In this document: piece after piece, positions 1 through 64,000 of the stretch | Layout of the letters: every line of letters starts with the position of its first letter | Position numbering within the stretch: position 1 is the stretch's first letter | NCBI GenBank assembly: GCA_948567375.1 | Contig: OX419756.1 | Span: 66,292,333-66,356,332, forward strand | Reading direction: 5' to 3' | Origin: Lunularia cruciata | Taxonomy: Eukaryota > Streptophyta > Marchantiopsida > Lunulariales > Lunulariaceae | DNA length: 64,000 nt | Notes under the pieces: model-generated | What the model saw: only the letters and a program-made list of their open reading frames with translations | Told to the model about the DNA's origin: nothing | Database searches by the model: none | Made by a program: the position numbers and the translations under genes

Positions 1-1542
1 CAATTGCAAAGAAGAAGCATCAAAATCAACCACGCAAGGTAGTTGAGGATCATATGGTTGAAGAATGGGTCTTGAAAACACCATATGTTTCAACTTCCAA
101 AATGTTTCTTTGTGCTTGGTGGTCCACTAAAAGCTCAAGTTCTTCTTCCAAGAGATCAGTCAATGGTGCATCCACATGAGCATAATAGTGGGTGAACCAT
201 CGGTAAAAATTGGCCAATCCATTAAATGCTTGTACTTCTATAGTATCCTTTGGAGTAGGCCAATCAATAATGGTCTTGATTTTCTCCTCTTCCATCTTGA
301 TCCACTCCAATGAGATCTTGTGATCCAAGAAGGTAACTCCTTTTGCCAAAAGGTACACTTTGACCTCTTGCAATAAAATTTCCACTATCATAGTTGTCTT
401 AGGACTTCTCACACGTGATTCACCTATTTTACCTTTGACTTGCTAAGGATTAAGATATCATCCAATAACACCACAACATACCAATCTAATATTCCATCCA
501 ACACCTTATGCATCAAATCCATGAAGACTGCTAGAGCATTAGTGAGCCCAAAAGGTAGAAATTTTTACTCAAAATGCACATACTTGTGCAAAAGGTAATA
601 TTTTGCAAATCCTCCCTATCATTGGAGATTTGCCAATAACGGCTACAAACATCCAACTTGGAGAAGTCACGTGCTCCACTCAATTGATCAAGCAAGTCAT
701 CAATTTGAGGCAAGGGATATGCATTCTTCACTATTTATTTATTAATCCCATGGTAGTCAATACAAAAACAAAGTCTTCCATCCTTCTTTGGAACAAATAG
801 TACCAATGCTACACAAAGAGATGTATTATGTCATATGAAATCTCTCTCTAACAACTCCGTAAGTGTTATTCATAACTCTTCCAACTCCTTTGGTGAGAGC
901 CAATAGATTGGTCTTTTCATTGGTGTACTTCCTGGTAATAACTGTATCTTGAAGGGCATACCACAATTGGAGGGTAATCCCTTTGGCAGATCATTGAGAA
1001 ACACATCCACAAACTCTTGAACTATTTGATCAACCATTGCTTGATGAGGTTCCTAACTCTCCTCATATTCTCCTTGTGAAGTCAGCTTGATCCACACCAC
1101 AAAAATATACTTATCTTCTTCCAAAGCTTGCTCTATGACTACTTCACTAACAAACTTCCCATTGAGGGACTCATTTCCCTTCAAAGCTAATCCATGGTTG
1201 CTTTCCTTACAAACTTTCCATCTGGAGACTCATCTCCTTTCAAAAATTGCTCTATGGCTACCTTCCCAACAAACTTCTCATCCTAAGACTTACTATTCTT
1301 AGGTCTCTCACTCAAAGGTGCTAGACAATCTACTCAAAAATTCCTACTTTGGTGTTGTACTTGAATTTGTTGTTAGTTCCAACCAAATTGAACCTTATGA
1401 TGTTCAAGCTAAAGTAGACCTAGAATGACATCAAAATGTAGAGGTTCCACCACAAACCTCATACACTCCAAATACTCTTTCTCAATCTTGAAGGTAACAA
1501 ATGCAAGGTATGGACTGCAAAACATTTTCTACCATTCGGCAT
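1..1542 (-). mobile_element. Older chromovirus copy, left part (RNase H to protease)
   Basis: Collinear with about 3770-5319 of the inner element, so the same family and orientation; the window edge cuts it in RNase H. RT fragments are visible: FLDHKISLEW...IIDWPTPKDTIEVQAFNGLANFYRW in the frame at 50-412 and [27 protein letters not shown] at 531-731. The FLDD box region near 412-530 is broken. Stops and indels are denser than in the inner copy. It ends at the target duplication GGCAT at 1538-1542, inside the protease, and continues beyond the inner element at 7096. Confidence 0.9.
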
Positions 1543-1646
1543 TGTAAAAGACCGAATCCAAGGAGAGAAACAAGAGAATGGAAACTCACATTGGGACACT
1601 TGAATGAGTGAAAACTCTAAATGCCTAGCATGAGCTTTGGCTTTGG

Positions 1647-1654
1647 TATTTATA
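1647..1654 (-). promoter_or_regulatory. TATA box of the 3' LTR
   Basis: Minus strand TATAAATA, identical to the copy in the 5' LTR. Because it is in the 3' LTR it would drive transcription out of the element into the left flank, i.e. into the disrupted older element, if it were active. Confidence 0.7.
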
Positions 1655-1675
1655 GGTAGCATACAAGGCCATTGA

Positions 1676-1817
1676 GAAGCTTCTCAAGAAGCTTCCTTCT
1701 AGAAGTTGCCTACTTGGCGTGCAAGTTAAGCTAGTTAGAAGCTTCTAGAAGCTTCCTTCTAGAAACTACCTACTTGGAGCGCAAGTTAACTAGTTAGGAA
1801 GCTTCCCAAGAAGCTTC
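1676..1817. promoter_or_regulatory. Heat-shock element cluster in the 3' LTR
   Basis: GAAgcTTC dyads occur at 1676-1683, 1688-1695, 1798-1805 and 1810-1817, with TTCtaGAA at 1697-1704 and 1757-1764. At 1738-1755 there are four perfectly phased modules (GAAgcTTCtaGAAgcTTC). The nearest dyad is about 22 bp upstream of the minus-strand TATA box at 1647-1654. The motif is palindromic, so strand does not matter. Confidence 0.7.
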
Positions 1818-1842
1818 CTAGATGCTTTAGGAATATTCTAGG

Positions 1843-2159
1843 CTAATTTGGCTTATTCTCTACTTTGTTAGCCTTACTAACTATGTCGCTAAACTCCATA
1901 CTATTACATATTCCTCCACTGCTAGTTGATGATGTCCTCATCGCCATTGAAGCTTCAAACTCTTGGATGGCCATTTGTGCATTTTGGAGGTGAGAAAGAG
2001 GTTCCCATGTGGCATCATGAAAGGGGTACCCTTTCCAAAGGACCTTGTACTCCGTATGGTGGTGGCGTCCTTGTTGGATATGGCAACGTGCAAGGATGCA
2101 ATCAACTTCATACTCCTCATGATCATTGATAGGGGGAGGAAGAGGTTGGACTCAAGAAG
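1843..2159 (-). pseudogene. Chromodomain and pol C-terminus, open
   Basis: A C-terminal chromodomain, which in chromoviruses reads chromatin marks to steer integration. The minus-strand frame contains YEVDCILA, then EYKVLWKGYP and WEPLSHL, which are the hallmark first aromatic and the W-K-G-Y / W-E-P elements. Unlike the rest of pol, this stretch has no stop until a TAG at 1843-1845 inside the 3' LTR. It is in frame with the integrase, separated by one TGA. The frame chosen here differs from a longer overlapping minus-strand ORF, which lacks domain similarity. Confidence 0.88.
1909..1922 (-). other. Polypurine tract
   Basis: Minus strand reads GCAGTGGAGGAATA immediately before the 3' LTR. 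This purine-rich stretch is in the position where plus-strand DNA synthesis is primed. It also encodes the last residues after the chromodomain. Confidence 0.7.
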
Positions 2160-3198
2160 AGAAAGAAGAGGGGTTAGGAACAAAGGGTTTCAACTTGGAA
2201 ACATGAAAGATAGGATGGATGCGCATATGACAAGGCAAGGCAAGTCAATAAGCAACAAGAGAGACAATTTAGGTGACATCAAAAGGTCCTATCCAATTAG
2301 GGGCAAGTTTACAAACTTGGGTATCAAGTGGGAGGGTTAGTTTACTAGAGGATAACAAAACTTTATCACCAACTTCAAAGGTGAGATCACGACGATGATG
2401 GTCCGCATATAGTTTTTGACGATTTTGAGCAACAAGGAGGTGAGATTTGGCTTGTTGGAGAGATTTGGAGATGGTGGTCAAGAAGGTTGAATTATGGGGG
2501 ACTTGAGACGGAGGAGGAGCAAGAAGAGAATCTGGGACAAGCGGATCTTGGCCAAAATTGAGAAAGAAAGGAGAGAATCCAATGCTTGCCTATTTAGAAT
2601 TATTGTATGCAAACTCCACAGCTGCAAGACATTGATCCCAATTGGTATGGTGAATGTTGATGAATGCACAAAGCATATCTTCCAAGGTGCAATTTGCACG
2701 TTCAGTTTGTCTATCAGGATGATAGGCTGTGGACAAAGCAAGCTTGGTGCCAAGTAGCTGGAAGAGTGCTTGCCAAAACTTTCCGGTGAAGCGAGGATCA
2801 CGGTCGGAGATGAGTACACGTGGTATCCCATGATGTTTGAAGACATTATTGAAGTAGAGTTATGCCAAGGTTGGAGCATCCATAGTATCAATTGTTGGTG
2901 CCAAATGGATTTGCTTACTAAGCTTATCCACAAACACCACAATTGTTATGTGACCTTGTTGTGCCTTGGGTAAGGAGGTGATGAGATCTAAGCTCACATG
3001 TTCCCAATGAGTAGCTGGAATGGGAAGTGGCTGAAGGAGTCTACTTGGCTTTTGGTTATTGGCCTTGTTACATTGACACCTCTCACACAATCAAACAAAG
3101 TCCCAAACATCTCATGTCATTTTGAGCCACCACCATTGGCTTTGGAGGGTGCCCAAGGTCTTGTCCAATCCCATATGACCAGCTATTGGTAAATCATG
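2160..3198 (-). pseudogene. Integrase of the inner chromovirus
   Basis: Inserts element DNA into the host. The zinc domain HHCC starts with H-x6-H (DLPIAG between) near 3198 and ends CERC near 3078, with two stop codons inside. The catalytic core has the first Asp in HVSLDLITSLPK, the second in LISDRDPRF and the Glu in RQTERANCTLE. The C-terminal part has the GPF-type motif (NWIGPFDVT) and FHVSKLKPF. In-frame stops lie at 2860-2862 and after YNNSK, with two more in the C-terminal part. The frame itself is unbroken through to the chromodomain. Confidence 0.9.
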
Positions 3199-3429
3199 GG
3201 CTTCTTGAAGGCACACAAGTCAAAGATCACCTTTGGCTGGAACATAGATCTAGTCCGCATGGAATAGAAGGCCTTCCTTGAAGGAGAAGATGTTGTACTC
3301 CTTGTCGCATGCTGTCAAACAACCATGTACCATTTGGAAGAAGGGATCTTGTTGTAGAGCTGATCAAACCTCATTATGGACCTTGGGGTCAATTGACACC
3401 GTTGTAATTGCCGTCGTCATAAGAGGAAG

Positions 3430-3942
3430 AGCCTTCAAATCAGGCCATCATGATAGAGCATCAGGGATGATGTAGAACCAACCTAGTTTGTACTCAAGTT
3501 TAATGTCAAACAATTGGAGTTGCTCTTCCCATTGATGATGTCAACTCTTCATGTGCTCCAAGTGTAGGGTCTGCAACAATGGCTTGTGATCAGTTTGCAT
3601 GATCACTTGTTTCCCCAAGAGATAATGTCTCCATACCTTGGTGGCATATACCATTGCAAGTTGTTCTTGATCTCAAGCAGAGTAATTTCTTTCAGCTGTA
3701 TTTAGTTGGTGAGACACAAAGGCAATGGGATGTAGTCCATTTGGGAATTCTTGTTGCAACACAGCTCCAATTGCAAAGTTAGAAGCATCAAAATCAACCA
3801 CACAAGGTAGTTGAGGATCATATGGTTGAAGAATGGGTCTTGAAGACACCATATGCTTTAACTTTTGAAATGCTTCTTCATGCTTGGTGTTCCATTGGAA
3901 ACTCATGTTCTTTCCTAAGAGGTCAGTCAATGGTGTAGCCAC
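3430..3942 (-). pseudogene. RNase H of the inner chromovirus
   Basis: Degrades the RNA strand during reverse transcription. It begins with the RT connection (PLTDLLGKNMSFQW) and has the catalytic-Asp region VDFDASNFAIGAVLQQ, then TDHKPL, and ends with an IPDALS motif. Stop codons follow the NYSA and ALS residues, and a third lies in between. The domain is otherwise collinear and in frame with the flanking RT and integrase. Confidence 0.88.
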
Positions 3943-3951
3943 ATGAGCATA

Positions 3952-4690
3952 TTAGTGGATGAACCATTGGTAAAACCTGGCCAATCCATTGAATGCCCGT
4001 ACTTCTATAGCATCCTTTGGGGTAGGCCAATCAATAATGGCCTTGATCTTCTCTTCTTCCATCTTGATCCCCTTTGATGTGATCTTATGCCCCAAGAAGG
4101 TAACCTCCTTCTGCCAAAAGGCACACTTCAACTTCTTGCAATAAAATTTCCATTGTCGTAGTTGTCTTAGGACTTCTTGCACATGATTCATGTGTTCTAC
4201 CTTGGTCTTGCTATAGATTAAGATATCATCCAAGAACACCACCACGGACCGATCCAATAGTCCATCCAACACCCAATGCATCTAATCCATGAAGACTACT
4301 TGAGCATTAGTGAGTCTGAAAGGTAGAACTCTCCACTCAAAATGCCCATACCTTGTGCAAAAGGTAGTCTTTTGCACATCCTCTCTATCAATAGGAATTT
4401 GCCAATAGCTGCTACAAAGATCCAACTTGGAAAAGTAGCATGCTCCACTTAGTTGATCAAGCAAGTCATTGATCCGAGGCAAGGGATATGCATTCTTCAC
4501 AATTTGTTTATTGAGCCCACGATAATCAATACAAAAACAAGTCTTTCATCCTTCTTTGGAACAAATAGTACCGGTGCTCTCCAAGGAGAGGTACTATGTT
4601 GTACAAATTCCTTCTCCAACAACTCTGTAAGTGTTGTTTTCAACTCCTCCAACTCCTTTGATGAGAGCCGATAGATTGGTCTACTACTAG
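3952..4690 (-). pseudogene. Reverse transcriptase of the inner chromovirus
   Basis: Synthesises element DNA from RNA. The first catalytic Asp is in FSKLDL (codon near 4422) and the two others are in the VVVFLDDILIYSK box (codons near 4230 and 4227). FTCF-like and FLGHKIT motifs of Ty3/gypsy RT are present. A frameshift lies near 4545 between the VPKKDE motif and the DYRGLNK-like motif, and a TAG interrupts the frame just before residues MHWVLDGLLD. From about 4500 down, RT, RNase H, integrase and chromodomain are all in one frame. FLDD rather than YVDD is common in plant chromoviruses and is not a defect. Confidence 0.92.
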
Positions 4691-4987
4691 AGTACTCCTT
4701 GGGAATAACTTGATCTTGAAGGGCATACCTTGATAAAAGGGTAATCCCTTTGGCAGATCATCCAGAAACACATCCACAAACTCCTGAACTATCCAATCAA
4801 CCATTGCTTGATGAGGTTCTTGGCCCTCCATAGATTGTTCTTGTGCAATCGGCTTGATCCACATTGCATATATAGACTTATCTTCCTCCAAAGCTTGCTC
4901 TATGGCTGCTTTACTAACAAACTTCCCTTCTAGGGATTCATCTCTCTTCCAAGCTTGCTCCTTGGTTGCCTTCTTGGCAAACTTCAC
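4640..4987 (-). pseudogene. Protease-RT linker with N-terminal RT fragment
   Basis: An acidic/lysine-rich linker followed by the conserved lead-in to Ty3/gypsy RT (EFVDVFLDDLPKGLP). The frame is lost around 4680-4690, where the following RT residues (PIYRLSSKELEELK) continue in another frame. The linker contains repeated FVSKAAIEQALEEDKS-like segments, visible in DNA as repeats between about 4880 and 5050. Confidence 0.75.
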
Positions 4988-5134
4988 ATCTTGGGACTCA
5001 TCTCCCTTCCAAGTTTGCTCTATGGCTACCTTCTCAACAAACTTCCCATCTTGGGATTGAATTTTCTTAGGTGTCTTACTCAGAGGTGCCAGACAACCTA
5101 ATTGGAAATTACTACCTTAGTGTTGTACTTGAAT

Positions 5135-5494
5135 TTAGTGTCGAGTCCAATCAAATTTAACCTTATGATGTTCAAGCCAAGGTAGACCCAAAATGATATC
5201 ATAGTGTAGAGGTGCCACTACCAACCTCATACACTCCAAATACTCCTTCCCAATCTTGAAGGTAATAGGATGCAAGGTGCGGAGTGTAGAACCCTTTCTA
5301 CCATCCGCCATCATCAAACTACTTCCAATCACTGGCTTGATAAGAATACCCAATTTCTTTGCTACTTGCATAGACATGCAATTCTCTAAACTTCCAGAAT
5401 CAACCAAAATCCTACAACCCTGATTAGTTGTTGTACCTTGCAAGTGAAGCAAACTTGCATAGGTCAAGCCTTCAATCCCATTGGAACTAATCAA
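5135..5494 (-). pseudogene. Aspartic protease of the inner chromovirus
   Basis: A 119-residue open stretch carrying the retropepsin active-site triad DSG at residues 32-34 in the context RILVDSGSLENC, followed by a downstream hydrophobic LGLPWL motif typical of Ty3/gypsy proteases. It would cleave the Gag-Pol polyprotein. It is open across the domain but in a different frame from RT onward, so it is disconnected from the rest of pol. The same region of the older copy is where the inner element landed. Confidence 0.85.
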
Positions 5495-5603
5495 GCTCCC
5501 AATAGGCGGCTCAAAATCTCCTACTTGGATTCCTCATTTCCCTGATCATTCTGCTCCACAACCTCCACCAGGGCAACTTGTTGAGTTCGTCATTCTTGAG
5601 TGG

Positions 5604-6414
5604 ACATTCAGCAATGCGGTGCTCCAATTAGCGACAATAAAAACAACCACCATTTTGTCGTTTCTCTCTATCTACCGTGCTAAGTGGTTTTGAGATTGAA
5701 TGGCATCAATCTCCATTGGTTCTCGCTCCTCCACTTGTATGTAGTGTATTGGTAGGCTCTATGGAGGTCGAGGTTGAGACCAAGTTGTTGCCACCAATGA
5801 ATCAAAACATTTGCCAAACCGCATGGCTTCCTCCAAGTGTTGTGGCTCTCGTATGGTTACCTCTAATTTGGTTCTTGCCTTCAAGCCCCTCACAAATTGA
5901 TCCAGAGCTTCACCTTCCAATATATCTGAAATTTGCATGATGGTGTTTTGGAACTACGTGATGTAGCTTCTTACAGAGCCAATCTGTTTCAACTCTGCCA
6001 ACTTATCCTGTGTGGCATCTATAACTTGGAACCGACTAATTATTGCACTCTTGAATTCTGCCCATGTCAAGATTGGTGCAACAATTTATCGTTTAGCTCG
6101 CTCCACTTGGAATCTCCACCATAGCTTTGCTACTCCATCCAATTGGCTAGAAGCCAATAGAATCTATTTTTGCTCGCCTTGTAGACTAGTAGCTTCAAAA
6201 TAACATTCACAATCAAACACAAAATTCTCCACTACACTCAGAAGATTCTTGCCTTCAAATACCTTGGTTTAGGAAATTTGATCCGATCTTCTCCTTCTCA
6301 AATTGGTTCTCTCTCCACCTGCTCTTGTCGTCAAAGATCTTGTTCATCCAGCAATCAAGTAAGGTGCTTGATTTGTTGCTACAGAGCAAGGATAACATTG
6401 GGTATTGCCGCCAT
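5604..6414 (-). pseudogene. gag: gag of the inner chromovirus, broken
   Basis: Gag forms the virus-like particle and binds the element RNA. A minus-strand ATG at 6412-6414, about 270 bases after the 5' LTR, begins the residues MAAIPN. The capsid-type Retrotrans_gag signature LWWR is visible near 6110-6121. A CCHC zinc knuckle lies at 5604-5645: three Cys and one His in C-x2-C-x4-H-x4-C spacing, with a stop codon inside the x4 loop. At least two stops occur within 25 codons of the start, with more downstream, so no full Gag can be made. The plus-strand ORFs overlapping this stretch are antisense shadows. Confidence 0.8.
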
Positions 6415-6671
6415 GGTTTCTACTCTATCACACCACTCCCAATCAATCTAATTTATTAACACATAGAAACAACACGTCCACCATTCTCCATAAGTTACAA
6501 CCGGAAGCACCAAGGGTTCCTCAGATATGTGATCATATGCAAAAAATCTTGTCTAAAGTGCGAGGTGATGAATTGTGTGAAACAATGCTTGGGTAGTATT
6601 TGGACGTAAAAATCCCAATGGTCTGGTGGAAGTGGATTTGGTGATCCATAAATTCTATCCATCCCATTCCT

Positions 6672-6683
6672 GCTCTGATACCA
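6672..6683 (-). other. Primer binding site for initiator tRNA-Met
   Basis: Minus strand reads TGGTATCAGAGC directly inside the 5' LTR (one base gap). This is the sequence complementary to the 3' end of plant initiator tRNA-Met, widely used to prime reverse transcription by plant LTR retrotransposons. It fixes the orientation of the element. Confidence 0.92.
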
Positions 6684-6788
6684 ATGTAAAAGACCGAATC
6701 CAAGGAGAGAAATAGAAGAATGGAAACTCACATTGGGACATTTGAATGAGGGAAAACTCCAAATGCCTAGCATGAACGTCGGCTTTGG

Positions 6789-6796
6789 TATTTATA
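6789..6796 (-). promoter_or_regulatory. TATA box of the 5' LTR
   Basis: Minus strand reads CTATAAATACC, a canonical plant TATA box. The same sequence is in the other LTR at 1647-1654. Its position between the heat-shock elements and the rest of the LTR fits a U3/R boundary downstream of it. Confidence 0.75.
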
Positions 6797-6817
6797 GGTA
6801 GCATACAAGGCCCTTGA

Positions 6818-6992
6818 GAAGCTTCTCAAGAAGCTTCCTTGACCCGCTTTCTTAGAGTGCAAGCCAAGTTAAGTAGGAAGCTTCTCAAGAAGCTTCCTTC
6901 TAGAAGCTGCCTACTTGGCGTGCAAGCTAAGCTAGTTAGAAGCTTCTAGAAGCTACTTGCTTGGAGTGCAAGTTAACTAGTCGAGAAGCTTC
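6818..6992. promoter_or_regulatory. Heat-shock element cluster in the 5' LTR
   Basis: At least six GAAnnTTC dyads lie here, nearly all as GAAGCTTC (first GAA at 6818, 6830, 6877, 6939 and 6985; TTCTAGAA at 6898-6905). At 6939-6951 three modules are perfectly phased (GAAgcTTCtaGAA), which meets the consensus for a heat-shock factor trimer site. The cluster lies upstream of the minus-strand TATA box at 6789-6796, in the U3 position expected for an enhancer. Binding by heat-shock factor is inferred from the motif only. Confidence 0.7.
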
Positions 6993-7095
6993 TAAAGAAG
7001 ATTTCTAGATGCTTTAGGAATATTCTAGGCTAATTTGGCTTATTCTCTACTTCGTCAGCCTTACTTACTATGTCACTAAAGTCCATACTGTTACA

Positions 7096-7772
7096 GCCAT
7101 CATCAATCTACTTCCAATTACTAGCTTGATAGGAATACAAATTCCTTTGCTAACTACATGGACAAGTAATTTTTTGAATGTCCCAAATCAACCAAAATCC
7201 TACAACCACGATTAAATGTCATACCTTGCAAGTGAGGCAAACTTGCCTAGGTCAAGCCTTTGATCCTATTGGAACTAATCAAGTTCCTAAAATGCGGCTC
7301 AAAATCTCCTATTAGGATTCCTTGTTTCCCTAATCACTGTACTCCACAAACTCCATCTGGGCGACTTGTCAAGATTGTCCATTCTTGAGTGGACATTCAG
7401 TGATGCCATATCCAATATGGCAAAAATAGAAAAAACCACCATTTTGTCATAGTTTTTCTTTATCTATAGTGCCAAGTGGTCTCCTTTGAATTGCATCAAT
7501 ATCCATTGGTGCCGGCTCCTCCACTTGTGTGTAGTGTATTGGTAGGTTTTGTGGAGATTGAGGTCAAGACCAAGTTGTTGCAAGGGAATCAAAGTGTTTT
7601 GCCAACCCTATGGCTTCTTTCAAGTGTTGTGGCTCCTATATAATTACCTCTATTTGGTTCATGACTTTAAGCCCCTCACAAAACAATCCAGAGCTTCATC
7701 TTCTGATATATCTAAAATTTGCATGATGGTGTTCGAGAATTACGTGATGTAACTTCTTATAGAGCCAACTCA
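7096..7772 (-). mobile_element. Older chromovirus copy, right part (protease to gag)
   Basis: Continues the interrupted element: collinear with about 5310-5975 of the inner copy, starting with GCCATCATCAATCTACTTCC next to the inner 5' LTR. The zinc knuckle near 7395-7436 has lost its first two Cys (now Phe) and its His. Homology stops at about 7770, right before a run of ten T on the plus strand. The rest of gag and the outer 5' LTR are therefore missing from this place. Confidence 0.88.
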
Positions 7773-9590
7773 AGATTTTTTTTTTCATTTGTTTGTGTAA
7801 AATTTAGCAAACAAACAAGGCTTTACATTTGGAATTCAATAATCTTCTCCACCCATTGCTAGTTCTCCATTAATGTTCAAAACATATGAGCTAGGATTTC
7901 ATCATGTCTCTTCCTATCATTGTTCAAAACTATATTGCAATCATTATGTATGTTGACTATTTGAGTAAGCATATCCACTTAAATCCTACAATAAATGTGA
8001 TAGATACAACTCAATTGGCAAAACTGTACTTTGAATCAATATTTTTTCATCATGGTATTTGACTCTTTAATTCTTGAAAACTTATTCAATAACCTGTATT
8101 TTAATATTCTTAGTTCTTTCACTCTATATCTACCTGATTTTCTCCCTTAAAAGCTTATGCTCTCTAACTTCTTATGTAGAATTGTCAAAAAAAATTATTG
8201 ATGTTTACCATTTTGTTCTTTCTTTTTTATGGATGATTAACTTCTATTCTCTAGTCATAAACTTCACTTACCCTTGATTCCCAATTTATAAAATTTCTTC
8301 CAATTTTAATATTCTCTTAACTTCACTCCAATTTTTCTCTCCCATTACTATTACCCTATTTCACCAAACCTTCATGTAATACCATTAGCTAGATAGATTA
8401 TCTAGATGTGGAAATTGGCTTGGTAATAGATTTAGGGATGTTATATATGATGGTTAAAGTAGATCAGATAGAGGTGTCACCAAAAGAGTACAAAAGACCA
8501 AAAACATCCTAAAACGTCAAAGACAATCTTGAAGGCCTAAATGGATGAACTAGGCCTCAAAAAATAGAATAATTTTCCCCTCTAAGAAAATAAGCATTTG
8601 TTGTTTGTCTTATAGAGAGCTTTCCAATAGAACCTCACCAATGCTATTTTTAGCTTCCTATAGGAAGATTCTCCAAAGATTTCCTTTGGTCAAACTTGTT
8701 TGACCAACCAAATAGGACAAGGAATGACATGTCACCAATCTATATATTTGATCCAATGGTATAGCTACTTTTGAGTAGATCATCTTTGCTATATCTAAAG
8801 ACAAGGTGCTCCTTTGGGCCACCAAAATATTGAGGAATGAAACCTTATGTTTCTCTTGGATTTTATCATGTCCTCAAAACATTACACTTCCTTGCACTTC
8901 TATAAACATTCATTTGTATTCATAATGGCTTCCCAACTTGCAAATTCAAACCTTTCATTTCAAACTCATCTTATTTACTTCATTAGGTTCAATTTCTCTC
9001 ATTTATAATAAGTATAAGGATCATGAGGAGAATAGAGTCAATCATATCCTTGCAAAGCATATTTTTAATTATCATTAATAAGAGAAGAAAAATGTTCTTT
9101 GGAGAATCACTCACTTCAGACAACCATATGTGACTCCTCTCATTATCTTTCTAGTACTCAAGATACCATTTAAGAGTTCAAAATTGATGAATTGCAAAAG
9201 AGGAATCTCTAAAATTATAAAAAATTGTCATAAAAGTTTAGTAGAACCTTTTGCATATAAATTACTAAGACTCTAGGAAGTTGTAGGAAGTTTCATAAAG
9301 AAACATTTGAAAGCTACTTAGAAACCTTTCAGTGGACTAAGCAGGCTTGTAAGATGTCATTAGGTATAAGGAAATTTCATATGGATTTAATCTTTTTAAT
9401 AAGAAGCAACTTAGTTTAGAAGTTTATGACTAAATTTGTTTGGAAGCAAGTTGTACCCACCTTGTTCTATCTCTATCATTTAAGATCACACCTCTAGTTC
9501 TTGGTCCACCTCTTCTCTTCTATCCTCTTTTCTAAGCTTTTAATATTTTTTTCTTCTACATAAAAGTCCATAATGTGTTGTACACCTTTT
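7773..9590. other. AT-rich spacer, no gene seen
   Basis: Starts with a T-run directly at the broken end of the older chromovirus. The 8400-8960 part is less AT-rich and reads like decayed retroelement LTR or leader DNA, but I found no partner copy in the window. The 67-residue ORF at 8074-8277 is hydrophobic, low in complexity and unlike any family I know. Confidence 0.5.
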
Positions 9591-9599
9591 TGCAAAATC

Positions 9600-10210
9600 T
9601 AAAAATTTTCTCCTATTTTCTTTTCTTTGGGTAAGAATATAATAGAATATTTTCATGTTAAGGAAAGTACACCTATTGCTTTGGATTTATTTTGCACATG
9701 CCAAGGTACAAAGAACTTGGGTATAAAGATGTGGTGAGCAAAGTGTCCTACTCAAAAAAATCTTCTCAAAAAAGGATCCTACTCCAAAGAGTTTTCAACC
9801 CCAAAGGAAATTTCATAAACTCACTTTTGGCTGATATTTTTATGGTTATGTCCAATGGAGTCATCTAGTTCTTTAAACATGTATTTGCAAGGTATTTCCA
9901 TTGACACCAAAATCATAATGTTTGAATGTATGCAACAAAAGTTACAAGCATTTGAAGTTTCAGAATTCCAAAGGTTCTAAAGGTGATGGTGGAATACAAG
10001 AAGGAGGTTGCATAAAAATAATTCAAGAAGGACAAGGAGGCTAAAGCAACATACTAACCTATCTTGGTGGAGACTATCACCAATGGAATCAAAGACCTCT
10101 TCAACGCTAAGGCCAAATAGGAAGATACGAGTACAAAGAAGAAGAAATATTTTGAAAGTCTTCAAGATCAATTTATTAGGTTTGTAGGAGATGTACCAAA
10201 GGAAAGATGA
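9600..10210 (+). pseudogene. Decayed coding relic upstream of an LTR-like repeat
   Basis: One plus-strand frame reads as lysine/glutamate-rich, helix-forming segments (for example VMVEYKKEVA and KKKKYFESLQDQFIRFVGDVPKER) with several stops, ending in a TGA at 10208-10210. The layout, a charged helical C-terminus directly followed by the LTR-like repeat at about 10200-11270, mirrors that at 56-58 kb. I infer a Gag-like or accessory protein of a non-autonomous LTR element; no catalytic domain is visible. Confidence 0.35.
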
Positions 10211-11270
10211 GTAGTATTCTATGTGTAGGGATATTTATTGAAGACTTCCTTGTAACTACATATGTCTTTCTTAGTTGTAGAACCTTCATATTGTGAATCC
10301 TTTGTAGTTGTAAAACCTTTGTATTGGATGATCTTTATAGTTAAAGACACCTTTGGTGGAGGAGGCCTTTGCAGTTATAGATACCTTTGGTGCAAGAGGC
10401 CTTTGGAATTGTAGACCTTCAGCATAGGAGCCCTTTGGAGTTGTAGATACCTTTGATGTAAGAGGCCCTTGGAGTTATAAGTCCAAAGGAGTGTAAATTT
10501 CAAATTGTCTTGGGAGAAGATTTGACACATGTGAGGTATATAATTAATCTGCATGTGATTAGGATAAGTTAAGATAGGAAGATAGGATTAGCAAGTTAGA
10601 GTGTATATGTAAGCAACAGATCTTCTTGGGACTTCTATAGTTATATCCCTTTGGGCCTGAGCCAAAGAAATTATTTAAGGCTTAAGCCCTCTGCAAATTG
10701 AGTTCACATTTTCATAATCAAGGCTTAGCAAAGAAACTTCCAATTTCTTCATCTTGGTTTGTTTGCATTATAAGTACCAATTGAATATCTTCATTGACTA
10801 ATGGTGAGGAATCTTGGAATAGGAACAAAGGTACTTGAGTGTAAGGAAAAAATTTATTTGTCTAGGATGTGTGATCCCTAGGGTTTTGAAAGGAGAAAAA
10901 AAATGTATTGAAGGATCAAAGATGAGCTAGAGCATTATAAGTACCACAGAATCAAAAGGCAAGACATTTGGCCAATACAAAGACTCCTTTGGAGTTGTGC
11001 CTTTTGGGAAGGGTAGTATGCAATCTTTGGAGTTGAAGCCTGTGGAGTGCAATGACCTTTGGAGTGGAGTATTCATAACCTTTAGGATTAACTTGGAGAT
11101 CTATTTGTAATGAAAGTGATCTTTAGTTTTTTTCTCTTTTGTAGTGCATAGGGGGGTGACACTTCCTCTTTTGAGAGTAGTTCTTGCCTAAGATTTTAAA
11201 TAGGAGATAATAGATGAACTACAAGATAGTGACTTTTCTCTTCAATTTTAGTCATTTTTTAACAATATCC
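10200..11270 (+). repeat. LTR-like repeat, copy 1
   Basis: Collinear with about 57390-58260. Shared landmarks in order are TTGACACATG-type sequence, AGGATAAG, a GGTGAGGAAT segment, GTACCA/CAGAATCAAAA, CATTTGGCCAA, TGCCTTTTGGGAAG, AACCTTTAGG/AAGGTTAA, TCTTTAGTTTTT and TAGTGCAT followed by GGGGTGA. Divergence is high with many indels. The repeat follows a coding relic in both places, so I read it as the 3' LTR or 3' untranslated region of a retroelement family. No TG...CA ends could be set with confidence. Confidence 0.5.
10255..10495. repeat. Minisatellite of CCTTTGGAGTTGTAGA-type units
   Basis: About six or seven degenerate units of roughly 33-36 bp built on CCTTTGG-AGTTGTAGATA-CCTTTGGTG-AAGAGG lie inside the first LTR-like repeat. 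The related repeat at 57.4 kb has only one or two such units, so the array expanded in this copy. Further loose matches occur around 10980-11090. Confidence 0.6.
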
Positions 11271-12100
11271 TCAAATGAACAAACTATTCTTACTATTTTA
11301 CTACTATTTGGTCATTATTGAGTTACCACAAGTAAATATTTGAGTTACTTGAGCTTATGAAACTTAAACCTAAGAAGACTTTCAAATTTATTATAATTGA
11401 TAAAAAAAGTCCTTCTATTCAAATTTTTAAATAAAAAATCAAATACATTACTACTAAAATATATTGATATCTTCTTCTTTTTCCTTTGCACAATTAAAAT
11501 TTAAAATATTTAATAATAAATTATACACATTAAATTATAGTAATTTACTATGGTAATATGGTTGATCTTCTATTTGTAGGTCCCAAGAAATTTCTAGAAG
11601 ACATTTAAAATAATATTAAGATCCTTCATAGAAATGTACTTAAAAGGTACTTTGGAACTTTCTAGTAACCCAATAATGAATGAACTAACCAAATAATGCA
11701 TAGAAGAATTTTCATATAGACTTGGGCAATAAGGTATTGATGAATCATCTCAATAATTATGTAACATGGCTAAAAATTAACTTCTTTCTTTATGAAGTAA
11801 CCTTGTACCAAAATTGCACTATGATTTGTACTAATTTGAATCTCAATCTTATGAACTAAGTTGTTTTGAAGATAGATAAATTCTTGGAGAAGAGTGGTGC
11901 ACCAAACTCCTTATAATTTTTCCATTATACTTGCTTCTTATATTCTAGCCATGTCTACTTTACAATGTGAAAATTCTTATGCAAGCAAATAATTCTATAT
12001 ATCCTCTCCACTTAGATCTTGGTTCCTATCCTCCTATTTTCAAACAATTGGAGAATTTTCATTCAATTCAATTATTAGTTTGTGATTAAGATTCCCATTG
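11271..12100. other. AT-rich spacer
   Basis: No coding, repeat or RNA signature recognised. CpG is almost absent. Confidence 0.5.
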
Positions 12101-12295
12101 AGCATATGGCATTGCCTTAAAGGAAGAAAGATAAATATTAAGTCATTTGATCTTTCACATCTCTATCAGATAGGATATTCAAAGGATGATGGGAATGTAG
12201 CTTCCTATGCAGCATATAGTGTTGCCTTGATGGAAGATAAAGTAAGGATACATCACTTGGTCTTTCCAATCTATCATAAAAGGATATTCAAAGTA
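12101..12295. repeat. Dimeric tandem duplication, ~110 bp
   Basis: Two diverged units start at AGCATATGGC (12101) and AGCATATAGT (12211), sharing ATTGCCTT, GAAGATAAA-like, TCTTTC, ATCTATCA and AGGATATTCAAAG. The 67-residue ORF at 12098-12301 spans both, but the period is not a multiple of three, so the two units are read in different frames; I do not believe it is a gene. Confidence 0.75.
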
Positions 12296-12301
12296 GAATA
12301 A

Positions 12302-13329
12302 ACCTTGCCTTTGATTGGTGGGAAGATGTATGTAAAAAGTAGGTAATGAAAAATGTAGGTAAAAATTATTTTATGGAAGAAGTTTGTCTCTTATCACCAT
12401 CACCACCTTTGATAAAAAAGTTCATGCTTTTGATTTAGTAAGTCTCTAGCTAAGCCATTGTGGTTCACTTCTTTTCAAAGTTGAACCGTAAATTGTTTGA
12501 GGTTACTCTTACCATATTATAATGCAGTTTTGCTATTCTAAACCTTTTATTACACATCTTGACAATTAGCTAGATTGCATTTTGGCTTTTTATGTTGAAA
12601 ATAGATTAAAGTGTTGAGTTCAATCAAGCCATACAACAAGGTAATATTTCTATTCCATATCTATTGCCAAAAAATTCAGCAAAGACTAAATTAAACATCT
12701 TCTATTAAAAAAATGCATATTCTCCTTAATAAAGCAAGAATAAATAAGATGTAATCTAGAAACAAATGAAATATTTGGATATAAAAGATGATTTTGTTCC
12801 ACTTCAAGCCATAATTAAAAGAGAAAAAACTCCAATAATATTCAGTCCACTAGCAAGTCTACTAAGGCACTCCTTCCAAGTGTAGATATCTTGTTATATT
12901 GACCATGTTGAAGATCAAACCTTGGGCAATGACTTAATATAAGAGACTCAACTAACAAAAATATCTTTCAAAAGAAAGAGTTACATCTTGCAAGGTTTGA
13001 AAGATAGTGATTCATCAATATTTTGATTAGTGTCTTGCATTTACATTTTCAATGTTCATATATTTTCAGTATTCTTCTTCATCAAATAGATCTCTCATTT
13101 GAACCTTATCTCTAATGTAGTAATGTTTGAGATGTTTGTCTTCTTTGGCACATGTAACAAAAGATGGGAAGAAATTATGTCCAAAAAATGACATAAGATG
13201 TTGTGGTACATTTGCAAGTATGACATATCTCTAGTAAGAATTTGAAATATATATTTTAGATTGCATCTTCTTATTAACAAAAATGCATTGCAGAAGTAAG
13301 ATTCCAAATTTCATACTTCATACTTCATA
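12302..13329. other. AT-rich spacer
   Basis: Nothing recognised. Short ORFs here are AT-rich, low in complexity and without homology I can name. Confidence 0.5.
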
Positions 13330-13434
13330 TAGGTTCTATTGGGGCTTAGCCCTATTTTACCTTTTTCATCTCTCCCTTGTATGGCTTGATGAGGTCTTCC
13401 CATCCTTCATTTTTTCTACGTAGTCGTCCTTCTC
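13330..13434 (+). repeat. LINE-like 3' tail repeat, copy at 13.3 kb
   Basis: Contains TATTGGGGCTTAGCCC, TTTTACCTTTTTCATC, TTGTATGGCTTGATG, GTCTTCCCATCCTTCA and the terminal CTACGTAGTCGTCC. It matches copies at 17.3, 36.9, 39.1 and 40.2 kb. It lacks the upstream part shared by the 17.3 and 40.2 kb copies, so it is 5'-truncated, as is usual for non-LTR retroelement copies. The tail has lost most CpG relative to the 40.2 kb copy. Confidence 0.75.
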
Positions 13435-13731
13435 TCTCAAATTTCATACTTGTAAAAGTATGACATATCTTTAGATTGAATAAAGTAAGATTTAAGAATT
13501 TCACTTTAAGATTGTTCCTAGTAAACCATTACTTTGTTTACTTCCCCCATTTAAATACTCTAGCATGCTAGTACAAGAAAATTTCTCAAATTTCATACTT
13601 GTAAAAGTATGACATATCTTTAGATTGAATAGAGTAAGATTTAAGAAATTCACTTTAAGATTGTTCCTAGTAAACCATTTTTTTTTACTTCCCCATTTCA
13701 ATACTCTAGCATGCTAGTACAAGAAAATTTC
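13435..13731. repeat. Dimeric tandem duplication, ~149 bp
   Basis: Units at 13435-13583 and 13584-13731 both run from TCTCAAATTTCATAC through GACATATCTTTAGATTG to TCTAGCATGCTAGTACAAG and are highly similar. The first unit begins immediately at the end of the LINE-like tail. The ORF at 13501-13701 is an artefact of the duplication. Confidence 0.9.
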
Positions 13732-15169
13732 AATAGATTTTAACTTGGCAACATATACTGGCCTCTAGATATTTATTGTTATCTAAGAAAATATTTTATA
13801 TTATTTTAACCTTGTTCTTTTCCTTTTAATATATTCATGAACAAAGTTTCTAGATCTTGCAGATTTGTTTCCAACTCCCAAAAACTTCAACTTGTACTTT
13901 ATAAAAAGGAAATGAAGCTATAAGAGCACATTGATTAGATCTCCAGGTAGAAGAGCAAGTTTGGAGATTTTACTTGATCATTCATTACCTGCTAGAAAAC
14001 TTATCATAATATCTGAAGTAACCATGGAAAAAATTAAGATCCAAGAACCTTTCCTGATTTATGCAAAAAAAACTTAATTTTTTTGCTATTCAAAATCTTG
14101 AAAATTTTCACATTTCAAAGTACATATAAAAAAATAGTATCAATTTTTTAGTAAAATATGAATGCTTACTTCTTCCAAATGATTATACCTTTTAAATTTG
14201 AATTCTTGTACAATTATTTCTAACAAGAATACTAAAATGGTCCATCAGGATAGTTTTTCAACTGCATTACAATCTGTATTTTACATTAGATTTTAGAAAA
14301 AGTAAGAATTGAAAATTCATTATCAAAGTAAAGTTTTTCCAATATTGGAATTTATCTATCTTTTAAAAACATTAATCCTAAACCGTAAACCTCTAAACTT
14401 TAAACCTATTGATGTACTTATCAAGGTTTTAATTTCATAGGTCAAACATAACTATTCTTGTGTAAGTAATTTAGTTTCAATAAAATCTTTACCAAAGCAA
14501 GGTATCTAAAAGAAAAATAGACATTTAGCATCAACATAATTGGCTAAACTTTGTGCTCCATAAGCCATATATGTTTAACCTCATCTAGAATTTAACCATA
14601 GATAAAACCTTCTAAACTTCCTTTGTTGTCAAATCTAGATTTGACTTCTTCCTAGAATATCTTCTACTTCTGGAGGAATTTCTTCTTCTTCAATATCCTC
14701 ATCTCCAGCTCATAAATGGTATACTAACAAAATATTGAAAATGTTTCCTTGATAGTCATACACATCCACTCTCATATACAATTCAGACTTTACAAATTGC
14801 TGAATTTCTTTTTTTATAGTCAAACCCAGATTCTATCACCTCCTTAGTATCTTATTCTACCTCTTAAGGTACTTGTTCTTCAAATTCTTTTTTTAATATT
14901 GACTAGGTACATATTTTGTTTTATGCAAAATATTGGTGCTTATATTTGAGGAACTATACCTTTTCTATTGAGATAATAGCATTGATTAAAATAAAATCAA
15001 AATTAAATATTCTTATATTGGTAGAATAAATCTCAATAATGTGTAGTATTGTGCATATGTCTCTCATCTAGTTGCATTTTTGTATGATATTCTCTACTAA
15101 TGTGAGAAAATAAAATTTGTCCCTTTGTAGTGAACCATAAAATCTCTACTTTCTTATGTTGTGAAAAAA
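13732..15169. other. AT-rich spacer
   Basis: No feature recognised on either strand. A short motif of the CCTAAACCGTAAACCTCTAAAC type near 14380 resembles degenerate telomere-like repeats but is a single short tract. Confidence 0.45.
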
Positions 15170-15175
15170 ATCTAC

Positions 15176-15231
<56 letters not shown>

Positions 15232-15240
15232 AAGGTAGAT
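15170..15240. repeat. 71-bp palindrome with (TA)n core
   Basis: ATCTACCTTTA at 15170-15180 is exactly inverted at 15230-15240 as TAAAGGTAGAT, and the space between is an almost pure TA run. The whole forms a near-perfect palindrome able to extrude as a cruciform or fold as a hairpin RNA. Confidence 0.9.
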
Positions 15241-16540
15241 GCTTTTAAATGATCATTTTTATGTTTCTTTTAGAAGCAAAAATCCTTAAATTTTGCCTTT
15301 TAAACATTCTATATTCTAGGCAAGTTTGTTGGTGCAATATAAAATGGCAGTGCATAATACATATGCAATTCTCATGAATTGTTAAATTTAACAATCAACT
15401 TTATTTGAAGATAAATTTTTTTCTAAAAAGGTTTACTATTTGAGAAGGTTATATATTTAAATAAGAATAAAAATATGATTTTCTCAAGAATGTAATTTAT
15501 GATAATATTTCAATATAAGACCTCTACCAAATGAAAATTTATATAGCCAAGGACAATGAATTCAGTTCTTGGTTGTTGTGAGTGACTATTTCATAATTTC
15601 TTAAGAATCTTTTAATCATAATTAACAACAGGATAATTATCAACAAGAGATTTTACATATAAGAGGTTATTGGTAGCTTCATGTATGCAAGGGACATTTA
15701 ATGAGCAAATTCTTGAGGCTATGTTTATGTAGTTTTAACTTGAGGTTGCATGATCTCTTTGATAATATCAAAGAATAAGTTAAGTTTCTTTGATGTAGTT
15801 TAAAAATTCAAGACTTCAGTTCTTTTTTGGAACCAAAGCAAATCTACTTTCCTTGAACATCTAGAATGGTAGATTAAGAAAATACACTAAATCTAGAACT
15901 TTGTAAATTGTGGGACCAATTTTCTTCTTGTAATCCATTTAAACCATTACTAGATACAATTCAAAGATGTTCTCCATGCGGATAACCTTCCATTACTAGG
16001 AGATCCGCAGGTGTGCATTTGGTATACTCTCCTCTAGTATAGCTCATTGACCTTCCTATCTCATCCTCCCTCCTTGTCCTTCCTATCATATTTGAGAGCC
16101 TTTGATAGGAGGATTATGGGAGATTTGGTGATATTATTGGACCAAGGACATTTGAGTGTGTGACATGGGATTTGGCACGTAGATAGACGGCTCTGCCAAT
16201 CTCGTGTGGAGAAGTTTGCTAGCTATCTATGGAGGAGACTGCACCTATAGCAATTTTTTGGTAGTTGAGCTCTCTTGACATCCCTACTTTTCTCTCATTT
16301 GTGGTTGTTGATAGGCCAATCTTGGAGACTTATGTGATTGAGGTGGAAGGAGTATCCTCTTTGGTTTAAAGGTTATTGCGGTAGACAAGAGATATTCTAT
16401 CCTCATAGGCCCAAGAGGACTTTCCATCTTTTTCTTCACTATCATCAAATTGGACTAGAGGTTTATAGTCTTCCTTGATAGAGCGGCAATGTGAGCATAT
16501 GCTACATTGTCTTGTAGTTGAATTTTCCATTCCTCAAGCT
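15241..16540. other. AT-rich spacer grading into a decayed coding relic
   Basis: Up to about 15950 nothing is seen. From about 16000 the composition becomes less AT-rich (for example TCCTCCCTCCTTGTCC) and continuous with the LINE-like relic that ends at 17.3 kb, so the element probably begins here or earlier. I could not assign any domain in this part. Confidence 0.4.
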
Positions 16541-16923
16541 ACTAGAGCATGTCTTTGCTCTTGCTCCGGCAAGGGTGTAGGCTCTTGAATCTTGCTTGAC
16601 TTTGCATTAGGGCATTCCGACTCGCACCATCTACTTTCTCTACAACAATGAGGTTTTGCTTAGGTTTGGTCCACCCATCTGCATCTTCATTACTCACTTG
16701 TGAGTGTGGTTCTACATTAGATGCAGTAGCGGTCCATATGACATGGTGTCCTTTTGGAGGATAGAAGATAGCTACCCATGATGCTATTAGGGACATAATG
16801 ATTGTTATGGCACGAGAGAGTGGATACTTGGCTTGGAGGGAGCATTTGTATGTTTTGCAGATGACAAGTGTCAAGGCAAACTTATACTTGGTTTGAGATG
16901 ATCAGGCAACAATAGTAGATGTC

Positions 16924-17181
16924 GTGGTTACAGACCCCATGCAAAATACAATTTTGGAGGAAGTGATTGCCCATCCTCGTGGATGGGCGGCGATCACAGC
17001 AGCAGTTCATAAGGTCTCCAAGTATAGGAGCATACAACAAGGTCACCTCTTTGTTCCTCTAGCCTTGGAGTTATATGGAGTGATGGACACGGCGTTTGAC
17101 ATTGCGTTTGACACATTCGTCAGGGAGCGCATGAGACCTTATCATGTTAGAGACCAAGGGGTACCACTCTCACTCTCATAA
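16924..17181 (+). pseudogene. Relic of the C-terminal region of a LINE-like retroelement protein
   Basis: An 85-residue frame with VVTDPMQ, then HPRGWAAITAAVHKVSKY, then HLFVPLALELYGVMD. This layout (a V-D-P start, a helix rich in Ala/Lys ending K-Y, then F-x-P-L-A-x-E-x-Y-G) resembles the endonuclease-like C-terminal segment seen after the reverse transcriptase in some plant and algal non-LTR elements. That resemblance is from memory and unverified. The next ~130 bases lead straight into the 3' tail repeat at 17314-17466. Upstream sequence from about 16450 in the same orientation is broken by stops. A 110-residue minus-strand ORF at 16542-16874 overlaps the upstream part and is probably a shadow. 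Confidence 0.4.
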
Positions 17182-17313
17182 TTTTGTAACATATTTTAGA
17201 TAGCATGTGTCCATTGCTCTACATAGGGAAATAGTTGGTGCAATCCATAGGAGAGCAATCACACTAGGTGATGCTTTTTCGGATGCTCCAGTTGTTTGTA
17301 GACCACACAACTT

Positions 17314-17466
17314 GCATAGCTTGGATATCTTAGGTGCAATGGGGAAGATTTCTCATATTGAATCTATTGGGGCTTAGCCCCATTTTACCTTTTTCATCCC
17401 TCCCTTCTCCCTTGTACGGCTTGATAGGGTCTTCCCATCGTTCATTGTTTCTATGTAGTTGTCCTT
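17314..17466 (+). repeat. LINE-like 3' tail repeat, longest plus-strand copy
   Basis: Begins GCATAGCTTGGATATCTTAGG and continues GATTTCTCATA, CTATTGGGGCTTAGCCCC, TTGTACGGCTTGATAGGG, CTTCCCATCGTTCA and a terminal CTATGTAGTTGTCCTTT. It matches the minus-strand copy at 40219-40372 over its whole length. It directly follows the coding relic, which is why I treat the family as a non-LTR element tail. GGGGCTTAGCCCC is itself a short palindrome. ORF 17334-17561 lies in the repeat and is not a gene. Confidence 0.75.
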
Positions 17467-17469
17467 TCA

Positions 17470-20400
17470 ATTCAAAGTTACGCTCTATTCATCTTAGATC
17501 TCTTAATGAGAAGGCATTAGTTTCAGTTTCATTTATTGCACTTTTCCTAGTTCTCTTGTGAAAGCATGTGATATTCTTGATTTGTCAAGAACTATCTATT
17601 ATTTGATGCATATTCTTGAGTTGATATAGAATAAAGCTTATATATAAGAATATATTAGAGAAATTGATCTACAAAGTGAAAATCTCACTAATATCCTTTG
17701 GAACTAAACATGAGGCTTTATTTAGAAATAACTAGAGCCAAAAGATGTTTATGAATCATTCTCCCCAAAGTATTGAATATAATTTTCACATAACAATAAA
17801 ATAATAACAATACTAGAGCCTTGGGAAGGTATTGGGTATATCATAGATGAAATTTATTTTCATAGATCCTAAAATTATCTTTAAAATATTTAGAGTGAGT
17901 TATGTCCAAAGACTCTTAACATACAGAACTTTTCCTTAAGGTTTATTTATCTACATTATTGTACCAAAAGCTTCATTTAAGTGTTTTCTTATAATAAATT
18001 GAATATGTTTGAATATTTGTTTTATCTTGAATTTTAATTTTGACATATTAGTTTTAGTTCTTATTTTTATATAATTTATTTTGGACATTAATGCAAAATA
18101 TATATAATGTATTTAAATTTTTTGGATCTTTTATAAATTATACTTGGTTTGCTGTTTTAGCTTTTAAGTTTTGATTTCTTTAAGAAACAAGAGCTTAAAG
18201 GTCTTGACGTAATCATTGCAAAATTAGATCCAATCAACATCTTTTGAGAGTTTTTAGTATTAAAGTATTGTATACATTCAAAGACTTAAAGTGGAATTTC
18301 AGAGATAAAGTTTTAAAGATTGAGATTAGTACAATAGAAAAAAATGCAAAATTGAAGTTTGAGAGATTGAAGATTCTATCTCTCAAAATATAAATTCTTA
18401 AATACAAAGGATAAGAATTAAGGATATTTTATGAATAATAATATTTAACCATATTAAAATATGCATATTTTTCTTTTAAACCTAGAATTATGAGTTTATA
18501 ATATATTTTAATTTCTTCAAGGCATTAGAAGTTTAATTTATCTTATTTCATATGTTTGGGAAATTCTTAAGAAAGAATTGAATTATTTATAAAATTTGGA
18601 TATGTTTTTATGATTAGTAAAATCCTAAAATTTACTCTCATGTATGTTAATAACTGTAATAGTAATTCAATTATTTAATATGTGAAAGATTCTACTGAGT
18701 ACTCCAAGTGGTTAGATAGTCGATTAACATGTTAGCTTATTCACTAATCTAGTTAATAATTTGATCTCTAAGAGAGTGATAATTTTCACAATTTTTTAAT
18801 TTTTGAAAATTTCATCTTTCTATATTATTTAATTTAATAATTACCTAAATTTATTTTTTGCTAAGTATTATAACCTTATTTGCGACTTGATAATTGTGAC
18901 AATGATTCTTATGCTAACAAAGGTGAATTTGTATGATTTTGTATGATTCTTATAATTTTGAAGGTGGATTTATATGATGCTTATATTTTTAATATGAGTA
19001 TTATTTTAAAGTATTATTTAATAAAGATAAATTTAACAAAAATTTGATTGTTAAGAAAATAAAAGAATTGCAAATTACTCTATTTGTTAGGGTAGTTTGC
19101 AAGATCTTTGGAAAGTTGCATAGTCTAATTGATGTTTTGCTTCACATTGCAACATAACAATAAGAACATGGAATCTTTTATGGATTCTGAAGTTTGAGTG
19201 AAAAAAATTCTATTATCACAATGACTTCAATTTTGAAATTTTATTTTCATAGACCTTTAAAGCTAGAAGAATGTGCTAGTATACTATGTTATTCAATATG
19301 ACATAATGATAACAAGAAATCAATAAAGTATTTAAAAATTAGAGAAGCTTGTTATAGATAGAAAATAATTATAGAACCTATTTTGAAATTAATACCCATG
19401 GACTATCCAATTTGATATAAATATTTTTATCATATTTGATTGTTATAATTCATAAAAAATATTTTTTAAATAGTATAAATTCATAGTAAATTCTTGAATA
19501 TTTTAAAATTTATAATATTGAATAAAATTCTAGAAAATTAATTTATATCTATAGAATTTTTCTTTAGTAAGTACATATTTAAAAAATTAAAGTCTTTTTT
19601 CTTATAGATATATATTTACATGTCTACTTTTAATGAAACATTGACACTTCATTATATTTAAAATGCTTGAGTTCCTTTTTCAAGGAGTTTGAATTGGAAC
19701 ACATGATGAAGATATCAATAATTCAATAAAAAATGTGACATTACGACAAGATAATTAGAAACCTCAAGACAATACTTTAAATAATACTTAGATAGCTCCA
19801 TAAAAGAATATAAGAGCAACTTAGGAAACTTGTAAGAGGGAAATATATATATACAAAATTATAATGTTGTATTGAAGAACTATCTTAGTAAATGATAGAA
19901 TGATAAGGAGTTGATGAAACTTCTTGGGATTTAGTGACTTAGTTAAGAAGTTTGAATCTTTTTTAATAATCTTGCTTAAGATGCAAGCTTGTATCCTTCT
20001 CAAGTAATTATAACATTAATTAAGGATTTTTAGGCATTTGAAGTACATTCAATTGTTGATACTCTTTAATTTTTTTGTCCATCCTCTCAATTTTTTTCTC
20101 TATATTTGATCTTCTACAATCCTATCTGGACTCAAATTTCTTAGTAAGATTATATTGAAATGAAAAATTTCATGTTTAATATTTTTTAAGAAAATTATAA
20201 AATTTATAATTCTAAAAAACAAGGTACATTTTAGAATTAATAGAAAATTATATACAAAGAGTTTACTTATAACCTTTATTGGTATGGAATTTATTCGAAT
20301 AAAGCTATATCCTAGTGATAGTATAGTGTGCTCTTACAAAATCAATATTTAAATGCACACATTATAAGTTTTGAATTTCCAATATTCAGATGATCTTTTA

Positions 20401-23400
20401 TATTCCATCTACCCAAAACAACTAGGGAAAACCATCAACATCTAGAAACCAAATTTTCATTTTTAGTCAATATTGCTAGAAATTGTTGTTCTCCAAGCTC
20501 TTCCAAGTGCCTAATCTAATGAAGCCTATCAAGAGCCTCTTTACCTTGCAAAATTTGCCTTTGCAAAGTAAAGACAGATTGGTAAAGTGAGGTTGTCAAC
20601 CAATAAAATTTGCAAATTATCCATAACAATCAATATCTCTTCTTATCTAGGTCAAAATTTGCATATAGTTAGTAACTAAAGAGAACTCTTTGTTTTCTCA
20701 AGTAGAATTAAAGTTGTAAATTATAATGGTGTATAAAATGAGATTTGAAAGAAAACCAATCATTATACCATAAAATCTTACTCTTAGAGAAAAAGGAAAA
20801 AATAGTGTTTTTTCCTTCTTCTTTACATTTTCAAATAGTTCCTCTGGATTAAATTTTATCCCCATACTCCTCTCACCAAAGAATACTTTAGATATTTAAT
20901 CTCTTAAAAGGTTTAAAGTTAACATAAAAGACCCAAAAGGTCTACTTATTGTTAATTGGTATTGTAATGGGATGTTGTACCTCCCTTTAGGTTCTCATCA
21001 TGCATTATTTGAAGGGCATTTGGTCCAAAATTTGGTACTACGACCTTGTAGATTAGAACAAGAATTGTTAATTAAAGGTGACATTCATCTGAGTGGGTTT
21101 TGAAATCATACAACTTCTTTAACCACTTTTAGAAGATTTGGGAGTATAGTACTATTGTATGATAATAAGAAGATTAGGTAATGTGAAGGATGTAGATATT
21201 TAAGTAGAAAAGTATGCAACTAAACTTTTAGTCAATGGAATCATGTATATTGCAAACTACTATAAATCTAAGGTTGAGCTTCCTCAACACTCCTCTCTTG
21301 AGAAGCATAAAGAGATGTAAAAAAAAGTCATAAGTTATAAGTTAAATGTTTTATTCTTGAACTACATTATTTGATAAAAGGTCAAGAACACAAGGAAGTG
21401 TTCATGTCTACTCTGCCAAGATTAGATTCAAAACTATGATAGTTAGGCCTAAGTCCAATTTCAAATTTTTGTAGGTCAAAAAGAGTTTAAGTTTCACGTG
21501 TCCATAAGATATACACCAATTGCAAAGAGTTATTTTTTTATGAATTTTAGTTTGATGATTATGATGAAAAGTTGGAATCCAATTTCATTAACATTAATAC
21601 TATCTATAATAATATCAAGATATTTCTTGAAGTTGTGAGAAACATTTATATCTTTGATTGGTTAGTCTTCATATGCAATTTCTTGTTTGAGCTTGATAGA
21701 GTTGAAGAGTAGCAACACTTTCCATTAAAAAGAAAATGATATAATTTTTAACAACTATAATTTTAAACTTTAAAACTAACATTTAGCAATAATACAAGGT
21801 CAAGGTATTATGCATATGGCTCTACAATTTCTAAAATCCCTTCATATTCCTAAATTTGATGTTAAAAAAGTTATCAAAATATGTATTATAAAAAAGACCA
21901 TCATGAATACACTAGAAATACCAAGTCACCAATTCATAATAAAAATTCATATTAATATCATTAGTTTCTATTATTTTATGTAAAAACAAACATCACATAC
22001 ATAATATCATACTCATATGTACTATCAGAATAGAAGCAATAGAAACTAGATGGACATAATATACCTTCCTTATACTTGAGAACTATTTTATTTCTCTAAT
22101 ACTTGTATATCATTCACAAAAATTGCAAATTGAGAACTTATATTTAAACAATAGGTAAAAAAGCTATGATTCTAGCAATCTTTTTTATAAAGGCAAAAAA
22201 TGACAATGGTTGAAAGTTTCTCCTTCTCTTGAACACATGTAGGTCTATCTTATAGCAACATAAACTTTATATCTAGTGAAATTAATTCAAAAAAATAATC
22301 TGAGCATTTTATCATCTTTCATGATGAGCAAAGGAAAAGGAATCTAGCTATTCTTAGAGAGAGAAATTCTCTCCAGAAATGTATTTGAAGAAATGCATCT
22401 ATAGTTGATGAACATCAATGCACGATGAATACTTTGTGATATCATTCAAGATCATGTATAATCCATAATTTTCAATACAGTATTTTTTTGAAAAGCATAT
22501 TGTAAGCCTATCTTAACACTCTCTCAACCTCTACAACTCTAAAATCCAAAATAAATATTAAATGGTATTCTTCATACTCATTATAAGTCCAACCAAAAAT
22601 AAGTTTCTTACCTTATTTAAATACTAAGAATTTATAAAATACTCAAATAAATCTTGGAATTGTTTTTTCTATGTTTATAAAATTATCTCTTGATAATATT
22701 TTCAGGAGAAGTGTTTATCCATCAAAATTCCAAGCACATGCATTGTATCTACTCTTAAACATAACACAGAGTTATAAGCTAGCCTATCTCTCACTTTGAT
22801 GGTTGTTAAGGGAATGCACTATGGACTACAAAGGTAGGAAACCAAACTCCACATCATTCATTCAAGGCATCTTCAAGACTTAATACATTTCTCACTTTAG
22901 AACTCAATTAGAGGAAGATAGATCAAATGAAAGAATTAGTAGTATATCTCATTATCCTCAATCTATAATTGTATGAAATCCTTACACATGGAAGTTACTA
23001 AGAACTAGAGTATAGAAAAATCCATACCAAACTAGCTTGTGGATATCTTGTGGATCTAAGAATTCCTAACTCTTTCCTCAAAGCCAAGCATAGATATAAT
23101 ACCAAGTCAATATATTACAATCAAGATTTGTGGTTCTCACTTGTAAGCTCCTCTAAAAGAGTATCACTTCTATCTTGGCTATGACTAAATCTGGTTAAAC
23201 ATGACTAATTTAGAAGCTTAGGTAATTTCTATTACAATATATTTAACTAATCAAAAAAATGAAACTAGATAACCCAATAGAGCATACACGCACTCATGGA
23301 TGTTATAATTACTCATATGCTAAGATTTGACTTTGTCCTTGGAATGTATGTCCTTTTACCTTCTTTGATGTACCTTCAAATTATTATTGTTGATCCCATC

Positions 23401-23519
23401 AAAGTGTCCTCCACCAAATTTTTTGAGATCTTACTTGTAATTGCTCCATAGCTTCATATGAAAGATTCAAAGTATTTCAGATAAAAAATAAAATAATTAT
23501 TACCTTCCTTGTAGTGCTC
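17470..23519. other. AT-rich spacer, no gene seen
   Basis: About 6 kb with very low GC and almost no CpG. ORFs are short and of Lys/Asn/Ile/Leu-rich composition. Part of the right end probably belongs to the 3' region of the decayed Ty3/gypsy copy at 23.5-25 kb, but no LTR could be delimited. Confidence 0.5.
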
Positions 23520-25000
23520 TACCATTTTCTTGCTTGAAATGTGTCACACCTTCCTTTTTCTTCCATATTCTTGTTTCATTCAAACCAAAGAATTTCTTTT
23601 ACCTCCTCCAATACTATCAGTTGATACATAGTGACTTCTTTAATTTCTCTATAATACTTATGAGTTGATACTTAGTGACTTCTTTAATTTATTTATAATG
23701 TAAGAACATTAAAGTAAATATGCAAAGTAGACTCAATACCATATACCAAATTAAATAGAAAATATTTGGTAGAGGTCCTCATGGTTGTATTATACTTCTG
23801 TTTTCTTGTTGCAATGATTCTTAGCTCCATCTTTAGCTACCATCATACATAAAATTTGATTGGTTCTCTATTAACCTATTTGAGTTTGTTTTGTAGTATG
23901 TAGTTGCACTTTTTTGTTTCAGAAAAAAATTATAGCATGACCATAGTGATATTCCATATAAACTCTGCTCCGTGATTGAAAGCAAACTCAAATAGGCAAC
24001 CAAATCTAGTGATAATGAGTTTAGAAAGAAATGTGCAAATTTAATGTTCATTTTTATCTCACAATGGTCCAACCTCTAAAACACTTGGTAAAACTATTAG
24101 CATACATTTTTTTTCTTAGAGAAATATAGAAGTACACACAAAGTCAATACTCTATTTCTCAAATTATACTATAAAGAGAATTATCTAAGAAGTAAGGTGG
24201 AGGTAGACTTACTAGCAACAACTTTATAGATATTATAAGCTATCAATAGTCTAGATAATCCTTGAAAATATCTCTACAGTTAAAATCTACATCTAAAATC
24301 TTTAAGCAATAATATTTTCTTTAAAGTTACCTCCATATACTTGGATATCTTGAAACTCCTTCATGAGTTGGATAGATTTCTCCCTACACTTTAAAATTTT
24401 GAAGTAGACTATCTTATCCTTCATGAAAAATGTATTTTCCATCATTGTGTAAGGCCTTCCTACCCTTAGCATGCATCTTATCTCTCAAATAAAGTAAAAA
24501 GAGATTGCACAATTCCACAATCTCTTTGTATTGTATAAGAACCTCTTGAGTGACCAAAATGGTCATAAGTTCCTCATTTAGGAAGGAGTTACCATTTTCT
24601 CAACTCCATCATGATGATTGACTCAATCAACAAAACAAGATTACTTTTTTTTCTTCTTATGCTTATTCTCAATTGTATGAGTATAATCCACTTAGCTAGC
24701 TTTTCCTCCATATTGAGGTTGTTGAAAATCAATTCCCTATGATTTGTGACAAGTGTGCCTTCAATCCAACCAAGTATTGCCAAAACTTCTTAAGACCAAA
24801 AATCACTACCAACTCTTCTCTATTTGGATAGTTTTCTTCCTTAAAACAAATTTTCTACTTGCATAAACTATTAGAGTACCATGTTTGTCCTGGTGTAATT
24901 GACTATGTATGCATCTTATAACTATATTGAAAGCATTGGTGTAGAAAATAACAGGCTTATAGAGAAAATCTTATATTGTGTAACAGTAAAATATCCATAT
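23520..25000 (-). pseudogene. Heavily decayed second Ty3/gypsy lineage (RNase H to integrase)
   Basis: Minus-strand translations give fragments in several frames. RNase H: VYASRKF near 24850-24870, then ENYPNREELVVIFGLKKFW near 24770-24830, then TNHREL with NMEEKLAKWIILIQ near 24640-24730. The C-terminal integrase is near 23530-23820, with NLVYGIES followed by YQLIVLEEVKE and FQARKW. The order is right for Ty3/gypsy pol on this strand. The sequence is unlike the chromovirus at 1-7.7 kb and much older. ORFs at 23833-24072 and 24589-24783 fall within it. Confidence 0.7.
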
Positions 25001-28000
25001 TAATTCTAGACAAAATCCTAAAAAAGTCCTTTGCAAATTCTAGTTCCTTTACTGAACTAGCACTAGCACTAGCACTTCCTCCCTTAGAACACCTATGGAA
25101 GCTATAAGAGTCTAGCAAGTAGACTCAAAGTAGCATAATAAAAGACATATATCAAGAATTAGAAGGTTATACAAAATACTCACCGCATTGAGTATCTTTA
25201 ATTTCTATTTTGTACCATTGGATCAAACTGCTCTTTGGAATTGTCTTGACATTATAAATACACACATTGATGTCTATTATCTTGATGATCCAAAATAGCT
25301 TCTCTATAGATCATTCTCCATGACTACATATACAAGTCACTTGCCAATTTGCTATATTATCCAACATGATGGCTAAACCTTCATGCATCTATATATACCT
25401 AGTGTGGGTTCTCATAGTGTAAGAGTAAAGTTTTAATGTTTTCCCAATAATAACTCCTAAAGCTCAACACCTCCTCATCTTCTTAAACTAGAAGAACAAA
25501 GGAGGTGAATGATAGCATTTATTGTTATGTAGTGGTCAATTCTCTAAACTTTTATAGGAAAAAAAGAATAATTTCCATTAAGATATTTGATTTACATCAT
25601 GATACTTGAAAGAAAGTAAGAATCCTATATAATCTTAATCCAAGATAGATTACAAGGGATCCAACACTTAACCTTCCTTAGTATATGATTTCATAGTATG
25701 CTTTCAAGCTAACCAAGTGCTACCCTTTCCTCCTCAATGAACAATAAAATTTATTTTATTTCATTTTGAGATAATCAATACATATTAGCAAAAACTACTA
25801 ACTTTATATTTAAGCCTTGAAATTACATTGATATTGAATGGATGAAAGAATATAATGTCATGAAGTATTTTGACTAGTGTGATCATTATCTTCAACCATG
25901 TGTCCATATCCCAAGTTTCTTAAGTATAATAACTGTTTTTTGGGATTATATGATGCATCAATTGAGTTAATCAAGGTGAGTGGAGTAAAATATTTTGCTC
26001 TCATATGCTCCTATATTCTATTGACAGATTAATCTATTTGATCATGTGTTTATCAAAGTAACCTTGTTTTGTGGACCATATAAACCAAAAGAGATAAATA
26101 TCAAGTAAGATAGAGTTTTATTTCCTTATAATTTGTTATTAAATATAAAACTATGGGCAGTTTACATTACCTCTCAAAAATAAATTAACAATAGTTAGAT
26201 TTTCATTTCTTGTGGTGGTCTTTATATAAGAGACGTTCTTGCTTCTTAGGTATAATTAAGATCAATGTATCACCAAGTGTATTCCCACTTGAAAATTTTG
26301 GTCTATGCTTCTTCAAGTTAAAATTCAAAGATAGATGGTAATTTTATCTTTTTCTATTACATCTATAACTACTCCAAGATATTTTCACCATAAGGATAGC
26401 AATTTCATTGATTTTTTATCCAAATATATCTTCCTCCATGTTTTCTTTCCTTAGTGTTTGTGAAGTTTATAATTTTTATTTCTACAACATTTTTAAGCTA
26501 TAATACTATGAAAAAAACCCCTCTAAGGTAGCTAAATGGAAAGGCAACATCAATTTATAATCAAATAAAGAACATAGAAGAAAAATATATTGAAGATTAT
26601 AAGAAAGTTAAACTTAGAGGCAAATTACACATTTCAACAACTTTGACTACATATGTTGTTCTATCTTCATCTACACAAGCTTCTTTCATATTATAAATTG
26701 ATTTTTTTAAGGAATCTATGAATATTACCTATCAAAATCCACAACATCTAATGAATAGAATAGACTAGAATATGACTTAATTTATATATCACCAATATCT
26801 TATTTTTCTTAATTAGTTCCTCTTGCTTAGTAAAGTTATCTAGTGAATTATAAAATCCAGCATTTTACATTTATGCATGTTATGATTTCAAGATATTTTC
26901 ACTTAACTCATTGAGTATTATACAAGTTCATGCTTAGCACAAACTTCAATCAAACTACTAGCTCTAGCATTGAATGAAATCAATCTTGATTTTATAAAAT
27001 TTTACTATAGCATATGCTCTTTTAAAATCTCTTCCATACTACAATACCACCACATAAATTGAATCTTCTCTACATATGGAGCAATAGTTCCTAATCTTCA
27101 ATGGTTGGTGAAAATAAACTTCTTTAAATATTATAAGTTGCTTGATTTTTACAATAGTCAGGAAAATTTTCTTGCGACAAGATTTATAATGTAATTTCTT
27201 GATGGGAATGAGAATATATTTAAGATAAAAGCCTTGGTTAGTCCTCCTCTTATTATAGTAGTTACCTCTTTCAATTAAGATCCCAACTAAGTATTTATCT
27301 TTGAAGGTGTTTGATATGTTGTGATGATCAAATAGTTTGTATCATTAATATTATCCTCAAGATATAAATCCTGTTATACAAGTGATTGGCTCATCTTCTA
27401 TTTCCTCTTAATATAGCAATGGTTGCATAATTAGTCTCAAAAATCATCATTTATGGAAGAACAAACTTTGGAAGAATTTGCATATGTTGAGATTGGACAT
27501 GGTATCCTAAAGATGAAAAATTAAGATCTTCTTTCTCATTCTTGTTCTCCATCTTAGCCATATTTAAAGAGACATTTTATCTGATTTAAAGTGTGCATTA
27601 TGAAACAATCTCACCTTTACATTTGGAAGTTAGCTTGTATTTCTTGTAAGAAGAAGTATGCTCTAGGCTCTTCCTTCTCCAACTCTCATGTGGATGAATG
27701 GTTGGCTCTCTTTATTTTGTGAATATTTCTTTGTGAATTTTTCTCCTCCAAGTGCATATGAAGAATTGGAGTGTTATTTTTATGGTAGAAGTCATTTTTA
27801 AGATGTGCAATTTAGGTATGAAGTTCTCCATTTCAAAAGAAGGAGTCAAGTTTTCTACAGATTTTATGATTCTGTTTAGGGTTGATAACAAATGGATAAG
27901 AAAATCTTCTAGACGAGATGACTATCTTCTCTTCTTCAAGATTGTGCCTTTTAGCTCCAAAGACCCTTTTTATTTGGAGTACTTGTTTCAACACTATTCA

Positions 28001-28520
28001 TGATAAAAAATTTATCCACCGTATGTCATGGTTCTCCTTATGTCTTATCCACCATATGTCATGTTAGTATCATGAGGATCACCATATTTAAAATTCACAG
28101 GTAGATATTCCATGAGCAAATTTTGGTGTTCAATAAAACTCCTCAAAAATGCATGTGTTGTGCAAGAAGTGATATTAAATTTGGGACTACATTTGAATTC
28201 CTTTATCATTCATCTTTTAGTAATTTATAATGCTAAGGTACTAAAAGGAAATCATCCCAATTTACTCAAATTTTTTAATAAAATTAAAGGAGCATTGAGA
28301 AAGAGAATAAAAATATACAAATAGGAAAATCCACTATAAGTTTAAAGAAAAAATTTCCAATTTGAAATTACCTCAATTTCTATTAATTGGTTTAAATCAT
28401 TCAATTTTTATAGAACTTTGATAGTGAATTTGAAAGGTTAGAATTGATTATTAAATAATATCTCAAACACTAATTCAAATTTTGTTTGATAGTTAAAGTT
28501 AAAAAATCAATGAGCCTAAT
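25001..28520. other. AT-rich spacer, possible upstream part of the decayed gypsy copy
   Basis: The RT portion of the gypsy relic would be expected at about 25000-26000 on the minus strand, but I could not recover a catalytic box. The 83-residue ORF at 27752-28003 and the 70-residue ORF at 28112-28324 have no recognisable domain. Confidence 0.4.
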
Positions 28521-28521
28521 T

Positions 28522-28554
28522 TTGGTGAGGTTTTGCATTGTGTAACCTCACCAA
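28522..28554. repeat. Perfect 11-bp inverted repeat
   Basis: TTGGTGAGGTT (28522-28532) and AACCTCACCAA (28544-28554) are exact inverted copies separated by 11 bases. It could form a short hairpin. No MITE-type borders or flanking duplication were identified. Confidence 0.7.
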
Positions 28555-31500
28555 TACTACTCTTAATAAAATACCTCTAAAAAGAGAGAGAATATTAATA
28601 ATAAATAAGTTCTAATATTTTCATGTTTTTATGTTGTTTGACTATATTATGTATCCAAACTATGTGAGTTCTATTTTATCTCAATAAAAGATTCCATTAT
28701 TGTTTCAAATTTTGATTATCAACAAATAACATAAACGGAATTTTTAAACTGTGATTGTGAGAAAAAAACACAAAGCTTTTGGATCGTAAAAAGGTTTGTG
28801 TGCTTTGGTTGATTATTTGAAATTCCTTTCAAAAGAAGTGCATTTAGTCGCTTAATATACCGAATACTCATATTATATCATGTGTGTTAAAATCCAAGGG
28901 AAGGACTATATGATGAAGAATTAAAAAATACTTAATTGGATTTTACTGAATAATAAAATTTCATTAAATTTTTTATTTCTATAAAAAACTCTTTTATTAT
29001 CACTATTATTATCAAAACTACTAACCATTGAACTAGTCATCCTCACTAATACTATCTTTATGTTAGTCTCATGTTTTGCTTTAGGTTGCTTTTGTATTTT
29101 GTCTCAAAACAGTGTAATAATAGATTAATAAATAAATAATATCCTAGATAAATTATTTTCTTTTAATAAGGTAATAGAGAATATACATGTTAATGAGCAT
29201 AGATCATATTCACGTCTTGATATATCTAGATAAAGTAAGTCATAAATTATGAAATAGTGCATTGGAGTTATGGAGTAGTTAATTTGATAACTTTTTCATT
29301 TAATTCACCACATTTTTTCATAGAATTCATATCGATTCAATTCATTCAATAGAACAAGGAAGATTTGGAGAGTTACTTAAGTCCACAAGGATGGGCTTCG
29401 GCTTACTTTTGGCGTACTTTGACTAATTAGATTTTACGACATCTTCTGCAAGTCAAACGGGTTTGGTTTACACCCTATTGTTGTACTTTAGAACCTTATG
29501 TTAATTAGCCTTATCTTTTGCATTCTTGAGCACTCAATATTTATTTTCAAAAAATAGAAAAATAAAAAGGACTAATTTAGAGCATTGGATAAATGAACAA
29601 AGTCAAGAAGTGCAAAGTACTGGTTGAAGGCAAAGTAGCATCAAGGATGATATTTGTAGGAATTGTGCATAATTTGTAAGCTTGCTGAGCCATATTATAT
29701 GATTTTTGATATGAATATGTATAACGTGATGGCTCTACTCATTTTTTTAAAAATAATATTAATCTGGCTTTAGCCTTCCTGTCTGACCGTTAACAAGGCT
29801 CTTGAAAGCTTCTTTAGCGTTAGCTAGTCTTGTTGATTCTACAAATTTTGAAGTACGCGGAATTGCTAGCCTAAGTTCAAAAGAAAAACTTAAATTTTAA
29901 CAAATTAACAAGATCGTTAGCAATTTCTGGATAGCAGTGAGATGCCCAAACCACTTCCATTTATGTTGATGATATTAACTGATTATGTTTAGAGCTCAGA
30001 GTACTCTTTTGATTAAAATAAATATAAGAAAATTTTTTATTAACACCCAAGAGAGCTAAATAAGAGAATGTCAACTTCTTGAACTTCTACAACTATGATT
30101 TCCACAACTATAACAGCTAACATCATGCTTACAATGTTATATTTTCCAAGTATAAATAGTGTCAAATGATTTCAGAGGAGATAAAAAATAATATGAGAAT
30201 ATATATGAACAACCTTATGACTTATTGCCAATTTAATAACATATACGTTACATTTTTAGGTAATAACTTTCTCATTCATTCCTTGGTTGCTTTTATTTAA
30301 TAATAGAAGTTCTAGATATAATATCGAATAAAATACAGAATATGATCTTATATAAAAATATTCCTATTTTTCCTATTAAATACACTTGTATTAAATATCA
30401 CATTTATTGGTGGAACTCCAGTAAATGTGATACATTCTACGAGTTCAAGGTGACTCTTTCACTTGAGAGTCTTTTCAATGTTTTCCTTATAAGCCTTGTG
30501 AATAAGCCTTACACTAGAAATAGAGATATTTAATTTCTGGATATTTTTCCTTAGTCATATGTGCTCTTCTCTTTCTACTTCAAAAGGCGAAACTTAATAG
30601 TAATATCGACATTTTCTACTATAAATATCATTAAATGAAATTATATGTAATAGCATATAATCATCTGGGCATTGAAGATGAAAGATTTAATTTTTACTCC
30701 GATCTTAAGCCTATGAATCGTACTGCTCCTCAAGTGGTAGATATGTAGTTATCTTGGGACACTCTTCATAAAATCGTCATAAAGTTATGAAAAAAATATT
30801 TTAATATCTTTATTAGCTTTACGTCCAAGAAGGATGGTAGATGAGTTCTTATGTCGATGAAGTACTTCAGGAAGCGTTCTAGATGTTGATTCTCATATTC
30901 GAAACATGTTAACTATGAAAGCTATCCGAACTCCGAGATGAAGTGATTATCTCGAAGTGAATCCTTATAATACATTTGAACTATGTGTGCAAAAAAGCTA
31001 CCTATTCTTCAAGTAAAAGTAATATTTTGTATATTTATCTAATGATCCTGGTGATTAGCTTTAATGTTCTTCATATATTCAACTCAATTCATCAATTTCA
31101 GGATTTATTGAAGTCTACTTTTGTATGTGAAAGTTCACATATTCTCCCCCATCTTTTGAAATCAAAGTACAGTTTAAAACCTTGGCTTTTCCACCTTGGC
31201 TTTTCCACCTTTCAACCCTTTGAAATTCCTCTCCATGAGTTCTTATCTTCAAATTGAAAGAATGCAGAATTCAGAGATATCTACGTTACTTAATATCCAT
31301 TATATTCAGAATTACAGCAAACTATTTAGCTTCCACTCGTGAACTTCATACTTGGATACTTGAGGATGATAAAGCCATATTCTTCTCTTGGTCAGATACT
31401 TTGAGTATGACTTATTGAGTGGAGAATTTGCATATCTACGTGCTTAGGTAATTCTCCATTTCTTGAATAGAATCAAATTGACCTTGCCGTAGCAAGTTGT

Positions 31501-31900
31501 TCTATGACTAAGGTCGTCTTCCTTGACTCATAAGGCATGCTATCCAAGGTCACTGCAGTACAACACCTGTTTGAATTTACATCCATGAATAATCTTCCAT
31601 ATATACACCCCACTTGTCTAGCTAATGAATATCTTTATATATCTTCTCATTTGGACGGGTAAGAAGTAGACATCCCCTTCGTGAGTTTAAAAAAGCAGGA
31701 GTTCACTAAACCGACACACAAGAGATGAGCACACACTCTAGTGCACCTATCCAGACTTGTTCAAAGAACCTTCGTGTACCACATGGTCACCCCTTTATGT
31801 TGACATCTTCAGTAATCACGCATGAAAAGAATTACCTAAGAATTCACTTCTCTTTTTGCAAGGGTGGACTGTGTTTGACTAAAGTTGTTAACAGGCTATA
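28555..31900. other. Spacer with gradually rising CpG
   Basis: No gene recognised. From about 28700 CpG dinucleotides begin to appear regularly, unlike the preceding 28 kb. A 16-bp motif is duplicated at about 31181-31212 (CCTTGGCTTTTCCA twice). The 93-residue ORF at 30976-31257 has no recognisable domain. Confidence 0.45.
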
Positions 31901-31911
31901 ACTGGAGGTTG

Positions 31912-31922
31912 TTTATATAAAG
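31912..31922 (+). promoter_or_regulatory. Isolated strong TATA-box motif
   Basis: TTTATATAAAG followed by a GC-richer stretch (GAGCGACGGGAGTCGG) and a pyrimidine-rich CATCTTCTCCC about 30 bases downstream looks like a plant core promoter. The next ORF (32027-32311, 94 residues) has no known domain. No gene can be attached to it, so this may be an orphan promoter of a decayed gene or element. Confidence 0.35.
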
Positions 31923-34900
31923 AGCGACGGGAGTCGGTTCCAGTCATCTTCTCCCTTCAATGTCCCCCAGGTTTTTAGTGGATCATTATTGCATTGGACA
32001 AAATCAGGACAAAATAGTGATATTTATTGCTCTTAGATTTAGATCCTCTTAATGAGACAAACGAGAGCCGTGACAAGCTTTGCCCCGGTAACTACAGCCG
32101 CAATATTGATTTGGTTTCGTCTGGGATGTTGACTAGCAAATTTACTTTGCTTCACTTTCTTGTTTACGTCATACCAACCATGAAGAGAACATCTCGTCAA
32201 CTTTTTGCACTGAACCCTAATATTTTCCTCCACCATTTACCTTATATGATGCGTGTGTCATCATTCTTGTGTTCAGGTGAACAAATTCCATACTTCTGTT
32301 TTCATCTGTAATCTGGCTGATGAGATTAGCCAAAGATTCCAATACATGTGTTAGCTCGAGGCAAGCTTACGGAACCCGTATGCTTTTGACATGCTTTCGT
32401 GCAGAAGACACGTTTACAACATTCTTCTAAGCCAACCGTGAAACAGTAAACAACTCTTCTTGATAAATCGCATCCAATCCAATGCACGGATTTACTGAAG
32501 GTTAAAGTGACGTAGATCACCCTGGCGGCTGAGAAGTGGAACTTCTCCCCATTTCTAGAGTAACTTGAGCATCATACCCACAACGAGTTAATCTGAAATC
32601 AACAGCTGGTATTTGGTTGTGGAAGGTTGAATTAGTTTCTGGATATAAACATCCAGGTAACAAAAGGAAAGCGTAACATTCATGCATGCAAGGGATTGGA
32701 GTAGCAAAGTTCTCTTTCACTTGCCAACTAAAAGTTTTGTGGGACGGGAGGATAATAAATTATGAGTGCACGTATTTATTTCGGATAGAAGAGGGTTAAG
32801 TGATTTTATAGTATTTCATTTTCGTGGTGAAATTCGGATCACTGAAATATATACCAAAAGGCTGAATTTACTGTTGTTTGTAATTTGCATATTTGAATCT
32901 CAGCTTTTCGTTAAACTTACGCGGGACATTGATTTCACGACCTTTCTCCATTTACTTTGGGACGGAGAAAGTATTTCTATATTTTGGTAGAAATAATGTT
33001 CATTTAGATCTCCTACTTTCATCAACGTTTTAAAAACTCTCGCCACAATCCATCTCGGTTTTAAATATGGACTCATGTATGTGTAGAAGATGATTGCCTA
33101 TATTCTACCAAATCCTAAGTAGAATTCTGTTGATTCAAGTTCAATGCCTGCATGCCTCGTGCTCAAAGCTAGGATGATTGTCCACATCCCAAGCTATTTT
33201 CATACAAAATCAATGAGAATTCATTTTTTGCCTTTAAATCTACCAAAGTACTATACATGTTGCACTTTCACATTCACTTGTCATTCCTTCGGAGAGGACA
33301 TGTAAATCTCGCACATTATTGACTAAAAGAAATATTAGAAAAATTCAAAAATTATAGCTTCACACCTGATTATTTTTAGTTTTTATTTATTTATGTATCA
33401 TTGGTAGCATTGAAGCAAACGGAGTTGGGTTATTTATGTACGTCATGAGCCATTTGCTTACTCTTCTTTGGTTCATCTTCGTGGATCGAAAGGCATATTC
33501 ATGATTATCTGAATAACTATATAACAATGACATGTTGTAACATGACTTTGCACAATGTGAACTGCGATGAAACAAAAACACCACGTTCCTCTAGAGTTTG
33601 GAAACAAAGCACGGCGATAATCTTCACCCCTTTATATATCGCATTGCTTTCAAGCTCTGTAGAGCAATCTAGATTTCATATACCGCCAATAGGCGTTCAT
33701 ACGCATATGTGAGTGTAAAGAATGATGTTGGATTCATGTTTGTGCATGATGTTGAGGCCAAGTATAAGGGGAATAACAAAAGAGAGATACTTGTGATTCT
33801 CAAGCCCATTCTTCTGCTGAAACTATTGGCTATAATAAGACGGACCTAAATTCCACTAAAACTCTTACTAGGTTCCCTTTGGGTACGAATGGACCAAATG
33901 GTTGCATACACAACTCTTTGTACCTTTTTCAGACTCATATATCGGAACTAAAGAAACTAATCCTATAGAATAATTTAAAAGAATGAAAAGGAATACAAGG
34001 TGCATCAAAATGCAAATAAAAGGAATATAAGGTTATCCAAAAAAGTATCAAACCTCAAAATAAAAATATCATAGAAATAAACCAGACCTAATGGGTATAA
34101 TGTAATTTTTAAGGGTATACTCAGAAGAAAAAAGGTAGTATACTAGAGGTGGGTGGAAATCCAACAGCCAATGCATGCTCATAGAAACGAATCGTCTTAG
34201 GAGCACTATAGAGTTGATTGAACTCTTTGGCGAAAGTATGAAGTGAAAATGGTTTGCAAAATTGCCATGATTCCTCTACGTTGAAGTAAAAGTGGTTTGG
34301 AAAATCCCACGGCTTCTCTACGATCAATCTTGAGTCACCTCTTGAAAGAGACTATTAAAATTAGGGTGAAAATATAAAAATGGCTAGTAGTAAGGCTAAA
34401 ACAGTACCACCGCTTGTTCGTCACAATACTTGCTTGTACTTGGTGGCAATGGTCATCATTATACCTACTTGTACAACCGCCTGTACCACGGAATATACTC
34501 ATAGGGAGTTTAGCAACCATCATATTATAATATCAAATATTAGCTCTTGTTATTTGAGAAGGTCAATCTAGAGATTCTAACCAATGCTTAACTTGTACTT
34601 TAGGAATGTTAAAATCTGAGAATCTAGAAAATTGTATATCCAGTAGTCATGAAATTTAATGTCTTTTCTATTCAAAATAAACTACAAATATTCATATGTT
34701 GGTCATCATATAAGGAACCACAAGTATAATGGTCAAGTATTTACAAAGGTGCTTGATGTGGTAATCCCAAATATAAAAGCATTATATTCTACTATGATGA
34801 ACTTCTCAAGAGATAGAAGTACTCACTCAAAGGAGAAAGACAAAGCTATGCTTTAGAATCCTTCTATCCGTGAGATACAATTTTAGCCTTATCAAGAACA

Positions 34901-35068
34901 AGCATATTAGTGAAGATTCCAGTAAGGGAATGAGAGTGCATACTCTCACTAAGATCGTTTCTATCTTCTTAGATGATTGAAATATTATATTCTTTGAATT
35001 AGGAAGAAAAATCATTTAAATGCAAGGTGCTTTCTACGAGTAAGGACAAGCAATAAACAAAGATTTAC
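31923..35068. other. Mosaic spacer, no gene recognised
   Basis: Several ORFs of 60-94 residues on both strands overlap each other and none has a domain I know. Composition is intermediate, returning to AT-rich from about 33960 to 35100. Confidence 0.45.
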
Positions 35069-35383
35069 GATTAAAGGTTAAACAAAGATATGATTGAAAA
35101 TCAAAGATTTCTTGAGTTTACTGTCAAAATAGATGCAAACGGAAAGGGGTAATTATGCTTATCTTTAATAAAATGGAGATTATGCTCTTCACATTGCTAT
35201 GAAATTTAGAAGATGTGGTAAACAATTTAAGATTAAAGGTTAAACAAAGATATGATTGAAAATCAAAGATTTCTTGAGTTTACTGTCAAAATAGATGCAA
35301 AAGGAAAGGGGTAATTATGCTTATCTTTAATAAAACAGAGATTATGCTCTTCACATTGCTATGCAATTTAGAAGATGTGCTAA
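35069..35383. repeat. Dimeric tandem duplication, 162 bp
   Basis: Units begin GATTAAAGGTTAAACAAAG at 35069 and 35231 and are nearly identical through GGGGTAATTATGCTTATC and CACATTGCTATG to AGAAGATGTG. This is one of the youngest-looking duplications in the window. Confidence 0.95.
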
Positions 35384-36895
35384 GAGTATATCAGTGTGTG
35401 GGTAAGTAGGTGCAAAATATGAGATCTTAAGTTCATACCATCTCATCAAAATGGAATTAATATATAATATTCCCTAAATATGGAAGTAAATGAGCATGAG
35501 AAAACAAGAATGGAGAAAATATAGAAAACATTTGCTATAATAGATTATCTCACCTCAATTTTTCTATTGAAAATTGAAACTTAAGGAAAATAAAAAGGTG
35601 TGAATGGCACTTGGCGTATATTAACATGAGCTTGAAAACCTAAGATCTTTAAAATAATATGAAGACAAAAAGAGCTCATAATACCTCATCAAAAGGATCC
35701 AAATTGTTGATATTGTCTAAGAGTTATAAAAGAAAGAGACAAGATAGAAAGATAACAACAATCTCTCAAATCAATAAAGAAGTGAACTGTCTTAATCAAT
35801 GATCCACCTAAGATATCCCTGTGGCAGGTGCTTTTGGCAAAAAGAAGTTAAAATCTTATCCTTATTGGTAAATATAGTCCTGGAGGAGACATGCTGAGTA
35901 GACAATAAGAAATACTCAATGTCAATATATTCAGCTCACATCGTTAGAAATGAAGACCATTTCTATTTTGTATATCCAGGTATTCTAAAGATTTTCCTCT
36001 TCAACACACTCAATAGTAGATTCTTAACTTGCCAACTTCTTTTCCTATTCGTACAAGTAATGGCTGTAAGACTTTAAGGATCTTCTCTCCTGCATGATTT
36101 GCATTAGACTAACGAGAGGTCGAACATGAGATAATGGGAGGTCTAAAACCTATCTCCGGGTAGTTTTTTAGTAACCTTTAGGTCAGAAACAGGAAATTGT
36201 GAGTAGAATCACAAAACATAAGACGGTGGGACCAATTTGGGGCCCATTGAATGGATAAGTCACATGTTATGATCAGGTGGAGAATGTTTCGTGACTTCTA
36301 ACAGCTCTCGAGGTGAAAGTCCCAATTTAATATTTTGATTTGGTGTGGCGCATGTGTAATCTGATACCGGTTGAAGAATCTCTGTCATCTTTAGAGCAGT
36401 AAATGTTTAGCTGAAGTTGAAACAGGAGATAACAAACGACAGGAATTTCAGACTAAGAATTTCTGTCCCAGCTACGACGAAATGCAATGCATTGGTTGAT
36501 GGAGTCCCATAGCAATCATTCGGATTTCTCATCTTAAATGTTACACACTGGATGACTGTGCAGAATATTTCATTTTGAGTCTGCATTCATGTGTATTAAG
36601 GAATGATGTAAGCTTGAATATCATCAAAGAATGTTATAAGTCTTTGGATAGTCCGTAGATACGATATTGCCTCTAATGCAAACAAACTACTAATACGTAA
36701 CATTTGGCTTTTCCATTACTCTGATACAGTTGGAAATTGGGCCACCGTTACTTTCTGTCTATGTAAACCAAGGGTATACTCGTATGTTGACTCTGACATT
36801 ACATCTGCTACTTATGTCTGCGAAAGTCGAGATCCGTAGTCCGAGTAACATTTGTATCAAGTAACTCTGAATCTCCTTAAGCTAAATCGAGAGCA
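35384..36895. other. Spacer, no gene seen
   Basis: AT-rich to about 35900 and then CpG-containing. No ORF above 60 residues and no repeat recognised. Confidence 0.5.
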
Positions 36896-36990
36896 AAGCG
36901 GTCGCGTAGGATAACAAGAAGGATGGGGAAGCCTCCGTCAAACCATACAAGGATAAAATACAAAATGTAAAATGGAGTTAACCCCTATCA
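36896..36990 (-). repeat. LINE-like 3' tail repeat, copy at 36.9 kb
   Basis: Minus strand shows a degenerate GTTAACTCCA in place of GGGGCTTAGCCCC, then TTTGTATGGTTTGACGG, CTTCCCCATCCTTCTTG and the terminal ATCCTACGCGACCGCTTT. The CpG-rich terminal motif is intact here. Confidence 0.65.
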
Positions 36991-38062
36991 AACATAAATC
37001 TTTTAAGCTAAATCAAAGATGCCCCTTCTCCTCCACTCTTGAGCTAAGCGCTCATTCAGCGCCCTATTTATTGAGAGAAGACATATGATATGTTACAAGC
37101 AATATAAAGGAAAGGAGTATAAAACATCAACGATTACAAAAGGAGATAGAGCATGAAGTCTTGTAGTGCTAAAAGACAAAAACAAAATCAAACAGAAATA
37201 AAAGAGCTACCCAAAGTCCCGCATGGGGAAATGCAAATTAGCAATCTATGTCTAAGACAAAGAAGAAAGTAGTTTATTGCCGACAGAGGTGTCGAGGTAC
37301 CCCAATGGTACATTTAGTAAATGGAGAGAGTACACTAGCTATGTTGGGTTGATGTAGACCCAAGGTCTGAAAGTACGATAGAGTGAATGAGACTCCCTAC
37401 CTAATAGGATGTGAGCATAGCTGGAAAGATAGTTGCATCCCTCCCCTCTTTAAATAACTTAGTGTTGCTTTCTTGAGGAGATTATTAAAATGGTGATAAC
37501 TGTGCTTGAAAACCTCAATCATCAAAAGGACAAAGATATCAAAAGATAACCCGGTGCAAAATGGTCCTTTTTGCCTTGGGAAGAAATGGTTACTATTGCT
37601 CTTACCTATATGTCTCCCTATACCAATGACTCTGCTCATAAACGATTTGTCATCACTATATCACCATATTATGCAAGGTATTGCAACCATCAATGAGAAT
37701 AACAATGTATGCTCTCATTTAGTGTGGAAATGTGCTTGGTAGATCCAACTATCACTCAATCTAAATACGAGATCACATAACAAAGATCTAAACCGCATGA
37801 TTGAACTTTGGTGTACTCTCCAGCCGTTGCACAATCTATGTATATACCTTATATGTCGTATGGAGAGCCATAGCTGCACTAGTCCAAGAACGCTACGAGT
37901 GTTGGATGTGATAGAGTTGTAATAACACAACTTGAATCACAGAGCCATACTAAACTCAGAAGTGAATTGGAGCCAGGTCCAACAGTTTTATACACAAGGG
38001 AAAGAGAAAATCCTAACATTAGTGATGTTGATGAGTGGGTGAGTATTTATTCGTTTCCTACT
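36991..38062. other. Spacer with overlapping short ORFs
   Basis: ORFs at 37397-37639 (minus), 37506-37742 (plus) and 37715-37930 (minus) overlap in conflicting frames; none has a recognisable domain. No gene supported. Confidence 0.45.
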
Positions 38063-38427
38063 GTACAATTGAATTGTTCTTGGTTATTAGTCATATGTTT
38101 TATGGACTCGGAGTATGTAAGTACCTACTCTAGTGAGTGTGAAAGGCCCCGAGTCAATGTTTCGACATTCTAAATGTTTCAAATGGATGAAGCGAAAAAG
38201 ACGTGTGAACGTTTCACTCCCAGGTGAAGGCAATCAATGTGGTTTTGTACAATTGAATTGCTCGTGGTTATTAGTCATATGTTTTATGGACTCGGAGTAT
38301 GTAAGTACTTACTCGAATGTGTGTGTGAAAGGCCTCGCGTCAATATTTCGACATTCTAAATGGATGAGGCGAAATAGACGTGTGAACGTTTCACTCCCGG
38401 GTGAAGGCAATCAATGTGGTTTTGTTT
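38063..38427. repeat. Dimeric tandem duplication, 184 bp
   Basis: Units start GTACAATTGAATTG at 38063 and 38247 and share ATGTTTTATGGACTCGGAG, TTCGACATTCTAAATG and GTGTGAACGTTTCACTCCC. They differ by substitutions and a few short indels. Confidence 0.95.
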
Positions 38428-38519
38428 TGAAAACTGAGCTGAATATGGTAGTGATATCGCAGGTCGATTTCTGTTGGTCTCGTGAAAATTTTACGTGCAT
38501 ATTACAAAGTGATCTATAA
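38133..38519 (+). other. 128-residue ORF across the 184-bp duplication, status unknown
   Basis: Open frame with an internal protein repeat: RRVNVSLPGEGNQCGFV occurs twice, with WLLVICFMDSEYVSTYS between the copies. The length results from the duplication plus a 2-base difference between units that keeps the second copy in frame. No known domain, signal peptide or family. Probably not a gene, but it is the second longest frame in the window after one at 52642-53085. Confidence 0.2.
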
Positions 38520-39125
38520 GTCAATAAAAGTTAGTCAATTTATTCTGATCAATTGTCACGTTCGGAAGTTAACTATTCTCCTACGATTTCTCGAAGATCT
38601 CCGTAACCAACTTTAAATCACCTCATCACCTTTGTTCATTTCCAGATAGACTGTGATCTGTAAGAGATATACTTTAAACTTTTACATAATGTCTTCATGC
38701 CCATGACATTTCTATTTCTGTAAAATCTGAAATTAAACCCGTTACTGTTTACCTTAGGCCTCAGGGAGATTAATAGCTTTTTGTCTGACTCCCGTATCGA
38801 CAGCTAACCTACATGCATCAAGAACGTGTCTTTTAGTCCATTCGGTTCAAATTTCGGTCAAAGTCGACTTACAAGCATGCCTTCCAAGCTCAAGATATGT
38901 CAAACACAGTAACTGCTCTCTGTCACTCGAGAGTGTAGTATTCGTCCGTTCTTCCACCTGATAATCAGATTATGATCCTAGTTTATTTTATTACTTATTT
39001 ATTTAATAAAGTTCATCAGTACATTGGCAATGGACTCCCGAGAAAACGGTCTTTCACCGAAGAATTAACTGCATGTGCCCAATTTACGACCGAGGACTTC
39101 ACATTCCTTTGTTTCGTATTTGGGA
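38428..39125. other. Spacer
   Basis: Moderate CpG content; nothing recognised on either strand. Confidence 0.45.
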
Positions 39126-39198
39126 AAAGGCGACCGCGTAGGATAACAACACGTAGGATATAGGAAGACCCATCGAGCCGTACAAGAATAAGACATAC
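39126..39198 (-). repeat. LINE-like 3' tail repeat, short copy at 39.1 kb
   Basis: Minus strand reads TTGTACGGCTCGATGGGTC, CTTCCTATATCCTACGTG and the terminal ATCCTACGCGGTCGCCTTTT. It appears strongly 5'-truncated and has ATCCTACGTG / ATCCTACGCG partly doubled. Confidence 0.65.
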
Positions 39199-40218
39199 GA
39201 GTTAAAACTGTTTCGTATTCAATCAAATTTCCGGACTCTGAGTCTTCTCCATGGCACAATCTATCTCGTCACATCCATGATATAGTAGAAAATTTAATTT
39301 AAACTTCAATGATTGGTTTTTTCACTCGTACTTACGAGTATCTTATCGACGAGTATCTTATCTTCATGGGTCCAGATAAAGTGGGGTGGTGTAATTGTTT
39401 TTTATTCATGTTCTTTAAGTAGTATGTGAGCTTGAGTTCTGAGTGAAAGAATAGACATCAATTGAATATAAATTCGGAGCAGCCAAAAAAGTACGGAGTG
39501 AAATGCAAGAGAAAGTAGTCCAACTCTAAAGTATTAGAGCACTTTTTATTTTGAATGTCACGTCTGTCTTTTGGTTCCCTAGACTTATTATCCATTTGAT
39601 TCTTTTCGTTCATGTCTTACTCCCATTGCCACATTTTGAAATATGTATCTAAACACTATGGCAACAAATAATTTTATACTGATAAATTCATTTGGAAAAC
39701 AGATTGGGATTATCAACAACAGGCATCGTTTTAAAACATTTACAAGCGGCAAGTTCTTGTTTTGAGATGCCACCATGCATAAAATACATTGTCTTATTAA
39801 CCCATAGAAATTGCTATTTGGAGATGCTTTTGGTTGTAGAAATAAATATTTTTATCCTAGAAATAGAATGGAAGTATTCTCTTTAAATGATCTATTTAGA
39901 GATGTTACTAGAAGCTAGTTTCTATTTAGCTGGGAAAATATTAATCATAATATTTACATTTTATCATCTTTTTGTGTAGATATGCACATGATTAAATTTG
40001 TTAAAAGTACAAAAAGGATCTAAGCTCCATTAGGATTTACTCAAAATAAAAGTCGATGTACTTTACATACACAATGCATAGAGTCTATTTACAAGAGTAA
40101 AATCTAATTTTGCGTTGCTGGCAATATCATCCAATATTTCCTCCACATCCGTATCCTTCTCCTTGTCCTCTAGGTAGGTGCTTATGAATCTTGAAATTGG
40201 CAATCAACCAAAAGATTA
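39199..40218. other. Spacer
   Basis: Drops to AT-rich from about 39590. ORFs of about 62 residues here have no domain; none supported as genes. Confidence 0.45.
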
Positions 40219-40372
40219 AAAAAGGCGATCGCGTAGGACAAATGAAGGATGGGAAGGACCCATCAAGCCGTACAAAGGAGAGAAAAAAAAGTAACATGGG
40301 GCTAAGCCCCAATAGAGTCTGTATGAGAAATCTGCCCTACAGCACCTAAGATATCCGAGCTATGCAAGATGG
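40219..40372 (-). repeat. LINE-like 3' tail repeat, longest minus-strand copy
   Basis: Reverse complement matches 17314-17466 from GCATAGCTCGGATATC through GGGGCTTAGCCCC and TTGTACGGCTTGATGGG to CCTACGCGATCGCCTTTTT. It keeps CpG at the terminal motif where the 17.3 kb copy has TG/CA. A run of T follows the terminal motif on the minus strand. Confidence 0.75.
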
Positions 40373-40581
40373 ACATTTAGCGATGTCTGAGAAGATGCAT
40401 CTTGCCATTAATTACCGGTTTTGTTTTGACGTTCAATGGATGTCCCCTCTGTTGCTAGCAAGGCAAGGTCAACCAAAAGATGGACATTTAGCGAAGTCTG
40501 GGAAGATGCATCTTGCCATTAATTACCGGTTTCGTATTGACGTTCAATGGATGTCCCCTCTGTTGCTAGCAAGGCAAGGTC
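40367..40581. repeat. Dimeric tandem duplication, 111 bp
   Basis: Units start AGATGGACATTTAGCGA at 40367 and 40478 and are nearly identical to AGCAAGGCAAGGTC. The first unit abuts the 5' end of the LINE-like tail copy. The 85-residue ORF at 40362-40619 exists only because 111 is a multiple of three. Confidence 0.95.
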
Positions 40582-41380
40582 CGAAACTGCCAGAAGCTGT
40601 TGCAGAATGTAAATATTAGAGGGTTTCAGAAATAATTCTGAGGGATGTTTTCGGAATAAATAATAAATTTTATAATGAAATTTTAGTAAACTTGGTTACT
40701 CGAGAATGAATTAATAACTCAGCCCATTGTAATTTCCCTTATTGGAAATTAGTGTAATTTATGTTCATTTAAAAAAAATCAGATTCACACTTATGAATGT
40801 TTAGGTGTACTGTAATGAAATAAATATTAGATCAAATAGGTATCATGGATGACAAATTGGACTACTTTGAAACTGGCAAGAATATATTTGAAAAATCACA
40901 CCAACCAACACCAATGAATACAAACCAATGCCTACCTCACTTAAATGAAAGGTCGAGTACCTTCGTGCATCTCCCACCACCTTCTAATACCTTCTTGAGA
41001 TTTCTTTCGGATTCCCTCACACGATTTGAACAAAATTCAAATCAGACTATTTATTATCAATTTTGGATTATAATTAATGCTAATTAATATTACATGGGAC
41101 AGATGCAAACTCCTTATTTCTTACAAACCACTTGTTGCGAAATTTATTAGGAGGTTTCAGAAATAGTTATAGGAAGTTTCATAACTTTTCTTATAGATAG
41201 TTACGGAACGTTGACTAAATGGGTACGGTATGTGACCGAGAGGTAGAAAAGGTGTCATTATGGAGTTTGGCCAAGTTCCTTATTATTAGCACACTCAATA
41301 TGAGGTGGTTCATAGGAAATAAGGAATAAAGAATTTTCTGCTCATCACCCCGTAGTGAATTGATTACGTATTAGGGTTAA
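40582..41380. other. Spacer
   Basis: AT-rich. The 80-residue ORF at 40845-41087 has no recognisable domain. Confidence 0.4.
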
Positions 41381-41440
41381 TAAATTTTATCATTATGTAT
41401 TAGGGTTAATAAATTTTATGAGTTACATGTCTCCTATTCC
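41381..41440. repeat. Short direct repeat with TTAGGGTTAAT
   Basis: GTATTAGGGTTAATAAATTT occurs twice about 29 bp apart. It contains a single telomere-like TTAGGGTT word per unit but is not a telomeric array. Confidence 0.75.
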
Positions 41441-41584
41441 TGTGTCTTCCTCTCAGTCTATTGTAGGGAAAGATATACGATGTACATACTCTCGCCAGAC
41501 AGGTGTGGAGTGGCTGGCATTTCCTTTTGCCCAAACAGAGGCAATACTTCATGCTTATCGTTTAGGGTTAAAGTGAAAGTGACA

Positions 41585-41742
41585 GCCACCAAAGGGAGCA
41601 TCCATGATGTTTGAGAACACCCATGGTAATCAAAAGTTGACAAATTTATGCACTAGACGACCGAGGCCACCAAAGGGAGCATCCATGATGTTCGAGAATA
41701 CCCATGGTAATCAAAAGTTGATAAATTTAAGCACTAGACGAG
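41585..41742. repeat. Dimeric tandem duplication, 81 bp
   Basis: Units start GCCACCAAAGGGAGCATCC at 41585 and 41666 and continue through CCCATGGTAATCAAAAGTTG to GCACTAGACGA with few differences. Confidence 0.95.
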
Positions 41743-41797
41743 TGGGAACATGATTTATATGGGATTTAATATGTTAATTTAGGATTAAATGGTATTT

Positions 41798-41965
41798 TTT
41801 GGTCGTTGCTCGTTGTTGCTCATCGCTGCTCGTCATTGCTCATTGCTGCTCGTAGCCGCCTATTGCTGCCCGTAGCTGCCCGTAGCTGCCCATAGCCACT
41901 CGATGGCACTCAAAGCTCGTTGGCGCCCGTACACATTGGTTGCCGCTGGTTGATGCTCGTTGCCA
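41798..41965. repeat. GCTGCTCGT-type minisatellite
   Basis: Roughly 12-16 degenerate units of 9-10 bp built on TTGCTGCTCGT and GCTGCCCGTA; the clearest perfect pair is GTAGCTGCCC repeated near 41870-41890. Much richer in G+C and CpG than its surroundings. It decays towards the right end. Confidence 0.8.
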
Positions 41966-43429
41966 CGGGTAGTCGCTTGATAATGCAAGTTGATTTTGCA
42001 TCCAAATGGGAGCCTACATTGTAATCAGATTTTTGCTAAATTTTTGTTGCACTTTTGGAGTAAAATTCCGTAATCTCCAATTAATTTTGTGATCTCCAAT
42101 TAATTTCTTGGTTGCAGTAAGATGATGCAAATCATTTCCCATAACTTGAGCTATCTCCCTCACCACACTAATATATATGGATATGAACCAACACACCAAT
42201 GCAAAACTACAAAACCCATCGGTTTAGTTTACTAACAAGAGCATTTGCACAACATTTGCATTTGCAGACGGTGAATTTGAATTTGAATAGTTGAGAGCGG
42301 CATTTTGGACCTGCCAAAATTTTTTCATAAGTCTCACTTTAAAAATCATTCACCAGACAATCGTGGCAACTCTCTCAAGAAGCCACATCATCTCTTTTGA
42401 CAATCATTTATTTCACTATGTAACTTCTAAACATCCACAATATAACGTCTAATTTTTATAAATGAATGCAAATTGCATGTGATATATTGTATAATAATTT
42501 ATGAAGCATTCATTTGTAAGTACCTCATCTCTCGAGTTCACTTAAAAAAAGCTACGAAGTTTGTTATTTATCCCGTAGACAACCGTCAAACCGAGACCCC
42601 CTGTTGTTATGAAATTTATTAAACAAAAATTTGGACATATCTCCATCATCTACCCGAACCTGCTTTTAGAGCGACCCGTACAGACTTTTCACACGAGTTC
42701 ATAAATATAATACAGTTTAAAAATTATAATACACTTCATAAAGTTATTTTGAAACACCCTATTGCAATACCTAACAAACACCGTATCTCCTGTCTTATCA
42801 CTCTATAGGAGAAGGATCCAAAACTCAGTCCCGAGCCTCTATAGTGTTATGATCAAATACTACAGCAAGGCACGTGGTTTCAAGTATACATTCATTATCA
42901 ACACATTACTGAAATGCTTAAGCTTTTGGGGCATTCTTTGAAATAAACCACAATTGAAGAATTTATTGAAAATTCTCACTCACAAACCTTGGGATATAAT
43001 TGATCATGGATCGTGTTCCCTCCCTAGTCTAACACACAATCGGGATACACTCATTTTGGTTATTACTTACAAGGTCCTCCCTCATTACCAACCCCTGGCT
43101 TGTCTCCGAAAATAAATAATACAAGAATTAAATAAAATTATAAAACAAAACTCAACTAATTTATTAAAGGATAGCTCATGCAAATAATATGATAATTGTC
43201 TAGACTATGATCCAATAATATGATTTAGTCGCTTGGTTGAAACTAAAATCCATGGAAAATGCATCTTAGTATGTGAAGAACTTACTCTCATCATGGTTAC
43301 ATTCGTTGACATTCTAGTAATAAAAAATGTCAACATTGCTAAAGTGAACTTAATAAAATGAAGTCCCAAAATCTAGAAGTCTTCTCATCAAAGATGAAGT
43401 ATTACACAATCATGGTTATAGCCTAGAAC
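41966..43429. other. Spacer
   Basis: No gene seen. AT-rich with scattered CpG. Confidence 0.45.
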
Positions 43430-45700
43430 TTGTGGGTTTCTTCTTTTGGTAGAACGCTGGTGAGAAGTGGGATATTTAGTAGGGTTGATGCTAAATATTT
43501 GGTGATCTTGCACCAAAGAAGAAAGCTGAGAGAAAAGAAACAGATCAAGATTATGCTCTATGGGTGGGGCTCTACTCCTTCCACTTCTTCTTTATCTCAA
43601 AGGTTCTATCAACGACGCCTTTCCCTAGCCTTGTGCATTCTCCTCACCCTCTTCTAGAAACTATTTGATACTAATACTTGATCTCCTCAATACGGCTCAA
43701 AATTTAAACAGAATTCTTAATATGCGTTGTCATCCTTTGTCAATTTTTCGTCTTCAAATATGAAGCATAATAGAAATAAGAAATAAAATAAAAATCAATA
43801 ATACATATTGTGAATGTGAAGCAATGTGAAGCAAAATTAAAAAAAATCAAGAATACAATAAGAATGAAGGATTAATTCAAAGAACTTCTTCAATATCTAC
43901 ACTTGTCACTCTTTGGTCACCATGTGGTTCCATCCATGATACAATACATATTTTTGTTAAGAATAGTTAAGTCAAACTCCTCTTTAACTTAAATACTGAA
44001 TTTAGATCTCACATAACTATAAACATACTTGTGTGAATATGGGTTTAGCTTATAATCCACTCTACTAGAACTAGAAAACTCTTCATTGTGTTGCTTGATT
44101 GAGAAAAGCAGCAAGTGATTATTTGTCAATTGCTCAATATCATTCCTCAAAGTTCATTGATGGTATTTAACTTGACACGAGTTCACTTAACCTCTACATG
44201 AATTTTGTTTTTGCTAAATTTATTCAAAAATTGAAACCCAACCTCATCCAACTCCTTGAAGGTTCTTGAGTAAGTCCCATGAAAATGAAAAAGCTTCAAC
44301 ATATTACCAATAATTCCACTAACAAATGGAACTAAGAACTTTGCCAATCATCCTCATTACTGGAAGAGTGGTATTCCATTAGTATAATATTTTTTCTTTC
44401 CTTTCTTGGTAGGGCTTACAAATAACTTTTTTGGCCATATTGGTGTTATATAAATTAATCTCATGCTCCTTCTTGCTTTGATTGCTTTGGATCTGAAGCT
44501 TCTTAAACCACAAGAAGCAAATGATCATCCTCTTCCAATTGCTTCCATGTTACATTTAGAATGGCAACATATACCTTCTCATTTCCTTTTTCTTGCAAAG
44601 AATTAGTTACTTTTTGTTAGTAAGTAATGATCTAATCCTTCAATGCCATCTTATCAAGGTTATTTTACAATTTAAAGATGTTTGAATATCTCTCATGGAA
44701 AAATATCAAAATTTGAGCACCTAGAATGAAAAGACAAAAATATCAGAATTTATGGTTGAAGAAAAAAAAAATTGTGGAAATATGTGCATACATTATGTGT
44801 GAAAAATAAATTTCAAAGAAAACCCTAGCCAAGTATTCAAAAATGAGCAAATATAGACTTTTATTTTTCTTATGCATTTTTTATTTCACACAATTCAATT
44901 ACATTTTAAGAAATGAAGTATACTAAAAAGGTACAAGTTTAGAGAAGAAGAAAAAATTGAAAGCATATTGTATCAAATTGTAGTATATATATATAAATAT
45001 AAATATATATAAATCTCATTTTGAAGAAGCAAATTTGTGACCTATCTTCAAATTGCAATCAAAGTTGCAGGGGAATATATGAATTGTACGCATAATTCAT
45101 ATTGGAAACCAAGCACACATAAAATTGTCAATTGTTTTCTTGGTCTTTGCTTCTCCTTGATAAATTCTTGTTTGTTGTGCTTCCAATTACCATTTAAGAG
45201 TGAAACATGCTATCAAGTGTTTCATCTTGATATAGTACATAACTGGTGCCTTGCATACAATGATAAAGAATGCATTATATGCCAAAAATAAATTAGTGAA
45301 TTTTACCATTATTTCCATTATAATTTATCCCATATGAAAATTTTTATTACTTAGGAGCTGCCTCTTCGGGTGGTATCTTTTATCATGATCACTTTGATAA
45401 TCAATCCTATCTAAACATCCTTATTAAGAAGCTGCTTTGTCATCAGAGCAGCACTATTTCCCTCTCAAGATGAATCTTTGATGTATATGAAGGTAGTGTA
45501 TCATGGACTAAGAAAGCAAGGGCTCAAACTTCATGACACTCCTTCAATGCTAAACTCTAAGGCACCTCCAAGATTCAAGACGTTGTTGATGTTGGCCAGC
45601 ATTCCAGAATTATGATAAATGGTCTAAATCTAGCCAAGACTACTCTATCATATAAGCCATCTCATCCTACAAATATTGAAAGAACAATTGAGTTAGTGTT
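43430..45700. other. AT-rich spacer with unassigned ORFs
   Basis: ORF 43430-43657 (75 residues, Arg/Ser-rich) and 45037-45291 (84 residues, Cys-rich) have no recognisable family. A (TA)n/AAATATA tract lies at about 44980-45012. Confidence 0.4.
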
Positions 45701-45704
45701 CACT

Positions 45705-45845
45705 TTGTGAATGCCTTGATCTTCAAAAATACTTGAACATTTTGAACATCAAAAGTACCACAAACCTTACCATCATGATTGTACATAGGATCATAGGGTA
45801 TGGGATGGAACATTACCTTGTCTTGCATCTTCAACTTAGCAATAC
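45705..45845 (-). pseudogene. Possible coding fragment of unknown origin
   Basis: One minus-strand frame stays open with non-repetitive, protein-like composition: KLKMQDKVMFHPIPYD, followed by YNHDGKVCGTFDVQ and NVQVFLKIKAFTK, then a stop. I cannot name a family. It could be a captured host exon or a retroelement remnant; flanking sequence gives no further coding evidence. Confidence 0.25.
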
Positions 45846-46195
45846 AAACAAAGAAAATAAGAACTCTATCTTTTAGATTTTAAGTCCCTACGTGTCTAAA
45901 TATGCAAGTTCAAAAAGATAAATATGAGCATATCGATCAAATATTTAGCTAAATTAACAAGCTTATTCAAAGGAAAAGGTAAATATTACCTAGAGAATGT
46001 AGAGAACACAGATTAATATAGAGAACCTACTTACAAAGTCATAAAAATTAATTTATTTTACTTGTTAAATAGAAATTACTATATCGACATTAAAATAGCA
46101 CAAGTAGCCCCAAGTTTGAGTGAGGATGGGGATACCTAGGATGATAGTTTAGAACTTGAATATCATCGAGAATAAGTTGTAGAAAGGAAGTAGTT

Positions 46196-46198
<3 letters not shown>

Positions 46199-46242
<44 letters not shown>
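46199..46242. repeat. (TA)n microsatellite
   Basis: About 22 uninterrupted AT dinucleotides. The minus-strand ORF at 46090-46272 with a Tyr-Ile run is an artefact of it. Confidence 0.97.
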
Positions 46243-46245
<3 letters not shown>

Positions 46246-46854
46246 ATATTCACTTTTGAGTAATATACACAATTTTTTCCATTAAAAAATATACACATTT
46301 TTATTGTTTATAAAATGTGATAATATGATATGAAGACGTGTAATTTTTTTGTCATCATTATAGATCTGGAATTTAATGTGAAATTCATGGAAGCATATAG
46401 GTTTTGGTTCAAGTTATTGAGAATGGTGATGAGATATTACATAGAAAACCTTAACTAAATAGCTTCACAATATTTATGTTTTATGGTGTCTTGACATATA
46501 CTTCAAAATGGAAATTTTGAATTGAGATTGGGAACTGCATTGCTTCAGAATTTTATTTTTTTTCCATTTTAGGATATTAGAAAAACAATTGTAAGAATCA
46601 TATTCTTATTTCAATGAGAATTACCGAATAAATCACAATGAGAGAGAAGTAGTGTATGAGAGAAAAAGAACTGTACAAATCCCAATGCCATATGTTAACA
46701 AATTTATTCAATTTATTTAACTCAATTCACATATGCTAATAAATTTATTCTTAAAAGGTAAGAATTACCTTCTTAAATTTTACCTTTCATTTGAATTAAC
46801 TTCTTAATAAACAAAGTTTTCCATTTCTTGAGTTCAAACACTCTCTAGGATCAT
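46243..46854. other. AT-rich spacer
   Basis: Nothing recognised. It ends abruptly at the CpG-rich block. Confidence 0.5.
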
Positions 46855-47364
46855 GTTTCAACCGTTAGGCCCTCTTACTAGTGTTAGATTATGGATATGG
46901 GTTGAAAGATGTTGAGAGGGAAAGGGAGGAGAATGTCTAGAGAATAACATCGAGAATCTGGGAAAGATTGTATTTTTTCCAAAAGTTGCGTATCTTCGAA
47001 TGGAGACTTGTCTTTCGAAGGTTCCAACAAGTTCCTGCTTGCAGAATAAAAAACAGGATTGCCGATAGCGGAATCGCACAAAATGTTCATAAGAAAGAAT
47101 TTCGGACAACGATAATAAAGAGAATGGTGTCTGATCTGTGAATGTTACCACTGATTAGCAGCTTTAGTAACGTACCACTCTGCTCTTGGATACTTTTACC
47201 AATCTAATGATCTAGTACGCGTTTGAGACAAAATTTTATTAGGTCAAGAGACTTAGGCCTGGCCACAACTGGGAAAAGACAAAAGACAAAGCTTGGTATT
47301 TCTTATTCTCGCCAACTCGGAGCCCTCTACCGCATGCGACAGTAACTGCAAACTTGTCGTGGTA

Positions 47365-47404
47365 ACTTTTCATATCAAGCAGCGCAGTGCTTGATATGAA
47401 AAGT
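47365..47404. repeat. Perfect 16-bp inverted repeat (hairpin)
   Basis: ACTTTTCATATCAAGC (47365-47380) is exactly inverted at 47389-47404, with the 8-base loop AGCGCAGT. It is a very stable potential stem in otherwise non-repetitive sequence. It is not followed by a T-run. Confidence 0.9.
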
Positions 47405-50400
47405 ATACTCTCCACTGCAGGGCAGTTTACAAGAGTTTCTTCATGATCCATATAAGTTTCATCATGGTAAAGTCCTGTCGCATGTGAACTCAATGTATCG
47501 ATGAGACGGCAGTCGTAATCCATTGATGTAACTGATGGGAATTTCCTCGCTGTCCTCTTCTCTGTATTGTTAGACATTTAATCCCATGAAAGCCAACTCA
47601 CATGATCTCTTATTTGCAGAATGCGGACCTGAGTAACATCAATTGGTAATCTGCTTATATACTTCCAAAGTGATTGGTGCGAATGAAATTGCAGCATCTA
47701 TTTTTTTTCCCTCAAACGCGATCTACGAGAAGATAGGTGAAAAGGCTACCATAACTCCATAGATATTCGCAGGTTTTATCTACAGAAACAGTCCCATCGC
47801 AGAACACATGTACGCAGACTCATAGCTAGTTCCTCCACACAAAAGTTGGAATTTTCGGAACTCGCACCATTCCTCAGGGCTCCTGCGGTTACGGTGTATT
47901 CCAGTATTCGGACCGGAGATGTGGAAGAAGCTCCTTGTGAAGCTGCTTTGCGTTGAGTGTGACATACTGTAAAGTAGTCCCTGGCTACTGCCGTCTCAGC
48001 TCATGATGTTCTTTCAGTTTCCGTCTTTTGAGTTGGCTCTCCGGAAACGAGTTCCATTCCTATCCAGACTTCGTCTCGAATTCACTAGAATGGCCCCCGT
48101 GCCAATGTTTCGACTCGCAGGGACCTTCCACCTTCTGTTGCCTGCCGTATACGGTGAAATGAGACAAGTTGCAAAATTAATTGGAGTAGTTTTAGATATT
48201 GCTTTGTAAACGTTTTTACTGTGCGCCTCGGCGACAGAGCGCGTTTGGATCGGCGAAGGTTAAAAGATTATCGCACGGCCTTAGCACTGACCTGTAGCGG
48301 GATCAGATCGCAAGAAATCATAGCATGTGTTTCGGCTGAGTTTCACCACACGGTATTCACAAGTATTCAATTTTTATATATTTGTACGAGTGTTCAGACA
48401 ATGCGTCAACAACGAGTGGTGTAACCGGCAAGAATGCGCAGGTTGGACGTCCGTTCAAGTTTATTTCTGCGACCCGGACGTCTTCCCGGCAAAGCTACCC
48501 GTCTAAGTTGACAAGGTTCATCCTTTGCCGACGAGACTGCGTTGAGTACCTTATAATGATGGCCTTTAATTTAACCGAAATTAGAAAGGCATGTTCACTC
48601 CCCGGTATTTCTCATAGTCCGCTTACCAAATGTCTACATGCTCGTCTAGATCCCCTCACAAGCGTAGTTTGTCAAGTAACTCCCTTCACTGTAGATTTCT
48701 CGACAGTGGAAGCTGAATGCCGGAGTACGAGAATAAGATCCTTCGAATAAAATTAGCAGAGGTGCACATAATACAAAGTATCGACAAGAACAGAAGACGA
48801 AAAGTTCGATTATCGGTCCCCCGTAAGACCAAATAGGTGTCAGGTTCCCCAAAAATTTGTATCACACAGTGTCGTTCAGAGTGGAAAGAGAAGTATAACA
48901 GAGATCACCTCGAAGGCGTTATTTAGACCGTCTTATTGTCCAGGAGTTGATATATGGCCAACTTTTGATTCTATCCGTGGATGAGTACTTCACCGGAGGT
49001 CTCGTCGACTTCCACTTGCATTTCCGCTTGACATAGACTGCATTACGGTGTACCGGTCCTGTCATCGTCTCGGAGAAACAATCCTGGCACACGTGGTTCA
49101 CAGGAAGTTGCTGAAAACCGAAGAGAAAGAGACATGCCAATGCTGCTCTTTGATCAGTCCCCCTGAATCTACCCTATTTGGGCGAGAAGCAGAAACCAAA
49201 AGCATAGTAGTGTCTCTCTGAACAGGCAACAATCGAAGTCTTAGAGTAGCCAATTACTGTATCAGCGTATCCCACAGATGGCCCAGGGCGCAGGTGGAGA
49301 GGAACGGAAGACATTCAAAAGCCGTTGACCACCTACTGTATCTAGATCCTTTCGAGTGTGAATCTACAATCATAACAATGGATGTCGCCGTTGACTCAGT
49401 GGTGATGTTCGTTCATACAGTGCTGCATCGACCTCATGGGGGCGGGTGCAAGAGAGATGCACAAAACTGTTAGTTTGTGAAACAGTGCTCATGGGCGGCG
49501 GTGAAAATTTTGCACAGATTCCTGGTTTTAATGAGTACTATTAACTAGCGGTAGTATTTGATTATCGCTTTCACGTATCAACTTTTCGTTGGTAGTCGAG
49601 CAAGAGTGTCAGATATCATTTCAAACGCTGTGCTGACAATAACCGCATGCTCAAGTCCGAAAGTCAGGTGATTGTATTCTCAACCACGCAATCTCAAGCA
49701 ATACCCGGGAAGGAACTGAGTTGGGCTGGCAGAGCTTGTTAGGACTGCTCCCTCCTTGACAGCTCTGAGATCGAAAGAAAAGACAGTACATACGCTATTC
49801 ACTCACGCGGCACAGAGGACTGTATTAAAGCAAGTCACCGGTGCCTGGAGCTGCAGAGTTCCTACTCTTGCAAAGAACAGAAAGAAATATCAGATCAAGC
49901 ATTTTTGTACTTAGCACTTGTGGATGGCCAATTGAAAGTGAATGAAACCAACAATCCTCCTAACTTACTGTGTCCTCGTTGACTGTGCCACTTTGCGATA
50001 AGTGTAAGCACTATGAGTCGGTGATCATTGGACTACTAATGTTCAGTAACAGTATGGTCTTCGAACGAAACCCAGTGTGTGCTGTGCTGGAGGCTGACTG
50101 ACAAAGATAAGAGCACGCGGAACCACCGAGAGTGGTAAAGAAGAATTTACAGAGACAACAAAACACTCTCTGGGATCTGAGAAGTACGAAACTTCCAGTT
50201 CGCTTTTGTTAGTGTAAGGTGCATCGACGCCGTTGCCGGGTTGCGAGAGGAGCTCATCCAGAATTTGAGGGATTTTATATCGATTGTTTTCATTAAGGTG
50301 GATTTACCCCACGGGATGGCCACAGTATCACGTACTAAGGTAGGCAGTTATCGATCAGGTTCGTGATGCAAAAGACGGCCAACGCAAGCATGGCTAGAAA

Positions 50401-52392
50401 CAATGAAGCAGTTCGATAGTCCGATAGCAAGGAAGGTACTATACCAAGGGATAAAGGAAAGAATTCACTATGAGGATCTGTAAACTCTGTAGATGATTAT
50501 CGTGAATTTCCGAAGCGTATGTGCCTTTTTAATTAGCGAGAGGCAGCAGGCCGGCGTTTGTGTATTCTATACTGCGTCCCGAACATCCTGTACTCTTGTT
50601 GATCTGCTCGACCATTCTCATCCCTACCATTTCCCAGTAACCAGAGTTAGCTCTCGAGTTGAAAGATCCCTATTGTAAAGCCGTCTGGGGAAACCCAGAG
50701 GACTACATGTACGTTTCTATATGTAACTACCCTTTTCTACATGTAAGTTGATTCAACAGCGCTCACATATCTACTGGTCCAAACACCGAGACTGATAGTT
50801 GTTGAGTCTGAGGAACCCCCGCCCAAGTCTCTTAAAATAGGATGCCGACAGTTCAGAATGCAGAAAGGTCGGGAAAGAAGGGAAAATTATCTGTGAGAGG
50901 AGGTTTATAGTAATCCTTCTCTCACAGGGGTAATGTTTACTGTTAACCTTCACTCAAGAGGGGTAAGGTTTAGAGTCCCGGATCTTCAACCTCTATTCTG
51001 AAACAAACAAACCTCGACCTTAGTTCACGCAGTGATTAGCCCGGGACAAACGAACGTAACTGCACTGGATACTGGAAGCGAGGTGGGATTGGTTCTCCGT
51101 TACAACAAAAGCTTTTCGCAAGTCAGAACTGCTATTAGGGATCACATGCCGTTTCATCATGGCGAACAATGTAACCATGGAAACTTATAGCGCAAACATC
51201 TTCATTTTAACCTATAAATCAATTTACCCTCTGTCGGAGCTTCAGTCTGAACATTATAGATCGCCTTGACCTTCAATGGGTTTATGTACTATTGGATGCG
51301 GCGGAGGATCAAGTTCACAAGTTGAGGGAAGTTAAGATGATGCAACTAAACCTAAAGATGATGGCCAGAACTTTGTAACAGGTCAGAGAAGAAATTTGAG
51401 AAGAAAACCGGGCCGAATAGTATATCCGAAGGGAAAAGAAGAAGGAATACAAGGCACTAAGAAATGCGAAAGGAGAAATGACCGCAAAGCCGATGGAAGA
51501 AGTGCAAAGTCATACGCTACAAGACGGCCCCAAGACGAACCAATGCGGTTCCAGTAACGGAGATGAAGGTAAAGTTTTAAGACAAGACATTATCCGTGAT
51601 GATATCACCTGCGATGAAATGACTAGACACCGCGTTTAATTGGATGCTTCTCTTCCAAAAGATGGGACGAAGAATTTGATGACCACAAAACAGATAGTTT
51701 CTAGTTTGAAGTTGTTAGTTGGACTGGGTTCTTCAGTGTGGGTTAACGAATTGCAATTTGAAAGTGGTCATCAGCTCGAGAGACGGAAGTTAGTCTCCAT
51801 TCGTCCATTCCACTCCACCTGCGTGGCGGATTCTCATGGTGCTGATGTGACCCCGTTGTGTAAGAACTTTCTCCTCGGAGCTGTGGCCAAGTACACGGCG
51901 GGGGGTCGTGCTCTCTTTCTTTCTCTCACTCTGTGAACATCACCAGATAGCTTCATTGTGGACCGGAGTGGGACCCGTTCACAATGGGCAAACTTTTTGA
52001 ATACTGACATAGGAGCGTGAGGAGCGAGTTCTCACCCTCCGGGTTTCTAGCTAGTCCCAGTGGGACCCGGAAATGTGGAAATTTTCATGAAAGGACTGGT
52101 GGCTGTTTCCCCGACAATGTTGAACGAGCTGGCCATCTCCACAGTGCAGTTCACCTATTTTTCTAAGGGAACCGTACGACTTTTGCTTCCCCGCAATGTG
52201 GGACCACTAGGCTGGGCCCAACTCGGCTTCTTGCGAAGGCGAATCGTCTCTCTTCTTACTTCGAAGTCGATTGACATTTGATTGCTGCCCTCCCTCTTCT
52301 CAACCTTTTATTCTGATCCACTGTTGTTAATTACAGTACGGACTTTCGAATGTCTCGGTAGCGCACTCGAGAAGGTCTACTATTTCCCTACT

Positions 52393-52426
52393 GCTGACTA
52401 CTACTTCTTTCACTGTAGTAGTTAGC
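52393..52426. repeat. 12-bp imperfect inverted repeat
   Basis: GCTGACTACTAC (52393-52404) pairs with GTAGTAGTTAGC (52415-52426) except for one G.T position, with a 10-base loop. Confidence 0.7.
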
Positions 52427-52641
52427 GATGAAGCTTATAGGAGTCATTTCTTCCGTACCTTTCCCTACGTATACGTAACGCATCACGTTCATAACATAGA
52501 TCACCGTCTGCTTTGTTACCTTGGCCAGAAATGATAAGCTAGAATTGTGATGCTTTAGTGAGTTCGGAAGAAGACTACAACTTCCAAAGATGCTACAGGA
52601 CGGTTTCTAGTGCAGTTTCCCAATGTCGTCGAACTATCATA

Positions 52642-53085
52642 TTATTGAACTATTTCAACGGTAATCGAGATTAGATCATTTCGGGTGTAAAAAAATACTA
52701 CGAAGTCTTGACGCAAGAGCATCGACTCGCGTATGCTTCTGGGCTCCACAACCAACCTATTAATCGCCACCCAGATTGCAAGGGAAAGGGAACCCCATGA
52801 TTTGTTCGGCTTTGAGGTGTATCTTGTAGACATTTGTGAGTGCGTCCAGTTTGTTATGTCGGAGATAGATGCACTATTGACGACATGCTTGGCTCTGCAG
52901 TTTGTTATGTCGGAGATAGCTTCCACTTTCCTTGTAAACTTTGATGTTAGGTTATTGTTCCAAGTTGCGCATGACTTCACTCTGCTGTGTCGGAGTGGCC
53001 AACAAATCAGTGAGATTGCTTGAGTCCGTAAATTATCACCACAAAGTCGTAGACTTCGCTTCATGCAAATGACTGCGTCTTCCAA
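52642..53085 (-). other. 147-residue ORF, longest in the CpG-rich block, unassigned
   Basis: Longest frame in the window. Composition is Ser/Thr/Arg-rich with two similar segments (SDITNCRAKHVVNSA and SDITNWTHSQ), which reflect the direct DNA repeat GTTTGTTATGTCGGAGATAG on the plus strand at about 52849 and 52901. A 96-residue plus-strand ORF overlaps it. No domain recognised; coding status doubtful. Confidence 0.2.
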
Positions 53086-54730
53086 ACCACAACAGCAGCT
53101 GGCCGCAAATCGATTCAGTTGAGAAAGGTGTCCCGTACTCTTCTCGTGAGTTTAACAATCTATGGCGGGCTTTCCTTTCTTCCCTAGATTGCACATGGGA
53201 TTTCCTTCGTGGGTCCGCCTTTGTTAAAACCTGCTGGTCCCACTTTGTCGACGAAATCAAGCTCTTCCCATAAAACCTGGTCGGGCTAAAGCCCACACTG
53301 TACTTCTGTCATACACGGCTGCTTGGATCGAGAACACGTAGGGACTTGACCCTGTCATCAATCAAACGAGCGCTGCCCACAATGCCCACATGATATGTTA
53401 CGACAAACTTTGTTTCGGCACGACAATCCTCCCCCTACTCTGCACCATGGTACCAATTTTACTATTCATGCATTGATTGGATTACAGGATAAAATCGATT
53501 CAACCACTGTGATGTCAATCTTTCTTCTTCACGGTAAGCTTCACATTCCTGCTCTTTCTAGAAACCATCAACAATTCTTTTCTAATGGAACGTCGATCTT
53601 CTCTGCCTTGTAGGCGTCACAGTCTTGCTCTTCCTCGAGAACAGCAAGCAAATTTATAAATGCACGTTTAACCTGCTTTCTTCGGCCTACATTCAATCTA
53701 CACTTCACATTGCACTTTCTCGAAACTAGCAAGCCATTTTATAAATACAACGAACTTTTTGTTCTTCGAAAGTCTCGTCGAAAGATCTCTTCTCGAGTAC
53801 GCCGGATTCTCAAAGCAACCGCTTACGTATGCTTACGCATGCACACCATTTATCCCTCTACGGACAAATGTTGTTGTTGCTCACCATTCATGTACTTCAA
53901 ACTTTTCGCTAACATCTTCGATTTACTGCACATATTGATTCATGTATAAAATTATAGCAAAGTTATTATCAGAAACGCGCAGTCAGATAGTGATACTATT
54001 AAAGTTAACTGATTCTTTCTGCACGGCACAGACATGGTAAAATTTACCCTTGAGAAATGTAGCTAGACTCTTCTTGGCTTGAAGGGTACCTTGAACCAAA
54101 ACTGAAACTCAGTCCTGATAAATGTTGATTGACAAAAACTTATCAATTTGGTAATGTTTGTTGCAACACATATTTAAACTTATGAACTTCACGATATAAA
54201 TTTCTACTTCCTATAACTACTCGAGAAATGCAGGACGATGTAATGATATGACTTTCACTTTTTTAGTCGGTGTGAATGTATTTTAACAGTATGAAGGTAA
54301 GTGGGATCATAATCATGCAACGCTAAGTTGATGGTAAGCATAGTTTGTTGCAACACATATTACGTTAACACATAGTACACAATGTGCAACACATAGTTAA
54401 TGCCACTCGCACGAGAGTCTGCACATATTACGATACTCATATTCTGTTGTCTAATTCTTTCTTAATTCAAATTGCACTCCCTTTCTACGGTTTCTGTATG
54501 TTATCATAATAGCGGCACGAAAAGTACTTATTCAAAATGAAAGTGGCACGAAAAGTACCTATTTAGGATGGAATTAATACTCTTTGCAGTTTGTTGTGGA
54601 TTCGCAAACCTCAAACAATGAGGTTTAATCTTCCTGCTATAGACTTTGAGGCGTAGGATAGAGAAGACGGCTCCTATTTTTCCTACAAGGACTTCGAGAC
54701 GAAGGATAGAGAAGAGAGAGAAGTTAAAGA

Positions 54731-56061
54731 GGTGCAAAAAAGACCAATAGTGAGTTCACTATCTCCATGTGCAAAATCTCAACGGACTCAGCAAGGATTG
54801 TGTGCAAATATAGATTGAGAATTAAAAAACCAAGAGTGATATGTTAGATTATAGAGAGAGAGAGAGAGCAGAGAAGTAGCATATTGATGATAGCAAGCCA
54901 AGAGAGAGCAAGGAAGGATGTGGTTGATTGTGGCTGCAATAGGAAGGATCTCAACACATTTCTGAGCTAATCCGAAAACAAATCGTTAAAATGCATCATT
55001 GGGTAGAAGGATAGAGAGAATAATCATGAGCACATCACACTAGATGAAATGTCATTGAATTGTAATCAATGTTGGGAAGCACAATTCATGTCAAACTAAA
55101 GTAGATCAAGACCAAAGTCGTTGGAACAAGAGAGTTTCTTGGATAGATGATCTTTATGTAATTTTTGGTGAATGAATTAGAGCTATGGGAAAAAGGTACT
55201 CACCAAGTGTTCTCAATTTCTACTTTAGAATAATGACCAAATTTTGTAGCTCTGGTACACACATTTTCACAAAAATTAGTTAATTTTATTAATTTTGCTC
55301 TTATTTTAAAATATAGAACAGACTAATTCAATGTTTAGGAAGGAAAGTCTCTAAGTTGAAGTGCCCATGAGAGTGGGGTCTCTTTATAAGTAGCATAAGC
55401 CCAAAGCAAAATGCACTCTATAGGAAGAATGGCAAATTAGGAATGACACCCCAAATGTTGATATGAGGTGAGGAACTCAAGTCTGAGTGACTTCAGCCTA
55501 GAAGAAACTTTGGTCCAGTGACTTTACCAAAAGAACCTTAGCCCAGAAGAACTTTGGTCCAGATATCAATGCAGCCAAAGAACTCACACATATTTGAATG
55601 TACCACCACTTGGTTAAAGAACTACCACAAAAGACTGTTCACATTCAAAAAAGGTGGTTGTCATTCAAGAAAGACTATTGGCACTTGACAAAGATCTCAC
55701 ATGTGTAATAGCAACAATTTGAGGAATATTTCACATGTGTGGAAAAGTACTACTCACTGAAGGCTTGACATCTATTGAGAAGGAGTGCTCAACCACTCCC
55801 CAACCACTCAATGACTAAAGACTTTGCCTATATAACCAAGTGGACATTGGCCAATTCCACTTTTCACATTGCAAATTTGTCTTCAATCCCACGTGTAGTT
55901 AGAAATTTCTAAGTTTTCACAATCTTTGTGGTCTTTCCTACTTTGAGCCAACCTACATTTTCCTTCATCCTTAATCTCTCCTTTGAGAGACAGAATGGTA
56001 TTCATCCAAAACTCATGAGGAAAATACCATGAACTATCCTTAGAAATCCTACAATGCATAA
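54731..56061. other. Spacer, perhaps the 5' part of a retroelement
   Basis: Contains a (GA)n tract near 54856-54869 and a promoter-like stretch near 55827-55840 (TGCCTATATAACCAAG) about 220 bases before the broken coding region at 56.06 kb. This could be the leader or LTR of that element, but no matching second LTR was found. Confidence 0.4.
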
Positions 56062-57373
56062 GTGTGCCATATTTGTAAAAGAGAGGTGATCTTTATCTCA
56101 CAAATAGCAAGAAAATCAATGATGAAGAAGTATTGGGAGGCATATGCAGAATTTGTAGAGATGGGGGGAATTTGTGTTGGTAGACAAGGAATGAGCTATC
56201 ATGAAGTTGAAGAAGAAACAAGCTCCTCTAGTAAAGACCTCCACACCAGCAAAAAGACCAAGAAGCAATTTGCAAGTCATCCATGTAATTTTGGATGAAG
56301 AAGAAGAAGCAACCTTAGAAGAAGAATCCAAAAGTGGAGACCAAGAGGAAGATGAAGAAGAAGGTCCATAGTAGAAGTGGAAAAAGAAGAGTAGTATGAG
56401 GATGATCAATCTGCTCCAAATTTGGACCAATATGCATACAAAGGAGAAGAAGTGGAGGAGCAAAGAGAGGCTTCACAATAGACATAAGAAAATCCCAACC
56501 CCAATTGACAAGTGGGTACTAACAAACCTCAAAGAATTGCAAGAGAAGGAACTTTGGCCCGGAGTTCAAGAAGATATTTGGTCAAAAGAAGAAGTTGGAG
56601 CTAAACTAAAGGAAGATGTCAAAATCAAAGTTGAGGTTGATTTTCAAGAACAGGGAGAAGCAACAGTTCCTCCCCTGGAAATACCAATAGAAGGAGAAGG
56701 TGGAGCAAGTGTAGCACACCCAATGCAAGAAAAGGAAGAAACTCATTTTTTGATTCATTTGGTGGGGGCGGTGGTACAATTGATGGAGCTTCTTCCCCCA
56801 CAATACCAAGAGGGGAGATCTTGAGATCATGGACTATAAAATCCTAGCACACAACATCCATAAAAAATCTACACCAAGAAGGGCAAAGAAGAGAAGGAGA
56901 AGGAATTGGTCAGAGAGTTAAAGAAAGAGAAGGCAGATTTGGAATTGAATCTACCCCAATTTTTGGAAGAAGTAAAGAAGTAAGTGGGTGTCCTAAACCA
57001 AAATTTGGAGGAAATGAAGCTAAAGGCTATTCAGAAATTGGAGGAAGTGCAAGACCAATTCATGGGAATGTTGAAGGAAGAAGGCAAAGGAAGAGCGTTG
57101 AAGATTAAGATCCATGAATTGAAGCTATGGGTCTAGAAGTTAGAAGTGAAAAACTACAAAAAGGAGCAAATGGACCAGCTTTCACTTCAGCTAAAAGACC
57201 ATTTAATCAAGAAGTTCATTGAAGTGTGTAACACCTACTAGTTGAAGATAATCGGGTATAAGGATCAGACCAAAGATATATTTAGGCAGATTGGTGGAGA
57301 AGGTACTTGTTCATACTGGAGTACCAAGCCCAACATGCTTCACCTCACCCCAAAAGAGGGAGAATTTTACTAA
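56062..57373 (+). pseudogene. Broken coiled-coil coding region before an LTR-like repeat
   Basis: Two main open pieces: 56062-56298 (Ser/Lys-rich) and 56396-56824 (142 residues with NLKELQEKELWPGVQED and acidic stretches). After a frameshift near 56820 the same frame as the second piece resumes with a strong heptad-like coiled coil (VRELKKEKADLELN, NLEEMKLKAIQKLEEVQDQF, MDQLSLQLKDHLIKKF). It is interrupted by three stops and terminated by a TAA at 57371-57373. A purine-rich AAAAGAGGGAGAA lies at the very end, like a polypurine tract, just before the LTR-like repeat. No protease, RT or integrase is visible, so a non-autonomous element is likely. Confidence 0.5.
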
Positions 57374-57389
57374 AGTAACCTAAGTTCTA

Positions 57390-58260
57390 TCTTGTTGTGA
57401 GTATTATTCTTAGTTGCAATCATTTATAGTTGTAAAGTTAAGAAGCATACCTTTCCATTTTTACAATCTTTCTTGGCTGAGTACCACTTTAAAGTTGTAA
57501 GTCCAAGGAATACAAGTTCAGTTTAACTTTGGAGAAGACCTAACACCTTCCTTGACACATGTAAGAAGCTTAATTAGTTTAAATAGAATAGGATAAGATA
57601 ATATTATAATCCTAGTGATGTAGGATTAGATATGAGATAACCAAGAAATCCACTTAACCATCAAGTCTCTTTTGGAGCAAAGTAGGAAGTTATATAAGGC
57701 TTTGGCCCAATAATTTTAAGGTTCACTTTCTCATGTAATTTTTTCATACAATCAAAGTCCAATTACTTTGTCTCAAATGTTGGTGAATGCCTATATGGAG
57801 TAGTGGTGAGGAATTTCAAAATATGAGCTCAAGTGTTGGAGTACCAAGAGGTGTACTTTTACTTGATTAGGATGTTTGATTCTTGAAGGAGCTCAAGGAG
57901 TGCACTAATGCACTAAGGAATCAACTTTTTTAGGAGTATTGCAAGTACCATAGAATCAAAAAGCGAGGGCATTTGGCCAACTAGAAGATGCCTTTAGGTT
58001 CATGCCTTTTGGGAAGTGAAGTACATGCCTTCAAAGTTCATGTCTTTGGGGCAAAGTGAGCCATTACCTTTAAGGTTAATTCAGAATCTATTTATAGGGA
58101 AAATGCTCTTTAGTTTTTCTTTTTCATAGTGCATCAAAGGGGTGATAGTACACTCTTATAGGAGTAATTCCTAGAGGTTGACTAATAAATAATAAATAGA
58201 TTGCAACTTAGTGACATTTACCTTCACTTCTAGTGATTTCCAACCCATATTCGTGAGGGA
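57390..58260 (+). repeat. LTR-like repeat, copy 2
   Basis: Collinear with about 10200-11270 through the same ordered landmarks, notably TTGACACATG, GGTGAGGAAT, AGTACCATAGAATCAAAA, CATTTGGCCAACTA, TGCCTTTTGGGAAG, CTCTTTAGTTTTT and TAGTGCATCAAAGGGGTGA. It follows a purine-rich tract at 57352-57364. No partner LTR at the 5' side of the coding region was recognised. Confidence 0.5.
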
Positions 58261-60440
58261 ATGACTTTTCCTTACCAACCTTACTAGTATTTGGCTAGCA
58301 TTTAGTCACCATAGTAGCCCTTTGTAATATCTAAAGTTCATCTTGTATCATAAAAAATTAGTACACATGGGTTTAGCTATTCCATAAAAATTTTGATATG
58401 GTGCATAGAATATAAAGTATAAAGCTGATTGTGTTTCAAACAAGTGGATATTAAGAGTACTATTTCATTTCACATGAAAAATTTTCCCCAAGGGTTCATG
58501 CAAGGGGATTTGATCAGAAATATGGCAACCTTGATGATAATTAATTTTTGGTTAACATGTAAAAGGATAACCTTTAGCTTACATATGGATGACATGGTTT
58601 AATTTGCTAATGTTATTTATGGTCCAAAGGCATCACATGAATGGTGGTCAAGGCAACCAGAGGTAACATGCATAAGATCTCTCTAATTAAAAGACCAAGA
58701 CTATACTTATCTAATCAATGGAATTGTAGATACAATCCCAAGAGTGTGCAACAAGACAACTACAAGGAGTTTGTTTTAAAGAAGAATCTAAAAAATTATC
58801 ATAGTGAGAGGAATATTAAAAAAAAAGCACAATATAGGTCAAAAGTTAAAATAATGGATGGAAACTTTTTATGGTCATATTAGAAATCAAACATTGAATC
58901 AAATCAATAAATTAAATTTTACTAAAAAATTAAATTAGTTCATGATTTCCAAGATCAAAGATAATAGGATGAGATTTAAGGAGAAAATACAATAAGATAA
59001 TAGCTAGTGGATGTTACTAAGGAGATGGAAGGATTAGAAACTCAAAAAGACTTAAAATTCATACTAGACATCTTATATTTTATTATTGGTCCCTTTATCT
59101 ATATCAAAAGTAAATACATCTCAAGAAAAGATTAGGATGAGTTATGTTTATAAGGCTTTGATTATGATGCATCTTAGTTTGAAGAACGGAATATGATATA
59201 CACTATTAATAGATTGTTAATAGTGTATTATAGGAAACTTCACTAAGTATAGAGTTACAAATAATTATGTTATAATTTAAATCAACTTTTGAAGAGGTGA
59301 AAGAAGTGCTCTCCAACTTCCAATTCCAATTGCTTAATAATTCTATCCTAAAAATATTAATTCAATAATTGATGCTTTTTTAGAAGAATTAAGTAAGTAT
59401 ATTCTACCTACTCTTCTTCTTTGTTGAAGATCAATCTTCAAATTTAAATTAATTTTTTTTTATTAAAGAGCAAGTTTAAATAAATCCCATAAATAGAAAA
59501 TTAATAGCAATAGATTTAAGCAAACTTAGAGGGTATTGAAGAAAATTTTGTAAATTAAAGTTCTTGATAGTACTACTTCAGCTAAAGGTCTATCTAAATA
59601 ATAACTAAAAAATATATAATTTCTCCAATAGATTTCAATGGATATCTTACTCAGTCCTTGTTGATTAAAGTTCTTTTTCTTGAGACTAATAACAAATCAC
59701 AAGCAAATTTACTAGCACATATAAAGACAACACCAAAACCATGTGAATTTATTAAAAGAAATATAGTTAGCTATGAGCAAATGAACCAAGCCTAAAGCTT
59801 TAAGATCCATCACTCAATTAATATGAATGAGACTAAACAAGGTTAATATTATTAGATCAAGCTCAAAATTAGTTCAAGAAGGCATGTTTGCATGGTTGTC
59901 TATTAGAAGTTATTCTAGTTTCAGTGAGAGCAGTTGCAATAAATATTATAGAAATCTTTAAGTACTACAAAACTTATAATTAAAAAGTAAATAATTATTT
60001 TAATAAATTAATTAATTTCTATTTTAGATGATATTAATAAGTAAAATATTTTCTTTCTGGTAAGTCAATGATAAGGTATCAAATACCAACAAATGCCATA
60101 AATTAGGAACTATGAACTAAAAACCAAATATTAGATTTATACACTTCAAATAGGTGAGCAAGTTACACAAAATTGGACGCATCATCTATGGATTTAGAAG
60201 CCTTGGATTGCCTTTAATATTCTATTTTTGTTCCCATGTCTTGTTACCTCTAAGGATACAGAACAAATCAGTTGATTCATTGAAACAATATGAAGTGGTA
60301 AAGAAAAAATAAATAAATTATATTTAATACCAAAAAATAAAATATCTAGAAAAAAACCCAAAAGTGAAAGTTACATAAAAATATAAAATATACATTTTCT
60401 TAGGTATAAATCCATGAATCTCAAAATAATAAGAACAATT
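58261..60440. other. AT-rich spacer
   Basis: No gene recognised; the 80-residue ORF at 58641-58883 is Lys/Asn-rich and unassigned. Confidence 0.45.
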
Positions 60441-62230
60441 TTGCAACTTTTTATACAGTGTAAATTTCTAGCATTGGTGGTGGCAATTAAAAGACCTTCA
60501 ATTTATTTCCAATATGATTGAGATGATAAGATCTAATCAAATTTAATAATTTGTAGAATATGAAAATATAGTTTTTATTGGGTGTACATTTTCTAGTTAC
60601 ATATTCAAATCATAGTTATAAGTATCAATGCTTATATGTTGAAAAATTTGAAGTCCTTTTCCAAACATAATAGAAGAATGATAAAAGTTCTAGATGTGAA
60701 ATTTGGATGATTTTTTATACAATATATATTTCTAACATTTTTGGTGGAGTTGGAAAGTCCATCAATTTCAATTTCAATCAGACTAAAATCATAGAAGGTA
60801 AAAATAGAGAAAAAGCCATAGAAAAGATTAAAAAAATGAATTTTTGCTTGGATAGCTATTGTACATTTACAAACTCCACATCTCTAGACTCAACCATCAA
60901 TGCATACAAAAACATACATGGAATCAAAATCTATGGATGATGGAAGAATAATCTTCTTGTGGAGTTTATTTATAACTTTAATATACACAAAAACTTCTCC
61001 AAGATGAACTCAATAGTTCACACATATAGACCAAAGGTCACTCTCCTTCTTTACATTTTGAAATGCTACTACAAAGACCACTCATCATCTCTCATGAGAA
61101 TTGATGATGATGATACAGCCTACAAGACAGACTTAGCTAACACCCTAATCAAAGACTTTAACTACAAGTCATTACAAATTTAGTTTTACTACAAGTTACT
61201 TTTGACTTCATCTAGAAGGTTGATACTTAACTGTCCTTAAAAGTATATGCTTGACTTCACTTAAAACTTCAGTTATTTTACCAACTCCTCTAATACCTAA
61301 TATGCTTAACCTAATAAGATTTCTAGCTCTGTATTTGATTAGCAAAATATGGTTACATTGGGTAACTAATGAATATTTTATTGTAAAATTCTAGCATAAA
61401 ACTAGATATGCTTAACTAGATGAGAGTTCTAGCTCTATTTGACTAACAAAATTTGGTAACATTAGGTAGCTAATGAATAATTTTTTGTGAAATTTACTTT
61501 TTATCTTGGTCTTGGATATTCTTAAGAAATCTTTGAAATTTTACATCCAATGAGATTAAAATCATAAAAAATCAATATTAAATGCAAAATTTGTACAAAA
61601 ATGAGCAATATTTGTATTCTTGGGTAGATATTTATGATTATAGAATCCAAATGTATAAACTTAAGTATCAAGTTCTGCTCAATGATAAATTTGTAGTCAA
61701 AAAATATATATTTAAATGATATTAATTTTAAATTATGCACTATAGATCAATTGCTGGAAAATAATCCAATTTTTAGCATTTTGGTGGTGTCAAAAATCAT
61801 TTTAAATTCTCTTTAGGTAAATGAGATCTAATGAGATAAAATCATATGAAAAAAAATTGTAATGCAAAGATCATGGCGAAATAAAACTATCATTCTATAA
61901 GAATGCTCATTTACCATTATGAAGCTCAAATATGTAGATTCAAGCATTGAGTCTTGCATTGTAAAAGGTTGGGATTCAAAGTAGTCAATGATGGAATAGA
62001 ATACCAAGAAAAAATTCACTCTTGGACTTGCGTTATATTTTCATATGCTAGTAATTTCTAATATTTGTGTTGGAGCTTGAAAGCTCATTGAATGATGCAT
62101 AACATAAGACTAAAATCAAAGAAAATAAAGGCTTAATATATAAAATATTTCTTTATAGATTTTTTTTTTAATATTTGATTTTATGATATGGAATCCAATT
62201 CTTTAAACTTATGCTCAAAGCTTGCATAAA
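60440..62230. repeat. Degenerate array of ~265-285 bp units
   Basis: A recurring landmark TTTCTAACATT..TGGTGGAG followed by a GAAAG-TC-ATT segment and a ..ATGAGAT(C)TAA..AAAATCAT segment appears near 60464, 60729, 61773 and 62058; a partial match to the last part is near 61540. Spacings of about 265 and 285, and 1044 (about four units), suggest an old tandem array. The ORF at 60707-60940 lies in one unit and is not supported as a gene. Confidence 0.5.
61300..61494. repeat. Dimeric tandem duplication, ~106 bp
   Basis: Units start ATATGCTTAAC at 61300 and 61406 and share TTCTAGCTCT, ATTTG-CTA(GC)AAAAT and GGTA(A/G)CTAATGAATA. It lies inside the degenerate array. Confidence 0.85.
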
Positions 62231-62882
62231 ATCAAATCTAGAGTTTGAATGCATAAATTATGAAATGATACCCTAATCAAAGATTCTAAATTTTCAAGGT
62301 TGCCAAATCTGGTTTTTCACTATTCTAAACTTTGAAGGTTAACCTCTACCTTAAAGGTTGCCAAATCTATAACCTTAAAATTTCCATAACCAATCCATAA
62401 TAAATTTAATAATAAATAAATAAATATTTGAATTTATTTATAATTTAAATGTTTGTAAGCTTTTTATCCTTAATTTGACATGTGCCTAACTTGGTACTTC
62501 ATGATTATTTCATATAACCTAACAATATATTCTTCACACTTAATGCCTCATTATACTTGATACTTTGTGCCTCACCTCTTTGTTCCTAAATTTCTGCTAG
62601 ATTGATGTAGATGTTATACTCAATAAACCCATAGATATTGAGAAGGTACTCTTGACTAAGCACAATATCTGAATCTTGCCTTCCAAATAGTGCGAATGAA
62701 TGGACTGTAAGCAATTGAGTAAGGACTTAAGGAACCTTAAAGACAGTCAGTGAACAATAAAATCAAACACAAACATACATAAATGAGACTTTTGAACTTA
62801 AGATTTTTGATTTAATGAAAAGGTATTGTCAAATCCAAAAGTATGATAACACTCCATTTCTTTTGATTATATACACTTTTTA
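62231..62882. other. AT-rich spacer
   Basis: A short repeated phrase AAAGGTTGCCAAATCT / AAGGTTGCCAAATCTGG occurs near 62300-62370; nothing else is recognised. Confidence 0.45.
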
Positions 62883-63210
62883 AACTCTAATCTAACCTCT
62901 AAATTGCGAGGTTGAGCTTTGGCCTTTAGACTCATTTTAGAGCTAAATATCTACAACCTTATCTGACCTCTTGTCTTTTCCCAACTATTATTATATTCAT
63001 TCATTCCACAACAAGTCTTTGCTACAACAAGGCTCTTTGATTTTATTCAATTTTGTAACTCTAATCTAATCTCCAAAGTACATTGTTGAGCTTTGACCTC
63101 TACTTAAGAGTTATTCAGAATATAATAATTTTATAGCTAAATATCTACAACCTTATGTAACCTTTATGTAACCTATTATCTTTTCCCAACTAATGTTATG
63201 TCTATTTTAC
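62883..63210. repeat. Dimeric tandem duplication, 174 bp
   Basis: Units start AACTCTAATCTAA at 62883 and 63057 and share GTTGAGCTTTG-CCT, TAGCTAAATATCTACAACC and CTTTTCCCAACTA. More diverged than the other dimers. Confidence 0.8.
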
Positions 63211-64000
63211 AACCCTATTTTGCAACTTAAAACCTTATAGTCTATTCTCTCTTAGTTCCTATTTTGCTCCAAAGACTTTGGGTCTATATCTCATGTGCTA
63301 TTGTCAAGACTTGTCACAACTATTTCTCTTGACCCATAAATAGCCTCATGAGAAACTTGTTGCATCTTACATTGGTTTGGCTTAAATTTGTAGTAGAGGT
63401 AGTTTTGGTTGGCAAATCCAAAATCGTTGTTAATGTGATGTGCAATAAAAGAAAACCATCTTGGAACATCTATTATAAGAAGTAGACATAGCATCTCCAA
63501 TTATGTCATGTCCAAGAAGATAGCTATGGCTTGGCCTCTAAGCATGATATAATGGTGTTAAGACATATAGCTTGTTTGTTGGAAATCATCATAATTACTT
63601 TGTAGAAAACATTGTAGAGGATGATAGTCCAAAACATAACAATGTTAGAAATATTTGCATGCTTAGAAATAAACTTAAAATAGCATTCTTTGAAAGTATG
63701 GTTGTGATCTCAATTCCCTATAGTGATTTGAAATAAGGAGAGGGACTTCCCATAACTTGCATGCATTACAACACATTTGTTAGAGGCATGAGGATAAAAG
63801 GAACTTTGGTTGTGAAGTAAATTAATTTGTACTTCAAGGGCATGGCATACTTAGTCTGGATGAGTTATGTGGGTATGATAGCTAATAGAAGTAGACTCTA
63901 ATGTGCTAAGGACAGCCAAAAGAGTTTGAGGTTAGATAGGCAACACATGTTTATTGTGATGTCAAAGGGTAGCAATTCAAAAATAGTCCATTGACGAAAG
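63211..64000. other. AT-rich spacer to the window end
   Basis: No gene recognised; the 69-residue minus-strand ORF at 63291-63500 is unassigned. Confidence 0.45.

Follow-up and report, generated by a model that had tools for sequence, protein, structure and literature searches.

The retrotransposon ONSEN (COPIA78), a Ty1/copia element of Arabidopsis and its relatives, carries a four-module heat-shock element (HSE) in its LTR promoter, upstream of the transcription start, and the available part of one report derives this HSE from the duplication of an nTTCnnGAAn proto-element (PMC5059998). The same text links the '4P' class of ONSEN to strong induction by heat (884-976-fold in A. lyrata and A. 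thaliana) and gives a 185-fold response for Ballantinia ONSEN, where 4P is present in two of three copies and the gap element is listed as absent. Activation of ONSEN needs HSFA1 factors, according to excerpts of PMC3907296. Heat-responsive Ty3/gypsy elements are reported in Cryptomeria and Scots pine, as retold from Ujino-Ihara (2020) and Voronova (2011) in the accessible text of PMC9780303, with heat-induced transcripts for those of Cryptomeria japonica (Ujino-Ihara 2020). That text also ascribes LTR promoter activity in heat to PHRE1 and PHRE2, Ty3/gypsy elements of moso bamboo; in the portion of the PHRE main text at hand, other 'temperature-responsive elements' are given and the abbreviation HSE is absent (PMC8656106). 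TCN3 of Cryptococcus neoformans is likewise a Ty3/gypsy element with putative HSEs in its LTR, and its transposition in vitro occurs only at 37 C, but it is fungal, has two putative HSEs, and Hsf1 action is offered as a suggestion (PMC12810828, in part). In the extract of PMC6927752, the Helitrons of Caenorhabditis are described as transposable elements that have spread clusters of HSEs.

The locus analyzed here lies in a window of 64,000 nt, the first 8 kb of which hold a minus-strand LTR retrotransposon of the Ty3/gypsy chromovirus type. It resembles ONSEN in having a four-module HSE in the LTR promoter and differs from it in being a Ty3/gypsy element with a chromodomain and in having the HSE within repeated units of ~60 bp. 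The elements of Cryptomeria and moso bamboo and TCN3 share its superfamily. The spread of HSEs by transposition that is proposed here would parallel the Helitrons, which differ in being DNA transposons and in that HSF-1 binding has been demonstrated for them. The initial annotation described the case as convergent with ONSEN in another superfamily. The superfamily is indeed another one, but the novelty is smaller than stated, because heat-responsive Ty3/gypsy elements (PMC9780303, PMC8656106) and the HSEs of TCN3 (PMC12810828) had already been reported, at least in the parts of these papers available; the present case thus joins a known kind of element. Among the matches listed from open-licence literature, none described a plant chromovirus with a phased HSE in its LTR, which is a weak negative. 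The parts of the element are as follows.

6685..7095, minus strand: 5' LTR, 411 bp, TGTAACAG...CTTTTACA
1543..1908, minus strand: 3' LTR, 366 bp, TGTAATAG...CTTTTACA
7096..7100, unstranded: target-site duplication, GCCAT
1538..1542, unstranded: target-site duplication, GGCAT
6672..6683, minus strand: primer-binding site TGGTATCAGAGC, one base inside the 5' LTR
5135..5533, minus strand: aspartic protease piece (PF13975, PF09668)
3952..4545, minus strand: reverse transcriptase (RT), two open pieces (PF00078)
3673..3951, minus strand: RNase H piece (PF17919, PF17917)
1843..2151, minus strand: open piece with chromodomain (PF00385, E 9.6e-14)

The LTR termini are TGTAA...TTTTACA, with the TG...CA ends present, and the flanks GCCAT/GGCAT of the target-site duplication are identical at four of five bases. 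The primer-binding site presumably fits the initiator-methionine tRNA. Ten pieces of the element were scanned against Pfam and five had matches, which give the minus-strand order protease, RT, RNase H, and chromodomain; three pieces at the place expected for integrase (2269-3090) had no Pfam match to it. This arrangement differs from the ONSEN-type Ty1/copia order, with integrase before RT, in that RNase H and then the chromodomain follow RT in the Pfam matches, integrase being unplaced. The chromodomain after pol, the LTR ends, the duplication, and the primer-binding site together identify the element as a Ty3/gypsy chromovirus, and the earlier assignment is thereby borne out. The RT piece has 13 protein matches with 49-64% identity. 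In viral contigs, the exact 22-base pattern of the TATA region was found in 0 stretches, and patterns of the RT and chromodomain pieces occurred in 8 stretches and 1 stretch, respectively, none of which was confirmed by tblastn. Ten further ORF pieces, including four in the first 7 kb, had no match at the Pfam cut-off, and the window contained no Rfam match at gathering scores and no detected tRNA. The chromovirus type, the primer-binding site, and the abundance of repeats in the sequence suggest that the host is a plant.

The coding region of the chromovirus is interrupted by stops, and this copy is a dead fossil; any heat response therefore belongs to the past of the family or to other copies. 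The 5' and 3' LTRs differ by a K2P distance of 0.085 (21 transitions and 7 transversions over 352 aligned sites). Substitution rates of 2.2e-9 to 1.5e-9 per site per year place the insertion at about 19-28 million years ago, and rates of 7e-10 and 1.3e-8 give about 61 and 3.3 million years, respectively; these are general rates that may not be those of the host. The element inserted into an older chromovirus copy of the same family (1-1542 and 7096-7768), which matches the internal region at 83% over 1-1542 and at 81% over 7120-7768. The match to the older copy stops around 7768, and no LTRs belonging to that copy were detected in the window, where blastn (E 1e-3) likewise detected no LTR remnants beyond the two LTRs. 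The 3' LTR has 0 and 1 CHG sites on the two strands and 4 CG sites, which is reminiscent of the ONSEN promoter, and the 5' LTR has 4 and 5 CHG sites and 7 CG sites. An old copy may also have lost methylated sites by decay, which explains the CHG scarcity of the 3' LTR equally well.

A canonical HSE comprises at least three alternating nGAAn/nTTCn modules in continuous 5-bp phase, and each LTR contains such a run. The runs, the TATA boxes, and the surrounding repeats are located as follows.

1738..1755, unstranded: perfect four-module HSE GAAGCTTCTAGAAGCTTC, self-complementary, exact 5-bp period, 3' LTR
6939..6951, unstranded: three perfect modules GAAGCTTCTAGAA, 5' LTR counterpart of the 1738..1755 cluster, adjoining a 14-bp indel
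1647..1654, minus strand: TATA box TATAAATA, 3' LTR
6789..6796, minus strand: TATA box TATAAATA, 5' LTR
1675..1819, minus strand: tandem U3 subrepeats, period 60, 2.4 copies, 3' LTR
6897..6994, minus strand: tandem U3 subrepeats, period 46, 2.1 copies, 5' LTR
1676..1695, unstranded: off-phase GAAGCTTC pair of the 3' LTR (4-bp spacer), closest to the TATA box
1798..1817, unstranded: off-phase GAAGCTTC pair of the 3' LTR (4-bp spacer), most distant from the TATA box among its three pairs
6818..6837, unstranded: off-phase GAAGCTTC pair of the 5' LTR (4-bp spacer), closest to the TATA box
6877..6896, unstranded: off-phase GAAGCTTC pair of the 5' LTR (4-bp spacer), in a unit absent from the 3' LTR

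Both the four phased modules at 1738-1755 and the three at 6939-6951 agree with the initial annotation, as does their placement upstream of the minus-strand TATAAATA, the phased clusters of the two LTRs lying 84-155 bp upstream. The 1738-1755 element itself occupies positions -101 to -84 relative to the TATA box on the coding strand and is the only phased four-module run in the 64 kb. The same 18 bases occur inside an HSE oligonucleotide for pull-down in a paper on HSF1/HSF2 (PMC8492855) and inside a synthetic HSE2-lacZ reporter in a paper on yeast Hsf1 (PMC4214751), and in the portions of these papers at hand both laboratory sequences have the same inter-module dinucleotides, gc and ta. A scan with at most one mismatch returned six sites of at least three units in the 5' LTR and five in the 3' LTR, as raw counts without chance control. 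One of these near-HSEs, GAATATTCCTAAA, is found in the U3 of both LTRs outside the subrepeat. According to a wheat survey, as partially available, HSEs that contain mismatches respond about as strongly as canonical HSEs (PMC7010933), but the parallel is loose, since the mismatch is in the middle unit in the classes of that survey and in an end unit in GAATATTCCTAAA and GAAGCTTCTTGAG. Outside the LTRs, the only run of at least three modules within the window is the phased three-module run GAAATTTCTAGAA at 11587-11599.

The clustering of GAAnnTTC in both LTRs was confirmed. Each LTR contains seven occurrences, against dinucleotide-shuffle means of 0.19 (5' LTR) and 0.15 (3' LTR), and none of 5000 shuffles of each LTR, made from cuts extending 1-5 bases past the final LTR ends, reached at least seven. 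The LTRs hold 17-19 occurrences per kb and the remaining window 0.54 per kb. The whole window has 48 occurrences (14 of them inside the two LTRs) versus a shuffle mean of 30.3, and 48 was reached in 1 of 100 shuffles. Runs of at least three modules appeared in 40/5000 shuffles of the 5' LTR and 22/5000 of the 3' LTR, and runs of at least four in 3/5000 and 0/5000, respectively. However, the module clusters are copies of the ~60-bp U3 subrepeat, so that their counts are not independent, and the shuffles destroy the subrepeat units and thus overstate the number of independent events and the surprise. In simulated whole windows, a four-module run was present in 12/300 (order 2) and 10/300 (order 3), and the four three-module runs observed were equalled in 13/300 and 19/300, respectively. 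One four-module run per 64 kb is therefore only moderately rare, such a run appearing in 3-4% of simulated windows, and its notability comes from its place in a U3. When up to two mismatches were allowed, 12 four-module sites were counted in the window versus 6.8 expected, and 12 was reached in 5 of 100 shuffles.

The spacing of the modules qualifies the phasing that was originally proposed for 1676-1817. One phased cluster per LTR stands, but the region is not one phased array, because the other intact pairs have 4-bp spacers. The 5' LTR has two intact close GAAGCTTC pairs and the 3' LTR has three. In four of these five the spacer is 4 bp long (TTGA in three and TTGG in one), and the 2-bp spacer is found only at 1738-1755. 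A single 2-bp indel thus separates an off-phase pair from a perfect element. The five pairs do not count as independent clusters, because the two LTRs share the TATA-proximal one. The 5' LTR counterpart of 1738-1755 lacks 14 bp beside its pair and keeps three modules; because the longer form is common to another unit, this gap is probably a later deletion. Because insertion left the element with two identical LTRs, the agreement between them is evidence neither of independent conservation nor of selection. The LTR differences fall on 2 of 46 positions in the GAAGCTTC cores and 26 of 306 outside (p 0.56), giving no sign of constraint on the modules, as is also expected of a dead copy, so that the comparison is uninformative.

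The arrangement supports a consensus-quality candidate HSE in the U3, and the reading preferred here, with a probability of roughly 0.58, is that this U3 was a heat-shock-factor (HSF)-responsive promoter acting as an ONSEN-like heat-shock enhancer. Under this reading, a ~60-bp subrepeat with paired GAAGCTTC palindromes would have been multiplied upstream of the TATA box, and in one unit the pair, 2 bp apart, would form a continuous four-module element able to hold one HSF trimer with a spare module, the 4-bp-spaced GAAGCTTC pairs serving as weaker flanking sites. Heat-activated HSF would bind the U3 and drive transcription from the TATA box, which in turn would yield genomic RNA and new insertions under heat. 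Because the promoter holds a perfect copy of the HSF signal, heat probably activated this family at one time, and it is reasonable to infer, as the initial annotation did, that the family 'is, or was, heat-inducible'. The reading applies to the family while it was active, the present copy being dead; HSF binding, heat induction, and a benefit to the family are inferred from a single insertion, whose two LTRs are not independent.

The repeat structure may instead be the cause rather than the carrier of the phased run: an 8-bp palindrome could have been duplicated for reasons unrelated to HSF, and a chance 2-bp indel could have brought one pair into HSE phase. This explanation is less likely. 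In its favor, the clusters are copies of one unit, four of the five intact close pairs are off phase with a single pair having the 2-bp spacer, and simulated windows produce a four-module run somewhere in 64 kb in 10-12 of 300 cases. It does not readily account for the match of gc and ta to the laboratory HSEs (as given in the excerpts of those papers), for the place of the run in the U3 close upstream of the TATA box, or for GAATATTCCTAAA, a further near-HSE of this U3 that is not part of the subrepeat, one-mismatch sites having been counted without chance control.

The paired palindromes could also have been kept because they form stems, either in the DNA or in the U3 RNA with which the genomic transcript ends at its 3' side. 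The predicted folding of the U3 RNA is indeed better than that of shuffles (z -4.53 in the 3' LTR and -5.75 in the 5' LTR, a level that none of 200 shuffles reached for either LTR), but such folding is expected of any palindromic repeat array and the predicted folds differ between the two LTRs of this one insertion. Hairpins are a highly improbable reason for the pairs. A further alternative accepts binding of an HSF to the U3 and ascribes it mainly to a developmental HSF, such as one active in seeds, or to an HSF of another stress, such as oxidative stress, instead of heat. HSFs share the same DNA element, which this alternative draws on, but heat is the simplest trigger, and a mainly non-heat role appears improbable.

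An extension of the HSF-responsive promoter reading is more speculative and seems rather doubtful. The ~60-bp U3 enhancer repeat might act as an evolvable heat switch, in which the 4-bp spacing is off phase and weak and the 2-bp spacing is phased and strong, and in which varying unit number and the toggle between the two spacings would tune the heat response between copies via small indels and unit gains, in a chromovirus and not in a copia element. The number of clusters is three in one LTR and four in the other. If the family is heat-inducible, capture of HSF by LTRs would have occurred not only in copia elements but also in chromoviruses. This would suggest that retrotransposons repeatedly come to hijack the heat response, and with every insertion a strong, ready-made HSE would be spread through the host genome.

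Repeats are also present elsewhere in the window. Within the coding region of the chromovirus, between protease and RT, tandem repeats of ~60 bp at 4875-5058 produce repeated peptide units, and the older copy shows similar off-register matches. Direct repeats in tandem are located at 35063-35383, 40366-40581, and 13435-13684, with spacings of 162, 111, and 149 bp, respectively, and are 96% alike in each case.
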